A stretch of DNA of 42,633 bases from Ruminococcus sp. (GTDB lineage Bacteria; Bacillota; Clostridia; Oscillospirales; Acutalibacteraceae), in NCBI GenBank assembly GCA_017458105.1, contig JAFTGC010000013.1, positions 1-42,633 on the forward strand, in the 5' to 3' direction. The notes beneath the pieces were generated by a model. The model made no database searches and was not told where the DNA came from. It saw only the letters and a program-made list of their open reading frames with translations. A program made the translations under genes and the position numbers. Positions 1-42,633 of the stretch are shown one piece after another. Every line of letters starts with the position of its first letter. Positions within the stretch are counted from its first letter, which is position 1.

Positions 1-495
1 CCAAAATTTACATTTAAACAGAAGAGTACAGGTAAAGTTCTGAAAAAGAATGTTGATTATACTGTAAAATATTATAATAATATAATCCCAGGTGAAGCTG
101 TTGCTGTAGTAACGGGAAAGAAAAACTATTTTAGACTTGGTCAAAAGATATATTTTAAAATAGTTCCTGAAAAGGCAAAAACATTATCGTTTTATGATTA
201 TGATGATCGTGCATCTGTTTACGGTAGCTATGATTGCACTTATGCCGAGTATGAAATAATATATAGTACAGATAAAGACTTTAAAAATTATAAAAAAATT
301 ATAGACAGATATCCTGAAATTGTTAATTCGGATAATATTAAAACATATTATGTAAAAATGAGAGCAATAGTTAATTGTAATGGTTTGAACAGAAGTTATG
401 TATATTTTGATAAGGAAACTATGGAATATGATTATACTTTGAATTACACTCTAAAGGGCAGATGGAGCGATGTAGTTTCGTATAGCTTTAAATAG
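1..495 (+). CDS. C-terminal part of a surface/secreted protein (5' end outside window)
   Basis: An open frame runs from base 1 to a TAG at 493-495, giving 164 residues with no start inside the window. The first part reads NVDYTVKYYNNIIPGEAVAV followed by VTGKKNYF. This is the pattern of a beta-sandwich repeat common in Firmicutes surface proteins (Y-x-V-x-Y-x-N-N...P-G...G-x-x-N-Y). The rest is rich in Tyr, Lys and Asp and looks like a further Ig/FN3-type domain. No sortase motif, dockerin or transmembrane tail follows, so anchoring must be elsewhere in the protein or absent. Codon use is more AT-rich than in the ribosomal genes next door. The function is unknown; a cell-surface or adhesive role is inferred. 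Confidence 0.6.
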   Translation, partial: PKFTFKQKSTGKVLKKNVDYTVKYYNNIIPGEAVAVVTGKKNYFRLGQKIYFKIVPEKAKTLSFYDYDDRASVYGSYDCTYAEYEIIYSTDKDFKNYKKIIDRYPEIVNSDNIKTYYVKMRAIVNCNGLNRSYVYFDKETMEYDYTLNYTLKGRWSDVVSYSFK

Positions 496-549
496 TTTTT
501 GTTTTATCAAAAATTATGCTGAAAATAATCAAAAAAATCTGTTTTTATA

Positions 550-578
550 TTGACAAAACATAGGTCATTGGTTATAAT
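550..578 (+). promoter_or_regulatory. Consensus sigma-A promoter for yceD-rpmF
   Basis: TTGACA at 550-555 and TATAAT at 573-578 are separated by exactly 17 bases. Both hexamers match the housekeeping consensus perfectly. Transcription would start near 585, giving a very short leader before the ATG at 605, as expected for a strongly expressed ribosomal-protein operon. Confidence 0.85.
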
Positions 579-604
579 ATTATTTGGTCGAGGAAGGTGT
601 ATTT

Positions 605-1099
605 ATGATTCTTGATTTAAAAGATGTTTTTCTTCAAGATGGAAGCAGAAAAAACTTTGAATACTCCTTTTCAATGTCTGATACAGAAATCGGTGGAGTT
701 TATCCATTCGTTTCGCCTGTTATGGTAAAAGGCGAAGCAACAAACAAAGCCGGGCTTGTCGACATTACATTTGATGTAAGTTTTAATTATCGGCGTCCTT
801 GCGACAGGTGTACTGAGGAAGTCGAAAGGTCATTAAATTACCAGCTTGTTCATCGCTTGGCTGTTTCGTTACAGGGTGATGAAAATGACGATTACATCGA
901 GGTGCCCGATTATACACTTGATATTGATGAGCTCATAGCTACCGATATTATTTTGGACTTGCCTGTTAAGTTCCTCTGCAGTGAGGAATGTAAGGGTATT
1001 TGCTCTACTTGTGGTAAGAGCCTTAATGGCGGTGACTGTGGCTGTTCTAAGGTTGAGGTTGACCCTCGACTGGAAGAATTGAAAAAATTACTTAATTAA
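605..1099 (+). CDS. yceD: YceD/DUF177 family protein
   Basis: 164 aa. The family (DUF177, COG1399) is almost always encoded directly upstream of rpmF. It is linked to 23S rRNA or ribosome biogenesis in bacteria and plastids. Visible here are a CDRC motif near residue 66 and a C-terminal cysteine cluster (CSEEC, CSTCG, then CGC), the probable zinc-binding site. The ATG at 605 is chosen because AGGAAGG lies 7 bases upstream; an in-frame TTG at 584 lies at the predicted transcription start and has no ribosome-binding site. The next gene, rpmF, starts 25 bases downstream in the same transcription unit. The exact molecular activity is unknown. Confidence 0.9.
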   Translation: MILDLKDVFLQDGSRKNFEYSFSMSDTEIGGVYPFVSPVMVKGEATNKAGLVDITFDVSFNYRRPCDRCTEEVERSLNYQLVHRLAVSLQGDENDDYIEVPDYTLDIDELIATDIILDLPVKFLCSEECKGICSTCGKSLNGGDCGCSKVEVDPRLEELKKLLN

Positions 1100-1124
1100 T
1101 AAATATTTTACCGGAGGGATAATA

Positions 1125-1310
1125 ATGGCAGTACCAAAGAGAAAGCATTCACATGCTAGAAAAATGAAGAGAAGATCCAATGTTTGGAAGTTAGATGTTC
1201 CGGCTCTTTCAATTTGCCCAACTTGCGGCGAATACAAGGCTCCTCACAAGGTTTGTAAAAACTGCGGCACATACAGAGGCAGACAGGTTATTGTTAAGGA
1301 AGCCGAATAA
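1125..1310 (+). CDS. rpmF: 50S ribosomal protein L32
   Basis: 61 aa, full length for bacterial L32. The N-terminus MAVPKRKHSHARKMKRR is diagnostic. Two CxxC pairs (CPTC and CKNC) show the zinc-binding form of L32. A GGAGGG ribosome-binding site lies about 7 bases before the ATG. It is the second gene of the yceD-rpmF unit and is followed at once by an intrinsic terminator. Confidence 0.98.
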   Translation: MAVPKRKHSHARKMKRRSNVWKLDVPALSICPTCGEYKAPHKVCKNCGTYRGRQVIVKEAE

Positions 1311-1322
1311 TTTTTGAAGAAC

Positions 1323-1348
1323 AGGCGGATTAATTTCCGCCTTTTTTT
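1323..1348 (+). terminator. Intrinsic terminator after rpmF
   Basis: A 7-bp stem (AGGCGGA at 1323-1329 with TCCGCCT at 1336-1342) has a 6-base loop and is followed by a run of seven T ending at 1348. It closes the yceD-rpmF unit. Confidence 0.85.
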
Positions 1349-1434
1349 ATGTTGTTGCCTTATTATAAAATTTGATGCCTTGCGGAGTGACAGCCGGCAG
1401 TTTTTTAAAAGGTAATATAGTAAAAGGAGGAAGT

Positions 1435-2760
1435 ATGTCAACACCGATAGTAGCCATTGTTGGCAGACCAAATGTTGGTAAATCAACATTATTCAACAAG
1501 TTAATAGGTGAAAGGCTTTCAATTGTAGATGATACACCTGGTGTTACAAGAGATAGAATTTACGGTGAATGTGAGTGGAACAACAGGAAAATTCGCGTTA
1601 TAGACACCGGCGGTATTGAGCCATATTCAGACGATATTATTTTAAAGCAGATGAGGCGTCAGGCTGAGCTTGCAATTGACACAGCCGATGTTACCATCCT
1701 TGTTACAAGTGTCCGTGACGGTGTTGTGGCTACGGATGAAGAAGTGGCACAAATGCTTCAAAAAAGCGGAAAACCCGTTGTTCTTGCTGTCAATAAGTGC
1801 GACAGAATTGGTGAAACTCCTGCCGAGTTTTACGAATTTTACAACCTTGGGCTTGGCGAGCCTATACAGCTTTCTTCTGTTCACGGAACAGGCACGGGTG
1901 ACCTTCTTGACGCAGTGTTTGAATACCTGCCCGACAAAAATGAGGATGAAGAGGATGACGAGGTGATTTCGGTTGCCGTTATCGGTAAACCAAATGTAGG
2001 TAAATCATCTCTCATAAATTATATTACAGGCGAAAATCGCTGCATAGTTTCTGATATTGCAGGAACAACCAGGGATAGCGTAGATACAGTCATCGAGAAC
2101 AGCCACGGCAAATTTAATTTTATTGACACAGCCGGAATGAGAAGAAAAGCCAGAGTTTATGACCAAATTGAGCGTTACAGCATTCTCCGTGCTCAAATGG
2201 CTATTGACCGCTGCGATGTATGCGTTATTATGATTGATGCAGAAGTTGGCTATACCGAACAAGACAGCAAGGTTGCAGGTATGGCGGTTGAAGCAGGTAA
2301 GGGTTGTATAATCGCAGTCAACAAATGGGATGCAATCGAAAAAGAAACAAATACTATGAGCAACTTTCGCAAGACACTTGACAGAGAGTTTGCTTTTATG
2401 AGCTATACACCGTATGTGTTTATTTCGGCAAAAACCGGTCAGCGGGTTGAACAGCTCTTTGAATTGATTAAGACTGTTTCCAATAACAACGCCATGAGAA
2501 TACGCACAGGTATGCTTAACGATTTGCTCAACCTCGCTACAACCAGAGTTCAGCCACCAACAGACAAAGGCAGAAGATTGAAGATTTTTTATTGTACTCA
2601 AGCGTCTGTCAAGCCCCCTACATTTGTTTTTTTCTGTAATAATAAGGAGCTTTTCCATTTTTCATATCAAAGATATTTGGAAAACCGAATTCGTGAATCC
2701 TTTGGGTTAGAGGGAACTCCGATTAGGATTGTAATAAGAGAACGAGGGGAGAAAAACTAA
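1435..2760 (+). CDS. der: Ribosome biogenesis GTPase Der (EngA)
   Basis: 441 aa. Der is an essential double-GTPase that helps assemble the 50S subunit. Two G domains are visible: the first P-loop GRPNVGKST near residue 9 with DTPG and NKCD, the second P-loop GKPNVGKSS near residue 184 with DTAG and NKWD. A C-terminal KH-like domain follows (KIFYCTQASVKPPTFVFFCN). The ATG at 1435 has AAAGGAGG 5 bases upstream; the longer in-frame extension from 1372 has no ribosome-binding site and is not conserved in the family. The stop overlaps the start of plsY by one base (TAATG), which indicates translational coupling. Confidence 0.97.
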   Translation: MSTPIVAIVGRPNVGKSTLFNKLIGERLSIVDDTPGVTRDRIYGECEWNNRKIRVIDTGGIEPYSDDIILKQMRRQAELAIDTADVTILVTSVRDGVVATDEEVAQMLQKSGKPVVLAVNKCDRIGETPAEFYEFYNLGLGEPIQLSSVHGTGTGDLLDAVFEYLPDKNEDEEDDEVISVAVIGKPNVGKSSLINYITGENRCIVSDIAGTTRDSVDTVIENSHGKFNFIDTAGMRRKARVYDQIERYSILRAQMAIDRCDVCVIMIDAEVGYTEQDSKVAGMAVEAGKGCIIAVNKWDAIEKETNTMSNFRKTLDREFAFMSYTPYVFISAKTGQRVEQLFELIKTVSNNNAMRIRTGMLNDLLNLATTRVQPPTDKGRRLKIFYCTQASVKPPTFVFFCNNKELFHFSYQRYLENRIRESFGLEGTPIRIVIRERGEKN

Positions 2761-3479
2761 TGATTCACGATATACTTTTAGCTGTGTTCCCTGCATTTAT
2801 TTCCGCCGTTGTGGCGTATTTGTTGGGCTCAATAAATACGGCGATTATCGTCACAAAAATTGTTACAAAGGGCGGTAACATCAAGGAAATGGGCAGCGGA
2901 AACGCAGGATTTACTAATGTTCTCCGTTGTGTGGGTAAAGTACCGGCTATTGTTACCATAATTTGTGACTTTTTAAAAGCAGTTGTTGCGGTTTTGCTTT
3001 CTGTATTGATTTTTTACCTGTTTGATTTAGTAATGGGATTGAACGACAGCTATATTACGGTGATTATGTACATTGCAGGTTATTTCTGTATTTTGGGGCA
3101 TATGTTTCCTGCTTATTTCCATTTCAAGGGAGGTAAGGGTGTTGTTGCCGCTATTGGAATGATTTGTGTGCTTGACTGGAGAACATTTTTAATTGTACTC
3201 GGATTGTTTTTAATAATTTTTTCGATTACCAAAATCATCTCCGTAGGGTCGTTGTTGGGTGCATTGCTATACGGACCGATTACTTTTGCAGTAACTTACT
3301 TTTTTGATTATAAACCTGCAATCGGAACAACCAATGAGATAAGCTTTGCTTATGTTATGGTAATTTCTTGTATAGCACTGCTTGCAGGACTAACTGTAAT
3401 AGTTAAACACCACGAGAACATTAATCGAATTTTCCACGGTGAAGAAAAGAAAATCACCGCAAAGAAAAAGGAAAATTGA
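2760..3479 (+). CDS. plsY: Acyl-phosphate:glycerol-3-phosphate acyltransferase
   Basis: 239 aa integral membrane enzyme that acylates glycerol-3-phosphate at sn-1 using acyl-phosphate from PlsX, the first committed step of phospholipid synthesis. Family motifs are visible: GSINTA, then GSGNAGFTNVLR, then GHMFPAYFHFKGGKGVV, plus the C-terminal KHHENI motif. Five or more hydrophobic segments are present. It is slightly longer than typical PlsY (about 200 aa) because of an insertion around residues 170-200 and a basic lysine-rich tail. It is coupled to der by a one-base overlap. Confidence 0.96.
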   Translation: MIHDILLAVFPAFISAVVAYLLGSINTAIIVTKIVTKGGNIKEMGSGNAGFTNVLRCVGKVPAIVTIICDFLKAVVAVLLSVLIFYLFDLVMGLNDSYITVIMYIAGYFCILGHMFPAYFHFKGGKGVVAAIGMICVLDWRTFLIVLGLFLIIFSITKIISVGSLLGALLYGPITFAVTYFFDYKPAIGTTNEISFAYVMVISCIALLAGLTVIVKHHENINRIFHGEEKKITAKKKEN

Positions 3480-3486
3480 AAAAATG

Positions 3487-3524
3487 AAGAGGCTGTATCC
3501 GACCTGGGTCGGATACAGCCTCTT
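3487..3524. terminator. Strong hairpin, probably a shared terminator for plsY and scfB
   Basis: A perfect 17-bp stem (3487-3503 with 3508-3524) with a 4-base loop lies just after plsY. The plus side has no T-run, but the minus-strand product would be followed, after CA, by a run of six T. The hairpin may therefore act mainly as the terminator for the minus-strand scfA-scfB unit, which ends at 3663. The rest of 3525-3662 is AT-rich with nothing recognisable. Confidence 0.6.
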
Positions 3525-3662
3525 AGCTTATACAGATTTACAAGGGGGTAAGTTGTTAGCAATATTTCGTGTGTTCTTTTTTTAACTCGTTTCTGCCATA
3601 ATTATACAGCCAAAAATTCATTAAATCAATATACATTAAATGAACTTTAAGTAAACAATTTG

Positions 3663-5039
3663 TTAATTGTCGGCATTTTGAAACATTTCATCAACCTTAA
3701 TCATAATTGCATTTTCAACTCGTCTTCGATGAAGCTCACAGCTTAGATTGCATGTTCCGGTAATCGCCCCTGTTGTGTGGTATGCGTTTGCCGAGCATCC
3801 TCCTGAGCAGTACAGCTTTGCAAAGCAATCCTGACAAGCTTCTCGTGAATAAACATTGCACAGCTTAAATTCATTGATAATTTTTTGGTTATGTACTCCG
3901 TCAAAAACATTGCCCAGTAAAAATTTTTTATCTCCAACAAATTGGTGGCAAGGGTAGAGGTCGCCCCACGGAGTAACAGCCATATAGTCCGTGCCTACTC
4001 CACAGCCCGAAATTCTTTTGTAAATACAAGGGCCGCCCTCAAGGTCAATCATATAGTGGAAGAAGGTGAAGCCTTTGCCCTCGCGGTTGCGTTTGCACAT
4101 TTCTTTGGCAAGCAGATCGTACTGCTCTTTAAGAACAGGTAAATCTTCATCGGTTAAGGCGTAATCCATCTTTGGGTCTGCAACAACCGGTTCCATTGCC
4201 AGCTGTTCAAAGCCAAGGTTTGCCATATGCAAAATATCCTTTGAAAAATCCGTGTTATAGTGCGTGTATGTTCCACGAATGTAGTAGCCCTGTTGGTTTC
4301 TCGCTTTTGCCATTTTTTGAAATTTAGGAAGAATCAGATCGTAACAACCCTTGTTGTTTTTTGAAACTCTCATTCTGTCGTTTGTTGACTTTCGTCCGTC
4401 AAGTGAAAGTACAACATTGTAACACTCACGGTTTGCCCACTCCATAACTTCGTCATTTAGTAAAACACCGTTTGTTGTAAGAGTGAATCGAAAATTTTTA
4501 CCTTTTTCTTTCTCAATACTGCGAGCATAGGCGACAAGCTCCTTTACAACATTGAAATTCATCAACGGTTCGCCGCCGAAAAAGTCAACCTCAAGGTTAC
4601 GCCTTGTTCCGCTATGCTCAATCAGATAATCCAAAGCCTGCTTGCCGACCTCAAAGCTCATAAGTGAGCGGTCGCCCTTGTATTCACCCTCGCCTGCAAA
4701 GCAGTACTTACAGCATAGGTTGCAGTCATGGGCAATATGCAGGCACATAGCTTTGAGAAATGTTGGGCGAGCCTGAATGTTAAGCTCAAGGTTGCGGAAC
4801 TTATCCTCGGTAAAAAGTTTACCGTCAGCTTTCAGTTGTTCAATATCGGAGAAAATTTCCTCAACATCTGCTTTTGTTACATCGGGGTAATCTTCAAGAG
4901 TTTCGGTTATTATTTCGTTTTTACTTTTTTTTTCGTATTTTTTTATTACATCAAAGGCTACCTCATCAACAGCGTGAACCGACCCTGAGTTACTGTCCAA
5001 CACAATATTGTAGCCGTTATTTTTATAACAATGTACCAT
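3663..5039 (-). CDS. scfB: SCIFF ranthipeptide maturase, radical SAM/SPASM enzyme
   Basis: 458 aa. The enzyme installs thioether cross-links in the SCIFF precursor peptide encoded directly upstream. An N-terminal peptide-recognition region (about residues 1-80) precedes the radical SAM domain. The SAM cluster motif CxxxCxxC is C106, C110 and C113 (DCNLCCKYCFA). The C-terminal SPASM region carries the auxiliary-cluster cysteines: CGVG, YPCHQF, CNVYSREACQDC, YCSGGC and the final CNLSC. Length and motif order match the SCIFF maturase family (TIGR03974; CteB in Clostridium thermocellum). A ribosome-binding site GAGG lies about 7 bases before the ATG. The pairing with scfA 64 bases upstream makes the call firm; the biological role of the product is not settled. 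Confidence 0.93.
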   Translation of the reverse strand: MVHCYKNNGYNIVLDSNSGSVHAVDEVAFDVIKKYEKKSKNEIITETLEDYPDVTKADVEEIFSDIEQLKADGKLFTEDKFRNLELNIQARPTFLKAMCLHIAHDCNLCCKYCFAGEGEYKGDRSLMSFEVGKQALDYLIEHSGTRRNLEVDFFGGEPLMNFNVVKELVAYARSIEKEKGKNFRFTLTTNGVLLNDEVMEWANRECYNVVLSLDGRKSTNDRMRVSKNNKGCYDLILPKFQKMAKARNQQGYYIRGTYTHYNTDFSKDILHMANLGFEQLAMEPVVADPKMDYALTDEDLPVLKEQYDLLAKEMCKRNREGKGFTFFHYMIDLEGGPCIYKRISGCGVGTDYMAVTPWGDLYPCHQFVGDKKFLLGNVFDGVHNQKIINEFKLCNVYSREACQDCFAKLYCSGGCSANAYHTTGAITGTCNLSCELHRRRVENAIMIKVDEMFQNADN

Positions 5040-5055
5040 AAAAATTCCTCACAAC

Positions 5056-5085
5056 AAAAATCGCCATAGGAAACCCCTACGGCGA
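5056..5085 (-). terminator. Attenuating terminator between scfA and scfB
   Basis: On the minus strand a 10-bp stem (5076-5085 with 5061-5070, one G-U pair, 5-base loop) is followed by five T (5060-5056). It lies entirely in the 63-base gap between peptide and maturase genes. Partial termination here would give more peptide mRNA than enzyme mRNA. Confidence 0.75.
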
Positions 5086-5102
5086 CCTTCAAACCAATAG
5101 TT

Positions 5103-5255
5103 TTACTTTGTAGCCTTAAGTGCCTCGCACTGCTGGTTAGCAATACCGCAAGAAGTTTTGCATGCTGACTGGCAAGATGTCTGACATTCGCCGCAGCCAC
5201 CCTTCTTTGCAGATTCAGTAAGGTTCCTTGTGCTAACTGTCATAATTCTTTTCAT
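5103..5255 (-). CDS. scfA: Six-cysteine ranthipeptide precursor SCIFF
   Basis: 50 aa, too short for most gene callers. The N-terminus is MKRIMTVSTRNLTESAKKGG, followed by the cysteine-rich core CGECQTSCQSACKTSC and a sixth Cys in NQQCEAL. Six cysteines in under 50 residues, with the conserved leader, is the definition of SCIFF (six cysteines in forty-five; TIGR03973). Known members receive sulfur-to-alpha-carbon or gamma-carbon thioethers between Cys and Thr or other residues. GGAGGT lies 8 bases before the ATG. The maturase follows on the same strand. Conservation across Clostridia suggests a signalling or housekeeping role rather than antibiosis; that is inference. Confidence 0.95.
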   Translation of the reverse strand: MKRIMTVSTRNLTESAKKGGCGECQTSCQSACKTSCGIANQQCEALKATK

Positions 5256-5306
5256 CGGGCAGTTACCTCCTTAATTTCTTATAATTACATTTTAACCTAT
5301 TTTTTT

Positions 5307-6680
5307 CTATGTGTCAATAGTACATTCTATCTTATAGGGAAGTTTGTCGCTTTCGCTGATTATATTTATGTTGTTTTGCAACATTGTAACAATACTTTCG
5401 GTCACTTTACGGCTGATAAGCTCACCCGGAACGATAATCGGTACCCCCGGTGGATATGCGTAGATGTATTCGGCAGAAATTCTGCCCACCGAATCTTCAA
5501 TAGGCACTCCCTCGTGACCGAGCAATTCCGTTGCATATGCTGAAATTTTATACTCGGGAACAGTCAGCTTAATCGTATGTTTAGATTTTTTCAGATAAAG
5601 ACCGTTGTCAATCTCAATAAGAGCATTTTTCAGTTTTATAAAACCCTCGTCCGTATCGTTTATGCTTGTCATTGCGATTATGTAGCCGAGTGCCGACATT
5701 TCCGTTTCTATATTATATTTGTTACGCAGAATACTTTGGAGCTCAGAGCCGTTAATATTGGAGCGGTTTGTCAGTATAATCAGCTTGCCTCTGTCAAAGC
5801 CAAAGCTACCGTCACCTTCCCAAATTTTAAGATGCTTAAGTTGTGCGTTAATTTTGTAAAAATTATCAAGCCGAGCGATATAGTCGGCAAAGAGTTTTTC
5901 GCCGTTTTTTAAAAGATTGTTAAAACATTCATCAATTGAAGCCATCATCAGGTAGTTTGGGGAAGAGGTCTGAAAGGTCTGATAACGCTTGCGGAGTATT
6001 TCTTTGCTGACACGGTCTGAACATATATGCAGAAGTGCGGTGCCTGTGAGAGAGGTGAGGGTTTTGTGGGTACTGTGTATGACAAGGTCAGCCGAACAGT
6101 CAACAGCCGATTTTGGAAAATACTCGCTGAATTTCATGTGACTGCCGTGTGCTTCATCAACAATGAGTATGGCGTTGTGAGTGTGACAAACTTTTGCTAT
6201 ACTCTCAACATCACTTACCACACCTTCGTAGGTTGGAGAAGTCAGCACCACTGCTTTAATTTTTGAATTGGCAGAGAGAACTTTTTCAACTTCATTTGGA
6301 ATAATGCTCAGGTTGATTTCGCTCTCAACATTCGGTTGAATGTAGTGGGGAATAAGCCCCCAGAGTGAAATTGCATTATAAACAGACTTGTGGCAGTTTC
6401 TTGCCACTAAAATTTCGTCCCCTTTGTTCGTGGCAGATGTTATTGCAGTGAGGATTCCGCTTGTACTTCCGTTTACAAGTAAAAGGCTTTGTTTTGTGCC
6501 GTAAATTCTTCTTATTTTATTTTGCAATTCTGCAAGAATTCCATTGGGGTGGTATAAGTTATCAAGTCCTTCAACCTCAGTATAGTCAAATCGGTTTATT
6601 GCATTGCCAAACCGCTTGTGTCCCGGCATATGAAAGGGATAAATCCCGCTGTTGTTGTATTTTTCAAAATAATTGTACAT
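5307..6680 (-). CDS. PLP-dependent Orn/Lys/Arg decarboxylase-like enzyme
   Basis: 457 aa. The fold-type I PLP domain of the Orn/Lys/Arg decarboxylase major-domain family is clear: HMPGHKR at residues 18-24, the substrate/PLP region VNGSTSGILTAI, DEAHGSH (PLP-ring aspartate) and the Schiff-base lysine in STHKTLTSLTGTALL. The C-terminal domain ends with the typical YPPGVPIIVPGE motif. At about 460 aa it belongs to the short, YaaO/SpeA-like Gram-positive group that lacks the N-terminal wing domain. Substrate cannot be assigned (arginine, lysine or ornithine). The start is weakly supported by a ribosome-binding site but lies 12 bases after the HMA gene stop, suggesting coupling. Confidence 0.85.
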   Translation of the reverse strand: MYNYFEKYNNSGIYPFHMPGHKRFGNAINRFDYTEVEGLDNLYHPNGILAELQNKIRRIYGTKQSLLLVNGSTSGILTAITSATNKGDEILVARNCHKSVYNAISLWGLIPHYIQPNVESEINLSIIPNEVEKVLSANSKIKAVVLTSPTYEGVVSDVESIAKVCHTHNAILIVDEAHGSHMKFSEYFPKSAVDCSADLVIHSTHKTLTSLTGTALLHICSDRVSKEILRKRYQTFQTSSPNYLMMASIDECFNNLLKNGEKLFADYIARLDNFYKINAQLKHLKIWEGDGSFGFDRGKLIILTNRSNINGSELQSILRNKYNIETEMSALGYIIAMTSINDTDEGFIKLKNALIEIDNGLYLKKSKHTIKLTVPEYKISAYATELLGHEGVPIEDSVGRISAEYIYAYPPGVPIIVPGELISRKVTESIVTMLQNNINIISESDKLPYKIECTIDT

Positions 6681-6692
6681 AAGGTTTTGTAA

Positions 6693-6950
6693 TTATTTTT
6701 TAAACTTAGAAAAAAATCCTTTTTTTTCATAAGGTGCAGAGGTTGCAGAGATAAACTTGTAGCCTGTCTTTTCAACCTCAGACTTTAGCTTTTCTTCATC
6801 AAGTGCTTCGTCAGAGATTATAACGGTTTCTCCTTTAGCGTGTGACGAGTTAACCTTTTTTATATTAAAGTTGTTGCGAATTGCGTCATTCATATGTGAC
6901 TCGCACATACCGCACATCATTCCGTCAATTTTTACTTTTGTTTCAATCAT
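6693..6950 (-). CDS. Heavy-metal-associated (HMA) domain protein
   Basis: 85 aa. A single ferredoxin-fold HMA domain begins ETKVKIDGMMCGMCESHMND, with the metal-binding MxCxxC motif (MMCGMC), followed by a basic tail (KKGFFSKFKK). The family binds Cu(I) or similar soft metals and acts as a metallochaperone or as the N-terminal domain of P-type ATPases; no ATPase is nearby. ATG at 6950 is preferred because GGGTGAT lies just upstream; an in-frame GTG at 6959 would add three residues. It precedes the decarboxylase by 12 bases, so the two are probably cotranscribed, but no functional link is known. Confidence 0.85.
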   Translation of the reverse strand: MIETKVKIDGMMCGMCESHMNDAIRNNFNIKKVNSSHAKGETVIISDEALDEEKLKSEVEKTGYKFISATSAPYEKKGFFSKFKK

Positions 6951-6976
6951 TAATATCACCCTTAATTTATTGCTCA

Positions 6977-7017
6977 GGAACCGCTGATAAAATCCATGTG
7001 TTTATATCAGTGATTCC
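6977..7017. other. Imperfect inverted repeat between the HMA and LysR genes
   Basis: Arms 6977-6989 and 7005-7017 pair over 13 positions with two non-Watson-Crick pairs. No T-run follows on either strand, so it is not a clear terminator. It could end LysR transcription or be an operator for the HMA gene. Confidence 0.35.
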
Positions 7018-7055
7018 CTATATAAGTATATACAAAAACAGCGGAAATTTCAAGA

Positions 7056-7967
7056 CTAGTATTTATAGTGATTTATGTACGATTTTAAGTGCTCAATGTA
7101 TCGGCGGCTGATTTCGTCAGGAGGCCGGGATTCACTGCGTATGTAGCCGATTTCCATAAATTCGTCACTTATAAGCGGAATGGATATTATGTTATCTCCG
7201 TTAAGGTCGCTGCTTAAGATTCCCGAAGAAATAGTGTAACCGTCAAGTCCGATAAGCAAGTTAAACAGTGTTGCTCTATCGGTAACTACAATATTTTTGG
7301 GACTGTCAACTGTGCTGTGAAGTTCCTCCGAAAAGTAGAAAGAGTTACTCAGCCCCTGTTCGTAAGTAAGCCGTGGGTACGGACTGAGTTCTTCAAGTGT
7401 TACCACCGATTTTTTTGCAAGAGGATTGTTACGGCTGACAAACACATGAGGTTTGGCTGTAAAAAGCGGATGAAATTTTATATCTGAATTTTGAAGCATA
7501 CGCAGGAGTACCTCACGGTTAAAATTGCTTATGTACAAAATCCCGAGTTCGCTTCGCATTGTGCGAACATCCTCAATTATGTTTTGAGTTTGCGATTCTC
7601 GCAGCGAAAATTCATATTTATTCTTTCCGTATTCCCTCACAAGCTCTACAAAGGCATTGACAACAAAAGCATAGTGCTGTGACGAAATTGCAAATACTCT
7701 GCGAGTGGGGGGCGAGCTTTTGTACTGCTGTTCAAGCAGGCTTGCCTGCTCTATAACCTGCCGTGCATATGAGAGGAATTTTGTACCGTCTTCCGACAGA
7801 TAAGCACCACGGTTATTGCGGTAAAAAATTGTTATGCCCATTTCTTTTTCCAGATCCGAAACTGCTTTGGACAGGCTGGGCTGAGAAATAAACAGCTTTT
7901 GTGCGGCGGTTGAAATTGAACCGCACTCAGCTATCTGAATAACATATTTTAGTTGTTGTAAAGTCAT
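7056..7967 (-). CDS. LysR-family transcriptional regulator
   Basis: 303 aa, normal length. The N-terminal winged helix-turn-helix is clear: MTLQQLKYVIQIAECGSIST, then AAQKLFISQPSLSKAVSDLE, residues 1-60. The remainder is a type 2 periplasmic-binding-like effector domain. AAGGA lies 7 bases before the ATG. LysR regulators usually act on a neighbouring or divergent gene; here the downstream HMA and decarboxylase genes lie on the same strand, and the upstream DUF2812-PadR pair is also co-directional. The target and effector therefore cannot be inferred from layout. Confidence 0.92.
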   Translation of the reverse strand: MTLQQLKYVIQIAECGSISTAAQKLFISQPSLSKAVSDLEKEMGITIFYRNNRGAYLSEDGTKFLSYARQVIEQASLLEQQYKSSPPTRRVFAISSQHYAFVVNAFVELVREYGKNKYEFSLRESQTQNIIEDVRTMRSELGILYISNFNREVLLRMLQNSDIKFHPLFTAKPHVFVSRNNPLAKKSVVTLEELSPYPRLTYEQGLSNSFYFSEELHSTVDSPKNIVVTDRATLFNLLIGLDGYTISSGILSSDLNGDNIISIPLISDEFMEIGYIRSESRPPDEISRRYIEHLKSYINHYKY

Positions 7968-7983
7968 AGTGTTTCCTTAATTA

Positions 7984-8577
7984 TTACTCGTAAATGTGTA
8001 AGCTTTCTTCCAGTTTCTTAATTTTGTTATTATATCGTTTTATAATTCTGCTCAGTTTAAAAATCATAATAAAGTCAACCATTGTTGCAATAAATAAAAA
8101 TATCATCATAACTGTGTCACCTGAGAAAAAGTTTGTATTTAGAACATAGTCAAGCATTTTAACGGTACAAAAAACGCATCCGATACCGCTTAGTAAAAAC
8201 AAAATCATTGCTCCCCGTACGGAATGAATTTTGCATTGATTGAGCCTGATTTTTGAACGGCTGTCGCTGACAAATTCCTCTGTTACTTCACTTTTTTTGC
8301 CTGTGAGATAGATAATTTCCGTAATGCCGTCAAGTTTATGAGGAACAATTTCGTAACCGCACTGTTTGGCAAAATCGGCAACCTCTTTGATTTTGTCAAC
8401 TTTCTCAGCATGTAAAACAGTGACGTATTCACAAGACTCTGTTTTTACAAACTGATAAAGACAGCCAAGGGTTACTGAAACAAGCTTCCAGCCTTTTTTA
8501 TTCATACTGTTAATGAAGTTTATCTCCTTGTCCAAATCTACAAAAATCTTAAATTTAGTTACCGTTTGTTTACTCAT
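7984..8577 (-). CDS. DUF2812 membrane protein
   Basis: 197 aa. The N-terminal 90 residues match the DUF2812 pattern (KFKIFVDLDKEINFINSMNK, GWKLV, then a beta-strand with YQF). Two transmembrane segments follow at about residues 122-142 and 155-175, with a short charged tail. The start codon overlaps the stop of the PadR gene (ATGA, 8574-8577), so translation is coupled. PadR-DUF2812 pairs are widespread in Firmicutes; the membrane protein is presumably the regulated output. Its biochemical role is unknown. Confidence 0.85.
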   Translation of the reverse strand: MSKQTVTKFKIFVDLDKEINFINSMNKKGWKLVSVTLGCLYQFVKTESCEYVTVLHAEKVDKIKEVADFAKQCGYEIVPHKLDGITEIIYLTGKKSEVTEEFVSDSRSKIRLNQCKIHSVRGAMILFLLSGIGCVFCTVKMLDYVLNTNFFSGDTVMMIFLFIATMVDFIMIFKLSRIIKRYNNKIKKLEESLHIYE

Positions 8578-8894
8578 TGTTTACCTCCTAAAATCTGTTT
8601 TCCGTTGTTTACAAGTTCTTCAAGTCTTTCAAGTTCATTGTTAAGAGCGGTTGTGCCCGATTCGGTTATGATATATTCCTTTTTTGAGTTGTTGTTTGAG
8701 TACTCACTAATCAGCCCTTTTGAAAGTAGATTACTGATAGCACCATAGAGGGTCCCTGCCCCAAGGTTTAGTCTGCCGTTGGTTAGTTTAGACACATTCT
8801 GCATAATTCCGTACCCATGAAGTGGCTGTTTAACGGACAGCAAAATGTAATAAACAGCTTCTGTAAGCGGTTGGATTTTTACGCCCATATACAA
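8574..8894 (-). CDS. PadR-family transcriptional repressor
   Basis: 106 aa, the short PadR form. The winged helix is evident: LTEAVYYILLSVKQPLHGYG, then IMQNVSKLTNGRLNLGAGTLYGAISNL with the recognition helix near residue 45, then the wing YIITESG. The C-terminal helix for dimerisation is short. It is the first gene of a two-gene unit with DUF2812 and is probably autoregulated by the inverted repeats in its own promoter region. AGGAG lies upstream of the ATG. Known PadR proteins respond to small hydrophobic ligands; the ligand here is unknown. Confidence 0.92.
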   Translation of the reverse strand: MYMGVKIQPLTEAVYYILLSVKQPLHGYGIMQNVSKLTNGRLNLGAGTLYGAISNLLSKGLISEYSNNNSKKEYIITESGTTALNNELERLEELVNNGKQILGGKQ

Positions 8895-8907
8895 AACTCC
8901 TTTCGTT

Positions 8908-8938
8908 ATCCGATATATCAGCTAACGATATATCGGAT
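8908..8938. promoter_or_regulatory. Probable PadR operator, 12-bp perfect inverted repeat
   Basis: ATCCGATATATC (8908-8919) and GATATATCGGAT (8927-8938) are perfect inverse complements with a 7-base spacer. The repeat lies between the promoter and the padR start. A related half-site pair (ACGAT-t-ATATCGT, 8945-8957) overlaps the -10 box. The arrangement fits autorepression. Confidence 0.75.
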
Positions 8939-8947
8939 TATGTAACG

Positions 8948-8976
8948 ATTATATCGTCATACGGTATATTTGTCAA
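8948..8976 (-). promoter_or_regulatory. Consensus promoter of padR-DUF2812
   Basis: On the minus strand TTGACA (8976-8971) and TATAAT (8953-8948) are separated by 17 bases. Both boxes match the consensus perfectly. The -10 box is embedded in a palindromic AT-rich element related to the downstream operator. Confidence 0.85.
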
Positions 8977-8984
8977 TAGTTTTT

Positions 8985-9016
8985 AAAAAAAATCGTGCCG
9001 TTTCGGGCACGATTTT
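8985..9016 (-). terminator. Intrinsic terminator of the uracil-DNA glycosylase gene
   Basis: An 11-bp stem (8989-8999 with 9006-9016) is followed on the minus strand by a long T-run. It begins 6 bases after the glycosylase stop. Confidence 0.85.
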
Positions 9017-9021
9017 AAATG

Positions 9022-9594
9022 TTAATATGTATGTTCGCAGATCTCGTGTATTTTATCACGCAAAATCTGAAAGTCCCTGAAAGCTTCGGGCTTTCGCCTT
9101 GGGTCACGCAAAACAGCGGCAGGGTGCAGCATTGCCATCATCAAAACTCCGCTCTTTTCAAAGAAAATGCCGTGTTCTTTGGTTATTTTTATATCCGGCT
9201 TGATAATTTTTGCAGCAGCTATTCTGCCCAAACAAACGATGATTTTCGGTTTCATCAGTTTGTACTGATTCCTCAGCCAGTCAGTGCAGGCAAGCTGTTC
9301 ATCAGGTTTTGGGTCACGGTTTTTCGGCGGCCGGCATTTAACTATATTTGCAATGTATATGTTTTTATCTCGTGAAAGATCAACAGAGTATAGCATTTTG
9401 TCGAGCAGTTTTCCGCCCCTGCCCACAAAAGGTTCGCCTTGTAAATCCTCGTTTTCACCCGGACCTTCGCCGATAAAAAGCACTTCGGCGTCCTTATTTC
9501 CAATGCCAAAAACAACATTTGTGCGTGTTTCGCAAAGTCCGCATTTGTGGCAGTTTAGGCATGCTTCTTCAAGTTGATTCCAGTTATCAAACAT
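9022..9594 (-). CDS. Family 4 (type 4) uracil-DNA glycosylase with Fe-S cluster
   Basis: 190 aa. It removes uracil from DNA in base-excision repair. Family 4 features are present: GEGPGENED followed by GEPFVGRGG (catalytic motif 1), and the C-terminal motif MLHPAAVLRDP. Four cysteines expected to bind the 4Fe-4S cluster are C15 and C18 (CHKC) plus C87 (VKCRPP) and C103 (LACTDW). ATG at 9594 is chosen because AGGAGA lies about 7 bases upstream; the open frame upstream of it is intergenic. It is divergent from pduL. Confidence 0.93.
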   Translation of the reverse strand: MFDNWNQLEEACLNCHKCGLCETRTNVVFGIGNKDAEVLFIGEGPGENEDLQGEPFVGRGGKLLDKMLYSVDLSRDKNIYIANIVKCRPPKNRDPKPDEQLACTDWLRNQYKLMKPKIIVCLGRIAAAKIIKPDIKITKEHGIFFEKSGVLMMAMLHPAAVLRDPRRKPEAFRDFQILRDKIHEICEHTY

Positions 9595-9622
9595 TTTATT
9601 TCTCCTAATTTTGATATTAATA

Positions 9623-9651
9623 TTGAAAAAATTTACTAAAAGGTGTATTAT
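9623..9651 (+). promoter_or_regulatory. Promoter of pduL
   Basis: TTGAAA (9623-9628) and TATTAT (9646-9651) with a 17-base spacer, about 45 bases upstream of the pduL start codon. Confidence 0.6.
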
Positions 9652-9696
9652 TAAATGTGGAATGATTCCCAAATTTTTTGATTGGTGGTATATATT

Positions 9697-10263
9697 ATGA
9701 AAGTTTTGGTTGAAACATCTGCACACCATGTTCATGTCAGTGACGATGCTCTCGAGGTTTTGTTTGGCAAGGGTGCTACTCTTACAAATAAGAAAAACCT
9801 CTCTCAGCCGGGGCAGTTTGCTTGTGTAGAAAAGGTTACTGTTGTAGGCCCCAGGGGAGAGATGAAGATGTCAATCCTTGGTCCTACAAGAAAAAATACT
9901 CAGGTTGAGGTTTCTTTAACAGATGCAAGAAAACTCGGTATTTCCGCTCCGGTAAGGGAGTCAGGCGACATAGCAGGCACACCTGGATGCAAACTTATAG
10001 GACCTGCAGGTGAGTACGAAATTTCAGAGGGTGTAATTGCTGCAAAAAGACACATTCACTTTACACCTGAAAACGCAAAGGAGTTTGGTGTTGAGGACAA
10101 GCAGACTGTTTCTGTTAAAATTGAGGGTACAGAGCGTTCGCTTATTTTTGACGAGGTTGTTATCCGTGTTTCAGAAAAATATGCACCTGCAATGCACATT
10201 GACACAGATGAAAGCAATGCAGCAATGGCTTTTGGCGAAGTTTACGGTGAAGTTATTGTATAA
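9697..10263 (+). CDS. pduL: PduL-type phosphotransacylase
   Basis: 188 aa. PduL transfers an acyl group between CoA and phosphate (propionyl or acetyl) and is unrelated to Pta. Both metal-binding beta-barrel repeats are visible: SAHHVHVS at residues 8-15 and KRHIHFTPENAKEFGV in the second half, with the histidines that coordinate zinc. There is no encapsulation peptide or microcompartment gene nearby, so a free cytosolic enzyme in acetate or propionate metabolism is likely. ATG at 9697 has GGTGG 8 bases upstream; the TTG at 9682 is rejected. It is monocistronic, with a promoter upstream and a terminator downstream. Confidence 0.93.
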   Translation: MKVLVETSAHHVHVSDDALEVLFGKGATLTNKKNLSQPGQFACVEKVTVVGPRGEMKMSILGPTRKNTQVEVSLTDARKLGISAPVRESGDIAGTPGCKLIGPAGEYEISEGVIAAKRHIHFTPENAKEFGVEDKQTVSVKIEGTERSLIFDEVVIRVSEKYAPAMHIDTDESNAAMAFGEVYGEVIV

Positions 10264-10326
10264 AATTAATTGAGTAATCTCTGTTAAGGCAAACTTTGCC
10301 GTTTAATAAGTGATTAGTATTAAAAT

Positions 10327-10368
10327 GGGCTGTATCAAAACCTTCTTGGCTTTGATACAGTCCTTTTT
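10327..10368. terminator. Bidirectional terminator between pduL and the dockerin protease
   Basis: A 13-bp stem (10327-10339 with 10351-10363, one G-T pair) is followed by five T on the plus strand, with an A-rich stretch on the other side. It serves the two convergent genes. Confidence 0.85.
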
Positions 10369-10387
10369 ATGCAAGTTTTTAAGGTGA

Positions 10388-12112
10388 TTATTTAAGCGAA
10401 ACAAGATATTTCTGTATTGCCGTGCAGTCCTTTATATTGATTCTTCCGTCCTGATTATAGTCTGCATTCGCATAACCGACAGCACTCAAATCAGCATCTA
10501 AAATTACATATTTCTGAATAGTTGAGGCATCCGCAATGTTGACAACTCCGTTGTTGTCAGCGTCCCCCAAAAGTGTTAGTGCCGATTCGGTTGTTAGTGC
10601 TTTTATAACCAGGTTTCCTCCGATGTCATCATTTTCTTCAATTTTGTAATAGTCCATAACATCCTGAACCTTGCCGTTATAGTAGACATAGCTTGATTCT
10701 TTTTTTGAGTCAGGTTTAAAAATAAGTTTTCTTGAGCTGTTTGTAAGCCATTCGTCAACACCCACGGTATTAGGGTCTGTTTTTGTGTTTTCGGTTTTCA
10801 TTTTTACACCAATGCCTGCTTTGCTTTGTTTAAGTTCAAATTTGCCGGTGTCAACATTTATGTATCCGCTGTAATCAACTTTTCCCGATGCAAGCTCCTG
10901 CCATTTTGAAGTATCGTTTGTCGGGGTTTTGCCGTCATCTCCCACCGGTATGTAGTAGACGGTGTATTCATTGCCTATGCTCTCGGTTTCAAAAATAACC
11001 TTGTCCAAAAATTCAGGATTAGCGTTAAAATCAAAGGTGTTGATATAGGTTATTTCTTTGTATCCTTTTTGAGATAAAAAGTCAAATTCGCAAATAGCAC
11101 CAAAGGTTTCTGCCTGGTAAAAATGGTCAAATCCGGTGTTTTTTACATAGTCTGTTATACAGAAAGTAGGGGAGAATTTATTACTGAACAGAGTTGCGTC
11201 CTCGTATGAAATCCAGAAATATCCGTTATTGTCATTGTAGTCACCCCAAGTGTTTCTGCATAGCCATGCACCGTCATTTTTTGGTGTAAAGGTATCCTGA
11301 TATTCTTCGGTGATTCCCTGCTGAATGTCTTCTTCGGTAGGAGTAACCCAGTCTTTTACAGTGAATTTTTCTTTGCTGAAGTTGTCGTCCCAACCGATAA
11401 TGCTGATGGAATGACCGTTTACGCTTGTTGGAAAATTAGGGCAGTAGTAGGTTGTTCGTCCGTTTGTTTCAAAACTTTTGTCGCTGTGGTAGCTTGCAGC
11501 AACTGCTGCATAATCCATAATGCACTTTTTGATTGTGTCCTTGTCACTGCCGTCAAGGTACATTATTCCGGTTACGCCAAAGTCAATTGTTTCAGGTTCC
11601 ACAGGTTTAAAAAGACTGAAATCTGAACCGAACGGCATAACACTCTCTTTGACTGCACCCGAACGGCTGATGAGGTATCCCGTAGCAATCCATGAATAGC
11701 CACCGTCTTTTTCATATGTTCTATGCCAACCGGTTCCGTCACTTCTTGTTGCCCCCCATGCGTCAAGGTGAGCAGTCGAGAGCCAGCTTGATGAGGTGTT
11801 GTCTATGTCTTTATTTTTTATCATAAGTGATTCCAAAGCGGAAAGTCCGCTGAAAGCCCAGCAGGATTGTGTAACACCTTGGTTCCTTACAGGTGTAACA
11901 TAACCCTTTTCAAGCGAGCTGTAAGAGTCTGGAATTTTGCTTGAATCAACATCAAGCGAGGTTAGCTCCGTGTCAATATGAGCTTCTACGCTTCCGACAT
12001 CTGTCGACGCATTGCTTGTGTTGGTGTCTATAACAGCGGCACTTGCATTAAACGGCAAGGCAGAAATTGTCAAGGCAGCCGTTAAACCTATTGTGGTCAA
12101 TAGCTTATTCAT
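10388..12112 (-). CDS. Secreted papain-family (C1) cysteine protease with C-terminal dockerin
   Basis: 574 aa. A signal peptide (MNKLLTTIGLTAALTISALP, cleavage near ASA) is followed by a short pro-region. The C1 protease domain has catalytic C84 (NQGVTQSCWAFS), H234 (VNGHSISIIGWDD) and N287 (LCRNTWGDYN). A beta-rich domain of about 200 residues follows. The last 65 residues form a type I dockerin with two calcium-loop repeats: DADNNGVVNIADASTIQKY and DYNQDGRINIKDCTAIQKYL. The dockerin implies docking to a cohesin scaffold on the cell surface or on other secreted proteins, as in cellulosomes and the R. bromii amylosome. ATG at 12112 has GGAG upstream; a TTG three codons earlier is too close to it. 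Target protein unknown. Confidence 0.93.
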   Translation of the reverse strand: MNKLLTTIGLTAALTISALPFNASAAVIDTNTSNASTDVGSVEAHIDTELTSLDVDSSKIPDSYSSLEKGYVTPVRNQGVTQSCWAFSGLSALESLMIKNKDIDNTSSSWLSTAHLDAWGATRSDGTGWHRTYEKDGGYSWIATGYLISRSGAVKESVMPFGSDFSLFKPVEPETIDFGVTGIMYLDGSDKDTIKKCIMDYAAVAASYHSDKSFETNGRTTYYCPNFPTSVNGHSISIIGWDDNFSKEKFTVKDWVTPTEEDIQQGITEEYQDTFTPKNDGAWLCRNTWGDYNDNNGYFWISYEDATLFSNKFSPTFCITDYVKNTGFDHFYQAETFGAICEFDFLSQKGYKEITYINTFDFNANPEFLDKVIFETESIGNEYTVYYIPVGDDGKTPTNDTSKWQELASGKVDYSGYINVDTGKFELKQSKAGIGVKMKTENTKTDPNTVGVDEWLTNSSRKLIFKPDSKKESSYVYYNGKVQDVMDYYKIEENDDIGGNLVIKALTTESALTLLGDADNNGVVNIADASTIQKYVILDADLSAVGYANADYNQDGRINIKDCTAIQKYLVSLK

Positions 12113-12201
12113 AATACTCAATACTCCTTTTTAAAATTTTCTTGATATATTAAATAACATTATATCAAAATTAATTATATAAGTAAAGAATATAAACAGT
12201 A

Positions 12202-12240
12202 AAAAAACTAATAATATTTTCATAATATTATTAGTTTTTT
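12202..12240. other. Long AT-rich hairpin just upstream of gpr
   Basis: Arms around 12202-12216 and 12226-12240 pair over about 15 bp and end in a run of six T immediately before the gpr ribosome-binding site GGGGAG. It has the form of an intrinsic terminator on both strands, although both flanking genes point away from it. Confidence 0.5.
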
Positions 12241-12256
12241 ATCGGGGAGTGTTTGT

Positions 12257-13144
12257 ATGGAAAGAAGAACCGACCTTGCTCTTGAAGCACGTGAGCTTGT
12301 GGGCGAAGAAATTAAGGGTGTCAACTTAGAGGAGGAGCATCGCTGCGGAATAAAAATCAGCAGATTAAAAATAGACAGCGAAAGGGCGTCACGACAGTTA
12401 GATAAACCAAGGGGAACATATATCACCCTTGAGCTTCCGCCCTTGACGGATTCGTTCCGTGATACTGATGAGCGTATAGGCGTTATTGCTGATGAAGTCC
12501 GTAAATTATTGCCTGTCAACGGGCTGGTGTTGGTAGCAGGTTTAGGAAATCCTGAGATTACACCTGACGCACTCGGCCCTAAGGCAATTTCAAAGGTACT
12601 TGCTACAAGGCATATAAAGGGAGAAGTTGCACGGGCAACGGGGCTTGATAAGCTTCGTCCTGTTGCGGCTATTGCCACAGGAGTAACGGGAAAAACCGGT
12701 ATTGAAACAGGCGAGTACCTGTACAGTATTATTAAAAAGATAAAACCAAATGCGATTGTGGCAATTGACGCACTTGCTTCAAGGCGTCTTGCAAGATTGG
12801 GTTGTACGCTTCAGCTCAGTAATACAGGAATTTCACCCGGGGCAGGTGTAGGAAACAACAGAACAAGGCTGTGCGACGAAACCCTCGGAGTTCCTGTTAT
12901 AGGAATAGGTGTGCCAACAGTGGTAGAGGCCTCTACACTTGCTTTTGATTTGTTTGATACCAATGATGAGGAGTTTTCGTGTCAACTTCGTGAAAAAGTG
13001 AATCCAAGCGGAAGGCAGATGGTAGTAACCCCAAAGGAAATTGACTTGCTTATAAACCGTGCAGCTGAGCTTATTGCGTTGTCGTTGAATTCTGCACTTC
13101 ACACCGATTTATCGGTCAACGATTTACTTTCGTTGATGTATTAG
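12257..13144 (+). CDS. gpr: GPR germination (spore) protease
   Basis: 295 aa. GPR is made in the forespore as a zymogen and degrades small acid-soluble proteins on germination. The N-terminus has the RTDLALEARE propeptide/cleavage motif at residues 4-13. The core reads VLVAGLGNPEITPDALGPKA and then ATGVTGKTGIETGEY, the hallmark region of this family, followed by IDALASRRLARLG. It is somewhat shorter than the Bacillus enzyme (about 370 aa), as in other Ruminococcaceae. It proves that this lineage carries sporulation functions. spoIIP follows 100 bases later. Confidence 0.95.
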   Translation: MERRTDLALEARELVGEEIKGVNLEEEHRCGIKISRLKIDSERASRQLDKPRGTYITLELPPLTDSFRDTDERIGVIADEVRKLLPVNGLVLVAGLGNPEITPDALGPKAISKVLATRHIKGEVARATGLDKLRPVAAIATGVTGKTGIETGEYLYSIIKKIKPNAIVAIDALASRRLARLGCTLQLSNTGISPGAGVGNNRTRLCDETLGVPVIGIGVPTVVEASTLAFDLFDTNDEEFSCQLREKVNPSGRQMVVTPKEIDLLINRAAELIALSLNSALHTDLSVNDLLSLMY

Positions 13145-13181
13145 AGGCATAACTTTCTTTTGTTTTGAATATATATTAAAG

Positions 13182-13214
13182 CAACACCGTACAAAGCCCA
13201 TATGTGCGGTGTTG
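13182..13214 (+). other. Hairpin between gpr and spoIIP
   Basis: A 12-bp stem (13182-13193 with 13203-13214, one wobble pair) encloses a 9-base loop. No T-run follows, so it may be a weak terminator, a processing site or an mRNA-stability element between the two sporulation genes. Confidence 0.45.
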
Positions 13215-13244
13215 ACTTATGACAAAATACAAAGAGGTGTCGGT

Positions 13245-14306
13245 ATGGGGAACAGCAAAATTCTCAGAGGTTTAACAATGTTTATGGCGTCTTGTGCAGC
13301 AGTTATAGGTATGGTTTCAATTGTACACAGGACAGGCGGATATGTCAGCGGTGAAGTTGCAAAAACATCACAAGCCAAAATTGTTACGGCTGCGGAAAGT
13401 TCCACAACCGTGCAAACAGCCGAAAAAGTAAGTACAAGCGGGCAGGAAAAATCCACACAAAAAACATCTGAAACCAAGCAAAGCAAAAGCAATACGACCC
13501 AACCGACCACCTCAAACGGCAAAAATTATCCTGTTATTGAAAAACAGTTTGGTGCTGACGGCATTACATATGATAACTTTTCAGTCAAAAATTATACGGA
13601 CTTTAATTTAAATGTTGCGGATGAATTAAAAAAGAATCTCGGTTTCAAAATAGACAACAGCCATAAGGTGCAAGTTTTGATTTTTCATACCCATACCTGC
13701 GAGAGCTATCTGACAGATGACACAGGCTATTATCCTGCCGACTATTATCCCCGTTCAACAGAAAAAGACAAAAATATTACTTCTGTTGGTGATAAGATTG
13801 AAGCACAACTCAAAAATGCAGGAATCGGAGTTATTCACGACAAAACCTTTCACGATTATCCGTCTTACAACGGCAGTTACGAGCGTAGCTACAATACCAT
13901 TCAAAAATATATGAAAAAGTACAAGGACATTAAGGTTGTATTGGATATTCATAGGGACGCTATCGGAGGTGGCGGCGAGGACGGCAAGGTTAAACCTGTT
14001 TTTGAATACAACGGTAAAAAGTGTGCACAGGTTATGATAATGACAGGCTACAGTTACGAAGGCGGGGGTTATTTTCCTTTTTGGGAAGAAAATCTGTGTT
14101 TTGCACTCAAACTTCAACAAACTGCCGAAACAATGTATCCGGGGCTTACACGACCGCTCAATTTTGGCGAGTACACTTATAACCTGAATGTTTGCAACGG
14201 CTCATTGCTTATAGAGTTTGGTACGGATGTAAACACCATTGACGAGGCACAACGCAGTGGAACAATGATGGGCAAGGCACTTGCAAAAGTATTGCAAAAC
14301 AGTTAA
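13245..14306 (+). CDS. spoIIP: Stage II sporulation protein P
   Basis: 353 aa. SpoIIP is a membrane-anchored peptidoglycan amidase/endopeptidase that works with SpoIID and SpoIIM in engulfment. One N-terminal transmembrane helix (about residues 8-28) precedes a low-complexity Ser/Thr/Lys linker (about 45-100). The catalytic domain has the zinc and active-site motifs LIFHTHTCESYL, then VVLDIHRDAIGG, and near the end LIEFGTDVNTIDEA. ATG at 13245 has GAGGTG 5 bases upstream; the 12-residue upstream extension lacks one. Confidence 0.93.
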   Translation: MGNSKILRGLTMFMASCAAVIGMVSIVHRTGGYVSGEVAKTSQAKIVTAAESSTTVQTAEKVSTSGQEKSTQKTSETKQSKSNTTQPTTSNGKNYPVIEKQFGADGITYDNFSVKNYTDFNLNVADELKKNLGFKIDNSHKVQVLIFHTHTCESYLTDDTGYYPADYYPRSTEKDKNITSVGDKIEAQLKNAGIGVIHDKTFHDYPSYNGSYERSYNTIQKYMKKYKDIKVVLDIHRDAIGGGGEDGKVKPVFEYNGKKCAQVMIMTGYSYEGGGYFPFWEENLCFALKLQQTAETMYPGLTRPLNFGEYTYNLNVCNGSLLIEFGTDVNTIDEAQRSGTMMGKALAKVLQNS

Positions 14307-14351
14307 ATTGCTGTTATAATACTCTATATACTATTTTAAGGAATTATCAAT

Positions 14352-14972
14352 ATGAGAATTTTAAAGCATTTATCAATCATTGCAGCAACATTAATGTTGA
14401 CTGCCGTTTTGCCTTTGGGTACGGTTTATGCAGAACCCGATGATACTGACAATGTGCCTGATGAAACTGAGGCATACACAGAAGCTGTCGAACCGCAAAC
14501 TGAGTATATACCCGAAGAACCTCAGACCGAAGCCACTCAGCCCGAGATCACCGAACCCGAAACAGTTGAGCCTGAAACAGAGTATATTCCTCCGACAGAA
14601 GCCCCCACTCAGGCACCTGAAACAGAATATACCGAGCCTGAAACGGATGAGCCTGAAACTGTTTTTACAGAACCGCTGACAGAGGGTAACAACTACATTG
14701 ACTATGTTGAGGAACAGCCTACAACAAGGGACTTATCACAGCTTCCTACCCTTATGGACAGTACTGAAATTGCCGAAAAGCTTCCTGTGGCAGTTGGTGC
14801 GGATTCCGAAAACGGCGGTGTCAGTTACATCGGCGGAATAATTTGCTGGATTTGCGTCGGCGTTGCAGTTTCAGTTATTCTTGCATTTGTGCTTTCCACA
14901 ACCGGAAAAGGTCGCAGTGGAATCGGCAGATATGACAGCGGTGATAAGCTGGGAGGAACACGCTACAGATAA
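14352..14972 (+). CDS. Secreted, membrane-anchored Pro/Thr/Glu-rich protein
   Basis: 206 aa, function not recognised. A signal peptide (MRILKHLSIIAATLMLTAVL, ending VYA near residue 27) is followed by about 80 residues of acidic repeats built from the unit E/P-E-T-E (EPETVEPETEYIPPTEAP and similar). A short neutral segment follows, then a transmembrane helix (GGIICWICVGVAVSVILAFV, about 160-180) and a basic Gly/Ser/Arg cytoplasmic tail. The topology is single-pass with the acidic rod outside. It sits 45 bases after spoIIP and overlaps dusB by one base (TAATG), so it is translated with dusB. A sporulation or envelope role is only suggested by position. Confidence 0.8.
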   Translation: MRILKHLSIIAATLMLTAVLPLGTVYAEPDDTDNVPDETEAYTEAVEPQTEYIPEEPQTEATQPEITEPETVEPETEYIPPTEAPTQAPETEYTEPETDEPETVFTEPLTEGNNYIDYVEEQPTTRDLSQLPTLMDSTEIAEKLPVAVGADSENGGVSYIGGIICWICVGVAVSVILAFVLSTTGKGRSGIGRYDSGDKLGGTRYR

Positions 14973-15931
14973 TGAAGATAGGAAACTTAGAGATAAAAAA
15001 TTATGCAGCCCTTGCTCCCATGGCAGGAGTTGCCGACTGTGCTTTCAGAGAGCTTTGTGCAAAGTACGGTTCTGCTTATACAGTTACCGAGATGGTCAGT
15101 GCAAAGGGGATTCATTACAACAGTGAACGTTCAGCTGAGCTTATGGAATTAAGCGAACATGAACGCCCGGCGGGTGTTCAGATTTTTGGTGACGATCCTG
15201 CAATTATGGCGGATGCTGCAAGGTTTGCAATGAGGTATAACCCCGACTTTATTGATATTAATATGGGTTGCCCTGCCCCTAAAATTAGCGGAAACGGAGC
15301 AGGTGCAAGCCTTATGAAAAAACCACAGCTGTGCGGAGAAATTGTTCGTGCAGTGTCAGAAGCAGTTAAAATTCCGGTAACAGTTAAAATGCGTAAGGGT
15401 TGGGACGATAATTCGGTGAACTGCGTCGAAGTTGCGAAAATTGTCGAAGCAAACGGAGCTGCAGCTGTAGTTGTTCATGGCAGAACCCGACAGCAGTATT
15501 ACAAACCGCCTGTTGACCGTGATATTATTGCCAAAGTAAAAAAAGCCGTGAAAATTCCTGTTATTGGTAACGGAGATGTCGTATCCGGCAAAAGTGCAAA
15601 ACTACTATACGAGCATACCGGTTGCGATTTGATTATGGTAGGACGCGGAGCAATGGGCAATCCGTGGATTTTCAGTGAGATAAATGAGTATTTCAAAACA
15701 GGACAAGTTCCGCCTAAGCCCGATTGCGAGGAAAAACTGCGTGTGATGAGACTGCAGGTTGAGCGTATGTGCGAACTCAAGGGAGAATTTCTCGGTATGA
15801 GACAAAGCCGAAAGCATATAGTTTGGTATTTGAAGGGCTTTCACGGAGCAGCTTCATTACGCAATGAGGCAGGCCGTGTAAGTACTATGCAGGAACTTGA
15901 CGGTTTGATTGACAAAGTTCTTAACTCGTAA
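14972..15931 (+). CDS. dusB: tRNA-dihydrouridine synthase (DusB-like)
   Basis: 319 aa FMN-dependent TIM-barrel enzyme that reduces uridine in tRNA using NADPH. Visible family motifs are LAPMAGVADCAFREL at the start of the barrel, DINMGCPAPK with the active-site Cys, KMRKGWDD, VVVHGRTRQQYY, GNGDV, and GRGAMGNPWIF. The C-terminal helical tRNA-binding domain ends LDGLIDKVL. In B. subtilis-type genomes this paralogue is called DusB. The start codon overlaps the previous stop. Confidence 0.94.
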   Translation: MKIGNLEIKNYAALAPMAGVADCAFRELCAKYGSAYTVTEMVSAKGIHYNSERSAELMELSEHERPAGVQIFGDDPAIMADAARFAMRYNPDFIDINMGCPAPKISGNGAGASLMKKPQLCGEIVRAVSEAVKIPVTVKMRKGWDDNSVNCVEVAKIVEANGAAAVVVHGRTRQQYYKPPVDRDIIAKVKKAVKIPVIGNGDVVSGKSAKLLYEHTGCDLIMVGRGAMGNPWIFSEINEYFKTGQVPPKPDCEEKLRVMRLQVERMCELKGEFLGMRQSRKHIVWYLKGFHGAASLRNEAGRVSTMQELDGLIDKVLNS

Positions 15932-15945
15932 GGTACAACAAACAG

Positions 15946-15974
15946 TTGAAAATTGTAAAATAATAATGTATAAT
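15946..15974 (+). promoter_or_regulatory. Promoter of glyA-rarA
   Basis: TTGAAA (15946-15951) and TATAAT (15969-15974) are 17 bases apart, about 48 bases before the glyA start. No riboswitch fold is evident in the short leader. Confidence 0.75.
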
Positions 15975-16022
15975 GAGTATTGATTTTATATAAAAAATTT
16001 ATAAGTAAGGAGCAAATTTAAA

Positions 16023-17261
16023 ATGAATTCAATTGATTTTGTAAAACAGTACGACCCTGAGGTCGGTTTGGCTATGGAAGAAGAACTCGGCCGTCAGCGT
16101 AGAAATCTGGAGCTTATCGCTTCGGAAAACATTGTTTCTCCTGCAGTTATGGCTGCTGTTGGCAGTGTGCTTACAAACAAATATGCCGAGGGTTATCCGG
16201 GTAAAAGATATTACGGCGGATGTTACTGTGTTGATAAGGTTGAGGAAACCGCACGCAAAAGAGCCTGTGAACTTTTCGGTGCTGAGTATGCAAATGTTCA
16301 GCCTCATTCAGGTGCTCAGGCAAATATGGCAGTTTACTTTGCTATGCTCAACCCGGGCGATACTGTTATGGGTATGAACCTTAGCGAGGGCGGTCACCTT
16401 ACTCACGGCTCACCGGTAAATATGAGCGGTAAGTATTTTAACTTTGTTTCTTACGGTGTTGACCCTCAAACACACCGCATTGACTATGCAAAGGTTCTTG
16501 AAATAGCAAAAGAGTGCCATCCAAAGCTTATTGTAGCAGGTGCTTCTGCTTATCCTAGGGTAATTGACTTTGCAAAATTCAGAGAAATTGCAGATGAGGT
16601 CGAGGCTTTGCTTATGGTTGATATGGCTCACATTGCAGGTCTGGTTGCAGCCGGTGCTCATCCAAACCCTGTTCCGTACTGTGATTTTGTTACAACAACA
16701 ACACACAAAACACTCAGAGGTCCTCGTGGCGGTCTTATTCTGTGTAGGGAAAAGTACGCAAAGGCTATAGATAAGGCTATCTTCCCGGGAACACAGGGCG
16801 GTCCTCTTATGCACACAATTGCTGCAAAGGCTGTTTGTCTTGGCGAGGCTCTGAAGCCTGAGTTTAAAGAATACGGTGCCCAGATTGTAAAGAACTGTAA
16901 GGCACTTGCCGAGGGCTTGATAAAGCGTGGCTGCAAGCTCGTTTCAGGCGGTACGGATAACCATGTTCTCCTTATGGATTTGCGTGATACAGGTGTTACA
17001 GGTAAGGAGCTTGAGGCTCGACTTGATGACTGCTATATCACAGTTAATAAGAATACAATTCCTAACGAACCGCTCAGTCCGTTTGTAACAAGCGGTGTTC
17101 GTATCGGTACAGCGGCTGTTACAACCCGTGGCCTTAAAGAGGATGACTGCGACAAAATTGCCGAGTATATAGCTATGGTTATAAATGATTATGAGGGCAG
17201 CCGTGACAAAGTCCGTGCAGGTGTTGAAGAAATCTGCAAAAAATACCCTCTTTACGAATAA
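16023..17261 (+). CDS. glyA: Serine hydroxymethyltransferase
   Basis: 412 aa, full length. It interconverts serine and glycine with tetrahydrofolate and is the main source of one-carbon units. PLP is held by K229 in [14 protein letters not shown]; the N-terminal [13 protein letters not shown] and KRYYGGC motifs are conserved. AAGGAG lies 10 bases before the ATG. Its stop overlaps the rarA start by one base. Confidence 0.98.
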
Positions 17262-18526
17262 TGCAGCCTCTTGCGGACAGAATCCGACCAAACTCTCTTG
17301 ATGATATTGTGGGGCAAAAGCACCTGCTGGGCGAGGGAATGGCTCTTCGTAAAATTATAGAGAGCGGAACAATTCCTAATTTGATTTTCTACGGCCCTTC
17401 GGGTGTAGGCAAAACGACCCTTGCAACATACATAGCAAGGCGTACAAATATGACCTTGAAAAAACTCAACGGTACCACTGCGTCTACGGCTGATTTAAAG
17501 GAAATATTCAAGGAGCTTGACGGTTTTGCAGGCCTTAACGGCGTTCTGCTCTATCTTGATGAAATTCAGTATTTTAATAAAAAACAACAGCAGACTTTGC
17601 TTGAATATATAGAAAACGGAAAAATCACTTTGATTGCTTCTACTACCGAAAATCCGTATTTCTATGTTTATAATGCAATTCTCAGCCGTTGTACGGTGTT
17701 TGAGTTTAAGCCTGTTTCGGATGATGAAATAAAAAAAGCAGTGTCTCGTGCATTTTTAATTCTTTCGCAGGAGAGCGGAATTTCCGTTGAAGCAGACGAT
17801 GACTGTATTGCGGTTATTGCTTCAGCCTGCGGTGGTGATGTCCGCAAAGCAATGAACAGTGCTGAACTTTCGTTTATTGCAACCACTGCGGTTGACGGCA
17901 AAAAAAACATTACAAAAGAAACAGCAAAACAACTCTCTCAACGCAGTGCCATGCGTTATGACCGTGACGGTGACGAGCATTACGATATTTTGTCGGCATA
18001 TCAAAAAAGTATGCGTGGCAGTGATACCAATGCGGCACTGCACTATCTGGCAAGGCTGTTAAATGCCGGAGATTTAATTTCGGCTTGCCGAAGATTGATG
18101 GTTTGTGCGTGTGAAGATGTGGGGCTTGCATATCCTTCGCTTATCCCCATAGTAAAGGCGTGCGTTGATATAGCAATGTCCGTAGGTTTGCCTGAGGCGA
18201 GGATTCCTCTTGCCGATGCGGTGATTATGGTGTGCAATTCGCCTAAGTCTAATTCGGGCTATATGGCAATTGACCTTGCAATGAATGATTTAAAGTCAGG
18301 CAAGTCAGGTTCAATTCCGCGTCAACTGCAGAACAAACACTTTGACGGAGAGGATAATCCGGTAAAGGGGCAGTTCTATCAGTATCCGCACGATTATCCA
18401 AACCATTATGTTGAACAGCAGTATCTTCCCGATAACCTTAAGGATAGGCAGTATTATTCATACGGTGACAACAAAAACGAACAGGCATTTAAAGCGTATT
18501 GGAGCAAGATAAAGGGCGATTTTTAA
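17261..18526 (+). CDS. rarA: Replication-associated recombination protein A (RarA/MgsA)
   Basis: 421 aa AAA+ ATPase acting at stalled forks and single-strand gaps. Motifs: RIRPNSLDDIVGQKHL at the start, Walker A GPSGVGKTT near residue 46, Walker B LLYLDEIQYF, sensor 1 ASTTENP, then the C-terminal tetramerisation domain with GSDTNAALHYLARLL and the conserved KHFDGE and YPHDYPNHYVEQQYLP near the end. TAATG overlap with glyA gives translational coupling. This is a glyA-rarA two-gene unit. No terminator with a T-run is visible after it. Confidence 0.95.
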   Translation: MQPLADRIRPNSLDDIVGQKHLLGEGMALRKIIESGTIPNLIFYGPSGVGKTTLATYIARRTNMTLKKLNGTTASTADLKEIFKELDGFAGLNGVLLYLDEIQYFNKKQQQTLLEYIENGKITLIASTTENPYFYVYNAILSRCTVFEFKPVSDDEIKKAVSRAFLILSQESGISVEADDDCIAVIASACGGDVRKAMNSAELSFIATTAVDGKKNITKETAKQLSQRSAMRYDRDGDEHYDILSAYQKSMRGSDTNAALHYLARLLNAGDLISACRRLMVCACEDVGLAYPSLIPIVKACVDIAMSVGLPEARIPLADAVIMVCNSPKSNSGYMAIDLAMNDLKSGKSGSIPRQLQNKHFDGEDNPVKGQFYQYPHDYPNHYVEQQYLPDNLKDRQYYSYGDNKNEQAFKAYWSKIKGDF

Positions 18527-18712
18527 TATCTGATTTAAGTTGAGTTCATATAATATTCATAACTTGGTAGATTTAGCTAAGTTATTACTCAAAATATTGT
18601 ATATATTTAAAATTTAATTTTCTAATATAGAATAAAAATCCATTGGTTTCTTTGTTATAATTACAGTGTAAAAGATTATGAACCCATAATATTTATTTCT
18701 GGAGGCAAAACA

Positions 18713-20347
18713 ATGAAGACTTTAAGCAAAAAAGCGTTAGGACTTCTTTTGTCTGTACTTATGCTGTGCACAATGATGACAGTAGGCTGCTATTCTGTAA
18801 TAGCTGCAACTACAGATACAGTAAGTTCCGCTGCAACATCCGTAGAGGGTGAAACAATTTATTTTAAGAACACCTCAGGTTGGAGTTCTGTCGCTTGTTA
18901 TATGTGGAATGATTCCTCAAAACAAAACAATGCAAGCTGGCCGGGTGTAGCTATGACAAACGAGGGCAACAATATTTGGTCGCTCAATGTTAAGTCAGGC
19001 TTTGATATGATTATCTTCAATAATAACAATCAGGGTGCACAGACAGACGATATTTCTTACCCCGGCGGTGCTCATATATATGAAAGCGGCTCATGGAGCG
19101 ACTACAATCCTGCCGGTACAACAGCACCTCAGCCTCAGTCAACAACAGCGGCACCTAGCGGTTCCTTTGCGGTTTACTGTAAGTCATCAAAAGCAACAAG
19201 TATGAATTGCTATATGTGGAACGGCAGCACTGACACTAACGCAGGCTGGCCTGGTGCGCCTATGACAAAGATTGATGACCAGGAAGGCATTTGGGAATAT
19301 ATTGCTGCAAAATCATTTAGTAAGATTATCTTCAATACAGGCGGAGACAGTGATAAAACTGCTGATTTAGATAATAAAGGCGACGGCTACATTTACAACT
19401 TTGATTCACAAAAGTGGGAAGAGTACGATCAGAATCCTCTCCAGCTCAGAGCATTCCAGGGCGATATTGATTCTCCTCAGTATATCGGCAGCCAGATTAA
19501 GTTCTCAGTAACAGGCAAGTCTGAATCTCCTGTAATTGAATATCAGTTCTCAGTTGACGGTTCAGTAGTTCAGAGCTATTCAACAAGCAACTCATTTGTA
19601 TGGAATGCAACAAAGGTCGGTACATACAAAATTACAGTTGATGCCAAGGACGGCAACGGCGAAACTAACCAGAAGACTTTAACTTATGAGATTAAAGACC
19701 CTTCTAACGAAACAGCTCCTGTTTTCCTTTCTTCCGATCCTGCAACAAATAATCAGGTTCTTCTCAATGCAACAACAAATGTGAAGATTAATGCAGCCGG
19801 CGGTAATACAGGTACAAAGCTTCTTTTCTATAAGTATGTTGTAAAGGACCCAAGTGGCACACAGCTTAACACTGCTTATTACACACTCAACAATTCTTAT
19901 AGCTTTACACCAAAAACACAGGGTGCTTATACTGTAGAGGTTTCCGTACAGGGCAGTGATAACCAGACAGTTACAAGGTCTGTAGTTTACAATGCTGTAA
20001 GTAAGCTTGACCCTACCACTTCAACTCAAAAGACAACTGCAACTACAGCTACAACAGCCACAACTGCTACTGTTCCTACATCATCCTCAGCAACAACCCC
20101 AACAACAGCTTCAACACCAACTCAGACATCTTCAACACAGCCATCAACAACTCCTGTTAAAATTATTCTCGGCGATGCTGATGATAATGGTATTGTAAAT
20201 ATCCGTGATGCAGCTGTTATCCAGCACTATATTAACAGAAGCTGGACCGGAGCATTTAACTCAAAGAATGCCGACTATGACGGCGATGGTTCTATAACCA
20301 TTAAAGATGCAACAGCCATTCAGACTGCTCTTGCCGGTATCAAATAA
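18713..20347 (+). CDS. Secreted starch-binding protein: two CBM26-like modules, two Ig-like domains, dockerin
   Basis: 544 aa with a signal peptide (residues 1-31, cleaved near VIAATT). Module 1 (about 48-132) and module 2 (about 152-240) are homologous and carry the starch-binding pattern CYMWN...WPG.PMT...W......IIFN, as in CBM26. Two beta-sandwich domains follow (about 241-330 and 332-428), then a Thr-rich linker (430-480), then a type I dockerin (484-544) with loops DADDNGIVNIRDAAVIQHY and DYDGDGSITIKDATAIQ. There is no catalytic domain, so its role is probably to bring starch to a cohesin-based surface complex. It is reminiscent of R. bromii amylosome Sas-type binding proteins, though the exact orthologue cannot be named. 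The amylase gene follows. Confidence 0.92.
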   Translation: MKTLSKKALGLLLSVLMLCTMMTVGCYSVIAATTDTVSSAATSVEGETIYFKNTSGWSSVACYMWNDSSKQNNASWPGVAMTNEGNNIWSLNVKSGFDMIIFNNNNQGAQTDDISYPGGAHIYESGSWSDYNPAGTTAPQPQSTTAAPSGSFAVYCKSSKATSMNCYMWNGSTDTNAGWPGAPMTKIDDQEGIWEYIAAKSFSKIIFNTGGDSDKTADLDNKGDGYIYNFDSQKWEEYDQNPLQLRAFQGDIDSPQYIGSQIKFSVTGKSESPVIEYQFSVDGSVVQSYSTSNSFVWNATKVGTYKITVDAKDGNGETNQKTLTYEIKDPSNETAPVFLSSDPATNNQVLLNATTNVKINAAGGNTGTKLLFYKYVVKDPSGTQLNTAYYTLNNSYSFTPKTQGAYTVEVSVQGSDNQTVTRSVVYNAVSKLDPTTSTQKTTATTATTATTATVPTSSSATTPTTASTPTQTSSTQPSTTPVKIILGDADDNGIVNIRDAAVIQHYINRSWTGAFNSKNADYDGDGSITIKDATAIQTALAGIK

Positions 20348-20383
20348 CAAAAATAGTATTTTATGACGGTGTTATCCGTTAAC

Positions 20384-20427
20384 ACGCATCTGTCTGATAG
20401 TTTTTATTAAAAATCGGACAGATGCGT
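20384..20427 (+). terminator. Hairpin after the starch-binding protein gene
   Basis: A 15-bp stem (20384-20398 with 20413-20427, one wobble pair) has a 14-base AT-rich loop. The T-run after it is very short, so it may terminate only partly. Confidence 0.55.
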
Positions 20428-20485
20428 TTGGTGTAAAAGAATTAGTTACAATTAAATAAATGAGAATTTAAAAGGGAGTTGAACT

Positions 20486-22873
20486 ATGATCCAATTTAAG
20501 AAAATTATTGCCTTATTGATGGTTATAGCAGTTGCTGTTTCGGTAACTGCAGTTGGTTCAGTGGCAGTTTCTGCCGCAACGGAAGATAAGTCAGCTACCG
20601 CTGATGCAAATTCCGATGTTTCAAAGGGAATTACAATTCACTACAAGAGTGATGTTCAGCCATATGTATATTATTGGAACTCACTTCCTGAAAATATAGA
20701 GGTTGAATACCCTGGTGCAAAAATGACTCTTGATACAAGTCAAGGGGAGAACTGGTATACTTACGAGTTTAAAGATGTTACTAAAATAAACCTTTTATTT
20801 ACAGACAAAGATGGCAAACAGCTTTCAAAGGAAACAACAAGAAAAACCGGTGAGTGGTGGTACCTCAACAATGTGTGGAGACGCTCCATCGACCCTGACC
20901 CTGTTTCTTCAATTGACCCGCGTGAGGATTCAATCTATTTTGTAATTACAACAAGATTTTTTGACGGTGACACAGGCAACAATGTACATTGTTGGGATGA
21001 TACTAAAGCAAACAACCCTGACAGCGACCCTGCATGGAGAGGCGATTTTAAGGGCTTGGCAGATAAACTTGATTATATCAAAGCTCTGGGTTTTTCAGCA
21101 ATTTGGATTACTCCCGTTGTAGAAAATGCTTCGGGCTATGACTATCACGGTTATCATTCAATTGATTATACCAAGGTTGATTCCCGTTACGAAAGTGACG
21201 ATTTTGATTATCAAAACCTAATTGACGAAGCACACGCTAAGGGTATGAAGATTATTCAGGATGTTGTATGGAACCATACCGGTAACTTTGGCGACGCAAC
21301 ACTTTGCCCGCTTTTCACAAAGGATTACAACGCTGACTTAAGCAACCTCAAGGAGTCTATGATTCCAACCGACTATCTGCTCAAAACTTACGGTCTTAAC
21401 AGTGCCGAGGAATATTGGGCTCAGCCTGATGCAAAGCAGTATAGCGAAAGACTTATGCTTATGAAAAACACAAATGCTTCGGGTAATAATACAACCAAGG
21501 CTCACCCGGGTGAGGATGATTACGGCACAGAAAAGTTGTCAAACAGCGATACTTATAACGCAAACAATTATTGGCACTCCGGATATTTTCAGAGTCTTAA
21601 CTGGGACGACTGGACATGTAAATATGCCCAGATTGCAGGCGATTGTGTTGACCTGAACACAGAAAATCCTGCAGTTGCAGAGTATACAGTTGATGCGATG
21701 TCTAACTATATAAATATGGGTGTTGACGGTTTCAGAGTTGATACAGTCCGTCATATTTCAAGACTTTCGCTCAATATGATGTACAACAAGCAGATTATGG
21801 ACGCAGCTTCTGCAGCAGGAAGAACAGGTTTCTATATGTTTGGAGAAATTTGCTGCAGATATACTCAAACATGGTATAGAGATCACGCTTGTGAGTCTGT
21901 TCCGTTCTATACATGGGATGAAACAGATACAAAATATGCAAACGCATGGAGTTGGGATACCGACGCAAATGCTGTCAATAACAATATGAACCTTACATTT
22001 GATCATTATATTGACAATGACAACACTGCAAAACAGCCAACTTCAACAAATGCACTTCTTGACGGTATTAATTATCATACAACGGATTCCTCAAAGGCTT
22101 CGGGAATGAATGCAATTGATTTTACAATGCATTGGTCGTTTGACTCAGCAAGCGGAGCTTTTGGTGCGGCTAAGAATGAGGATAAATATTTTAATGATTC
22201 AACATACAATGTTGTTTATGTAGATTCTCACGACTATGCACCTGACAATTCTCAGGCAACAAGATTTATAGGCGGCACATCAACTTGGGCGGAAAATCTT
22301 GACCTTATGTTCACATTCCGTGGTATTCCTTGTCTTTACTACGGTTCTGAGGTTGAGTTCCAAAAAGGTGTTGTAATTGATAAGGGTCCTGAAATTCCTC
22401 TTTCACAGTCGGGCCGTGCTTATTTTGGCGATAATATTGAAGGCGAAGTAAATGCTACAGATTTCAGTGAGTATACAGCAAGCGGTGCAGTTGCCGATAC
22501 ACTCAACAATCCTCTTGCCAAGCATATTACAAAGCTTAATAAAATTCGCCGTGCTGTTCCTGCTCTTCAAAAGGGTCAGTACACAGTAAGCAGTAACTAT
22601 GTAAGCGGTAATATGGCTTATATCAGAAGATATACTGACAGCGATACTGATTCACTGGCACTTGTTTCTGTAAGCGGTTCTGCTACATTCAAGGGTATTC
22701 CTAACGGTAAGTATATTGATGCAGTAACAGGTGATGTTAAAACTGTTACAGACGGCACACTTTCCGTAAGCTCAATTTCCAAGTCGAATATGAGAGTTTA
22801 TGTATGCTGTGCAGACGGTTTCACCGGCATAAACGGTGCAATCGGCGAAACAAATCTTACTTATCTCAAGTAA
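20486..22873 (+). CDS. Secreted GH13 alpha-amylase with N-terminal starch-binding module
   Basis: 795 aa. A signal peptide (1-31) is followed by a CBM26-like module (about 48-132: IHYKSDVQPYVYYWN, YPGAKMT, WWYLN). The catalytic barrel starts near 148. Region I is D259VVWNH264, region II GVDGFRVDT with nucleophile D419, region III YMFGEIC with acid/base E454, region IV VDSHD with D583. Region IV has Ser where most amylases have Asn (VDNHD). A C-terminal beta-domain ends at GETNLTYLK. There is no dockerin or anchor, so the enzyme is freely secreted or binds starch by its own module. AAGGGAG precedes the ATG. It sits downstream of the dockerin starch-binding protein. Confidence 0.94.
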   Translation: MIQFKKIIALLMVIAVAVSVTAVGSVAVSAATEDKSATADANSDVSKGITIHYKSDVQPYVYYWNSLPENIEVEYPGAKMTLDTSQGENWYTYEFKDVTKINLLFTDKDGKQLSKETTRKTGEWWYLNNVWRRSIDPDPVSSIDPREDSIYFVITTRFFDGDTGNNVHCWDDTKANNPDSDPAWRGDFKGLADKLDYIKALGFSAIWITPVVENASGYDYHGYHSIDYTKVDSRYESDDFDYQNLIDEAHAKGMKIIQDVVWNHTGNFGDATLCPLFTKDYNADLSNLKESMIPTDYLLKTYGLNSAEEYWAQPDAKQYSERLMLMKNTNASGNNTTKAHPGEDDYGTEKLSNSDTYNANNYWHSGYFQSLNWDDWTCKYAQIAGDCVDLNTENPAVAEYTVDAMSNYINMGVDGFRVDTVRHISRLSLNMMYNKQIMDAASAAGRTGFYMFGEICCRYTQTWYRDHACESVPFYTWDETDTKYANAWSWDTDANAVNNNMNLTFDHYIDNDNTAKQPTSTNALLDGINYHTTDSSKASGMNAIDFTMHWSFDSASGAFGAAKNEDKYFNDSTYNVVYVDSHDYAPDNSQATRFIGGTSTWAENLDLMFTFRGIPCLYYGSEVEFQKGVVIDKGPEIPLSQSGRAYFGDNIEGEVNATDFSEYTASGAVADTLNNPLAKHITKLNKIRRAVPALQKGQYTVSSNYVSGNMAYIRRYTDSDTDSLALVSVSGSATFKGIPNGKYIDAVTGDVKTVTDGTLSVSSISKSNMRVYVCCADGFTGINGAIGETNLTYLK

Positions 22874-22878
22874 ATTAT

Positions 22879-22917
22879 ACACCGTTCTGTTACTAGAGTT
22901 TCAGAACGGTGTTTTTT
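22879..22917 (+). terminator. Intrinsic terminator of the amylase gene
   Basis: A perfect 11-bp stem (22879-22889 with 22902-22912) ends in a run of six T. Confidence 0.9.
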
Positions 22918-22978
22918 GATTTAATAAAATACCATAAAACTATTTTTAAACATCAGAACATATTCGTCCAACTTTGCC

Positions 22979-23008
22979 TTTGGCAATTTAGTGGAAAATT
23001 ATATATAA
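22979..23008 (+). promoter_or_regulatory. Promoter of the MATE gene
   Basis: TTGGCA (22979-22984) and TATAAT (23003-23008) are 18 bases apart. Predicted start near 23015, just before the leader hairpin. Confidence 0.55.
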
Positions 23009-23016
23009 TAAAATAA

Positions 23017-23069
23017 GATGTGTAGCAATTACTGCGTAAAGCCAATCAGTAATTGTTGCACATATTTTT
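23017..23069 (+). promoter_or_regulatory. Leader hairpin with T-run upstream of the MATE gene (possible attenuator)
   Basis: A stem of about 16 bp (arms ending at 23033 and starting at 23046, two G-U pairs) is followed by six T at 23064-23069. It lies between the predicted transcription start and the ribosome-binding site GAGGTG at about 23080. The form is that of an intrinsic terminator inside a 5' leader. No known riboswitch or T-box consensus is recognisable. Confidence 0.6.
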
Positions 23070-23090
23070 TGCAAATTTTGAGGTGATATT

Positions 23091-24485
23091 ATGAAAAAAC
23101 AAGAAATTAAGGTTGCAGAAAGGGATAAGATGGAGATTTTACCTGTAAGAAGTCTTATGCTTCGTATGGGAATCCCTATTATATTTTCTATGATGATGCA
23201 GGCTTTTTATAATATTGTAGACAGTGCTTTTGTATCTAATATGCCTAAAAACGGTGAAACAGCCCTCAATGCACTTACCCTTGCTTTTCCAATGCAAATG
23301 TTGATGGTAGCTATCGGTATTGGTACAGGTGTAGGGGTAAATGCCTTGCTGTCAAAATCTATGGGCGAGGGCAATAGGGAGAAGGCAAGTAAAACTGCCG
23401 GTAACGGACTTTTTCTTGCATGTATAATTTTTGCTTTATTTTTGATTTTAGGTTTTGTCGGAGTAACCCCTTATATTCAATCGCAAACTGACAACTCTGT
23501 AGTTGCTGATATGGCAAGTGATTATCTTTTTATTTGCTGTATTTTTTCGTTTGGCTTAGTTGCATTTAATTTGTATGAAAAATTGCTGCAAGCTACAGGT
23601 AATTCTTTGCTTTCGACAATTGCACAAATTTCGGGAGCAGTTACTAACATAATACTTGACCCAATTTTGATTTACGGCTGGTTTGGCTTTCCTGAAATGG
23701 GTGTACAGGGTGCTGCGTACGCAACAATAATAGGACAAATTGTTTCGGGTCTTTTATCAGTAATTTTCCATTTAAAAGTAAATAAAAATATAAAAAACGG
23801 TGTCACTTATATAAAACCGTCCGCACATATAATAGGACAAATTTATAAAATTGGACTTCCTGCAATTATTGCTCAGGCATTGATGTCAGTTATGACCTAC
23901 GGCTTAAATATTATCCTCGGCAATGTTTCTGATATGCTTGTGACAGCTTACGGTTTGTACTATAAAATTCAGCAGTTTATACTTTTTGCGGCCTTTGGTC
24001 TGAGAGATGCTATAACGCCGATAGTTTCGTACAGCCACGGTATGAAAAGTAAAAAACGAGTGTGTGAAGGCATAAAATATGGAATGACATTTACTGTGAT
24101 AATTATGGTGATTGGGCTTGTGCTGATAGAAGTGCTTGCAGTGCCTTTTTCAAAGATTTTTGGGCTCTCAGGTACTACTCTTGAACTATGTATAAGTGCA
24201 ATGAGGATAATTTCAATCAGCTTCATATTTGCAGGAGTGAACATTGCTTTTCAGGGAATTTTTCAGGCACTTAACGGTGGTATTGAATCTTTAATAGTAT
24301 CTGTATGCCGTCAGCTTGTGTTTATTTTGCCTGTTGCGTGGGGATTTTCTATGCTTGTCAACAGCAGTCTTGATAACGCATGGCTTGTTTGGCTTACATT
24401 CCCAATAGCAGAAATAGTATCTTCATTAATCGCCGTACTTCTTATGCTTAGAGTAAATAAAAAAGAAATTAAAGTTTTATCATAA
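23091..24485 (+). CDS. MATE-family multidrug/sodium efflux transporter
   Basis: 464 aa with about twelve hydrophobic segments in two homologous halves. The N-terminal half has IPIIFSMMMQAFYNIVDSAF and then GIGTGVGVNALLSKSMGEGN, the typical MATE signatures; the repeat in the second half begins KIGLPAIIAQALMSVMTYGL. Substrates of such NorM/DinF-related pumps are cationic drugs or metabolites and cannot be predicted. It stands alone behind its own promoter and attenuator-like leader. Confidence 0.93.
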   Translation: MKKQEIKVAERDKMEILPVRSLMLRMGIPIIFSMMMQAFYNIVDSAFVSNMPKNGETALNALTLAFPMQMLMVAIGIGTGVGVNALLSKSMGEGNREKASKTAGNGLFLACIIFALFLILGFVGVTPYIQSQTDNSVVADMASDYLFICCIFSFGLVAFNLYEKLLQATGNSLLSTIAQISGAVTNIILDPILIYGWFGFPEMGVQGAAYATIIGQIVSGLLSVIFHLKVNKNIKNGVTYIKPSAHIIGQIYKIGLPAIIAQALMSVMTYGLNIILGNVSDMLVTAYGLYYKIQQFILFAAFGLRDAITPIVSYSHGMKSKKRVCEGIKYGMTFTVIIMVIGLVLIEVLAVPFSKIFGLSGTTLELCISAMRIISISFIFAGVNIAFQGIFQALNGGIESLIVSVCRQLVFILPVAWGFSMLVNSSLDNAWLVWLTFPIAEIVSSLIAVLLMLRVNKKEIKVLS

Positions 24486-24529
24486 AATAAAGTCTTTGTT
24501 ATATATTCTATAATGTCGGGATTTTTTGG

Positions 24530-24558
24530 TTGAAATTTACTGCATATTATGTTATAGT
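24530..24558 (+). promoter_or_regulatory. Promoter of the DUF1292 gene
   Basis: TTGAAA (24530-24535) and TATAGT (24553-24558), 17-base spacer, about 33 bases before the start codon. Confidence 0.55.
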
Positions 24559-24591
24559 TTTATCTATAGACAATATGATGCGGTGATTAAT

Positions 24592-24861
24592 ATGAAAAAT
24601 GATAAGAATGTAATTTTTACACTGGAGGACGACCTGGGTAACGAGGTTGAGTTTGAGTTGGTTGATGTTGTCAGCTATAAAAATGACGAATACGCTGTTT
24701 TGCTTGAGAACACCCCTCACGCAAGTGATTTTACAATTTTAAAAATAGATAGCCTTGACGATAAGGAAGAAATTTATGTAGGCATTGACGATGATGCACT
24801 TGTTGAAAAGGTTTTTGATATTTTCAAAAAAAGCCATCCTGATGACTATCAGTACAAATAG
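24592..24861 (+). CDS. DUF1292 family protein
   Basis: 89 aa small acidic protein. The pattern FTLEDDLGNEVEFELVDVVS, then YAVLLEN, then the C-terminal FDIFKKS matches the DUF1292 family (YrzB-like), common in Firmicutes and of unknown function. In many genomes it accompanies the ruvX/mreB or udk region; here it stands alone. ATG at 24592 has GGTGAT 4 bases upstream; an earlier in-frame start is not needed and lies across the promoter. Confidence 0.85.
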   Translation: MKNDKNVIFTLEDDLGNEVEFELVDVVSYKNDEYAVLLENTPHASDFTILKIDSLDDKEEIYVGIDDDALVEKVFDIFKKSHPDDYQYK

Positions 24862-24882
24862 GATTGGCAATGATTATTTCCT

Positions 24883-24923
24883 AAAAATCAAAAGCACCCA
24901 TCATAAAGATGAGTGCCTTTGAT
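24883..24923 (-). terminator. Intrinsic terminator for the small minus-strand gene at 24996-25262
   Basis: On the minus strand 24923-24908 pairs with 24902-24887 over 16 positions, all Watson-Crick or G-U, and is followed by five T. The plus-strand transcript would have two A-C mismatches and no T-run, so the minus orientation is favoured. Confidence 0.7.
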
Positions 24924-24995
24924 TGTTTAGGATTTTTTGAAATTAATGCGTATTATACGCAACTTGTAAGCTAATTATGTGATTATATAACAGGC

Positions 24996-25262
24996 TTACG
25001 CAATTTCTGCGTTACCAACGTCACCAAGTAAGTTAAATCTGAACAGCTTGCTTTCGTCGTTTTTGTTTTCACAATAAACGGAAGCTTCTGCAATTTTGCC
25101 GCCCTCAATCAACTTTGTAAGACCTACCAGCTGACAGAGCTTGCTCTTGAGGTTCAAACGATCGCCTTCGCTTGTAACAAGATAAACATTACCTTCGCAA
25201 GTGTCGAGCACGGCAAGGAACTTGGTTACATCGATATCATGCAAACTGATGATTGGTGTCAT
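24996..25262 (-). CDS. Conserved small protein of unknown function
   Basis: 88 aa, soluble, mixed alpha/beta with one repeated theme: ISLHDIDVTKFLAVLDTCEG, then NVYLVTSEGDRLNLKSKL, then GKIAEASVYCEN and ESKLFRFNLLGD. I do not recognise a characterised family; similar proteins occur in Clostridia and have been labelled only hypothetical. The ribosome-binding site AAGGAGG is strong, the promoter is near-consensus, and the leader is about 110 bases with hairpins. Together these suggest high expression under post-transcriptional control. It is monocistronic. Confidence 0.8.
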   Translation of the reverse strand: MTPIISLHDIDVTKFLAVLDTCEGNVYLVTSEGDRLNLKSKLCQLVGLTKLIEGGKIAEASVYCENKNDESKLFRFNLLGDVGNAEIA

Positions 25263-25377
25263 AACTTTTTCCTCCTTAAAATAACTAAAAAATTTTTCGT
25301 GCTGCCATTTACCATTTGGCTGTTTATAAACAATCGCTTTTGCGATTATCAGGTGGACTATTTACCTGACACTTATT
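25263..25377 (-). promoter_or_regulatory. Structured 5' leader of the small conserved gene
   Basis: Between the predicted start (about 25372) and the ribosome-binding site the minus-strand transcript can form CAGGTaaatagtccACCTG and AATCGCaaaaGCGATT hairpins (about 25329-25369). No known riboswitch consensus was matched. Confidence 0.45.
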
Positions 25378-25405
25378 ATTATACTCAACTCTTAGTAAAA
25401 GTCAA
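25378..25405 (-). promoter_or_regulatory. Promoter of the small conserved gene
   Basis: Minus strand TTGACT (25405-25400) and TATAAT (25383-25378) with a 16-base spacer. Confidence 0.75.
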
Positions 25406-25752
25406 CAAAGAATATATATTTTGATTGTGCAATATGCTATTCGGAGCGTTAAAATACACAGCAAATAATAAATTTTATTGTGTAATCTACACTAAGGTTT
25501 GTTCAAAAGTAAACTTTTATTAAGGTTTGTTAAAATTTACTTTGTTTAAGATTGTCAATTATTTTTTAAAAAAAATTTTATAATTAAGCATTCCTACAAA
25601 TCGTATGGATTACATATTTCTTTATAAGAAACAAAATGTTCATAATTTTAAAAAAATCGCATTATTATCAGCTTTTTTAAGCTTTTTGGTTGTTTTAAAA
25701 AATTTTTATTATTTTCAAGAAAAAGCTTGATGTTTTAAAATGAGGTGTCGAT
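25406..25752. other. AT-rich intergenic region upstream of the phosphohexomutase
   Basis: 347 bases with no gene, very AT-rich. It contains an 11-base direct repeat TAAGGTTTGTT at 25493-25503 and 25521-25531 (28-base period) and long A/T tracts. TTGTCA at 25552 and TATAAT at 25579 are 21 bases apart, too far for a good promoter. The region must contain the mutase promoter, but I cannot place it. Confidence 0.5.
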
Positions 25753-27255
25753 ATGTTAAATGATTTTTACAAAAAACTTAAAAGCGGTACGGATATAAGG
25801 GGCGTTGCCTCTGAAGGTGTAGCGAATCAGTCTGTTACACTGACCGATGATGTTGTAAATGCTATTACAAACGGCTTTGTTGTATGGATTACTGAAAAAA
25901 CAGGCAAACTTTCAAGTGAGCTGACCGTTTCGGTCGGCAGAGATTCACGCATCAGCGGTGAGCGTATTGCCGGTATTGTGACAGAAACTCTTAAAAAATT
26001 TGGAATTAAAGTTTTCTATACCGGGCTGTCGTCAACTCCTTCTATGTTTATGACAACTGTTGACCTTGACTGTGACGGTGCAATTCAGATTACTGCTTCA
26101 CACCACCCGTTCAACAGAAACGGACTTAAATTTTTCACACCTGAGGGTGGTCTTGAGGCTGCCGATATTGAGGTTATATTACAGCACGCTCAGGATGCCG
26201 ATTCCGTACAGTATGCTGAGGGTGGTTCAATTGAAAAAATTGATTATATGTCACGCTACAGTGAGCACCTTTGTGATATTATAAAGAAAGGCGTCAATGC
26301 CGAGGATTACGACCATCCTCTTAAAGGCTTTAAGATTGTTGTTGATGCAGGCAACGGTGCAGGCGGTTTTTATGCGGATAAGGTGCTTAGTGTGCTTGGT
26401 GCTGACACCGAAGGTTCGGTTTACCTTGAGCCTGATGGAATGTTTCCTAACCATGTGCCTAATCCGGAGGATAAAGAGGCAATGGATTCGATAAGTAAGG
26501 CTGTTATTGACAGCAAGGCTGACTTAGGAGTAATTTTTGATACAGATGTTGATCGTGGCGGAGCAGTTGATTCTTACGGAAAAGAAATTAACCGCAACCG
26601 ACTGGTTGCCCTCGCGTCTGTTATTGCTCTTGAGGGCAGTGACGGCGGTACGATTGTTACTGATTCTGTTACATCTTCCGGCTTGAAAGAATTTATTGAA
26701 AAAACACTCGGTGGCAAACACTACCGTTACAGACGAGGTTATAAAAATGTTATTGATAAGGGAATTGAGCTAAATAATAACGGCGAATATTGTCCGCTTG
26801 CAATCGAAACCTCCGGCCATGCTGCTATGAAAGAGAACTACTTTCTTGACGACGGTGCATACCTCTGCACAAAAATTATAATTAAGATGGCCCAACTAAA
26901 AAAAGAGGGTAAAACAATAGATATGCTCCTTAAGGATTTGAAAGAGCCTGCCGAAAGTAGGGAAATTCGCTTTAAAATCAAAGAGGATGATTTCCGTGCG
27001 TGTGGTGAAAGAATCATTGCTCAACTCGAGAGTTACGCTGCCGAGCAGTCTGATTGGATTGTTGCCGATGACAACCGAGAGGGCATAAGAGTTTCTTTTG
27101 ATAAAGAAAACGGCGACGGTTGGTTTTTGCTTAGACTTTCTGTTCACGACCCGATTATGCCACTTAATATAGAAAGCGATAGTGTCGGCGGTGTTGATAA
27201 AATTTATGAAAAGTTTAAATCTTTCTTAAAAACAACGGACGGTTTGGAGTTATAA
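25753..27255 (+). CDS. Phosphomannomutase/phosphoglucomutase family protein
   Basis: 500 aa alpha-D-phosphohexomutase. It interconverts hexose 1- and 6-phosphates. The phosphoserine loop is S116 in ITASHHP (the family consensus is TASHNP), the magnesium loop is D263-D265-D267 in IFDTDVDR, and a sugar-binding loop follows with the pattern ETSGHAAMKENYFLDDGAY. A C-terminal phosphate-binding segment is present (DDNREGIRVSF). Family motifs do not tell glucose from mannose specificity. GAGGTG lies 5 bases before the ATG. In a starch degrader, a glucose-1-phosphate to glucose-6-phosphate role is plausible. Confidence 0.92.
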   Translation: MLNDFYKKLKSGTDIRGVASEGVANQSVTLTDDVVNAITNGFVVWITEKTGKLSSELTVSVGRDSRISGERIAGIVTETLKKFGIKVFYTGLSSTPSMFMTTVDLDCDGAIQITASHHPFNRNGLKFFTPEGGLEAADIEVILQHAQDADSVQYAEGGSIEKIDYMSRYSEHLCDIIKKGVNAEDYDHPLKGFKIVVDAGNGAGGFYADKVLSVLGADTEGSVYLEPDGMFPNHVPNPEDKEAMDSISKAVIDSKADLGVIFDTDVDRGGAVDSYGKEINRNRLVALASVIALEGSDGGTIVTDSVTSSGLKEFIEKTLGGKHYRYRRGYKNVIDKGIELNNNGEYCPLAIETSGHAAMKENYFLDDGAYLCTKIIIKMAQLKKEGKTIDMLLKDLKEPAESREIRFKIKEDDFRACGERIIAQLESYAAEQSDWIVADDNREGIRVSFDKENGDGWFLLRLSVHDPIMPLNIESDSVGGVDKIYEKFKSFLKTTDGLEL

Positions 27256-27369
27256 AATTAATAGGTTAGTTGAATTTTTCTTGAGTTTATTATTTATACT
27301 TTTACTGATTGCAGCCAATATATTGGACAAACCTCATTTTTATCAGAAAAATTGCAGAAAATTATCCTA

Positions 27370-27398
27370 TTGCAATATTTTACCTGCTATGTTATAAT
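27370..27398 (+). promoter_or_regulatory. Promoter of the cobalamin-riboswitch transcript
   Basis: TTGCAA (27370-27375) and TATAAT (27393-27398) with a 17-base spacer; start predicted near 27405, immediately before the riboswitch. Confidence 0.7.
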
Positions 27399-27420
27399 TA
27401 TTCTACAAATTAAATAGTAA

Positions 27421-27605
27421 TACCTCGGGGGAAATACGGTGAAAATCCGATGCAACTGCCATTACTGTGATGGGAACATACCCTAAGTCAGATTACCCGA
27501 TGTATTCAGGTTAATTGCTTTTGGGTAAAGAAAAGTTTAGCCGTTGCAGTATGGGATAACTGCGTGTTATGCAAGGTTTAAAGTTTTGTACTTTGGATCA
27601 TTGTC
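27421..27605 (+). promoter_or_regulatory. Cobalamin riboswitch
   Basis: The core matches the cobalamin riboswitch consensus: ACGGTGAAAATCCGATGCAA at 27436-27455, then ACTGTGATGGG, then the B12-box-like AAGTCAGATTACCCGATG at 27485-27502. Downstream hairpins with a GCAGT/AACTGC stem could form the kissing-loop partner. A terminator follows 45 bases later as the expression platform. High B12 is expected to switch off the downstream secreted DUF4430-like protein. Confidence 0.88.
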
Positions 27606-27648
27606 ATTTATACCTTTTATTCCGTATATAATATTTGTAACTGTCAAT

Positions 27649-27685
27649 AAGCTCCTTGCCCGGCGGCAAGGGGCTTTTAATTTTA
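27649..27685 (+). terminator. Riboswitch-controlled terminator
   Basis: A 12-bp stem (27649-27660 with 27665-27676, one G-U pair) is followed by T-rich sequence. It is placed between the aptamer and the coding region, as expected for transcriptional control. A further 9-bp inverted repeat at 27698-27720 lies between it and the gene. Confidence 0.8.
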
Positions 27686-27765
27686 TCAACTGTGGTTTTA
27701 ACATCATTTTATGATGTTAATATAAAATCTGCCGTGCAAACGGTAAATAAAAAGGAGAGATTTCA

Positions 27766-29931
27766 ATGAAGAAAAAGTTACTTTCGGTTCTTCTGGCAGT
27801 GTGCATTGTTATTGTACCGTTTACAGTATTTGCTCAGGAAACCGACAGCGATGATTATGCGGGTTATCTATATTTATCTGTAGAACGCAACACTCTCGGC
27901 CAGGGCTTTATTCGTGAGCCTGAGAAGGTTGGTTACTACGAGGGCGAAAATCTCGCTCAGATTGTACAGAGATACCTCGGTGATGACGCAATTTTTTCAG
28001 GCAGTGATTCATCATTGTACCTTTCAGGTATTAACGATGGCGGTGAACCTGAGGGCTGGACAGAAAAGGATGTTCCTGCTGACATCTACAATTATGTAGA
28101 GGACTATATTGACGAGAGAGAGGACAGCGGTATCCTCGCAGAGCAGGATTACACACCTTTTTCCGGTTATACATTTTCAATTGATAACAACAGTATGAGT
28201 ACCTATGCAAGCAGCGTAGAATTGGGTGACGATACATCAACGGGCTCTGCTTACAAGGACGGTAGTGTTATCCGTATAATGTATACTATTTACGGTTGGG
28301 GCTTTGATGTTGGCTTTGGTTACGAAGGTATGGGATTTGAATGGGAATCATCCAATACATTTGCCGACAGAAGCGAGCTTATCAAGGCTGTTGCTGACAT
28401 CAATGCAAATGGTAAATCCGAAGAGTATGGCAAGGCTTATGATGACGCTGTTGCACTCCTCAGCCAGTGGAATATAACAGAAGATGATATTAATAAAGCT
28501 CTTGACAATCTTAAGGCATCAAAACCTTTTGACGGTTATCTCTATTTTACTGTAGAGCGTAATACCCTTGGTCAGGGTCTTATCCTAGAGCCTGTAAAGG
28601 TTGGTTATTTTGAAGATGAGAGCCTTGCAGCAGTTACCGAGAGAGCTCTCGGCGAGAAAAGCACCTACAAGGGCGACCTCTCTGCCTATTATCTTACAGG
28701 AGTGGTCGATGGCGGTGAGCCTGAAAATTGGACAAAGACAGATATTCCGTCCGATATTTTAAATGCAGTTGGCGGTGCCAATGAAATAGATAAAAGAGCA
28801 GTTGCCGATACACTCTCTTCATTCGATTATTTCAGCCAGTCCGGCTATATGTTTACAGTTGACAATACAAGTTTAAATGCGGGTGCAGGTTCAATCTACC
28901 TTGGTGAGGATAGTTCCAAAGGAAATTGTTTTGAAGACGACAGCGTTGTTCGTGTTATGTATACCGTTTACGGTTGGGGCGAAGATGTTGGAGTTAGTTT
29001 TGGATATTTCAAGTTTGATACAACCAATACTTTTGCCGACAGAAGCGAACTTATCAAGGCTGTTGCTGACATAAATTACGAGGGTACTTCGGCAAATTAT
29101 GGTGAGGCATATACATATTCCGTAAAGCTCCTCAACACTTGGAATGTATCAGAAGAAGAGATTGATACAGCACTTTACGCACTTCAAAATTCGGATAAGC
29201 AAACCACTACAACAGCTTCTGTTCCTACAGAAACAACTGCTACAGAAACAGCAACTATTGAAACAAAACCTAGCGTAACAACTGAACCTGTTGTTACAAC
29301 AACCGAGCCTGTTGCTACAGAGTCAACTCCTACAGAAACAACAGCTGTTGTTCCAACTCAGCCTACAACAAAGACAACTGTTCCTACAGCACCTACAACA
29401 AAGAAGGTTAAGGCTACAAAACTTACACTTAATAAGTATAATAAGACACTCAATGCCGGCAAAACATTTAAACTCACGGCTACAGTTAAGCCTACCAACG
29501 CAACAAACAAGGCTGTCAGCTTTACTACAAAGAACAAAAATGTTGTTACAGTCACCGCTAAAGGTAAGGTTACAGCTAAGGCAAAGGGTACAACTTATGT
29601 AACAGTAAAGACAAAGGACGGCTCTAATCTTTCTGCAAAATGTAAATTTACAGTTAAACAGCCTGTTAAGAAAATTGTCATCAAAAAAGGCAAAAAGAAT
29701 GTAACAGGTAAAACTATCACACTCAAAAAGGGTGGTAAATTAACGCTTAAAGCGACTGTTTCTCCATCAAACGCCAACAAGAAAACTGTAAAATGGTCAA
29801 CATCAAGAAAAAATGTTGCCACAGTTAAAAATGGCAAGGTTACAGCCAAAAGCAAAGGTAAAACCGTAATTAAGGCTGTATCAACTGACGGTTCTAATAA
29901 ATCAGCAAAGGTTACTGTTAAGGTAAAGTAA
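27766..29931 (+). CDS. Secreted protein with two DUF4430-like repeats and two BIG2 domains; probable corrinoid-binding surface protein
   Basis: 721 aa. A signal peptide (1-23, ending VFA) precedes two homologous repeats of about 220 residues (32-250 and 256-475). Each has a beta-rich part beginning YLYxxVERNTLGQG and a DUF4430-like part (SGYxFxxDN...DGSVIRIMYTIYGWG), then a helical NTFADRSELIKAVADIN segment. A Thr/Pro-rich linker (about 476-560) and two bacterial Ig-like (BIG2) domains of very basic composition finish the protein. No anchor is visible; the lysine-rich BIG2 domains may bind wall polymers. DUF4430 is the transcobalamin C-terminal-like domain family. With the riboswitch directly upstream, cobalamin capture is the best inference. 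GGAG precedes the ATG. Confidence 0.85.
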   Translation: MKKKLLSVLLAVCIVIVPFTVFAQETDSDDYAGYLYLSVERNTLGQGFIREPEKVGYYEGENLAQIVQRYLGDDAIFSGSDSSLYLSGINDGGEPEGWTEKDVPADIYNYVEDYIDEREDSGILAEQDYTPFSGYTFSIDNNSMSTYASSVELGDDTSTGSAYKDGSVIRIMYTIYGWGFDVGFGYEGMGFEWESSNTFADRSELIKAVADINANGKSEEYGKAYDDAVALLSQWNITEDDINKALDNLKASKPFDGYLYFTVERNTLGQGLILEPVKVGYFEDESLAAVTERALGEKSTYKGDLSAYYLTGVVDGGEPENWTKTDIPSDILNAVGGANEIDKRAVADTLSSFDYFSQSGYMFTVDNTSLNAGAGSIYLGEDSSKGNCFEDDSVVRVMYTVYGWGEDVGVSFGYFKFDTTNTFADRSELIKAVADINYEGTSANYGEAYTYSVKLLNTWNVSEEEIDTALYALQNSDKQTTTTASVPTETTATETATIETKPSVTTEPVVTTTEPVATESTPTETTAVVPTQPTTKTTVPTAPTTKKVKATKLTLNKYNKTLNAGKTFKLTATVKPTNATNKAVSFTTKNKNVVTVTAKGKVTAKAKGTTYVTVKTKDGSNLSAKCKFTVKQPVKKIVIKKGKKNVTGKTITLKKGGKLTLKATVSPSNANKKTVKWSTSRKNVATVKNGKVTAKSKGKTVIKAVSTDGSNKSAKVTVKVK
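27859..29190 (+). repeat. Tandem internal duplication (two repeats of about 660 bp)
   Basis: Repeat 1 (about 27859-28515) and repeat 2 (about 28531-29190) encode homologous 220-residue units. Blocks such as the one encoding ADRSELIKAVADIN (about 28360-28405 and 29035-29080) are almost identical in DNA, showing fairly recent duplication or gene conversion. Confidence 0.8.
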
Positions 29932-29945
29932 TCTTATAATCAAAA

Positions 29946-29977
29946 AATGCACCCATTGCACTTGCTATGGGTGCATT
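29946..29977. terminator. Hairpin between the DUF4430-BIG2 gene and the next gene cluster
   Basis: A perfect 11-bp stem (29946-29956 with 29967-29977) begins 15 bases after the stop codon. A T-run follows only on the minus strand (six T). On the plus strand it is probably an mRNA 3'-end or partial terminator. Confidence 0.5.
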
Positions 29978-29990
29978 ACGGTATTATAAT
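29962..29990 (+). promoter_or_regulatory. Possible promoter of the cobalamin-uptake cluster
   Basis: TTGCTA (29962-29967) and TATAAT (29985-29990) with a 17-base spacer. The predicted start (about 29997) would coincide with the 5' arm of a leader hairpin (29997-30007 with 30031-30041, one mismatch). Confidence 0.5.
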
Positions 29991-30066
29991 ATATTGTGCT
30001 GACTTCCGACACAATATGGTATGTTATGTGGGAAATCAGCATATTCGGCAAAATTTGGAGGTTAAA

Positions 30067-30336
30067 TTGGATAATTTAACAAAAGAACAGTGCGTTGTGC
30101 TCATAAATAAAAAATTCAGAATATTAGGACGCTTACCCAAAAAATCTGACTTTGACCCTTACACTGTTATGATGATAAAGTCCCACCTCGGTCCTTGGCC
30201 GAGGGCTTTGGAAGAAGCAGGCATAAAACCCAAACGGGACGACGGTTATTTTGAACGCAAACAAGCAAAGCGTGAACGCAACAAGCAACGCAAAAGAGGA
30301 TATAACAATGATAAAATTTCTGAAAACGATAAATAA
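30067..30336 (+). CDS. Small basic protein with an HNH-endonuclease-associated-repeat-like motif
   Basis: 89 aa. GGAGG lies 5 bases before a TTG at 30067, the best supported start; an open frame runs further upstream but crosses the leader. The centre reads KFRILGRLPKKSDFDPYTVM, then MIKSHLGPWPRALEEAGIKP. This resembles the homing-endonuclease-associated repeat (G-R-x-P-x-x-x-D-F-D...F-G-s-W-x-x-A-L-x-x-A-G), a small helical DNA-binding unit. A strongly basic tail (KRERNKQRKRG) follows. It overlaps the next gene by 29 bases. A nucleic-acid-binding regulator for the cluster is possible; the function is not known. Confidence 0.7.
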   Translation: MDNLTKEQCVVLINKKFRILGRLPKKSDFDPYTVMMIKSHLGPWPRALEEAGIKPKRDDGYFERKQAKRERNKQRKRGYNNDKISENDK

Positions 30337-31855
30337 TTTAATCTCAATCTTGCTTGTTGTAACTATTACAGCGGGATTTTTTGCAGAGAATATAACTGCT
30401 GTTCAGGTTAGTTACAAAACAGCAATACAGCAGACTGCTAAACTGTTTTTATCTCAATCTGTGCCGACAAGCGGAACAACAGACGGGGAATGGAAGTTGA
30501 TAGGGCTTGTGCGTTCAGATGTTGATGTTCCTAAAAGCTATACCGATGGTTACTACAGCAATGTTTCAAAAATAGTTGAGGAAGCAAAGGGCGAGCTATC
30601 CACCCGAAAATACACTGAATATTCAAGGGCAATTCTCGGCATTACTGCAACGGGCAGAGATGCACGCTCGGTGTCAGGTTATGACCTAGTCAGCCCCCTT
30701 GCTGACTACGAAAAAGTAACCACACAAACTATAAACGGCACGGCATGGGCACTTATTGCACTTGACAGTAACAATTACGATATTCCTAAAACCAACGCTA
30801 AAACTCAAACAACCAGAAGTCTGCTTGTTCAGCACATAATTAACGGACAGTTTGATGACGGTGGCTGGGCAATAATGGGCAGTAAGGGTGATATTGACAT
30901 TACGGCAATGATAATTACTTCGCTTGCTCCTTATTATAAAGAAAACTCGGTTGTCAAGGCGTCGGTTGATAGGGGCGTACAGTTTTTAAGTAAAAATCAA
31001 AATGACAGCGGAGCTTACACAAGCTGGGGAATAGACAGCTCTGAGAGTATATCTCAAACTATAGTTGCCCTCTGTGCACTCGGCATTAATCCAAATACCG
31101 ACAGTCGGTTTATAAAAAACGGTAACAGTCTTGTGGAAGCATTGCTGAAATTTTACACCGACGGCGGGGGTTTCAGCCATACAAAGGGTGACAGGTACAA
31201 TCAGATTTCGGCAGAGCAGGGTTTGTATGCACTGGTTGCCTATCAGCGTTTCCTGGAGGGTAAGACTTCACTTTTTGATATGACAGATTTATATACCAAA
31301 CCTAAGGATACTAAAAATGAAATATCGTCAAAACCTACAGTCCATTCAACAACAGAACATATTTCTGTAACAGAAAAAAACAAGTCAAAAAATTCTAAAT
31401 CCACAAAAAGTAAATCAAGTAAGAGCAATAATTCCAATAAAAATTCTGCACATACTTCTTCCGCAAAATCCTCAGATTCGGACAGCGTCAGCTCTTCATC
31501 TGTTGAAAAAAGGTCTGAAATAAACGACATCGTAACATCTTCGACTGAGCCGTATGCTTCCGGCAAAAAACAGACGGATAAACCTAACGACAGCACCGAA
31601 AACAGTAGTCAAAGTTCAACCGAAAAAAATTCCCCAAAAAATACGACAGAGAAAACAATTGAAAAAAACAGTGACAATAATACAAAACCAGTGCTTAAAG
31701 AAAATTCATTGGAAAATTTTGAAAAAAATAGTGTTGTCGAAAATACAAACAGACGCAAAACCATAATATTTATAATTCTGGCTGTATTAGCTTTGGCTAT
31801 TGTTGCGTTTCTGATAATTAAATTCAAAAAATCTAAAAAAAGCGATAAAACATAG
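30308..31855 (+). CDS. Membrane-anchored alpha/alpha-barrel-like protein (prenyltransferase-repeat/intrinsic-factor alpha-domain-like)
   Basis: 515 aa. A signal peptide (1-33) precedes about 300 residues with terpenoid-cyclase/prenyltransferase-type repeats: NGTAWALIALDS, DDGGWAIMG then DIDITAMIITSLAPY, SGAYTSWGIDSSESISQTIVALCALG, DGGGFSHTKGD then AEQGLYALVAYQRF. The G-G-W/F...D-x-x-x-T-A-x-x-x-x-A-L pattern is also that of the N-terminal alpha6/alpha6 barrel of intrinsic factor and transcobalamin. A Ser/Lys-rich linker (about 340-480) reaches a C-terminal transmembrane helix and lysine tail, so the barrel is displayed outside the membrane. ATG at 30308 has AGAGGA upstream. It lies 4 bases before the DUF4430 gene. 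Confidence 0.85.
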   Translation: MIKFLKTINNLISILLVVTITAGFFAENITAVQVSYKTAIQQTAKLFLSQSVPTSGTTDGEWKLIGLVRSDVDVPKSYTDGYYSNVSKIVEEAKGELSTRKYTEYSRAILGITATGRDARSVSGYDLVSPLADYEKVTTQTINGTAWALIALDSNNYDIPKTNAKTQTTRSLLVQHIINGQFDDGGWAIMGSKGDIDITAMIITSLAPYYKENSVVKASVDRGVQFLSKNQNDSGAYTSWGIDSSESISQTIVALCALGINPNTDSRFIKNGNSLVEALLKFYTDGGGFSHTKGDRYNQISAEQGLYALVAYQRFLEGKTSLFDMTDLYTKPKDTKNEISSKPTVHSTTEHISVTEKNKSKNSKSTKSKSSKSNNSNKNSAHTSSAKSSDSDSVSSSSVEKRSEINDIVTSSTEPYASGKKQTDKPNDSTENSSQSSTEKNSPKNTTEKTIEKNSDNNTKPVLKENSLENFEKNSVVENTNRRKTIIFIILAVLALAIVAFLIIKFKKSKKSDKT

Positions 31856-31859
31856 AATA

Positions 31860-32405
31860 ATGAAAAAAGATATAATGGCAATTTTTGCTGTGGTAATAAT
31901 TGTAATTGTTTTGATTATGGGTACAGACTTCCAGACTGTGGAGGAGTATTACCTCACCCATACAGAGGACATAACCGATGACAGCAAAACTGTATTTATG
32001 ACAATAGAATGTAAAACCATACTAGACAATATGGAACAACTTGAGCCAAATTTGGAGGAGTTTGTGCCTGAAAACGGTGTTATTCTTAAACGCACGGAGT
32101 ATGTTCTTCGTGAGGGTGACACTGCCTTTGATATGCTTGAGCGTGTTACCAAAAGCAATAAAATAAGCATGGAATACAGCGGCAGTGATTCTAATCAATA
32201 CGGTACAGCCTATATTGAGGGGATAAACTATCTTTATGAATTTTCTTGCGGAGAATTATCAGGTTGGATGTACAGCGTCAACGGCGAGTTCCCACGCTAT
32301 GGATGTTCAGCCTATAAACTGAAAGACGGCGACGAAATTGTTTGGAGCTACACCTGTGACCTTGGCAGGGACGTGGGCTGTGAATGGGAGGGTACTTATG
32401 AATAA
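31860..32405 (+). CDS. Membrane-anchored DUF4430 (transcobalamin C-terminal-like) protein
   Basis: 181 aa. One N-terminal transmembrane signal-anchor (MKKDIMAIFAVVIIVIVLIM) is followed by an extracellular DUF4430 domain: FMTIECKTIL near residue 40, LREGDTAFDMLERV, YGTAYIEGINYLYEF, then LSGWMYSVNGEFPRYGCSAY and LKDGDEIVWSYTCDLGRDVG. In intrinsic factor and transcobalamin this fold is the beta domain that closes over cobalamin bound to the alpha barrel. The barrel-like protein is encoded 4 bases upstream, so the two could form a split two-part receptor. There is no clear ribosome-binding site; translation is probably coupled. It overlaps ecfT by 8 bases. Confidence 0.88.
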   Translation: MKKDIMAIFAVVIIVIVLIMGTDFQTVEEYYLTHTEDITDDSKTVFMTIECKTILDNMEQLEPNLEEFVPENGVILKRTEYVLREGDTAFDMLERVTKSNKISMEYSGSDSNQYGTAYIEGINYLYEFSCGELSGWMYSVNGEFPRYGCSAYKLKDGDEIVWSYTCDLGRDVGCEWEGTYE

Positions 32406-33288
32406 TAACAGTGCGTTTGCAGCTATTCATCCAATGGTACTGTTGCTTTATTTCATTGGGGAAATAGTAATAACTATGTTCAGCAGTGACCCTGTGGTTT
32501 TGCTCTGCTCGTTTGTCGGCTCGGTGTTGCTTTTTGCCATGCTCAGCAGTTTAAAGCAGTTTTTATCCGACCTTGCATTTTATCTTCCTATGTTGGTTTT
32601 AATAGCCGTTATAAACCCGCTTTTTTCGCACAACGGAGTTACTCCTCTGTTTTTTATGAACGGCAACGCTGTTACACTTGAGGCAATTTTGTACGGTTTC
32701 GATATTTCGCTTATGCTGATTTCGGTGGTGTATTGGTGCAAGTGTTTTAGTATAGTTATGACAACCGATAAATTTCTTTACCTTTTTGGCAGAGCAGTGC
32801 CTAAACTTTCGCTTGTACTTTCAATGGCACTTAGGTTTATTCCTCTTTTTCGACGCAAGCTGAAAGAATTCAGAGCGGTTCAAGGTGCTGTGGGGCTATA
32901 CTCGCAAAAGGGATTTGTAAACAAAATTGCAAGCGAACTAAAGGTTTTTTCAGCACTGATTGGTTGGGCGTTGGAAAACTCCGCCGATACGGCAAATTCC
33001 ATGAAGGCAAGGGGTTACGGTCTAAAGGGCAGAACACACTTTTCGCTTTTTAAATTCAGGGTCGGCGACATTATTTTTTTGATTTTTTCAGCAGTATTTT
33101 TTGTTGTTACAACTGCCGGTATAGCTGTTGGTCTTACTGATTTTTATTTTTATCCAAGAGTTGCAAAACTATGCTTTGACAGTTTAAAAACTGCGGTGTA
33201 TTCGGCATTTTTTGTTCTTTCGGTTATGCCGTTTGTTGTTCAGCTAAGGGAGGTTGTTGTATGGAAATACTCAGTGTCAAAAATTTAA
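32398..33288 (+). CDS. ecfT: ECF transporter transmembrane component EcfT
   Basis: 296 aa, CbiQ/EcfT family. Multiple hydrophobic helices are followed by the coupling helices that grip the ATPases, with the family motif SMALRFIPLFRRKLKEFRAV and NSMKARGYGLKGR (Ala-Arg-Gly signature). ATG at 32398 has GGGAGG 6 bases upstream and lies inside the end of the DUF4430 gene. The next gene, the fused ATPase, overlaps it by 28 bases. Its presence as part of a cobalamin cluster suggests a dedicated (group I) rather than a shared module. Confidence 0.93.
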   Translation: MNNNSAFAAIHPMVLLLYFIGEIVITMFSSDPVVLLCSFVGSVLLFAMLSSLKQFLSDLAFYLPMLVLIAVINPLFSHNGVTPLFFMNGNAVTLEAILYGFDISLMLISVVYWCKCFSIVMTTDKFLYLFGRAVPKLSLVLSMALRFIPLFRRKLKEFRAVQGAVGLYSQKGFVNKIASELKVFSALIGWALENSADTANSMKARGYGLKGRTHFSLFKFRVGDIIFLIFSAVFFVVTTAGIAVGLTDFYFYPRVAKLCFDSLKTAVYSAFFVLSVMPFVVQLREVVVWKYSVSKI

Positions 33289-34907
33289 GTTTTACCTATC
33301 CCGAATGTACGGAGAGGGCATTAAATAACATCAACCTTACCGTAAAAGAGGGCGAATTTGTTGTACTGTGCGGAGCTTCGGGCAGCGGAAAAACCACCTT
33401 ACTGCGTATGTTTAAAAAGGAGCTTGTTCCGCACGGCGACAGATCAGGAGAGGTGCTGTTTAAAAACACCGAGGTTACGGAAATATCCGATAGGCAGTCA
33501 GCCGAAAAAATCGGATTTGTTTTCCAAAAGCCTGACCAGCAGATTGTCACCGATAAGGTATGGCACGAGCTTGCCTTTGGGCTTGAGAGTCTTGGCTATG
33601 GTTCGGATTATATCAGACTGCGTGTTGGCGAGATGGCAAGCTACTTTGGTATAACCTCAATTTTTAGGAATAAAACCTCACAGCTTTCGGGCGGACAAAA
33701 ACAATTGCTCAACCTGGCCTCGGTTATGGCAATGTCGCCTGATGTTCTGATTTTGGATGAGCCGACTTCTCAGCTTGACCCTATTGCCGCCGCCGACTTT
33801 ATTGCTACAATAAAAAGGTTGAATACAGAGCTGGGTTTGACGGTGATTTTAACTGAGCACCGCTTGCAGGATGTCTTTCCGATAGCGGACAAGGTTGTTG
33901 TAATTGAAAAAGGAAGTATAATCGGAACGGGTAGCCCGGGGACGGTGTGCGAAAAGTTAATTAATCACAAAATTTCTGTTGGATTTCCTTCTGCGGTGCG
34001 TATTTGGCAAGGTTCACAGCTTGGCGGAAAGTGTCCGCTTACAGTAAAAGAGGGCAGAGAATTTATTAATTCAACATTTCAGGCGAAAAATGTGGAAATA
34101 TCAAGCACTGCTATTTGTACAAAAAACGCTGTTGAACTAAAAGAGGTTTTTTTTAGATACGAAAAAACCTCAGATGATATTATTAAAGGCTTGTCGTTGT
34201 CCGTCAAACAAGGAGAACACTTTTGTATATTGGGTGGCAACGGCTCGGGCAAAACCACAACGCTTAAGGTAATAAGCGGAATTTTGCGTAATCACCGTGG
34301 TAAAGTGTTGATTAATAACGAAAATGTCACAAAAAAATCTGCTGATAAAAGGGGAACAGCATTACTTCCACAGAATCCTGACGAGATTTTTTTGAATTCT
34401 TCCGTGCGTGATGATTATATTCAACTGCTTGCTGTGAGAGGAATTAAAGGAACAACTGCCGAACAAAAAATAGATGAAATAATTGAGAGTTTAGACATAG
34501 CCCATCTTATGGAAAAGCATCCATATGACCTTAGCGGTGGTGAACTGCAAAAGACGGCTATGGGTAAAATCTTGCTCAATGAGCCAAAAATTCTTTTACT
34601 TGACGAGCCTACAAAAGGGCTTGACGCATATGCAAAGCAATCGTTGAAAGATATAATAAAACAACTGAAAAGCACCGGTGTTACCATCATCACCGTTACA
34701 CATGATGTTGAGTTTGCTGCCGAAACTGCCGACAGGTGCGGTCTGTTTTTTGATGGTGAGGTGTTGTCGGTTTCTGTTCCGCAGAAGTTTTTCTCAATGA
34801 ATAATTTTTACACAACATCAGCATCACGCATAGCACGGGAGCGCTTCAAAAATGCTGTCACAGTTGAACAAGTTCTTAATGCAATGGGGGTTAAGAATGA
34901 AAGGTAA
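33261..34907 (+). CDS. ECF transporter ATPase, EcfA1-EcfA2 fusion
   Basis: 548 aa with two complete ABC domains in one chain. Domain 1: Walker A GASGSGKTT (38-46), signature LSGGQKQ, Walker B VLILDEPTSQLDP. Domain 2: Walker A GGNGSGKTT near residue 327, signature LSGGELQK, Walker B ILLLDEPTKGLDA. Most ECF systems have two separate ATPase genes, so the fusion fixes the heterodimer stoichiometry. GGGAGG precedes the ATG within ecfT. The next gene, the S component, starts 10 bases before this stop. Confidence 0.94.
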   Translation: MEILSVKNLSFTYPECTERALNNINLTVKEGEFVVLCGASGSGKTTLLRMFKKELVPHGDRSGEVLFKNTEVTEISDRQSAEKIGFVFQKPDQQIVTDKVWHELAFGLESLGYGSDYIRLRVGEMASYFGITSIFRNKTSQLSGGQKQLLNLASVMAMSPDVLILDEPTSQLDPIAAADFIATIKRLNTELGLTVILTEHRLQDVFPIADKVVVIEKGSIIGTGSPGTVCEKLINHKISVGFPSAVRIWQGSQLGGKCPLTVKEGREFINSTFQAKNVEISSTAICTKNAVELKEVFFRYEKTSDDIIKGLSLSVKQGEHFCILGGNGSGKTTTLKVISGILRNHRGKVLINNENVTKKSADKRGTALLPQNPDEIFLNSSVRDDYIQLLAVRGIKGTTAEQKIDEIIESLDIAHLMEKHPYDLSGGELQKTAMGKILLNEPKILLLDEPTKGLDAYAKQSLKDIIKQLKSTGVTIITVTHDVEFAAETADRCGLFFDGEVLSVSVPQKFFSMNNFYTTSASRIARERFKNAVTVEQVLNAMGVKNER

Positions 34908-35574
34908 TTATATAAAACTTCTTGTTCTGTGCCTTGGTGTGCCTATTATCGTTGCTATGGGAGTGTTTTTGTTCAGCGACCGTGCCTATGCTTGGGTTTC
35001 GCTTTGCGTGGCGGTTCTGGCAATTGTGCCTATATTTATATCTTTTGAAAAGGGCAGTCATTCGTCAATAAGGCTTGTTATACTGGCGGTGATGATAGCA
35101 CTTTCGGTTGCAGGTAGGTTTGTTTTTGCGTGGCTGCCGCATTTTAAGCCTGTCACCGCAATGGTAATTATAACCGGAATGTACCTCGGTTATGAGTGCG
35201 GATTTGTCTGCGGTGCGTTCACTGCATTGATTTCAAATTTCTACTTTGGGCAGGGCCCGTGGACGCCGTTTCAAATGTTTGCGTGGGGGATTGTCGGGCT
35301 TGTGAGTGGAGTGCTGGCAAAATATTTTGAAAAGTATGTTTTGGTTTTGTTTGTGTACGGTGCTGCCGCAGGTGTGCTGTATTCGTTTATACTTGATGTG
35401 TGGACAACGCTGTGGTGGGACGGCAGTTTTAATTTTACTCGTTTTATTGTGAATATAACAACGGCGGTTCCTGTTACAGCAATTTATGCAATTTCAAATG
35501 TGATTTTTCTGTTTTTATTATCAAAACCGCTTGGCAAAAAGATAAAAAGAATAAAAATAAAATACGGAATATAG
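34897..35574 (+). CDS. ECF transporter substrate-binding (S) component, probably for cobalamin
   Basis: 225 aa with about six transmembrane helices. The start at 34897 follows GGGGGTT; an upstream in-frame extension overlaps the ATPase and is rejected. The core has GMYLGYECGFVCGAFTALIS and FYFGQGPWTPFQMFAWGIVG, the S-component region that contacts EcfT. Similar proteins next to DUF4430 genes have been proposed as cobalamin (CbrT-like) S components; the specificity here is an inference from the riboswitch and DUF4430 neighbours. The cluster ends here. Confidence 0.85.
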   Translation: MKGNYIKLLVLCLGVPIIVAMGVFLFSDRAYAWVSLCVAVLAIVPIFISFEKGSHSSIRLVILAVMIALSVAGRFVFAWLPHFKPVTAMVIITGMYLGYECGFVCGAFTALISNFYFGQGPWTPFQMFAWGIVGLVSGVLAKYFEKYVLVLFVYGAAAGVLYSFILDVWTTLWWDGSFNFTRFIVNITTAVPVTAIYAISNVIFLFLLSKPLGKKIKRIKIKYGI

Positions 35575-35597
35575 TTATTGAATAATTTTAAATTTGC

Positions 35598-35626
35598 TTG
35601 ACAATAATGTAAATTAGTAATATATT
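35598..35626 (+). promoter_or_regulatory. Promoter of rubrerythrin
   Basis: TTGACA (35598-35603) and TATATT (35621-35626) with a 17-base spacer, about 46 bases upstream of the start codon. A second TATAAT at 35626-35631 overlaps it. Confidence 0.65.
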
Positions 35627-35671
35627 ATAATTAATGGCAAAATATTACATTATTCTTAAGGAGTTAAAAAA

Positions 35672-36214
35672 ATGGCAGAAAACAAATATGCAGGAACACA
35701 GACCGAAAAAAACCTGCACACAGCTTTTGCAGGTGAGTCACAGGCAAGGAATAAGTACACCTTCTATGCTTCAAAAGCTAAAAAAGAGGGCTTCGAGCAG
35801 ATTGCTTCGCTATTCTTAAAAACAGCCGATAACGAGAAAGAACACGCAAAAATTTGGTTTAAGGAGCTTGAAGGCATTGGCACAACAGCCGAAAATTTGC
35901 AGTATGCGGCCGATGGTGAAAATTATGAGTGGACAGATATGTACGAGGGTTTTGCAAAAACAGCTGAGGAAGAGGGATTTCCGGAGCTTGCACAAAAGTT
36001 CCGTCTTGTAGGTGCAATTGAAAAGCACCATGAAGAGCGTTACCGTGCATTGCTGAAAAATGTAGAAACTGCTCAGGTGTTTGAAAAGAGCGAGGTAAAA
36101 ATCTGGGAGTGCAGAAACTGCGGTCATATAGTAATCGGCACAAAAGCCCCTGATGTTTGCCCAACCTGTAACCACCCACAGAGCTACTTTGAAATCAATG
36201 CCGAAAATTATTGA
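35672..36214 (+). CDS. rbr: Rubrerythrin
   Basis: 180 aa peroxide-reducing di-iron protein of anaerobes. The four-helix di-iron domain carries the E-x-x-R/E-x-x-H ligands ([39 protein letters not shown]). The C-terminal rubredoxin-like domain has CRNCGH and CPTCNHPQ. It is monocistronic. AAGGAG precedes the ATG. Confidence 0.97.
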
Positions 36215-36223
36215 TAAATTCAA

Positions 36224-36265
36224 AAATGCTGTCCTAAAACACTAATGTTTTGGGACAGCATTTTT
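36224..36265. terminator. Bidirectional terminator between rbr and the histidine kinase
   Basis: An 18-bp stem (36224-36241 with 36246-36263, one T-G pair) with a 4-base loop is flanked by T on the plus side and T on the minus product. It ends both convergent transcripts. Confidence 0.85.
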
Positions 36266-36266
36266 A

Positions 36267-37502
36267 TCATAACATAGGAAAAACAGCGGTAACGGTCATA
36301 AAGCATTCAGCGTTGTCATTATGAATTTCTGCAAAAATGTCGCCGTTCATTTTTCGTAAAAGTTCACGGCAAATGTAAAGCCCCAGTCCGCTGCCATGGT
36401 TTGATCCGGCATTGGAGCCTCGCCAAAAGCTGTCAAAAATGTGAGGGAGCTCGTTCTTTGGAAGTTCGCAACCGCTGTTTTTTACTGAAATAAGTTTGCA
36501 ATCCTCCTCATCTGCAAATGAAATATTAATCATCCTGCCGTCACCGTATTTGACGGCATTTTCTATTATGTTCTGCAAAATCTCCACACTGCGGTCAAGG
36601 TCACCTTGTATCAAACAATCCGAAAACTTTTCAATAAAAAAGTCGATTTTTAAAAAATTAAGTTTATCGGCATAAAACTCCTCAATTTCATCTATAAGTG
36701 AGGATAGGTAAAATTCGCCGTCTTTTACTTCAAGATTTTAAAAATCTTCATTTGAAGCAGTGATGATTTTGTCAACATAGTCTTTGATTTCCTTACATTT
36801 TTTTGAAATTCCCTGGGTCACTTCCTGCTTTTTGGCTTCATCTTTAAACAGATTTCGCTCCAGTGCCTTTGAGTAAAGTTCAATTGTCGCAAGCGGAGTT
36901 TTTATATCGTGTGAGAGCGACAGCACCAAGGTTTTCTTTTCTTTCTGCAATTGCAATTCGCTTGACTTTTGTTGTTCCAGGTGTTCTCTCAACAGGTCAA
37001 GACCCCAAATGAACTTTCCGAAATACCGTTGTTTTTGTTCCTTTAGCGGTACGGTTAGGTTGCCTTTGGCAAGTTCCTGCGGAAGTTCGCATACTTTTTC
37101 AAATGGTTTGATGATCTTTTGCCGTATGTAAATCATCAGTAACAACACAAATATAGTTATAATCGTAATTGATATATTAATAATGTAAACCGAGTTATTG
37201 CCTTCTGTTTTGTAAGAGTAGTCAAAACGGTAGGGAATACCGTCCACTTCAATAATTAGGTAGTCGTTGTCGGATTTATAAAAATCTTTCTCGTTATACT
37301 GTTCCACATTTGTTATGTAGTAACATCGGCTGAGGTCGGCAGTGCCGTTTTCGGAAATCTGTCGTGCAAGACGGCTTGCTTCAACACGATAAGGGCGGCC
37401 GCTGCCGCCCTCGTCAGAAAAATGTAAAATCAAATTTGTTGCTGTAAAAACCGCAGCGATTGCCAAAATCACAAACACACAAAGTTTGTTGAATCCCCTC
37501 AT
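36267..37502 (-). pseudogene. Sensor histidine kinase interrupted by one in-frame TAA
   Basis: The gene starts at 37502 (ATGA overlap with the response regulator; AGGAG 7 bases upstream). It codes for two transmembrane helices (about 8-28 and 107-127), a HAMP-like segment, and a HisKA domain with H198 in LSHDIKTP. Codon 255 is TAA (36740-36738). Reading continues in the same frame with NLEVKDGEFYLSSLIDEI, and then the HATPase domain (NIIENAVKYG, GSGLGLYICREL) up to 36267. No frameshift is needed: one base change, TTA to TAA, explains the break. The encoded protein would stop after the dimerisation domain and have no kinase activity, unless the stop is read through or is a sequencing error or population variant. 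Confidence 0.88.
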
Positions 37503-38176
37503 TTTGCACTCCTTTGGTACTTGTAGCCAACTCCCCATACGGTGAGAATATGCTGAGGCTTTTTTGGATTTTCCTCAATTTTTTGCCTGAGCCACTTAAT
37601 GTGAACCGTTAGAGTTTGCTGTTCGCTGAAGCTTTCAGTACCCCATATTTTGTTAAACAGCATTTCTTTGCTGAGTGTTTTGTCGGGATTTTCTATAAGC
37701 AGAGTAAGCAGTTCAAACTCCTTGACCGTCATTTTTATAGGAATACCGTTTTTTGAAACGGTGTGGGCGGTTTTGTCAAGAATTATTTCGCCGTCTTTAA
37801 CGGTATTCTTATCGGAAAATCTTCGTTTGAAAATTCCGCTGATTTTTGCCAGAAGAATATCAATGTCATATGGTTTTTCTATATAATCATCGGCACCAAG
37901 TATAAGTCCACCGAGTTTGTCGTCCTTTTCGGTTTTGGCACTTACTATGATTATGGGGGAGTTTGAGGTTTCACGAATTTCTTTGCAAACGGCAAGTCCG
38001 TCAAGCCCGGGAAGCATAACATCAAGTACCAAAAGTCTTGCACCGCAATTTTTAAAGTAGTTAAGAGCGTCCTCGCCCGTGGTGCAGTGGTGTGTTGAGT
38101 AACCTTCGTTTTGCAAAAAGTCACAGAGTATTGACCCCATTTCAATGTTATCTTCAACAACGAGTATGTCTGTCAT
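37499..38176 (-). CDS. OmpR/PhoB-family response regulator
   Basis: 225 aa. The receiver domain has the acidic pair ED (residues 8-9), phospho-acceptor D52 (LVLDVMLPG), S79 and K101 (YIEKPYD). The C-terminal winged-helix domain has TVKEFELLTLLIENPDKTLS and the recognition-helix region TVHIKWLRQKIEE. GAGGT precedes the ATG. It is encoded with an ABC transporter upstream and a (broken) kinase downstream, as in BceRS-BceAB antimicrobial-peptide resistance modules. Confidence 0.95.
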   Translation of the reverse strand: MTDILVVEDNIEMGSILCDFLQNEGYSTHHCTTGEDALNYFKNCGARLLVLDVMLPGLDGLAVCKEIRETSNSPIIIVSAKTEKDDKLGGLILGADDYIEKPYDIDILLAKISGIFKRRFSDKNTVKDGEIILDKTAHTVSKNGIPIKMTVKEFELLTLLIENPDKTLSKEMLFNKIWGTESFSEQQTLTVHIKWLRQKIEENPKKPQHILTVWGVGYKYQRSAK

Positions 38177-38251
38177 AGCAACCTCATAAAATTATGTAAC
38201 AAATTTACTTTTAGCAGAGTAATAAGGTCTGTAAGGCATTACCCTGTAATT

Positions 38252-39016
38252 TTACCAACCCAGTTCCATCAGCCAATTGTTCAAACTTCGCTCACGCTTA
38301 CGGATGTCGTCATCTTCGGTAAATCTGCCTAAATTATACTCTCCTTTGATACTGCCGTCAACAATATAAATGGTTCTTGTGCATTTTGCCGCTACCTTCA
38401 CATCGTGAGTTACCAGCATAACCGTTGTTCCTTCGTCGTTTATTTTGCCAAGCTCATTCATAACTTCGTCAGAGCTTGTTCTGTTTAACGCACCTGTAGG
38501 TTCGTCGGCAAAAATTACCTTTGGAGAGTTCACCATACTTCTGCAAATGCAGGCACGCTGTAGCTGACCGCCGGAAACCTCTGTTATGTCATTATCGGCA
38601 ATTTCTATAATGCCAAGCTTACGCATAAGTCTTTTGCCGTATTCTGCCTTTTCCTTTGAAGATAGGGTGTTTTTGCGTGATTGCAAAGCAGGGAGTATGA
38701 TGTTGTCAAGTACGCTGAGATTTTTCAGCATATACATCTGCTGAAAGATAAACCCCATCTCGTCAAGCCTGAGTTCGGCGAGCTTTTTCTGGGGCAGGGA
38801 GTGAATATCACTGCCGTTAAAAATCACTTCGCCTGCGGTTATATCATCCATTCCCGAAACTGTGTAAAGCAGGGTCGATTTCCCCGAGCCGGACGGTCCC
38901 ATAACTGCAAGCATTTCACCCTTCTCAACTGTGAAGTTGACATTTTTAAGAACATTGTTCTGGCGTTTGTTTGTGATGTATGTTTTGCAAAGGCTGTTTA
39001 CTTCAATAATATTCAT
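38252..39016 (-). CDS. ABC transporter ATPase, BceA/MacB-like
   Basis: 254 aa. Walker A GPSGSGKST near residue 40, Q-loop FIFQQMYML, signature VSGGQLQRA, Walker B VIFADEPTGAL, and the H-loop VTHD. The ADEPTGAL form with a following Asn/Asp is typical of the MacB/LolD/BceA (type VII) mechanotransmission ATPases that pair with FtsX-type permeases. AAGGAG precedes the ATG; the permease gene ends 10 bases upstream. Role: probable resistance to, or sensing of, cell-wall-active peptides. Confidence 0.94.
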   Translation of the reverse strand: MNIIEVNSLCKTYITNKRQNNVLKNVNFTVEKGEMLAVMGPSGSGKSTLLYTVSGMDDITAGEVIFNGSDIHSLPQKKLAELRLDEMGFIFQQMYMLKNLSVLDNIILPALQSRKNTLSSKEKAEYGKRLMRKLGIIEIADNDITEVSGGQLQRACICRSMVNSPKVIFADEPTGALNRTSSDEVMNELGKINDEGTTVMLVTHDVKVAAKCTRTIYIVDGSIKGEYNLGRFTEDDDIRKRERSLNNWLMELGW

Positions 39017-39026
39017 AAGTTGCTCC

Positions 39027-41399
39027 TTATTCTATACTGTTTATTTCGGATGAACGGATTTTTAATATCGAAAGTGTTGTTATAAATACCGCAAAAATTG
39101 TGAGTACAATCACGGCAAGAGGATAGATGATGTAGCTTTCAAGCACATTTACATCAAAGGTTATATTGTAGGCTCCCATCATACGGAAGATTGCACCTGA
39201 TGAAAGTTGACCGACCGGATCTGACAAAGCCAGTGCAAGCAGTGTTGAAATTACCATAACTATGAATATACGCAGAACCTGCCAGGCTATTATTGAGCGG
39301 TTTTTGAAACCGACGGCTTTCAGCATAGCAGTTTCGCCACGCTCTCTGGTGAGGGAAGTTTTTTCCATAAGTACCGCTACAAGAATGTTTATCAAAAGTA
39401 CAACAATAAGTACCATTGACCGTATTCCCGAAAAATATTCTGCAACTCCGCCTATAAGGTAGTCGACATACTCGCCGGCAGATTTTACATCTTTGTCGGG
39501 ATAAAGCTCTTTTATACGCTCAATACGGGATTTAGCCTCAGCAGATGAAGGGTTATCGCAAAAGCGTATTTCGTAGTCAGACATACCCGTCATTTCTGTC
39601 ATATTAAAGTTTTCGTCCTGATAAAAACGAATTCCCTCGCCGAGGTTGTTCATAGATTGGTATATGGCGGTAACAAGATATTCCTTTTTGCCGTGTGTTG
39701 TTGTTACATTAACGGTATCGCCGATTTTGGCTTTGATTTTGTCGGAAATAATATGGGTGATCGCAACTTCATCGTTATTCTGAGGTGCCGAACCTTCCAG
39801 CAACGGGTACATATCGGTTGTTGTGCCAATACCGATAAAGGCAAGTGAATTTGAAGAACGGCTGCCTTTTGCAATCGTAAATTTGTAACAGGTTTCGGTG
39901 AAAACATCGGCTTTAATGTTGTTTTTAGCCAAGGTATTTTTAATATCGCTTAATTTATCTTCAAGTTTTTGCTTGCCGTTTTCGTTCCAAAGCGAAAAAT
40001 TGTCTTCTTCAATAATTGTTGCGTCACAAGGTGCTATACCCAGAAGATTGATAAGCTCACCGCTTTGCAAGGTGGAGATGGTGTTTATTGTAATTGTAAT
40101 TAACAGTATTCCGATAGTGAAGGTTGTAATCATAATTGCATAGCGTTTAAGGTTGCTGATAATGTCATTGACAGCCATAAAAACAGTAGGTCTTATGCGA
40201 AGTTTTGAGAGCTTCAGCAACCCTTTGCGTTTGTAGCGTTTGCCTGATTCACCGTTTCGTATGGCGTCAACAGGGGTGAATTTTTTAACCTTTGCAGTGC
40301 TCATACGGCAAAATAGCATTACAACGGCAACCACAGCAACAGCACAGATAAAGTTGAGGATATAGAAGCTTTCGGAAGTTATTAAAATGCTTTTTGAAGT
40401 TTCTTTAAGAAAAATATTTCCAAAAGGAATTGAAACCGCAAACCCCACAATTGCACCTACAATTGACATAACAAAGTACTTTATAGTATATATAGTGCGG
40501 ATTTTACCGTTTGGAATACCAATAGCCTTCATTATACCGATTTCTCTAAACTCGTTGCCAAGTGTGAAAGTTATCGTAAACCTAAGTATGATAAGGGAGA
40601 TGATTATAAGACACACGCTTACAATAAGCAAAACGCCCGCAATAATCATTTCCATAAGATATGTTGTCTTCAGCAAATCTTTGGAACCGTTAAAAACCAA
40701 TGTGTTGCATTCACTCAGAGCGGTTTCAAGCTTGTCAATATCTGCTGTGTTTTTTACATTTATAAAGGTGATGTCGCCTTTGTACTCGTTTATATTGTCC
40801 TGATTTTTGTATTTTTCGTAGTCGTTTTGGTTTATGAGAAAGCGTGCTATACCCATTACCATAGAGCCAAGTGAGGCGTCCTTGAGTGCACCTGCAACAG
40901 TGAAAGTTTTTGAAACATTACCCAACGGGACTTTAATTTTGTCACCTATTTTAATTTTATGATCATCAAGGAAACTCTGCCTTAAGTAAACATCACCCCT
41001 GTTAATTTTTTTGATTTCATTATTGTCTATATCAAAGTATTTTTGCAAAGAACTCTCTATAGGGCAAAGTACACAGCTGTTTGTTGAGGTGATCTTTTTC
41101 CCTTCCACAGTGATTTTGCTCGGAATATACAGAATTTCTTCATTTTTACAGTATGTAACATAAGGTTGTTTTTCAGCAATTTCAAGTGGACTTTTGCTGT
41201 CAGGAGCAATTCCTTTTTCAAATGTAATATAGTCAGCAACTCCCGCTTTTTCAAAATAATTGTCAAGGGAGCTTGTTACAACAGACATGTTGTTTACGCT
41301 TGACGAAACAAAAGTAACTGCTAAGATTATGAATATAACAATGATAATGTTCATTGTCTTTTTTCTTTTAAGGTCGCGTTTAAGTATGTTAATGTACAT
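39027..41399 (-). CDS. FtsX-type ABC permease, BceB/MacB-like
   Basis: 790 aa. A first N-terminal helix (KKTMNIIIVIFIILAVTFVS) is followed by an extracytoplasmic region of about 200 residues. Three helices then form the first FtsX domain (about 260-385, with LGNEFREIGIMKAIGIPNGK), a link with RPTVFMAVNDIISNLKRYA leads to a second extracellular domain, and the second FtsX domain ends the protein (ETAMLKAVGFKNRSIIAWQV). This two-FtsX layout resembles lipid or peptide export and resistance permeases. GGAG lies 8 bases upstream of the ATG. Confidence 0.92.
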   Translation of the reverse strand: MYINILKRDLKRKKTMNIIIVIFIILAVTFVSSSVNNMSVVTSSLDNYFEKAGVADYITFEKGIAPDSKSPLEIAEKQPYVTYCKNEEILYIPSKITVEGKKITSTNSCVLCPIESSLQKYFDIDNNEIKKINRGDVYLRQSFLDDHKIKIGDKIKVPLGNVSKTFTVAGALKDASLGSMVMGIARFLINQNDYEKYKNQDNINEYKGDITFINVKNTADIDKLETALSECNTLVFNGSKDLLKTTYLMEMIIAGVLLIVSVCLIIISLIILRFTITFTLGNEFREIGIMKAIGIPNGKIRTIYTIKYFVMSIVGAIVGFAVSIPFGNIFLKETSKSILITSESFYILNFICAVAVVAVVMLFCRMSTAKVKKFTPVDAIRNGESGKRYKRKGLLKLSKLRIRPTVFMAVNDIISNLKRYAIMITTFTIGILLITITINTISTLQSGELINLLGIAPCDATIIEEDNFSLWNENGKQKLEDKLSDIKNTLAKNNIKADVFTETCYKFTIAKGSRSSNSLAFIGIGTTTDMYPLLEGSAPQNNDEVAITHIISDKIKAKIGDTVNVTTTHGKKEYLVTAIYQSMNNLGEGIRFYQDENFNMTEMTGMSDYEIRFCDNPSSAEAKSRIERIKELYPDKDVKSAGEYVDYLIGGVAEYFSGIRSMVLIVVLLINILVAVLMEKTSLTRERGETAMLKAVGFKNRSIIAWQVLRIFIVMVISTLLALALSDPVGQLSSGAIFRMMGAYNITFDVNVLESYIIYPLAVIVLTIFAVFITTLSILKIRSSEINSIE

Positions 41400-41437
41400 A
41401 GTTTTTCTCCGATTATGAGTTTTGTTGTGTTTTGTTA

Positions 41438-41686
41438 TTAAGAACCGAAAGGGTGTTTCAGTTTGTCAACAATACTGTTGCCAATTAAATCATACGCTGA
41501 GTTGTAAACCTCTGTAGCTTTACTTTTATCTATTTTAATTTTATGGCTGATTTCGTCAATAATTTTGTTACTGTTCTTTTTTGAGAGGAAGAAATTGCTC
41601 TCAAAAATTCCGTTAACAATCTCGCTTTGATTTTCGGTCAGTCCTGTTGCGGATGAAAGTTTTTTGATAAATTCGGTCTTGTTCAT
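41438..41686 (-). CDS. Small hypothetical protein leading the ABC/two-component operon
   Basis: 82 aa, lysine-rich, helical. The N-terminus NKTEFIKKLSSATGLTENQS looks like the start of a HU-like or DUF2267-like helical protein, but no diagnostic motif follows; I do not recognise a family. No signal peptide or membrane helix. Ribosome-binding site GGAGG is strong. It is 38 bases upstream of the permease gene on the same strand, so it is probably cotranscribed. Confidence 0.65.
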   Translation of the reverse strand: MNKTEFIKKLSSATGLTENQSEIVNGIFESNFFLSKKNSNKIIDEISHKIKIDKSKATEVYNSAYDLIGNSIVDKLKHPFGS

Positions 41687-41892
41687 AAAGATTACCTCCG
41701 TTTTTGTTGTGGCTATAGTATAGCAGATTAATTATTAAATAATCCTTAAATTTTTTAAAAAATATAAAATTGCAATCTGGTATTATAAAACAATAATAAA
41801 CTGGCTATTTAATTAATACCAATATTAGTTATAATATAAAACATAGTGTCGATACTGCTAAAAACCTATCAACTTATAAGGAGTTGTTAATT

Positions 41893-42393
41893 ATGAAAAA
41901 GTCAAAATATTACAATCTTGTTTTAGCGGCACTTTTTGCCTCGATGATATTTGTATTAACTTTTTTTGTGAAAATCCCTGCACCGCTCGGGTATATTCAC
42001 CTTGGTGACTCTGCAATTTACCTCGCAGCATCACTTTTACCTACACCTTATGCTATTGCAGCAGCGGGAATCGGCGGAGCTATGGCTGATGTGGCAGGCG
42101 GTTACTGGGCTTTTGTACCGGTTACTTTTATTGTTAAAATTCTGCTTGCACTTGTCTTTTCTTCAAAAGGTGAGCATGTTCTAGGTTTTCGCAACATTAT
42201 TGCACCTATAATCTGCTTTGCTATTACTGTTTTCGGCTATTTTGCTTTTGAGATTTTCTATTACGGTAATGCAGCATACTATGAAATGCTCTTAAACCTC
42301 ATTCAGGCAGTCGGCAGTGCAATTGTTTACTATTTGTTTGCAGCTGTATTTGACGGTGCTAAACTAAAGAACAGATTTGCAACAGCAGGTTAA
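41893..42393 (+). CDS. ECF-type S component (TIGR04002-like)
   Basis: 166 aa with five or six transmembrane helices. It begins KKSKYYNLVLAALFASMIFV and has YIHLGDSAIYLAASLLPTPY and then GGAMADVAGGYWAFVPVTFI, the S-component signature of the TIGR04002 group. ATG at 41893 has AAGGAG 9 bases upstream; a TTG at 41884 is rejected. It is followed 3 bases later by the start of a pyridoxal kinase gene, which suggests that its substrate is a vitamin B6 form, although the specificity is not shown by sequence. There is no ATPase nearby, so it would use the shared module. Confidence 0.85.
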   Translation: MKKSKYYNLVLAALFASMIFVLTFFVKIPAPLGYIHLGDSAIYLAASLLPTPYAIAAAGIGGAMADVAGGYWAFVPVTFIVKILLALVFSSKGEHVLGFRNIIAPIICFAITVFGYFAFEIFYYGNAAYYEMLLNLIQAVGSAIVYYLFAAVFDGAKLKNRFATAG

Positions 42394-42396
42394 TTT

Positions 42397-42585
42397 ATGA
42401 AGCAAAAGAGAATTCTCTGTATTAATGATATATCTTGTATGGGTAAGTGTTCGCTTACGGTGGCACTTCCCATAATTTCAATACTCGGAGTAGAGGGGCT
42501 GTCGCAAATAAGCGATAGCCTCTCAACACATAATAAACAAAGAAGAATTATGAAATATTGTTGCACAAAACAGAAAAAGCGATAA
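42397..42585 (+). pseudogene. pdxK: Truncated pyridoxal/pyridoxamine kinase gene
   Basis: The first 32 residues (MKQKRILCINDISCMGKCSL, then TVALPIISILGVE) are the start of a PdxK/PdxY-type kinase, which is normally about 280 aa. The reading frame then enters a 13-bp perfect hairpin (42493-42505 with 42512-42524), shows LSTH at exactly the spacing expected for the conserved LSTH of the kinase, and after that has no similarity. It stops at 42585 with only 62 codons. Insertion, deletion or local rearrangement has destroyed the gene; the downstream part is absent from the window. Confidence 0.75.
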
Positions 42586-42594
42586 CACAAACCG

Positions 42595-42629
42595 GAGGGT
42601 GGGAAAAATCCCATCCTCTCTTTAATTTT
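42595..42629 (+). terminator. Intrinsic terminator after the truncated pdxK
   Basis: A 10-bp stem (42595-42604 with 42609-42618, one G-T pair) is followed by T-rich sequence at 42619-42629. Confidence 0.7.
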
Positions 42630-42633
42630 ATGA

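Follow-up and report, generated by a model that had tools for sequence, protein, structure and literature searches.

The animal proteins intrinsic factor and transcobalamin are membrane-free, ECF importers are usually described as operating without a soluble binding protein, and the folds of the Bacteroides proteins BtuG and BtuH differ from the toroid and DUF4430 folds discussed here. In transcobalamin, B12 is sandwiched between a toroid and a beta domain (PMC1796856). Burroughs et al. (2007) predicted that transcobalamin-like beta-grasp and toroid proteins encoded in CbiO/CbiQ operons act as bacterial B12 scavengers (PMC1796856). This transcobalamin-like SLBB (soluble-ligand-binding beta-grasp) clade comprises surface proteins of low-GC Gram-positive bacteria, in which the beta-grasp and the alpha/alpha toroid occur in either order, and its hosts are usually without key B12 synthesis enzymes; propeller and immunoglobulin-fold partners are also mentioned, the propellers being read as possible tethers (PMC1796856). 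Among importers, CbrT of Lactobacillus delbrueckii is a demonstrated B12 and cobinamide importer subunit with a solved structure (6FNP); its ECF module is shared with other S components, and CbrT itself is encoded in nrdJ-cbrS-cbrT-pduO (PMC5997447). In Bacteroides, BtuG and BtuH capture B12 on the cell surface for an importer (PMC6143338; PMC8941943).

The window analysed here, the 42,633-nt contig JAFTGC010000013.1 of Ruminococcus sp. (GCA_017458105.1), encodes on one strand a barrel (toroid) protein, a DUF4430 protein, EcfT, EcfA-A' and an S component, in this order (Table 1). The stop codon of the barrel gene and the ATG of the DUF4430 gene are separated by 4 bases (31856-31859), and the ECF genes follow directly 3' of the latter with overlapping reading frames; EcfT, two ATPase halves and a CbrT-related S component are all present. 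An earlier, sequence-only reading had placed two genes 4 bases apart with an ECF importer next to them, and the coordinates, strand, spacing and domain matches agree with this.

Table 1. Features of the operon region in the window
Feature	Position	Strand	Evidence and remarks
Promoter-like site, just 5' of the riboswitch	27370..27398	+	TTGCAA-17-TATAAT, 10/12, TG before second hexamer; consensus match only
Cobalamin (AdoCbl) riboswitch aptamer, sub-gathering	27406..27545	+	RF01482, 43.1 bits (gathering 50), E 2.1e-5, whole model 1-149
Intrinsic-terminator-like hairpin, strong, between aptamer and first gene	27649..27676	+	12-pair stem, 4-base loop, T-rich tail
Secreted surface protein, two Big_2 domains and weak DUF4430-like repeats	27766..29931	+	Big_2 E 1.2e-19; signal-like helix; DUF4430 E 0.032, below cut-off, second repeat identified by eye
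Small HNH_repeat protein, overlapping the barrel gene start	29947..30336	+	PF18780 E 4.3e-9
Surface alpha/alpha-toroid (barrel) protein, C-terminal membrane helix	30308..31855	+	Barrel = residues ~41-323
DUF4430 (transcobalamin-type beta-grasp) protein, N-terminal membrane helix	31860..32405	+	DUF4430 E 3.1e-21
EcfT	32338..33288	+	CbiQ E 4.2e-9; ATG at 32398 likely start (ORF reading)
EcfA-EcfA' double ATPase, one chain	33261..34907	+	TIGR04520 364.6 bits, cut-off 315
CbrT-related S component	34852..35574	+	6fnp_A E 4.7e-7; ATG at 34897 likely start (ORF reading)

As in animal intrinsic factor and transcobalamin, a predicted toroid is followed by a DUF4430 beta domain (DUF4430 being found in TCN proteins, PMC4350170), but the C-terminal beta domain of the animal proteins is present here on a separate chain, and instead of one secreted chain the window encodes two, each anchored in the membrane, next to the genes of an ECF importer. 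With the SLBB clade the locus shares a surface or secreted beta-grasp, the association with a toroid, an operon with CbiO and CbiQ (PMC1796856) and, CobS being unmatched in the window's genome, a host without a B12 synthesis enzyme. It differs from that clade in that the pair is split on opposite anchors. The sections of the 2007 account drawn on here mention neither the two-helix link of the fused form nor an S component related to CbrT nor a link to riboswitches, a word that occurs 0 times (PMC1796856). Like the L. delbrueckii system, the locus has an ECF module and a related S component (PMC5997447), but here the module is encoded together with the S component and the surface proteins. The likeness to BtuG and BtuH lies in surface proteins that would capture B12 for an importer; those, unlike the window pair, are Gram-negative lipoproteins (PMC6143338; PMC8941943). 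The clamp idea is not new, because scavenging by toroid and beta-grasp proteins in CbiO/CbiQ operons was already proposed by Burroughs et al. in 2007 (PMC1796856); what is added to that prediction, relative to the open-licence literature, is the split form and further B12 evidence.

The barrel protein consists of an N-terminal signal-like segment, the toroid region, a Ser/Thr/Lys-rich linker and, near the C end, a single strong hydrophobic segment (hydropathy 3.57); a Gram-positive anchor model stayed below its cut-off (13.1/20 bits). In Pfam, the whole protein matched two families below their cut-offs, SQHop_cyclase_C (E 1.4e-5) and Prenyltrans (E 0.0035), and the ectodomain by itself scored 26.4 bits (cut-off 26.1). 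In the DUF4430 protein, the hydrophobic segment occupies residues 4-22. The PDB search with the DUF4430 profile gave nothing convincing, and among solved structures neither this profile nor that of the barrel matched intrinsic factor or transcobalamin. The animal toroid family, PF01122, was not seen when six barrel proteins were searched to E 10, nor is it among the 25 commonest of the 126 families listed for fused relatives. No sequence match to either the animal family or the animal structures was found.

Barrel and DUF4430 domain occur on one chain in 8/40 family loci, a count that is not a rate because some of these loci were picked for long frames. Among 80 fused loci selected by a fused query, all match DUF4430 at E <=1, the lowest value being 2.6e-22, and all have two hydrophobic segments with a loop of 6-16 residues between the barrel and DUF4430; unlike the animal proteins, neither the window pair nor these fused relatives form one soluble chain. 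Ruminococcus flavefaciens is among the species with a fused relative. Profiles from fused relatives retrieved the window barrel (E 9.7e-60) and the window DUF4430 domain (E 3.2e-45), both far past chance. ECF genes lie within 9 kb in 37/40 family loci and 15/20 phylum loci, and a barrel plus EcfT or S component is found near the DUF4430 gene in 27/40 and 14/20, respectively; several loci combine DUF4430 and ECF genes with no barrel nearby. In 11 genomes the DUF4430 gene has no barrel gene close by: six of them carry one elsewhere, and none was found in the other five, one of which (G039) is only 72% complete; in four of the five, the operon encodes a beta-propeller protein. The toroid/beta sandwich is therefore not obligatory, and the barrel, judged by gene content, is dispensable.

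The sequence-only reading of the pair as a split, membrane-anchored analogue of intrinsic factor and transcobalamin was thus upheld in part. The partnership of the two domains is borne out by their union on one chain in many relatives, the opposite-anchor geometry by the two membrane helices and short loop between the domains of the fused forms, and a corrinoid cargo is supported, on sequence grounds, by the CbrT kinship of the S component, the riboswitch position and the absence of CobS. The idea is not new, however, the pair does not always accompany an ECF importer (27/40 family and 14/20 phylum loci), and barrel-less versions exist.

When the S component was searched as a single sequence against 177,635 PDB sequences, CbrT was retrieved (6fnp_A), the remaining matches being only antibody chains at E >=0.15. 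The profile of 19 S-component relatives matched CbrT at E 1.7e-18, 4hzu_S at 8.3e-6 and a riboflavin S component at 0.019. In Pfam, the riboflavin-named family PF07155 was above its cut-off (E 3.4e-9), and the single NCBIfam match, to a folate-type model, was far under its cut-off (20.5/60 bits). CbrT is the closest solved relative, which supports the B12 reading.

The Rfam search of the window returned nothing at gathering scores. Apart from the AdoCbl match in Table 1, RF00174 scored 24.9 bits against 31.5 at 27378-27518; the site at 27406-27545 is the sole RF00174/RF01482 site at E <=0.001 in the window's genome (1.38 Mb, 83.6% complete). A genome of the same genus (G185) has the same core operon order with an 87.3-bit RF00174 match ahead of it. 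Chance is the less likely explanation for the window's match, because its placement, the flanking sites that resemble a promoter and a terminator, and the G185 operon all argue against it. The terminator-like hairpin is a probable expression platform, and the gene set is probably switched by vitamin B12. Promoter-like sites as such are frequent in the region (35 found, 21.2 expected).

The main survey covered 41 genomes, the window's and 40 relatives. Of the 41 cobalamin riboswitches found, 30 are on the same strand as a DUF4430 match and at most 8 kb upstream of it, and 11 are not near one; such a placement occurs in 29 of the 32 genomes with any riboswitch, and nine of the 41 genomes showed none. 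Seven of the 30 precede a second DUF4430 gene, on a contig other than that of the genome's best match. Among phylum loci, the DUF4430 gene is preceded by a riboswitch at a distance of up to 12 kb in 13/20. The B12-binding domain was found in 41/41 genomes and CobS, the sole synthesis enzyme searched for, in 2/41. The window's genome, 83.6% complete, gave no CobS match and has a single gene whose domains are those of B12-dependent methionine synthase.

The observations are the order of the genes, the domain matches, the kinship with CbrT, the placement of the riboswitches, the two-helix fusions and the missing CobS; B12 binding, the sandwich, the hand-over and the riboswitch action are inferred. 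The operon is best read, with a probability of about 0.7, as a cobalamin-repressed system for corrinoid scavenging and import, in which a toroid/DUF4430 clamp would serve a CbrT-related S component. In a cell short of B12, the riboswitch would allow read-through of the terminator. The toroid protein, held by its C-terminal helix, and the DUF4430 protein, held by its N-terminal helix, would then be neighbours on the outer face of the membrane. A corrinoid would be clasped between the toroid and the beta domain in the manner of transcobalamin and passed to the S component, whose transport cycle would be powered by the dedicated EcfT-A-A' module. The DUF4430 domain would be the constant hand-over part and the toroid the capture part, which may be fused, split, missing or perhaps substituted by a beta-propeller.

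By profile, the squalene-hopene cyclases, which are toroid enzymes, are the best known-structure relatives of the barrel (E 2.4e-16), which could be taken to mean that it is a terpenoid cyclase or prenyltransferase lying in the operon by accident. This is highly improbable, since the barrel has a signal and a membrane anchor, is fused to DUF4430 in relatives, adjoins a B12-type importer and has the conserved motif D-x-D-[VI]-T, not the cyclase motif DXDD. The Lactobacillus sakei ECF-type heme operon is said to contain DUF4430-like surface proteins. ECF heme systems do exist (PMC7299338; PMC7872071), but heme or another tetrapyrrole is an improbable main cargo in view of the cobalamin riboswitches at these operons and the CbrT kinship of the S component. 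A somewhat better case, though still a poor one, can be made for a different corrinoid in place of cobalamin as the preferred cargo, whether a precursor (cobinamide) or one of the other cobamides: cobinamide is also taken by CbrT (PMC5997447). Against this, CobS, which is required to complete cobinamide, was not found in 39/41 genomes.

The most serious alternative, although an unlikely one, is a corrinoid importer without a sandwich, where DUF4430 alone would bind or relay the ligand and the barrel would only tether, filter or bind some other ligand at the cell wall. It fits the operons lacking a nearby barrel (five of 11 such genomes being without any found), the propeller proteins in four of these operons and the units of riboswitch, small DUF4430 protein and S-like protein described below. 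Against it stand the barrel-DUF4430 fusions, the conservation of barrel residues throughout the set, for example H291 (a possible cobalt ligand), Q250, E246 and T199 in 25/25 sequences, and the use of both domains by animal transcobalamin (PMC1796856). A wider proposal, held tentatively and at less than even odds, is that in these bacteria DUF4430 is a general extracellular delivery adaptor for ECF importers, a constant dock for CbrT-related S components with exchangeable capture modules (a split or hairpin-tied toroid, a surface beta-propeller); the split pair might then act next to the S component as a clamp of two parts, opening and closing, and the fused form as a hairpin clamp. A barrel-versus-DUF4430 distance correlation of 0.72 was left unused, both domains being on one chain in that set.

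B12 is contested in guts and rumens, and its uptake by Firmicutes is, in our judgement, less worked out than BtuBCDF or Bacteroides BtuG/BtuH. If the scavenging and import reading is true, a relative of the human B12-absorption protein works on the cell surface of many bacteria of the Oscillospiraceae type. This would matter for competition between hosts and microbes and for the suggestion, made in 2007, that animal transcobalamin was acquired from Gram-positive bacteria, and ECF transporters would gain a directly testable substrate-delivery step.

A further set comprised 20 of 116 family genomes without a DUF4430 match in a single-sequence search (the barrel not included). The B12-binding domain was found in 16/20 of them (15 over the cut-off) and a cobalamin riboswitch in 13/20; of 15 riboswitches found, 14 were examined, and nine of these have immediately downstream a small DUF4430 protein missed by the search. 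This set is not a clean contrast because of both these counts, and B12 need does not separate genomes with and without a DUF4430 match. At one locus (L185), the riboswitch leads into EcfT-A-S, the DUF4430 gene not being seen beside it. In seven of the nine units an S-like protein follows the small DUF4430 protein, and one S-like protein from such units matches CbrT only (E 7.1e-7).

The toroid and DUF4430 genes lie in one compact unit on the + strand of the window (27.3 to 35.6 kb), in which a promoter-like site, a riboswitch match and a hairpin precede seven genes that overlap or are separated by gaps of no more than 15 bases. The sequence-only reading had described these two genes as 4 bases apart, directly followed by ECF genes, with their products anchored at opposite ends. 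Both genes and their 4-base gap were confirmed, and a hydropathy scan predicted a single helix in each protein, at the C end of the toroid and the N end of the DUF4430 protein; thus, that observation stands. A small HNH_repeat protein, possibly regulatory, is also encoded upstream in the operons of five of the 40 family loci.

Features of the window and of loci fetched from relatives (L-numbers)
Feature	Location	Strand	Remark
Promoter-like site	27370-27398	+	start of unit
AdoCbl riboswitch match	27406-27545	+	43.1 bits, below gathering score of 50; E 2.1e-5
Terminator-like hairpin	27649-27676	+	strong
Gene 1, secreted Big_2 protein		+	weak DUF4430-like repeats
Gene 2, small HNH_repeat protein	29947-30336	+	
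Gene 3, toroid protein	30308-31855	+	membrane helix at C end
Gene 4, DUF4430 protein	31860-32405	+	membrane helix at N end
Genes 5-7, EcfT, double EcfA, S component		+	in that order
HNH_repeat proteins of relatives	L032:7421-7696; L044:13423-13698; L056:2547-2957; L059:16229-16756; L062:4983-5282		
Propeller genes	L059:13759-15099; L060:6629-9391; L061:7516-9876; L063:1943-4696; L049:8084-9352 (propeller relative)		
Small DUF4430 + S units	L183, L184, L187, L188, L190, L191, L192		first ~1.5 kb after riboswitch
Very large proteins	L064:843-8684 (2613 aa); L159:1467-8897 (2476 aa); L162:1275-7283; L166:3740-8539; L172:3802-9111		

The operon is very likely to import a corrinoid, and the strongest new evidence on the cargo is the kinship of the S component, as judged by sequence comparison. 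In a single-sequence search of the PDB it matched CbrT (6FNP, E 4.7e-7), the S component that serves B12 uptake in Lactobacillus delbrueckii, the remaining matches being antibody chains alone (E of at least 0.15), while a profile of 19 relatives ranked CbrT (1.7e-18) above 4hzu_S (8.3e-6) and a riboflavin S component (0.019). Two results count against a B12 cargo: Pfam places the S component over the cut-off in the riboflavin-named family PF07155 (E 3.4e-9), and its sole NCBIfam match is a folate-type model, far under the cut-off. Heme is a rival to the corrinoid as cargo, since a heme ECF operon of L. sakei, described in AEM in 2020, reportedly encodes related surface proteins.

The riboswitch positions and the host genomes also speak for the predicted corrinoid import. 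Searches of the genome of the window, and of 40 family genomes picked because they had a DUF4430 hit, located 41 cobalamin riboswitches (39 with RF00174, two added by RF01482), 30 of which lie within 8 kb upstream of a DUF4430 hit on the same strand, against a rough chance rate of 0.0036 per riboswitch for that position. Seven of these 30 precede a second DUF4430 gene, on a contig other than that of the genome's best hit, and 11 of the 41 riboswitches lie elsewhere. Nine of the 41 genomes gave no riboswitch, and three of the other 32 had none in that position. Among the best-matching 20 phylum loci (window's own excluded; 55 of 299 genomes had a hit), 13 carry a riboswitch upstream of the DUF4430 gene, no more than 12 kb away. 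A B12-binding domain was found in all 41 genomes and a match to CobS, a B12 synthesis enzyme, in two; CobS was not found in the genome of the window (83.6% complete), which encodes the pterin, homocysteine and B12 domains of methionine synthase in one gene.

The barrel, as the toroid is also called, is dispensable rather than obligatory. At 29 of 40 family and 17 of 20 phylum loci a barrel is encoded no farther than 9 kb from the DUF4430 gene, some losses reflecting contig ends. Invariable co-occurrence of the pair with an ECF importer, a question left by the sequence-only reading, did not hold: barrel and EcfT or S component occur together at 27 of 40 family and 14 of 20 phylum loci. A search of the whole genomes of the 11 relatives without a nearby barrel found one elsewhere in six and none in five (G133, G123, G039, which is 72% complete, G035 and G087). 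The operons of four of these five encode a beta-propeller protein (PQQ_2 over the cut-off; surface location judged by eye), its gene directly preceding the DUF4430 gene in three and EcfT in the fourth. In the fifth, a propeller relative directly precedes the DUF4430 gene, and ECF genes were not found at this locus (L049). BtuG, which binds B12 in Bacteroides, has a propeller fold too.

Cobalamin riboswitches also occur in 13 of 20 family genomes earlier without a DUF4430 hit. At nine of the 14 places fetched, out of 15, the first gene encodes a small DUF4430 protein (over the Pfam cut-off) with a signal, lipobox or anchor by eye, directly followed in seven cases by a short S-like protein; EcfT or EcfA were not among the ORFs shown beside these seven units. 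CbrT was the sole PDB match of one S-like protein (E 7.1e-7), and a profile of all seven finds the S component of the window (E 1.6e-14), while a profile of operon-type S components finds just two of the seven; the five tested received no Pfam name. The remaining riboswitches lead into EcfT-A-S genes, no DUF4430 gene being visible alongside (L185), seeming cobalamin/tetrapyrrole synthesis clusters by eye (L181, L186) or genes including an ABC ATPase (L180, L182). From the barrel-less operons and the small units it looks as if the B12-type S component usually partners with the DUF4430 domain, not with the barrel.

Where both domains are present, they are likely to form a two-domain clamp. Of the 84 family genomes that had a hit, 40 supplied longer loci; most of these were strong matches, and a number had been picked for a long open frame. 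Eight of the 40 encode toroid and DUF4430 domain as a single chain, toroid first, the order also seen in the animal proteins. Among the 20 phylum loci, two have their best DUF4430 domain on the same chain as a barrel. When the fused alignment was used to scan the genome collection, 455 stretches encoding a relative came up, and the 80 kept, by construction those most similar to a fused query, are all fused; 78 of them have ECF genes on the same strand no more than 9 kb away. In all 80, the stretch that joins the toroid and its linker to the DUF4430 domain contains two hydrophobic segments, with 6 to 16 residues separating them. In the window pair the parts follow one another likewise, but with a gene break in the middle (toroid, linker, helix, short basic stretch, gene break, helix, DUF4430), as the opposite-anchor geometry predicts. 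On a weakly resolved tree of 74 DUF4430 domains, split and fused forms interchange in three steps, one of them forced by well-supported branches. Position 291 of the toroid (window numbering) is a histidine, H291, in 25 of 25 diverse barrels, and the matching-motif histidine, H277 of the fused L123 protein, is present in all 80 fused barrels; that it is a cobalt ligand is a guess.

From the observed gene order, hydropathy-based topology, kinships and riboswitch position we infer a probable sequence of events. Low B12 would allow expression of the operon, the surface proteins would catch the corrinoid, and the toroid and beta domain would close on it; the S component would then take it over, with EcfT and the ATPases powering the transport cycle.

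The central idea of the sequence-only reading, a bacterial analogue of intrinsic factor and transcobalamin, was arrived at independently and is a prediction published in 2007. In the portion of their paper available to us, Burroughs, Balaji, Iyer and Aravind (PMC1796856) define the SLBB superfamily, to which transcobalamin and intrinsic factor belong. They report such surface domains in low-GC Gram-positives, fused to an alpha/alpha toroid in either order; the operons as a rule also hold CbiO- and CbiQ-like genes, and the hosts usually do without key B12 synthesis enzymes. They propose B12 scavenging and transfer to animals. Transcobalamins carry DUF4430, according to PMC4350170. Relative to that portion of PMC1796856, the additions are the CbrT-related S component, the riboswitch link, the split pair with its two-helix fusion, the propeller in operons of barrel-less genomes and the small DUF4430 + S unit. 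The toroid and DUF4430 protein matched no animal protein among solved structures by sequence, and the animal toroid family PF01122 was not matched in six barrels tested, so these comparisons give no sequence evidence for membership of the animal family itself; the predicted pair is likely to work like that family's proteins.

Some proteins encoded near operons of this kind are very large and combine one or two barrels with one or two DUF4430 domains. At L077, L079, L094 and L101 an S component directly follows a fused toroid-DUF4430 gene, and EcfT or EcfA were not found in the 2.7 to 8 kb fetched after it. Elsewhere in the window (10388-12121 and 18713-22873), secreted cysteine-protease-like, carbohydrate-binding-like and alpha-amylase-like proteins are encoded, the first two kinds with C-terminal repeats that by eye resemble dockerins, as in Ruminococcus-type fibre and starch degraders.
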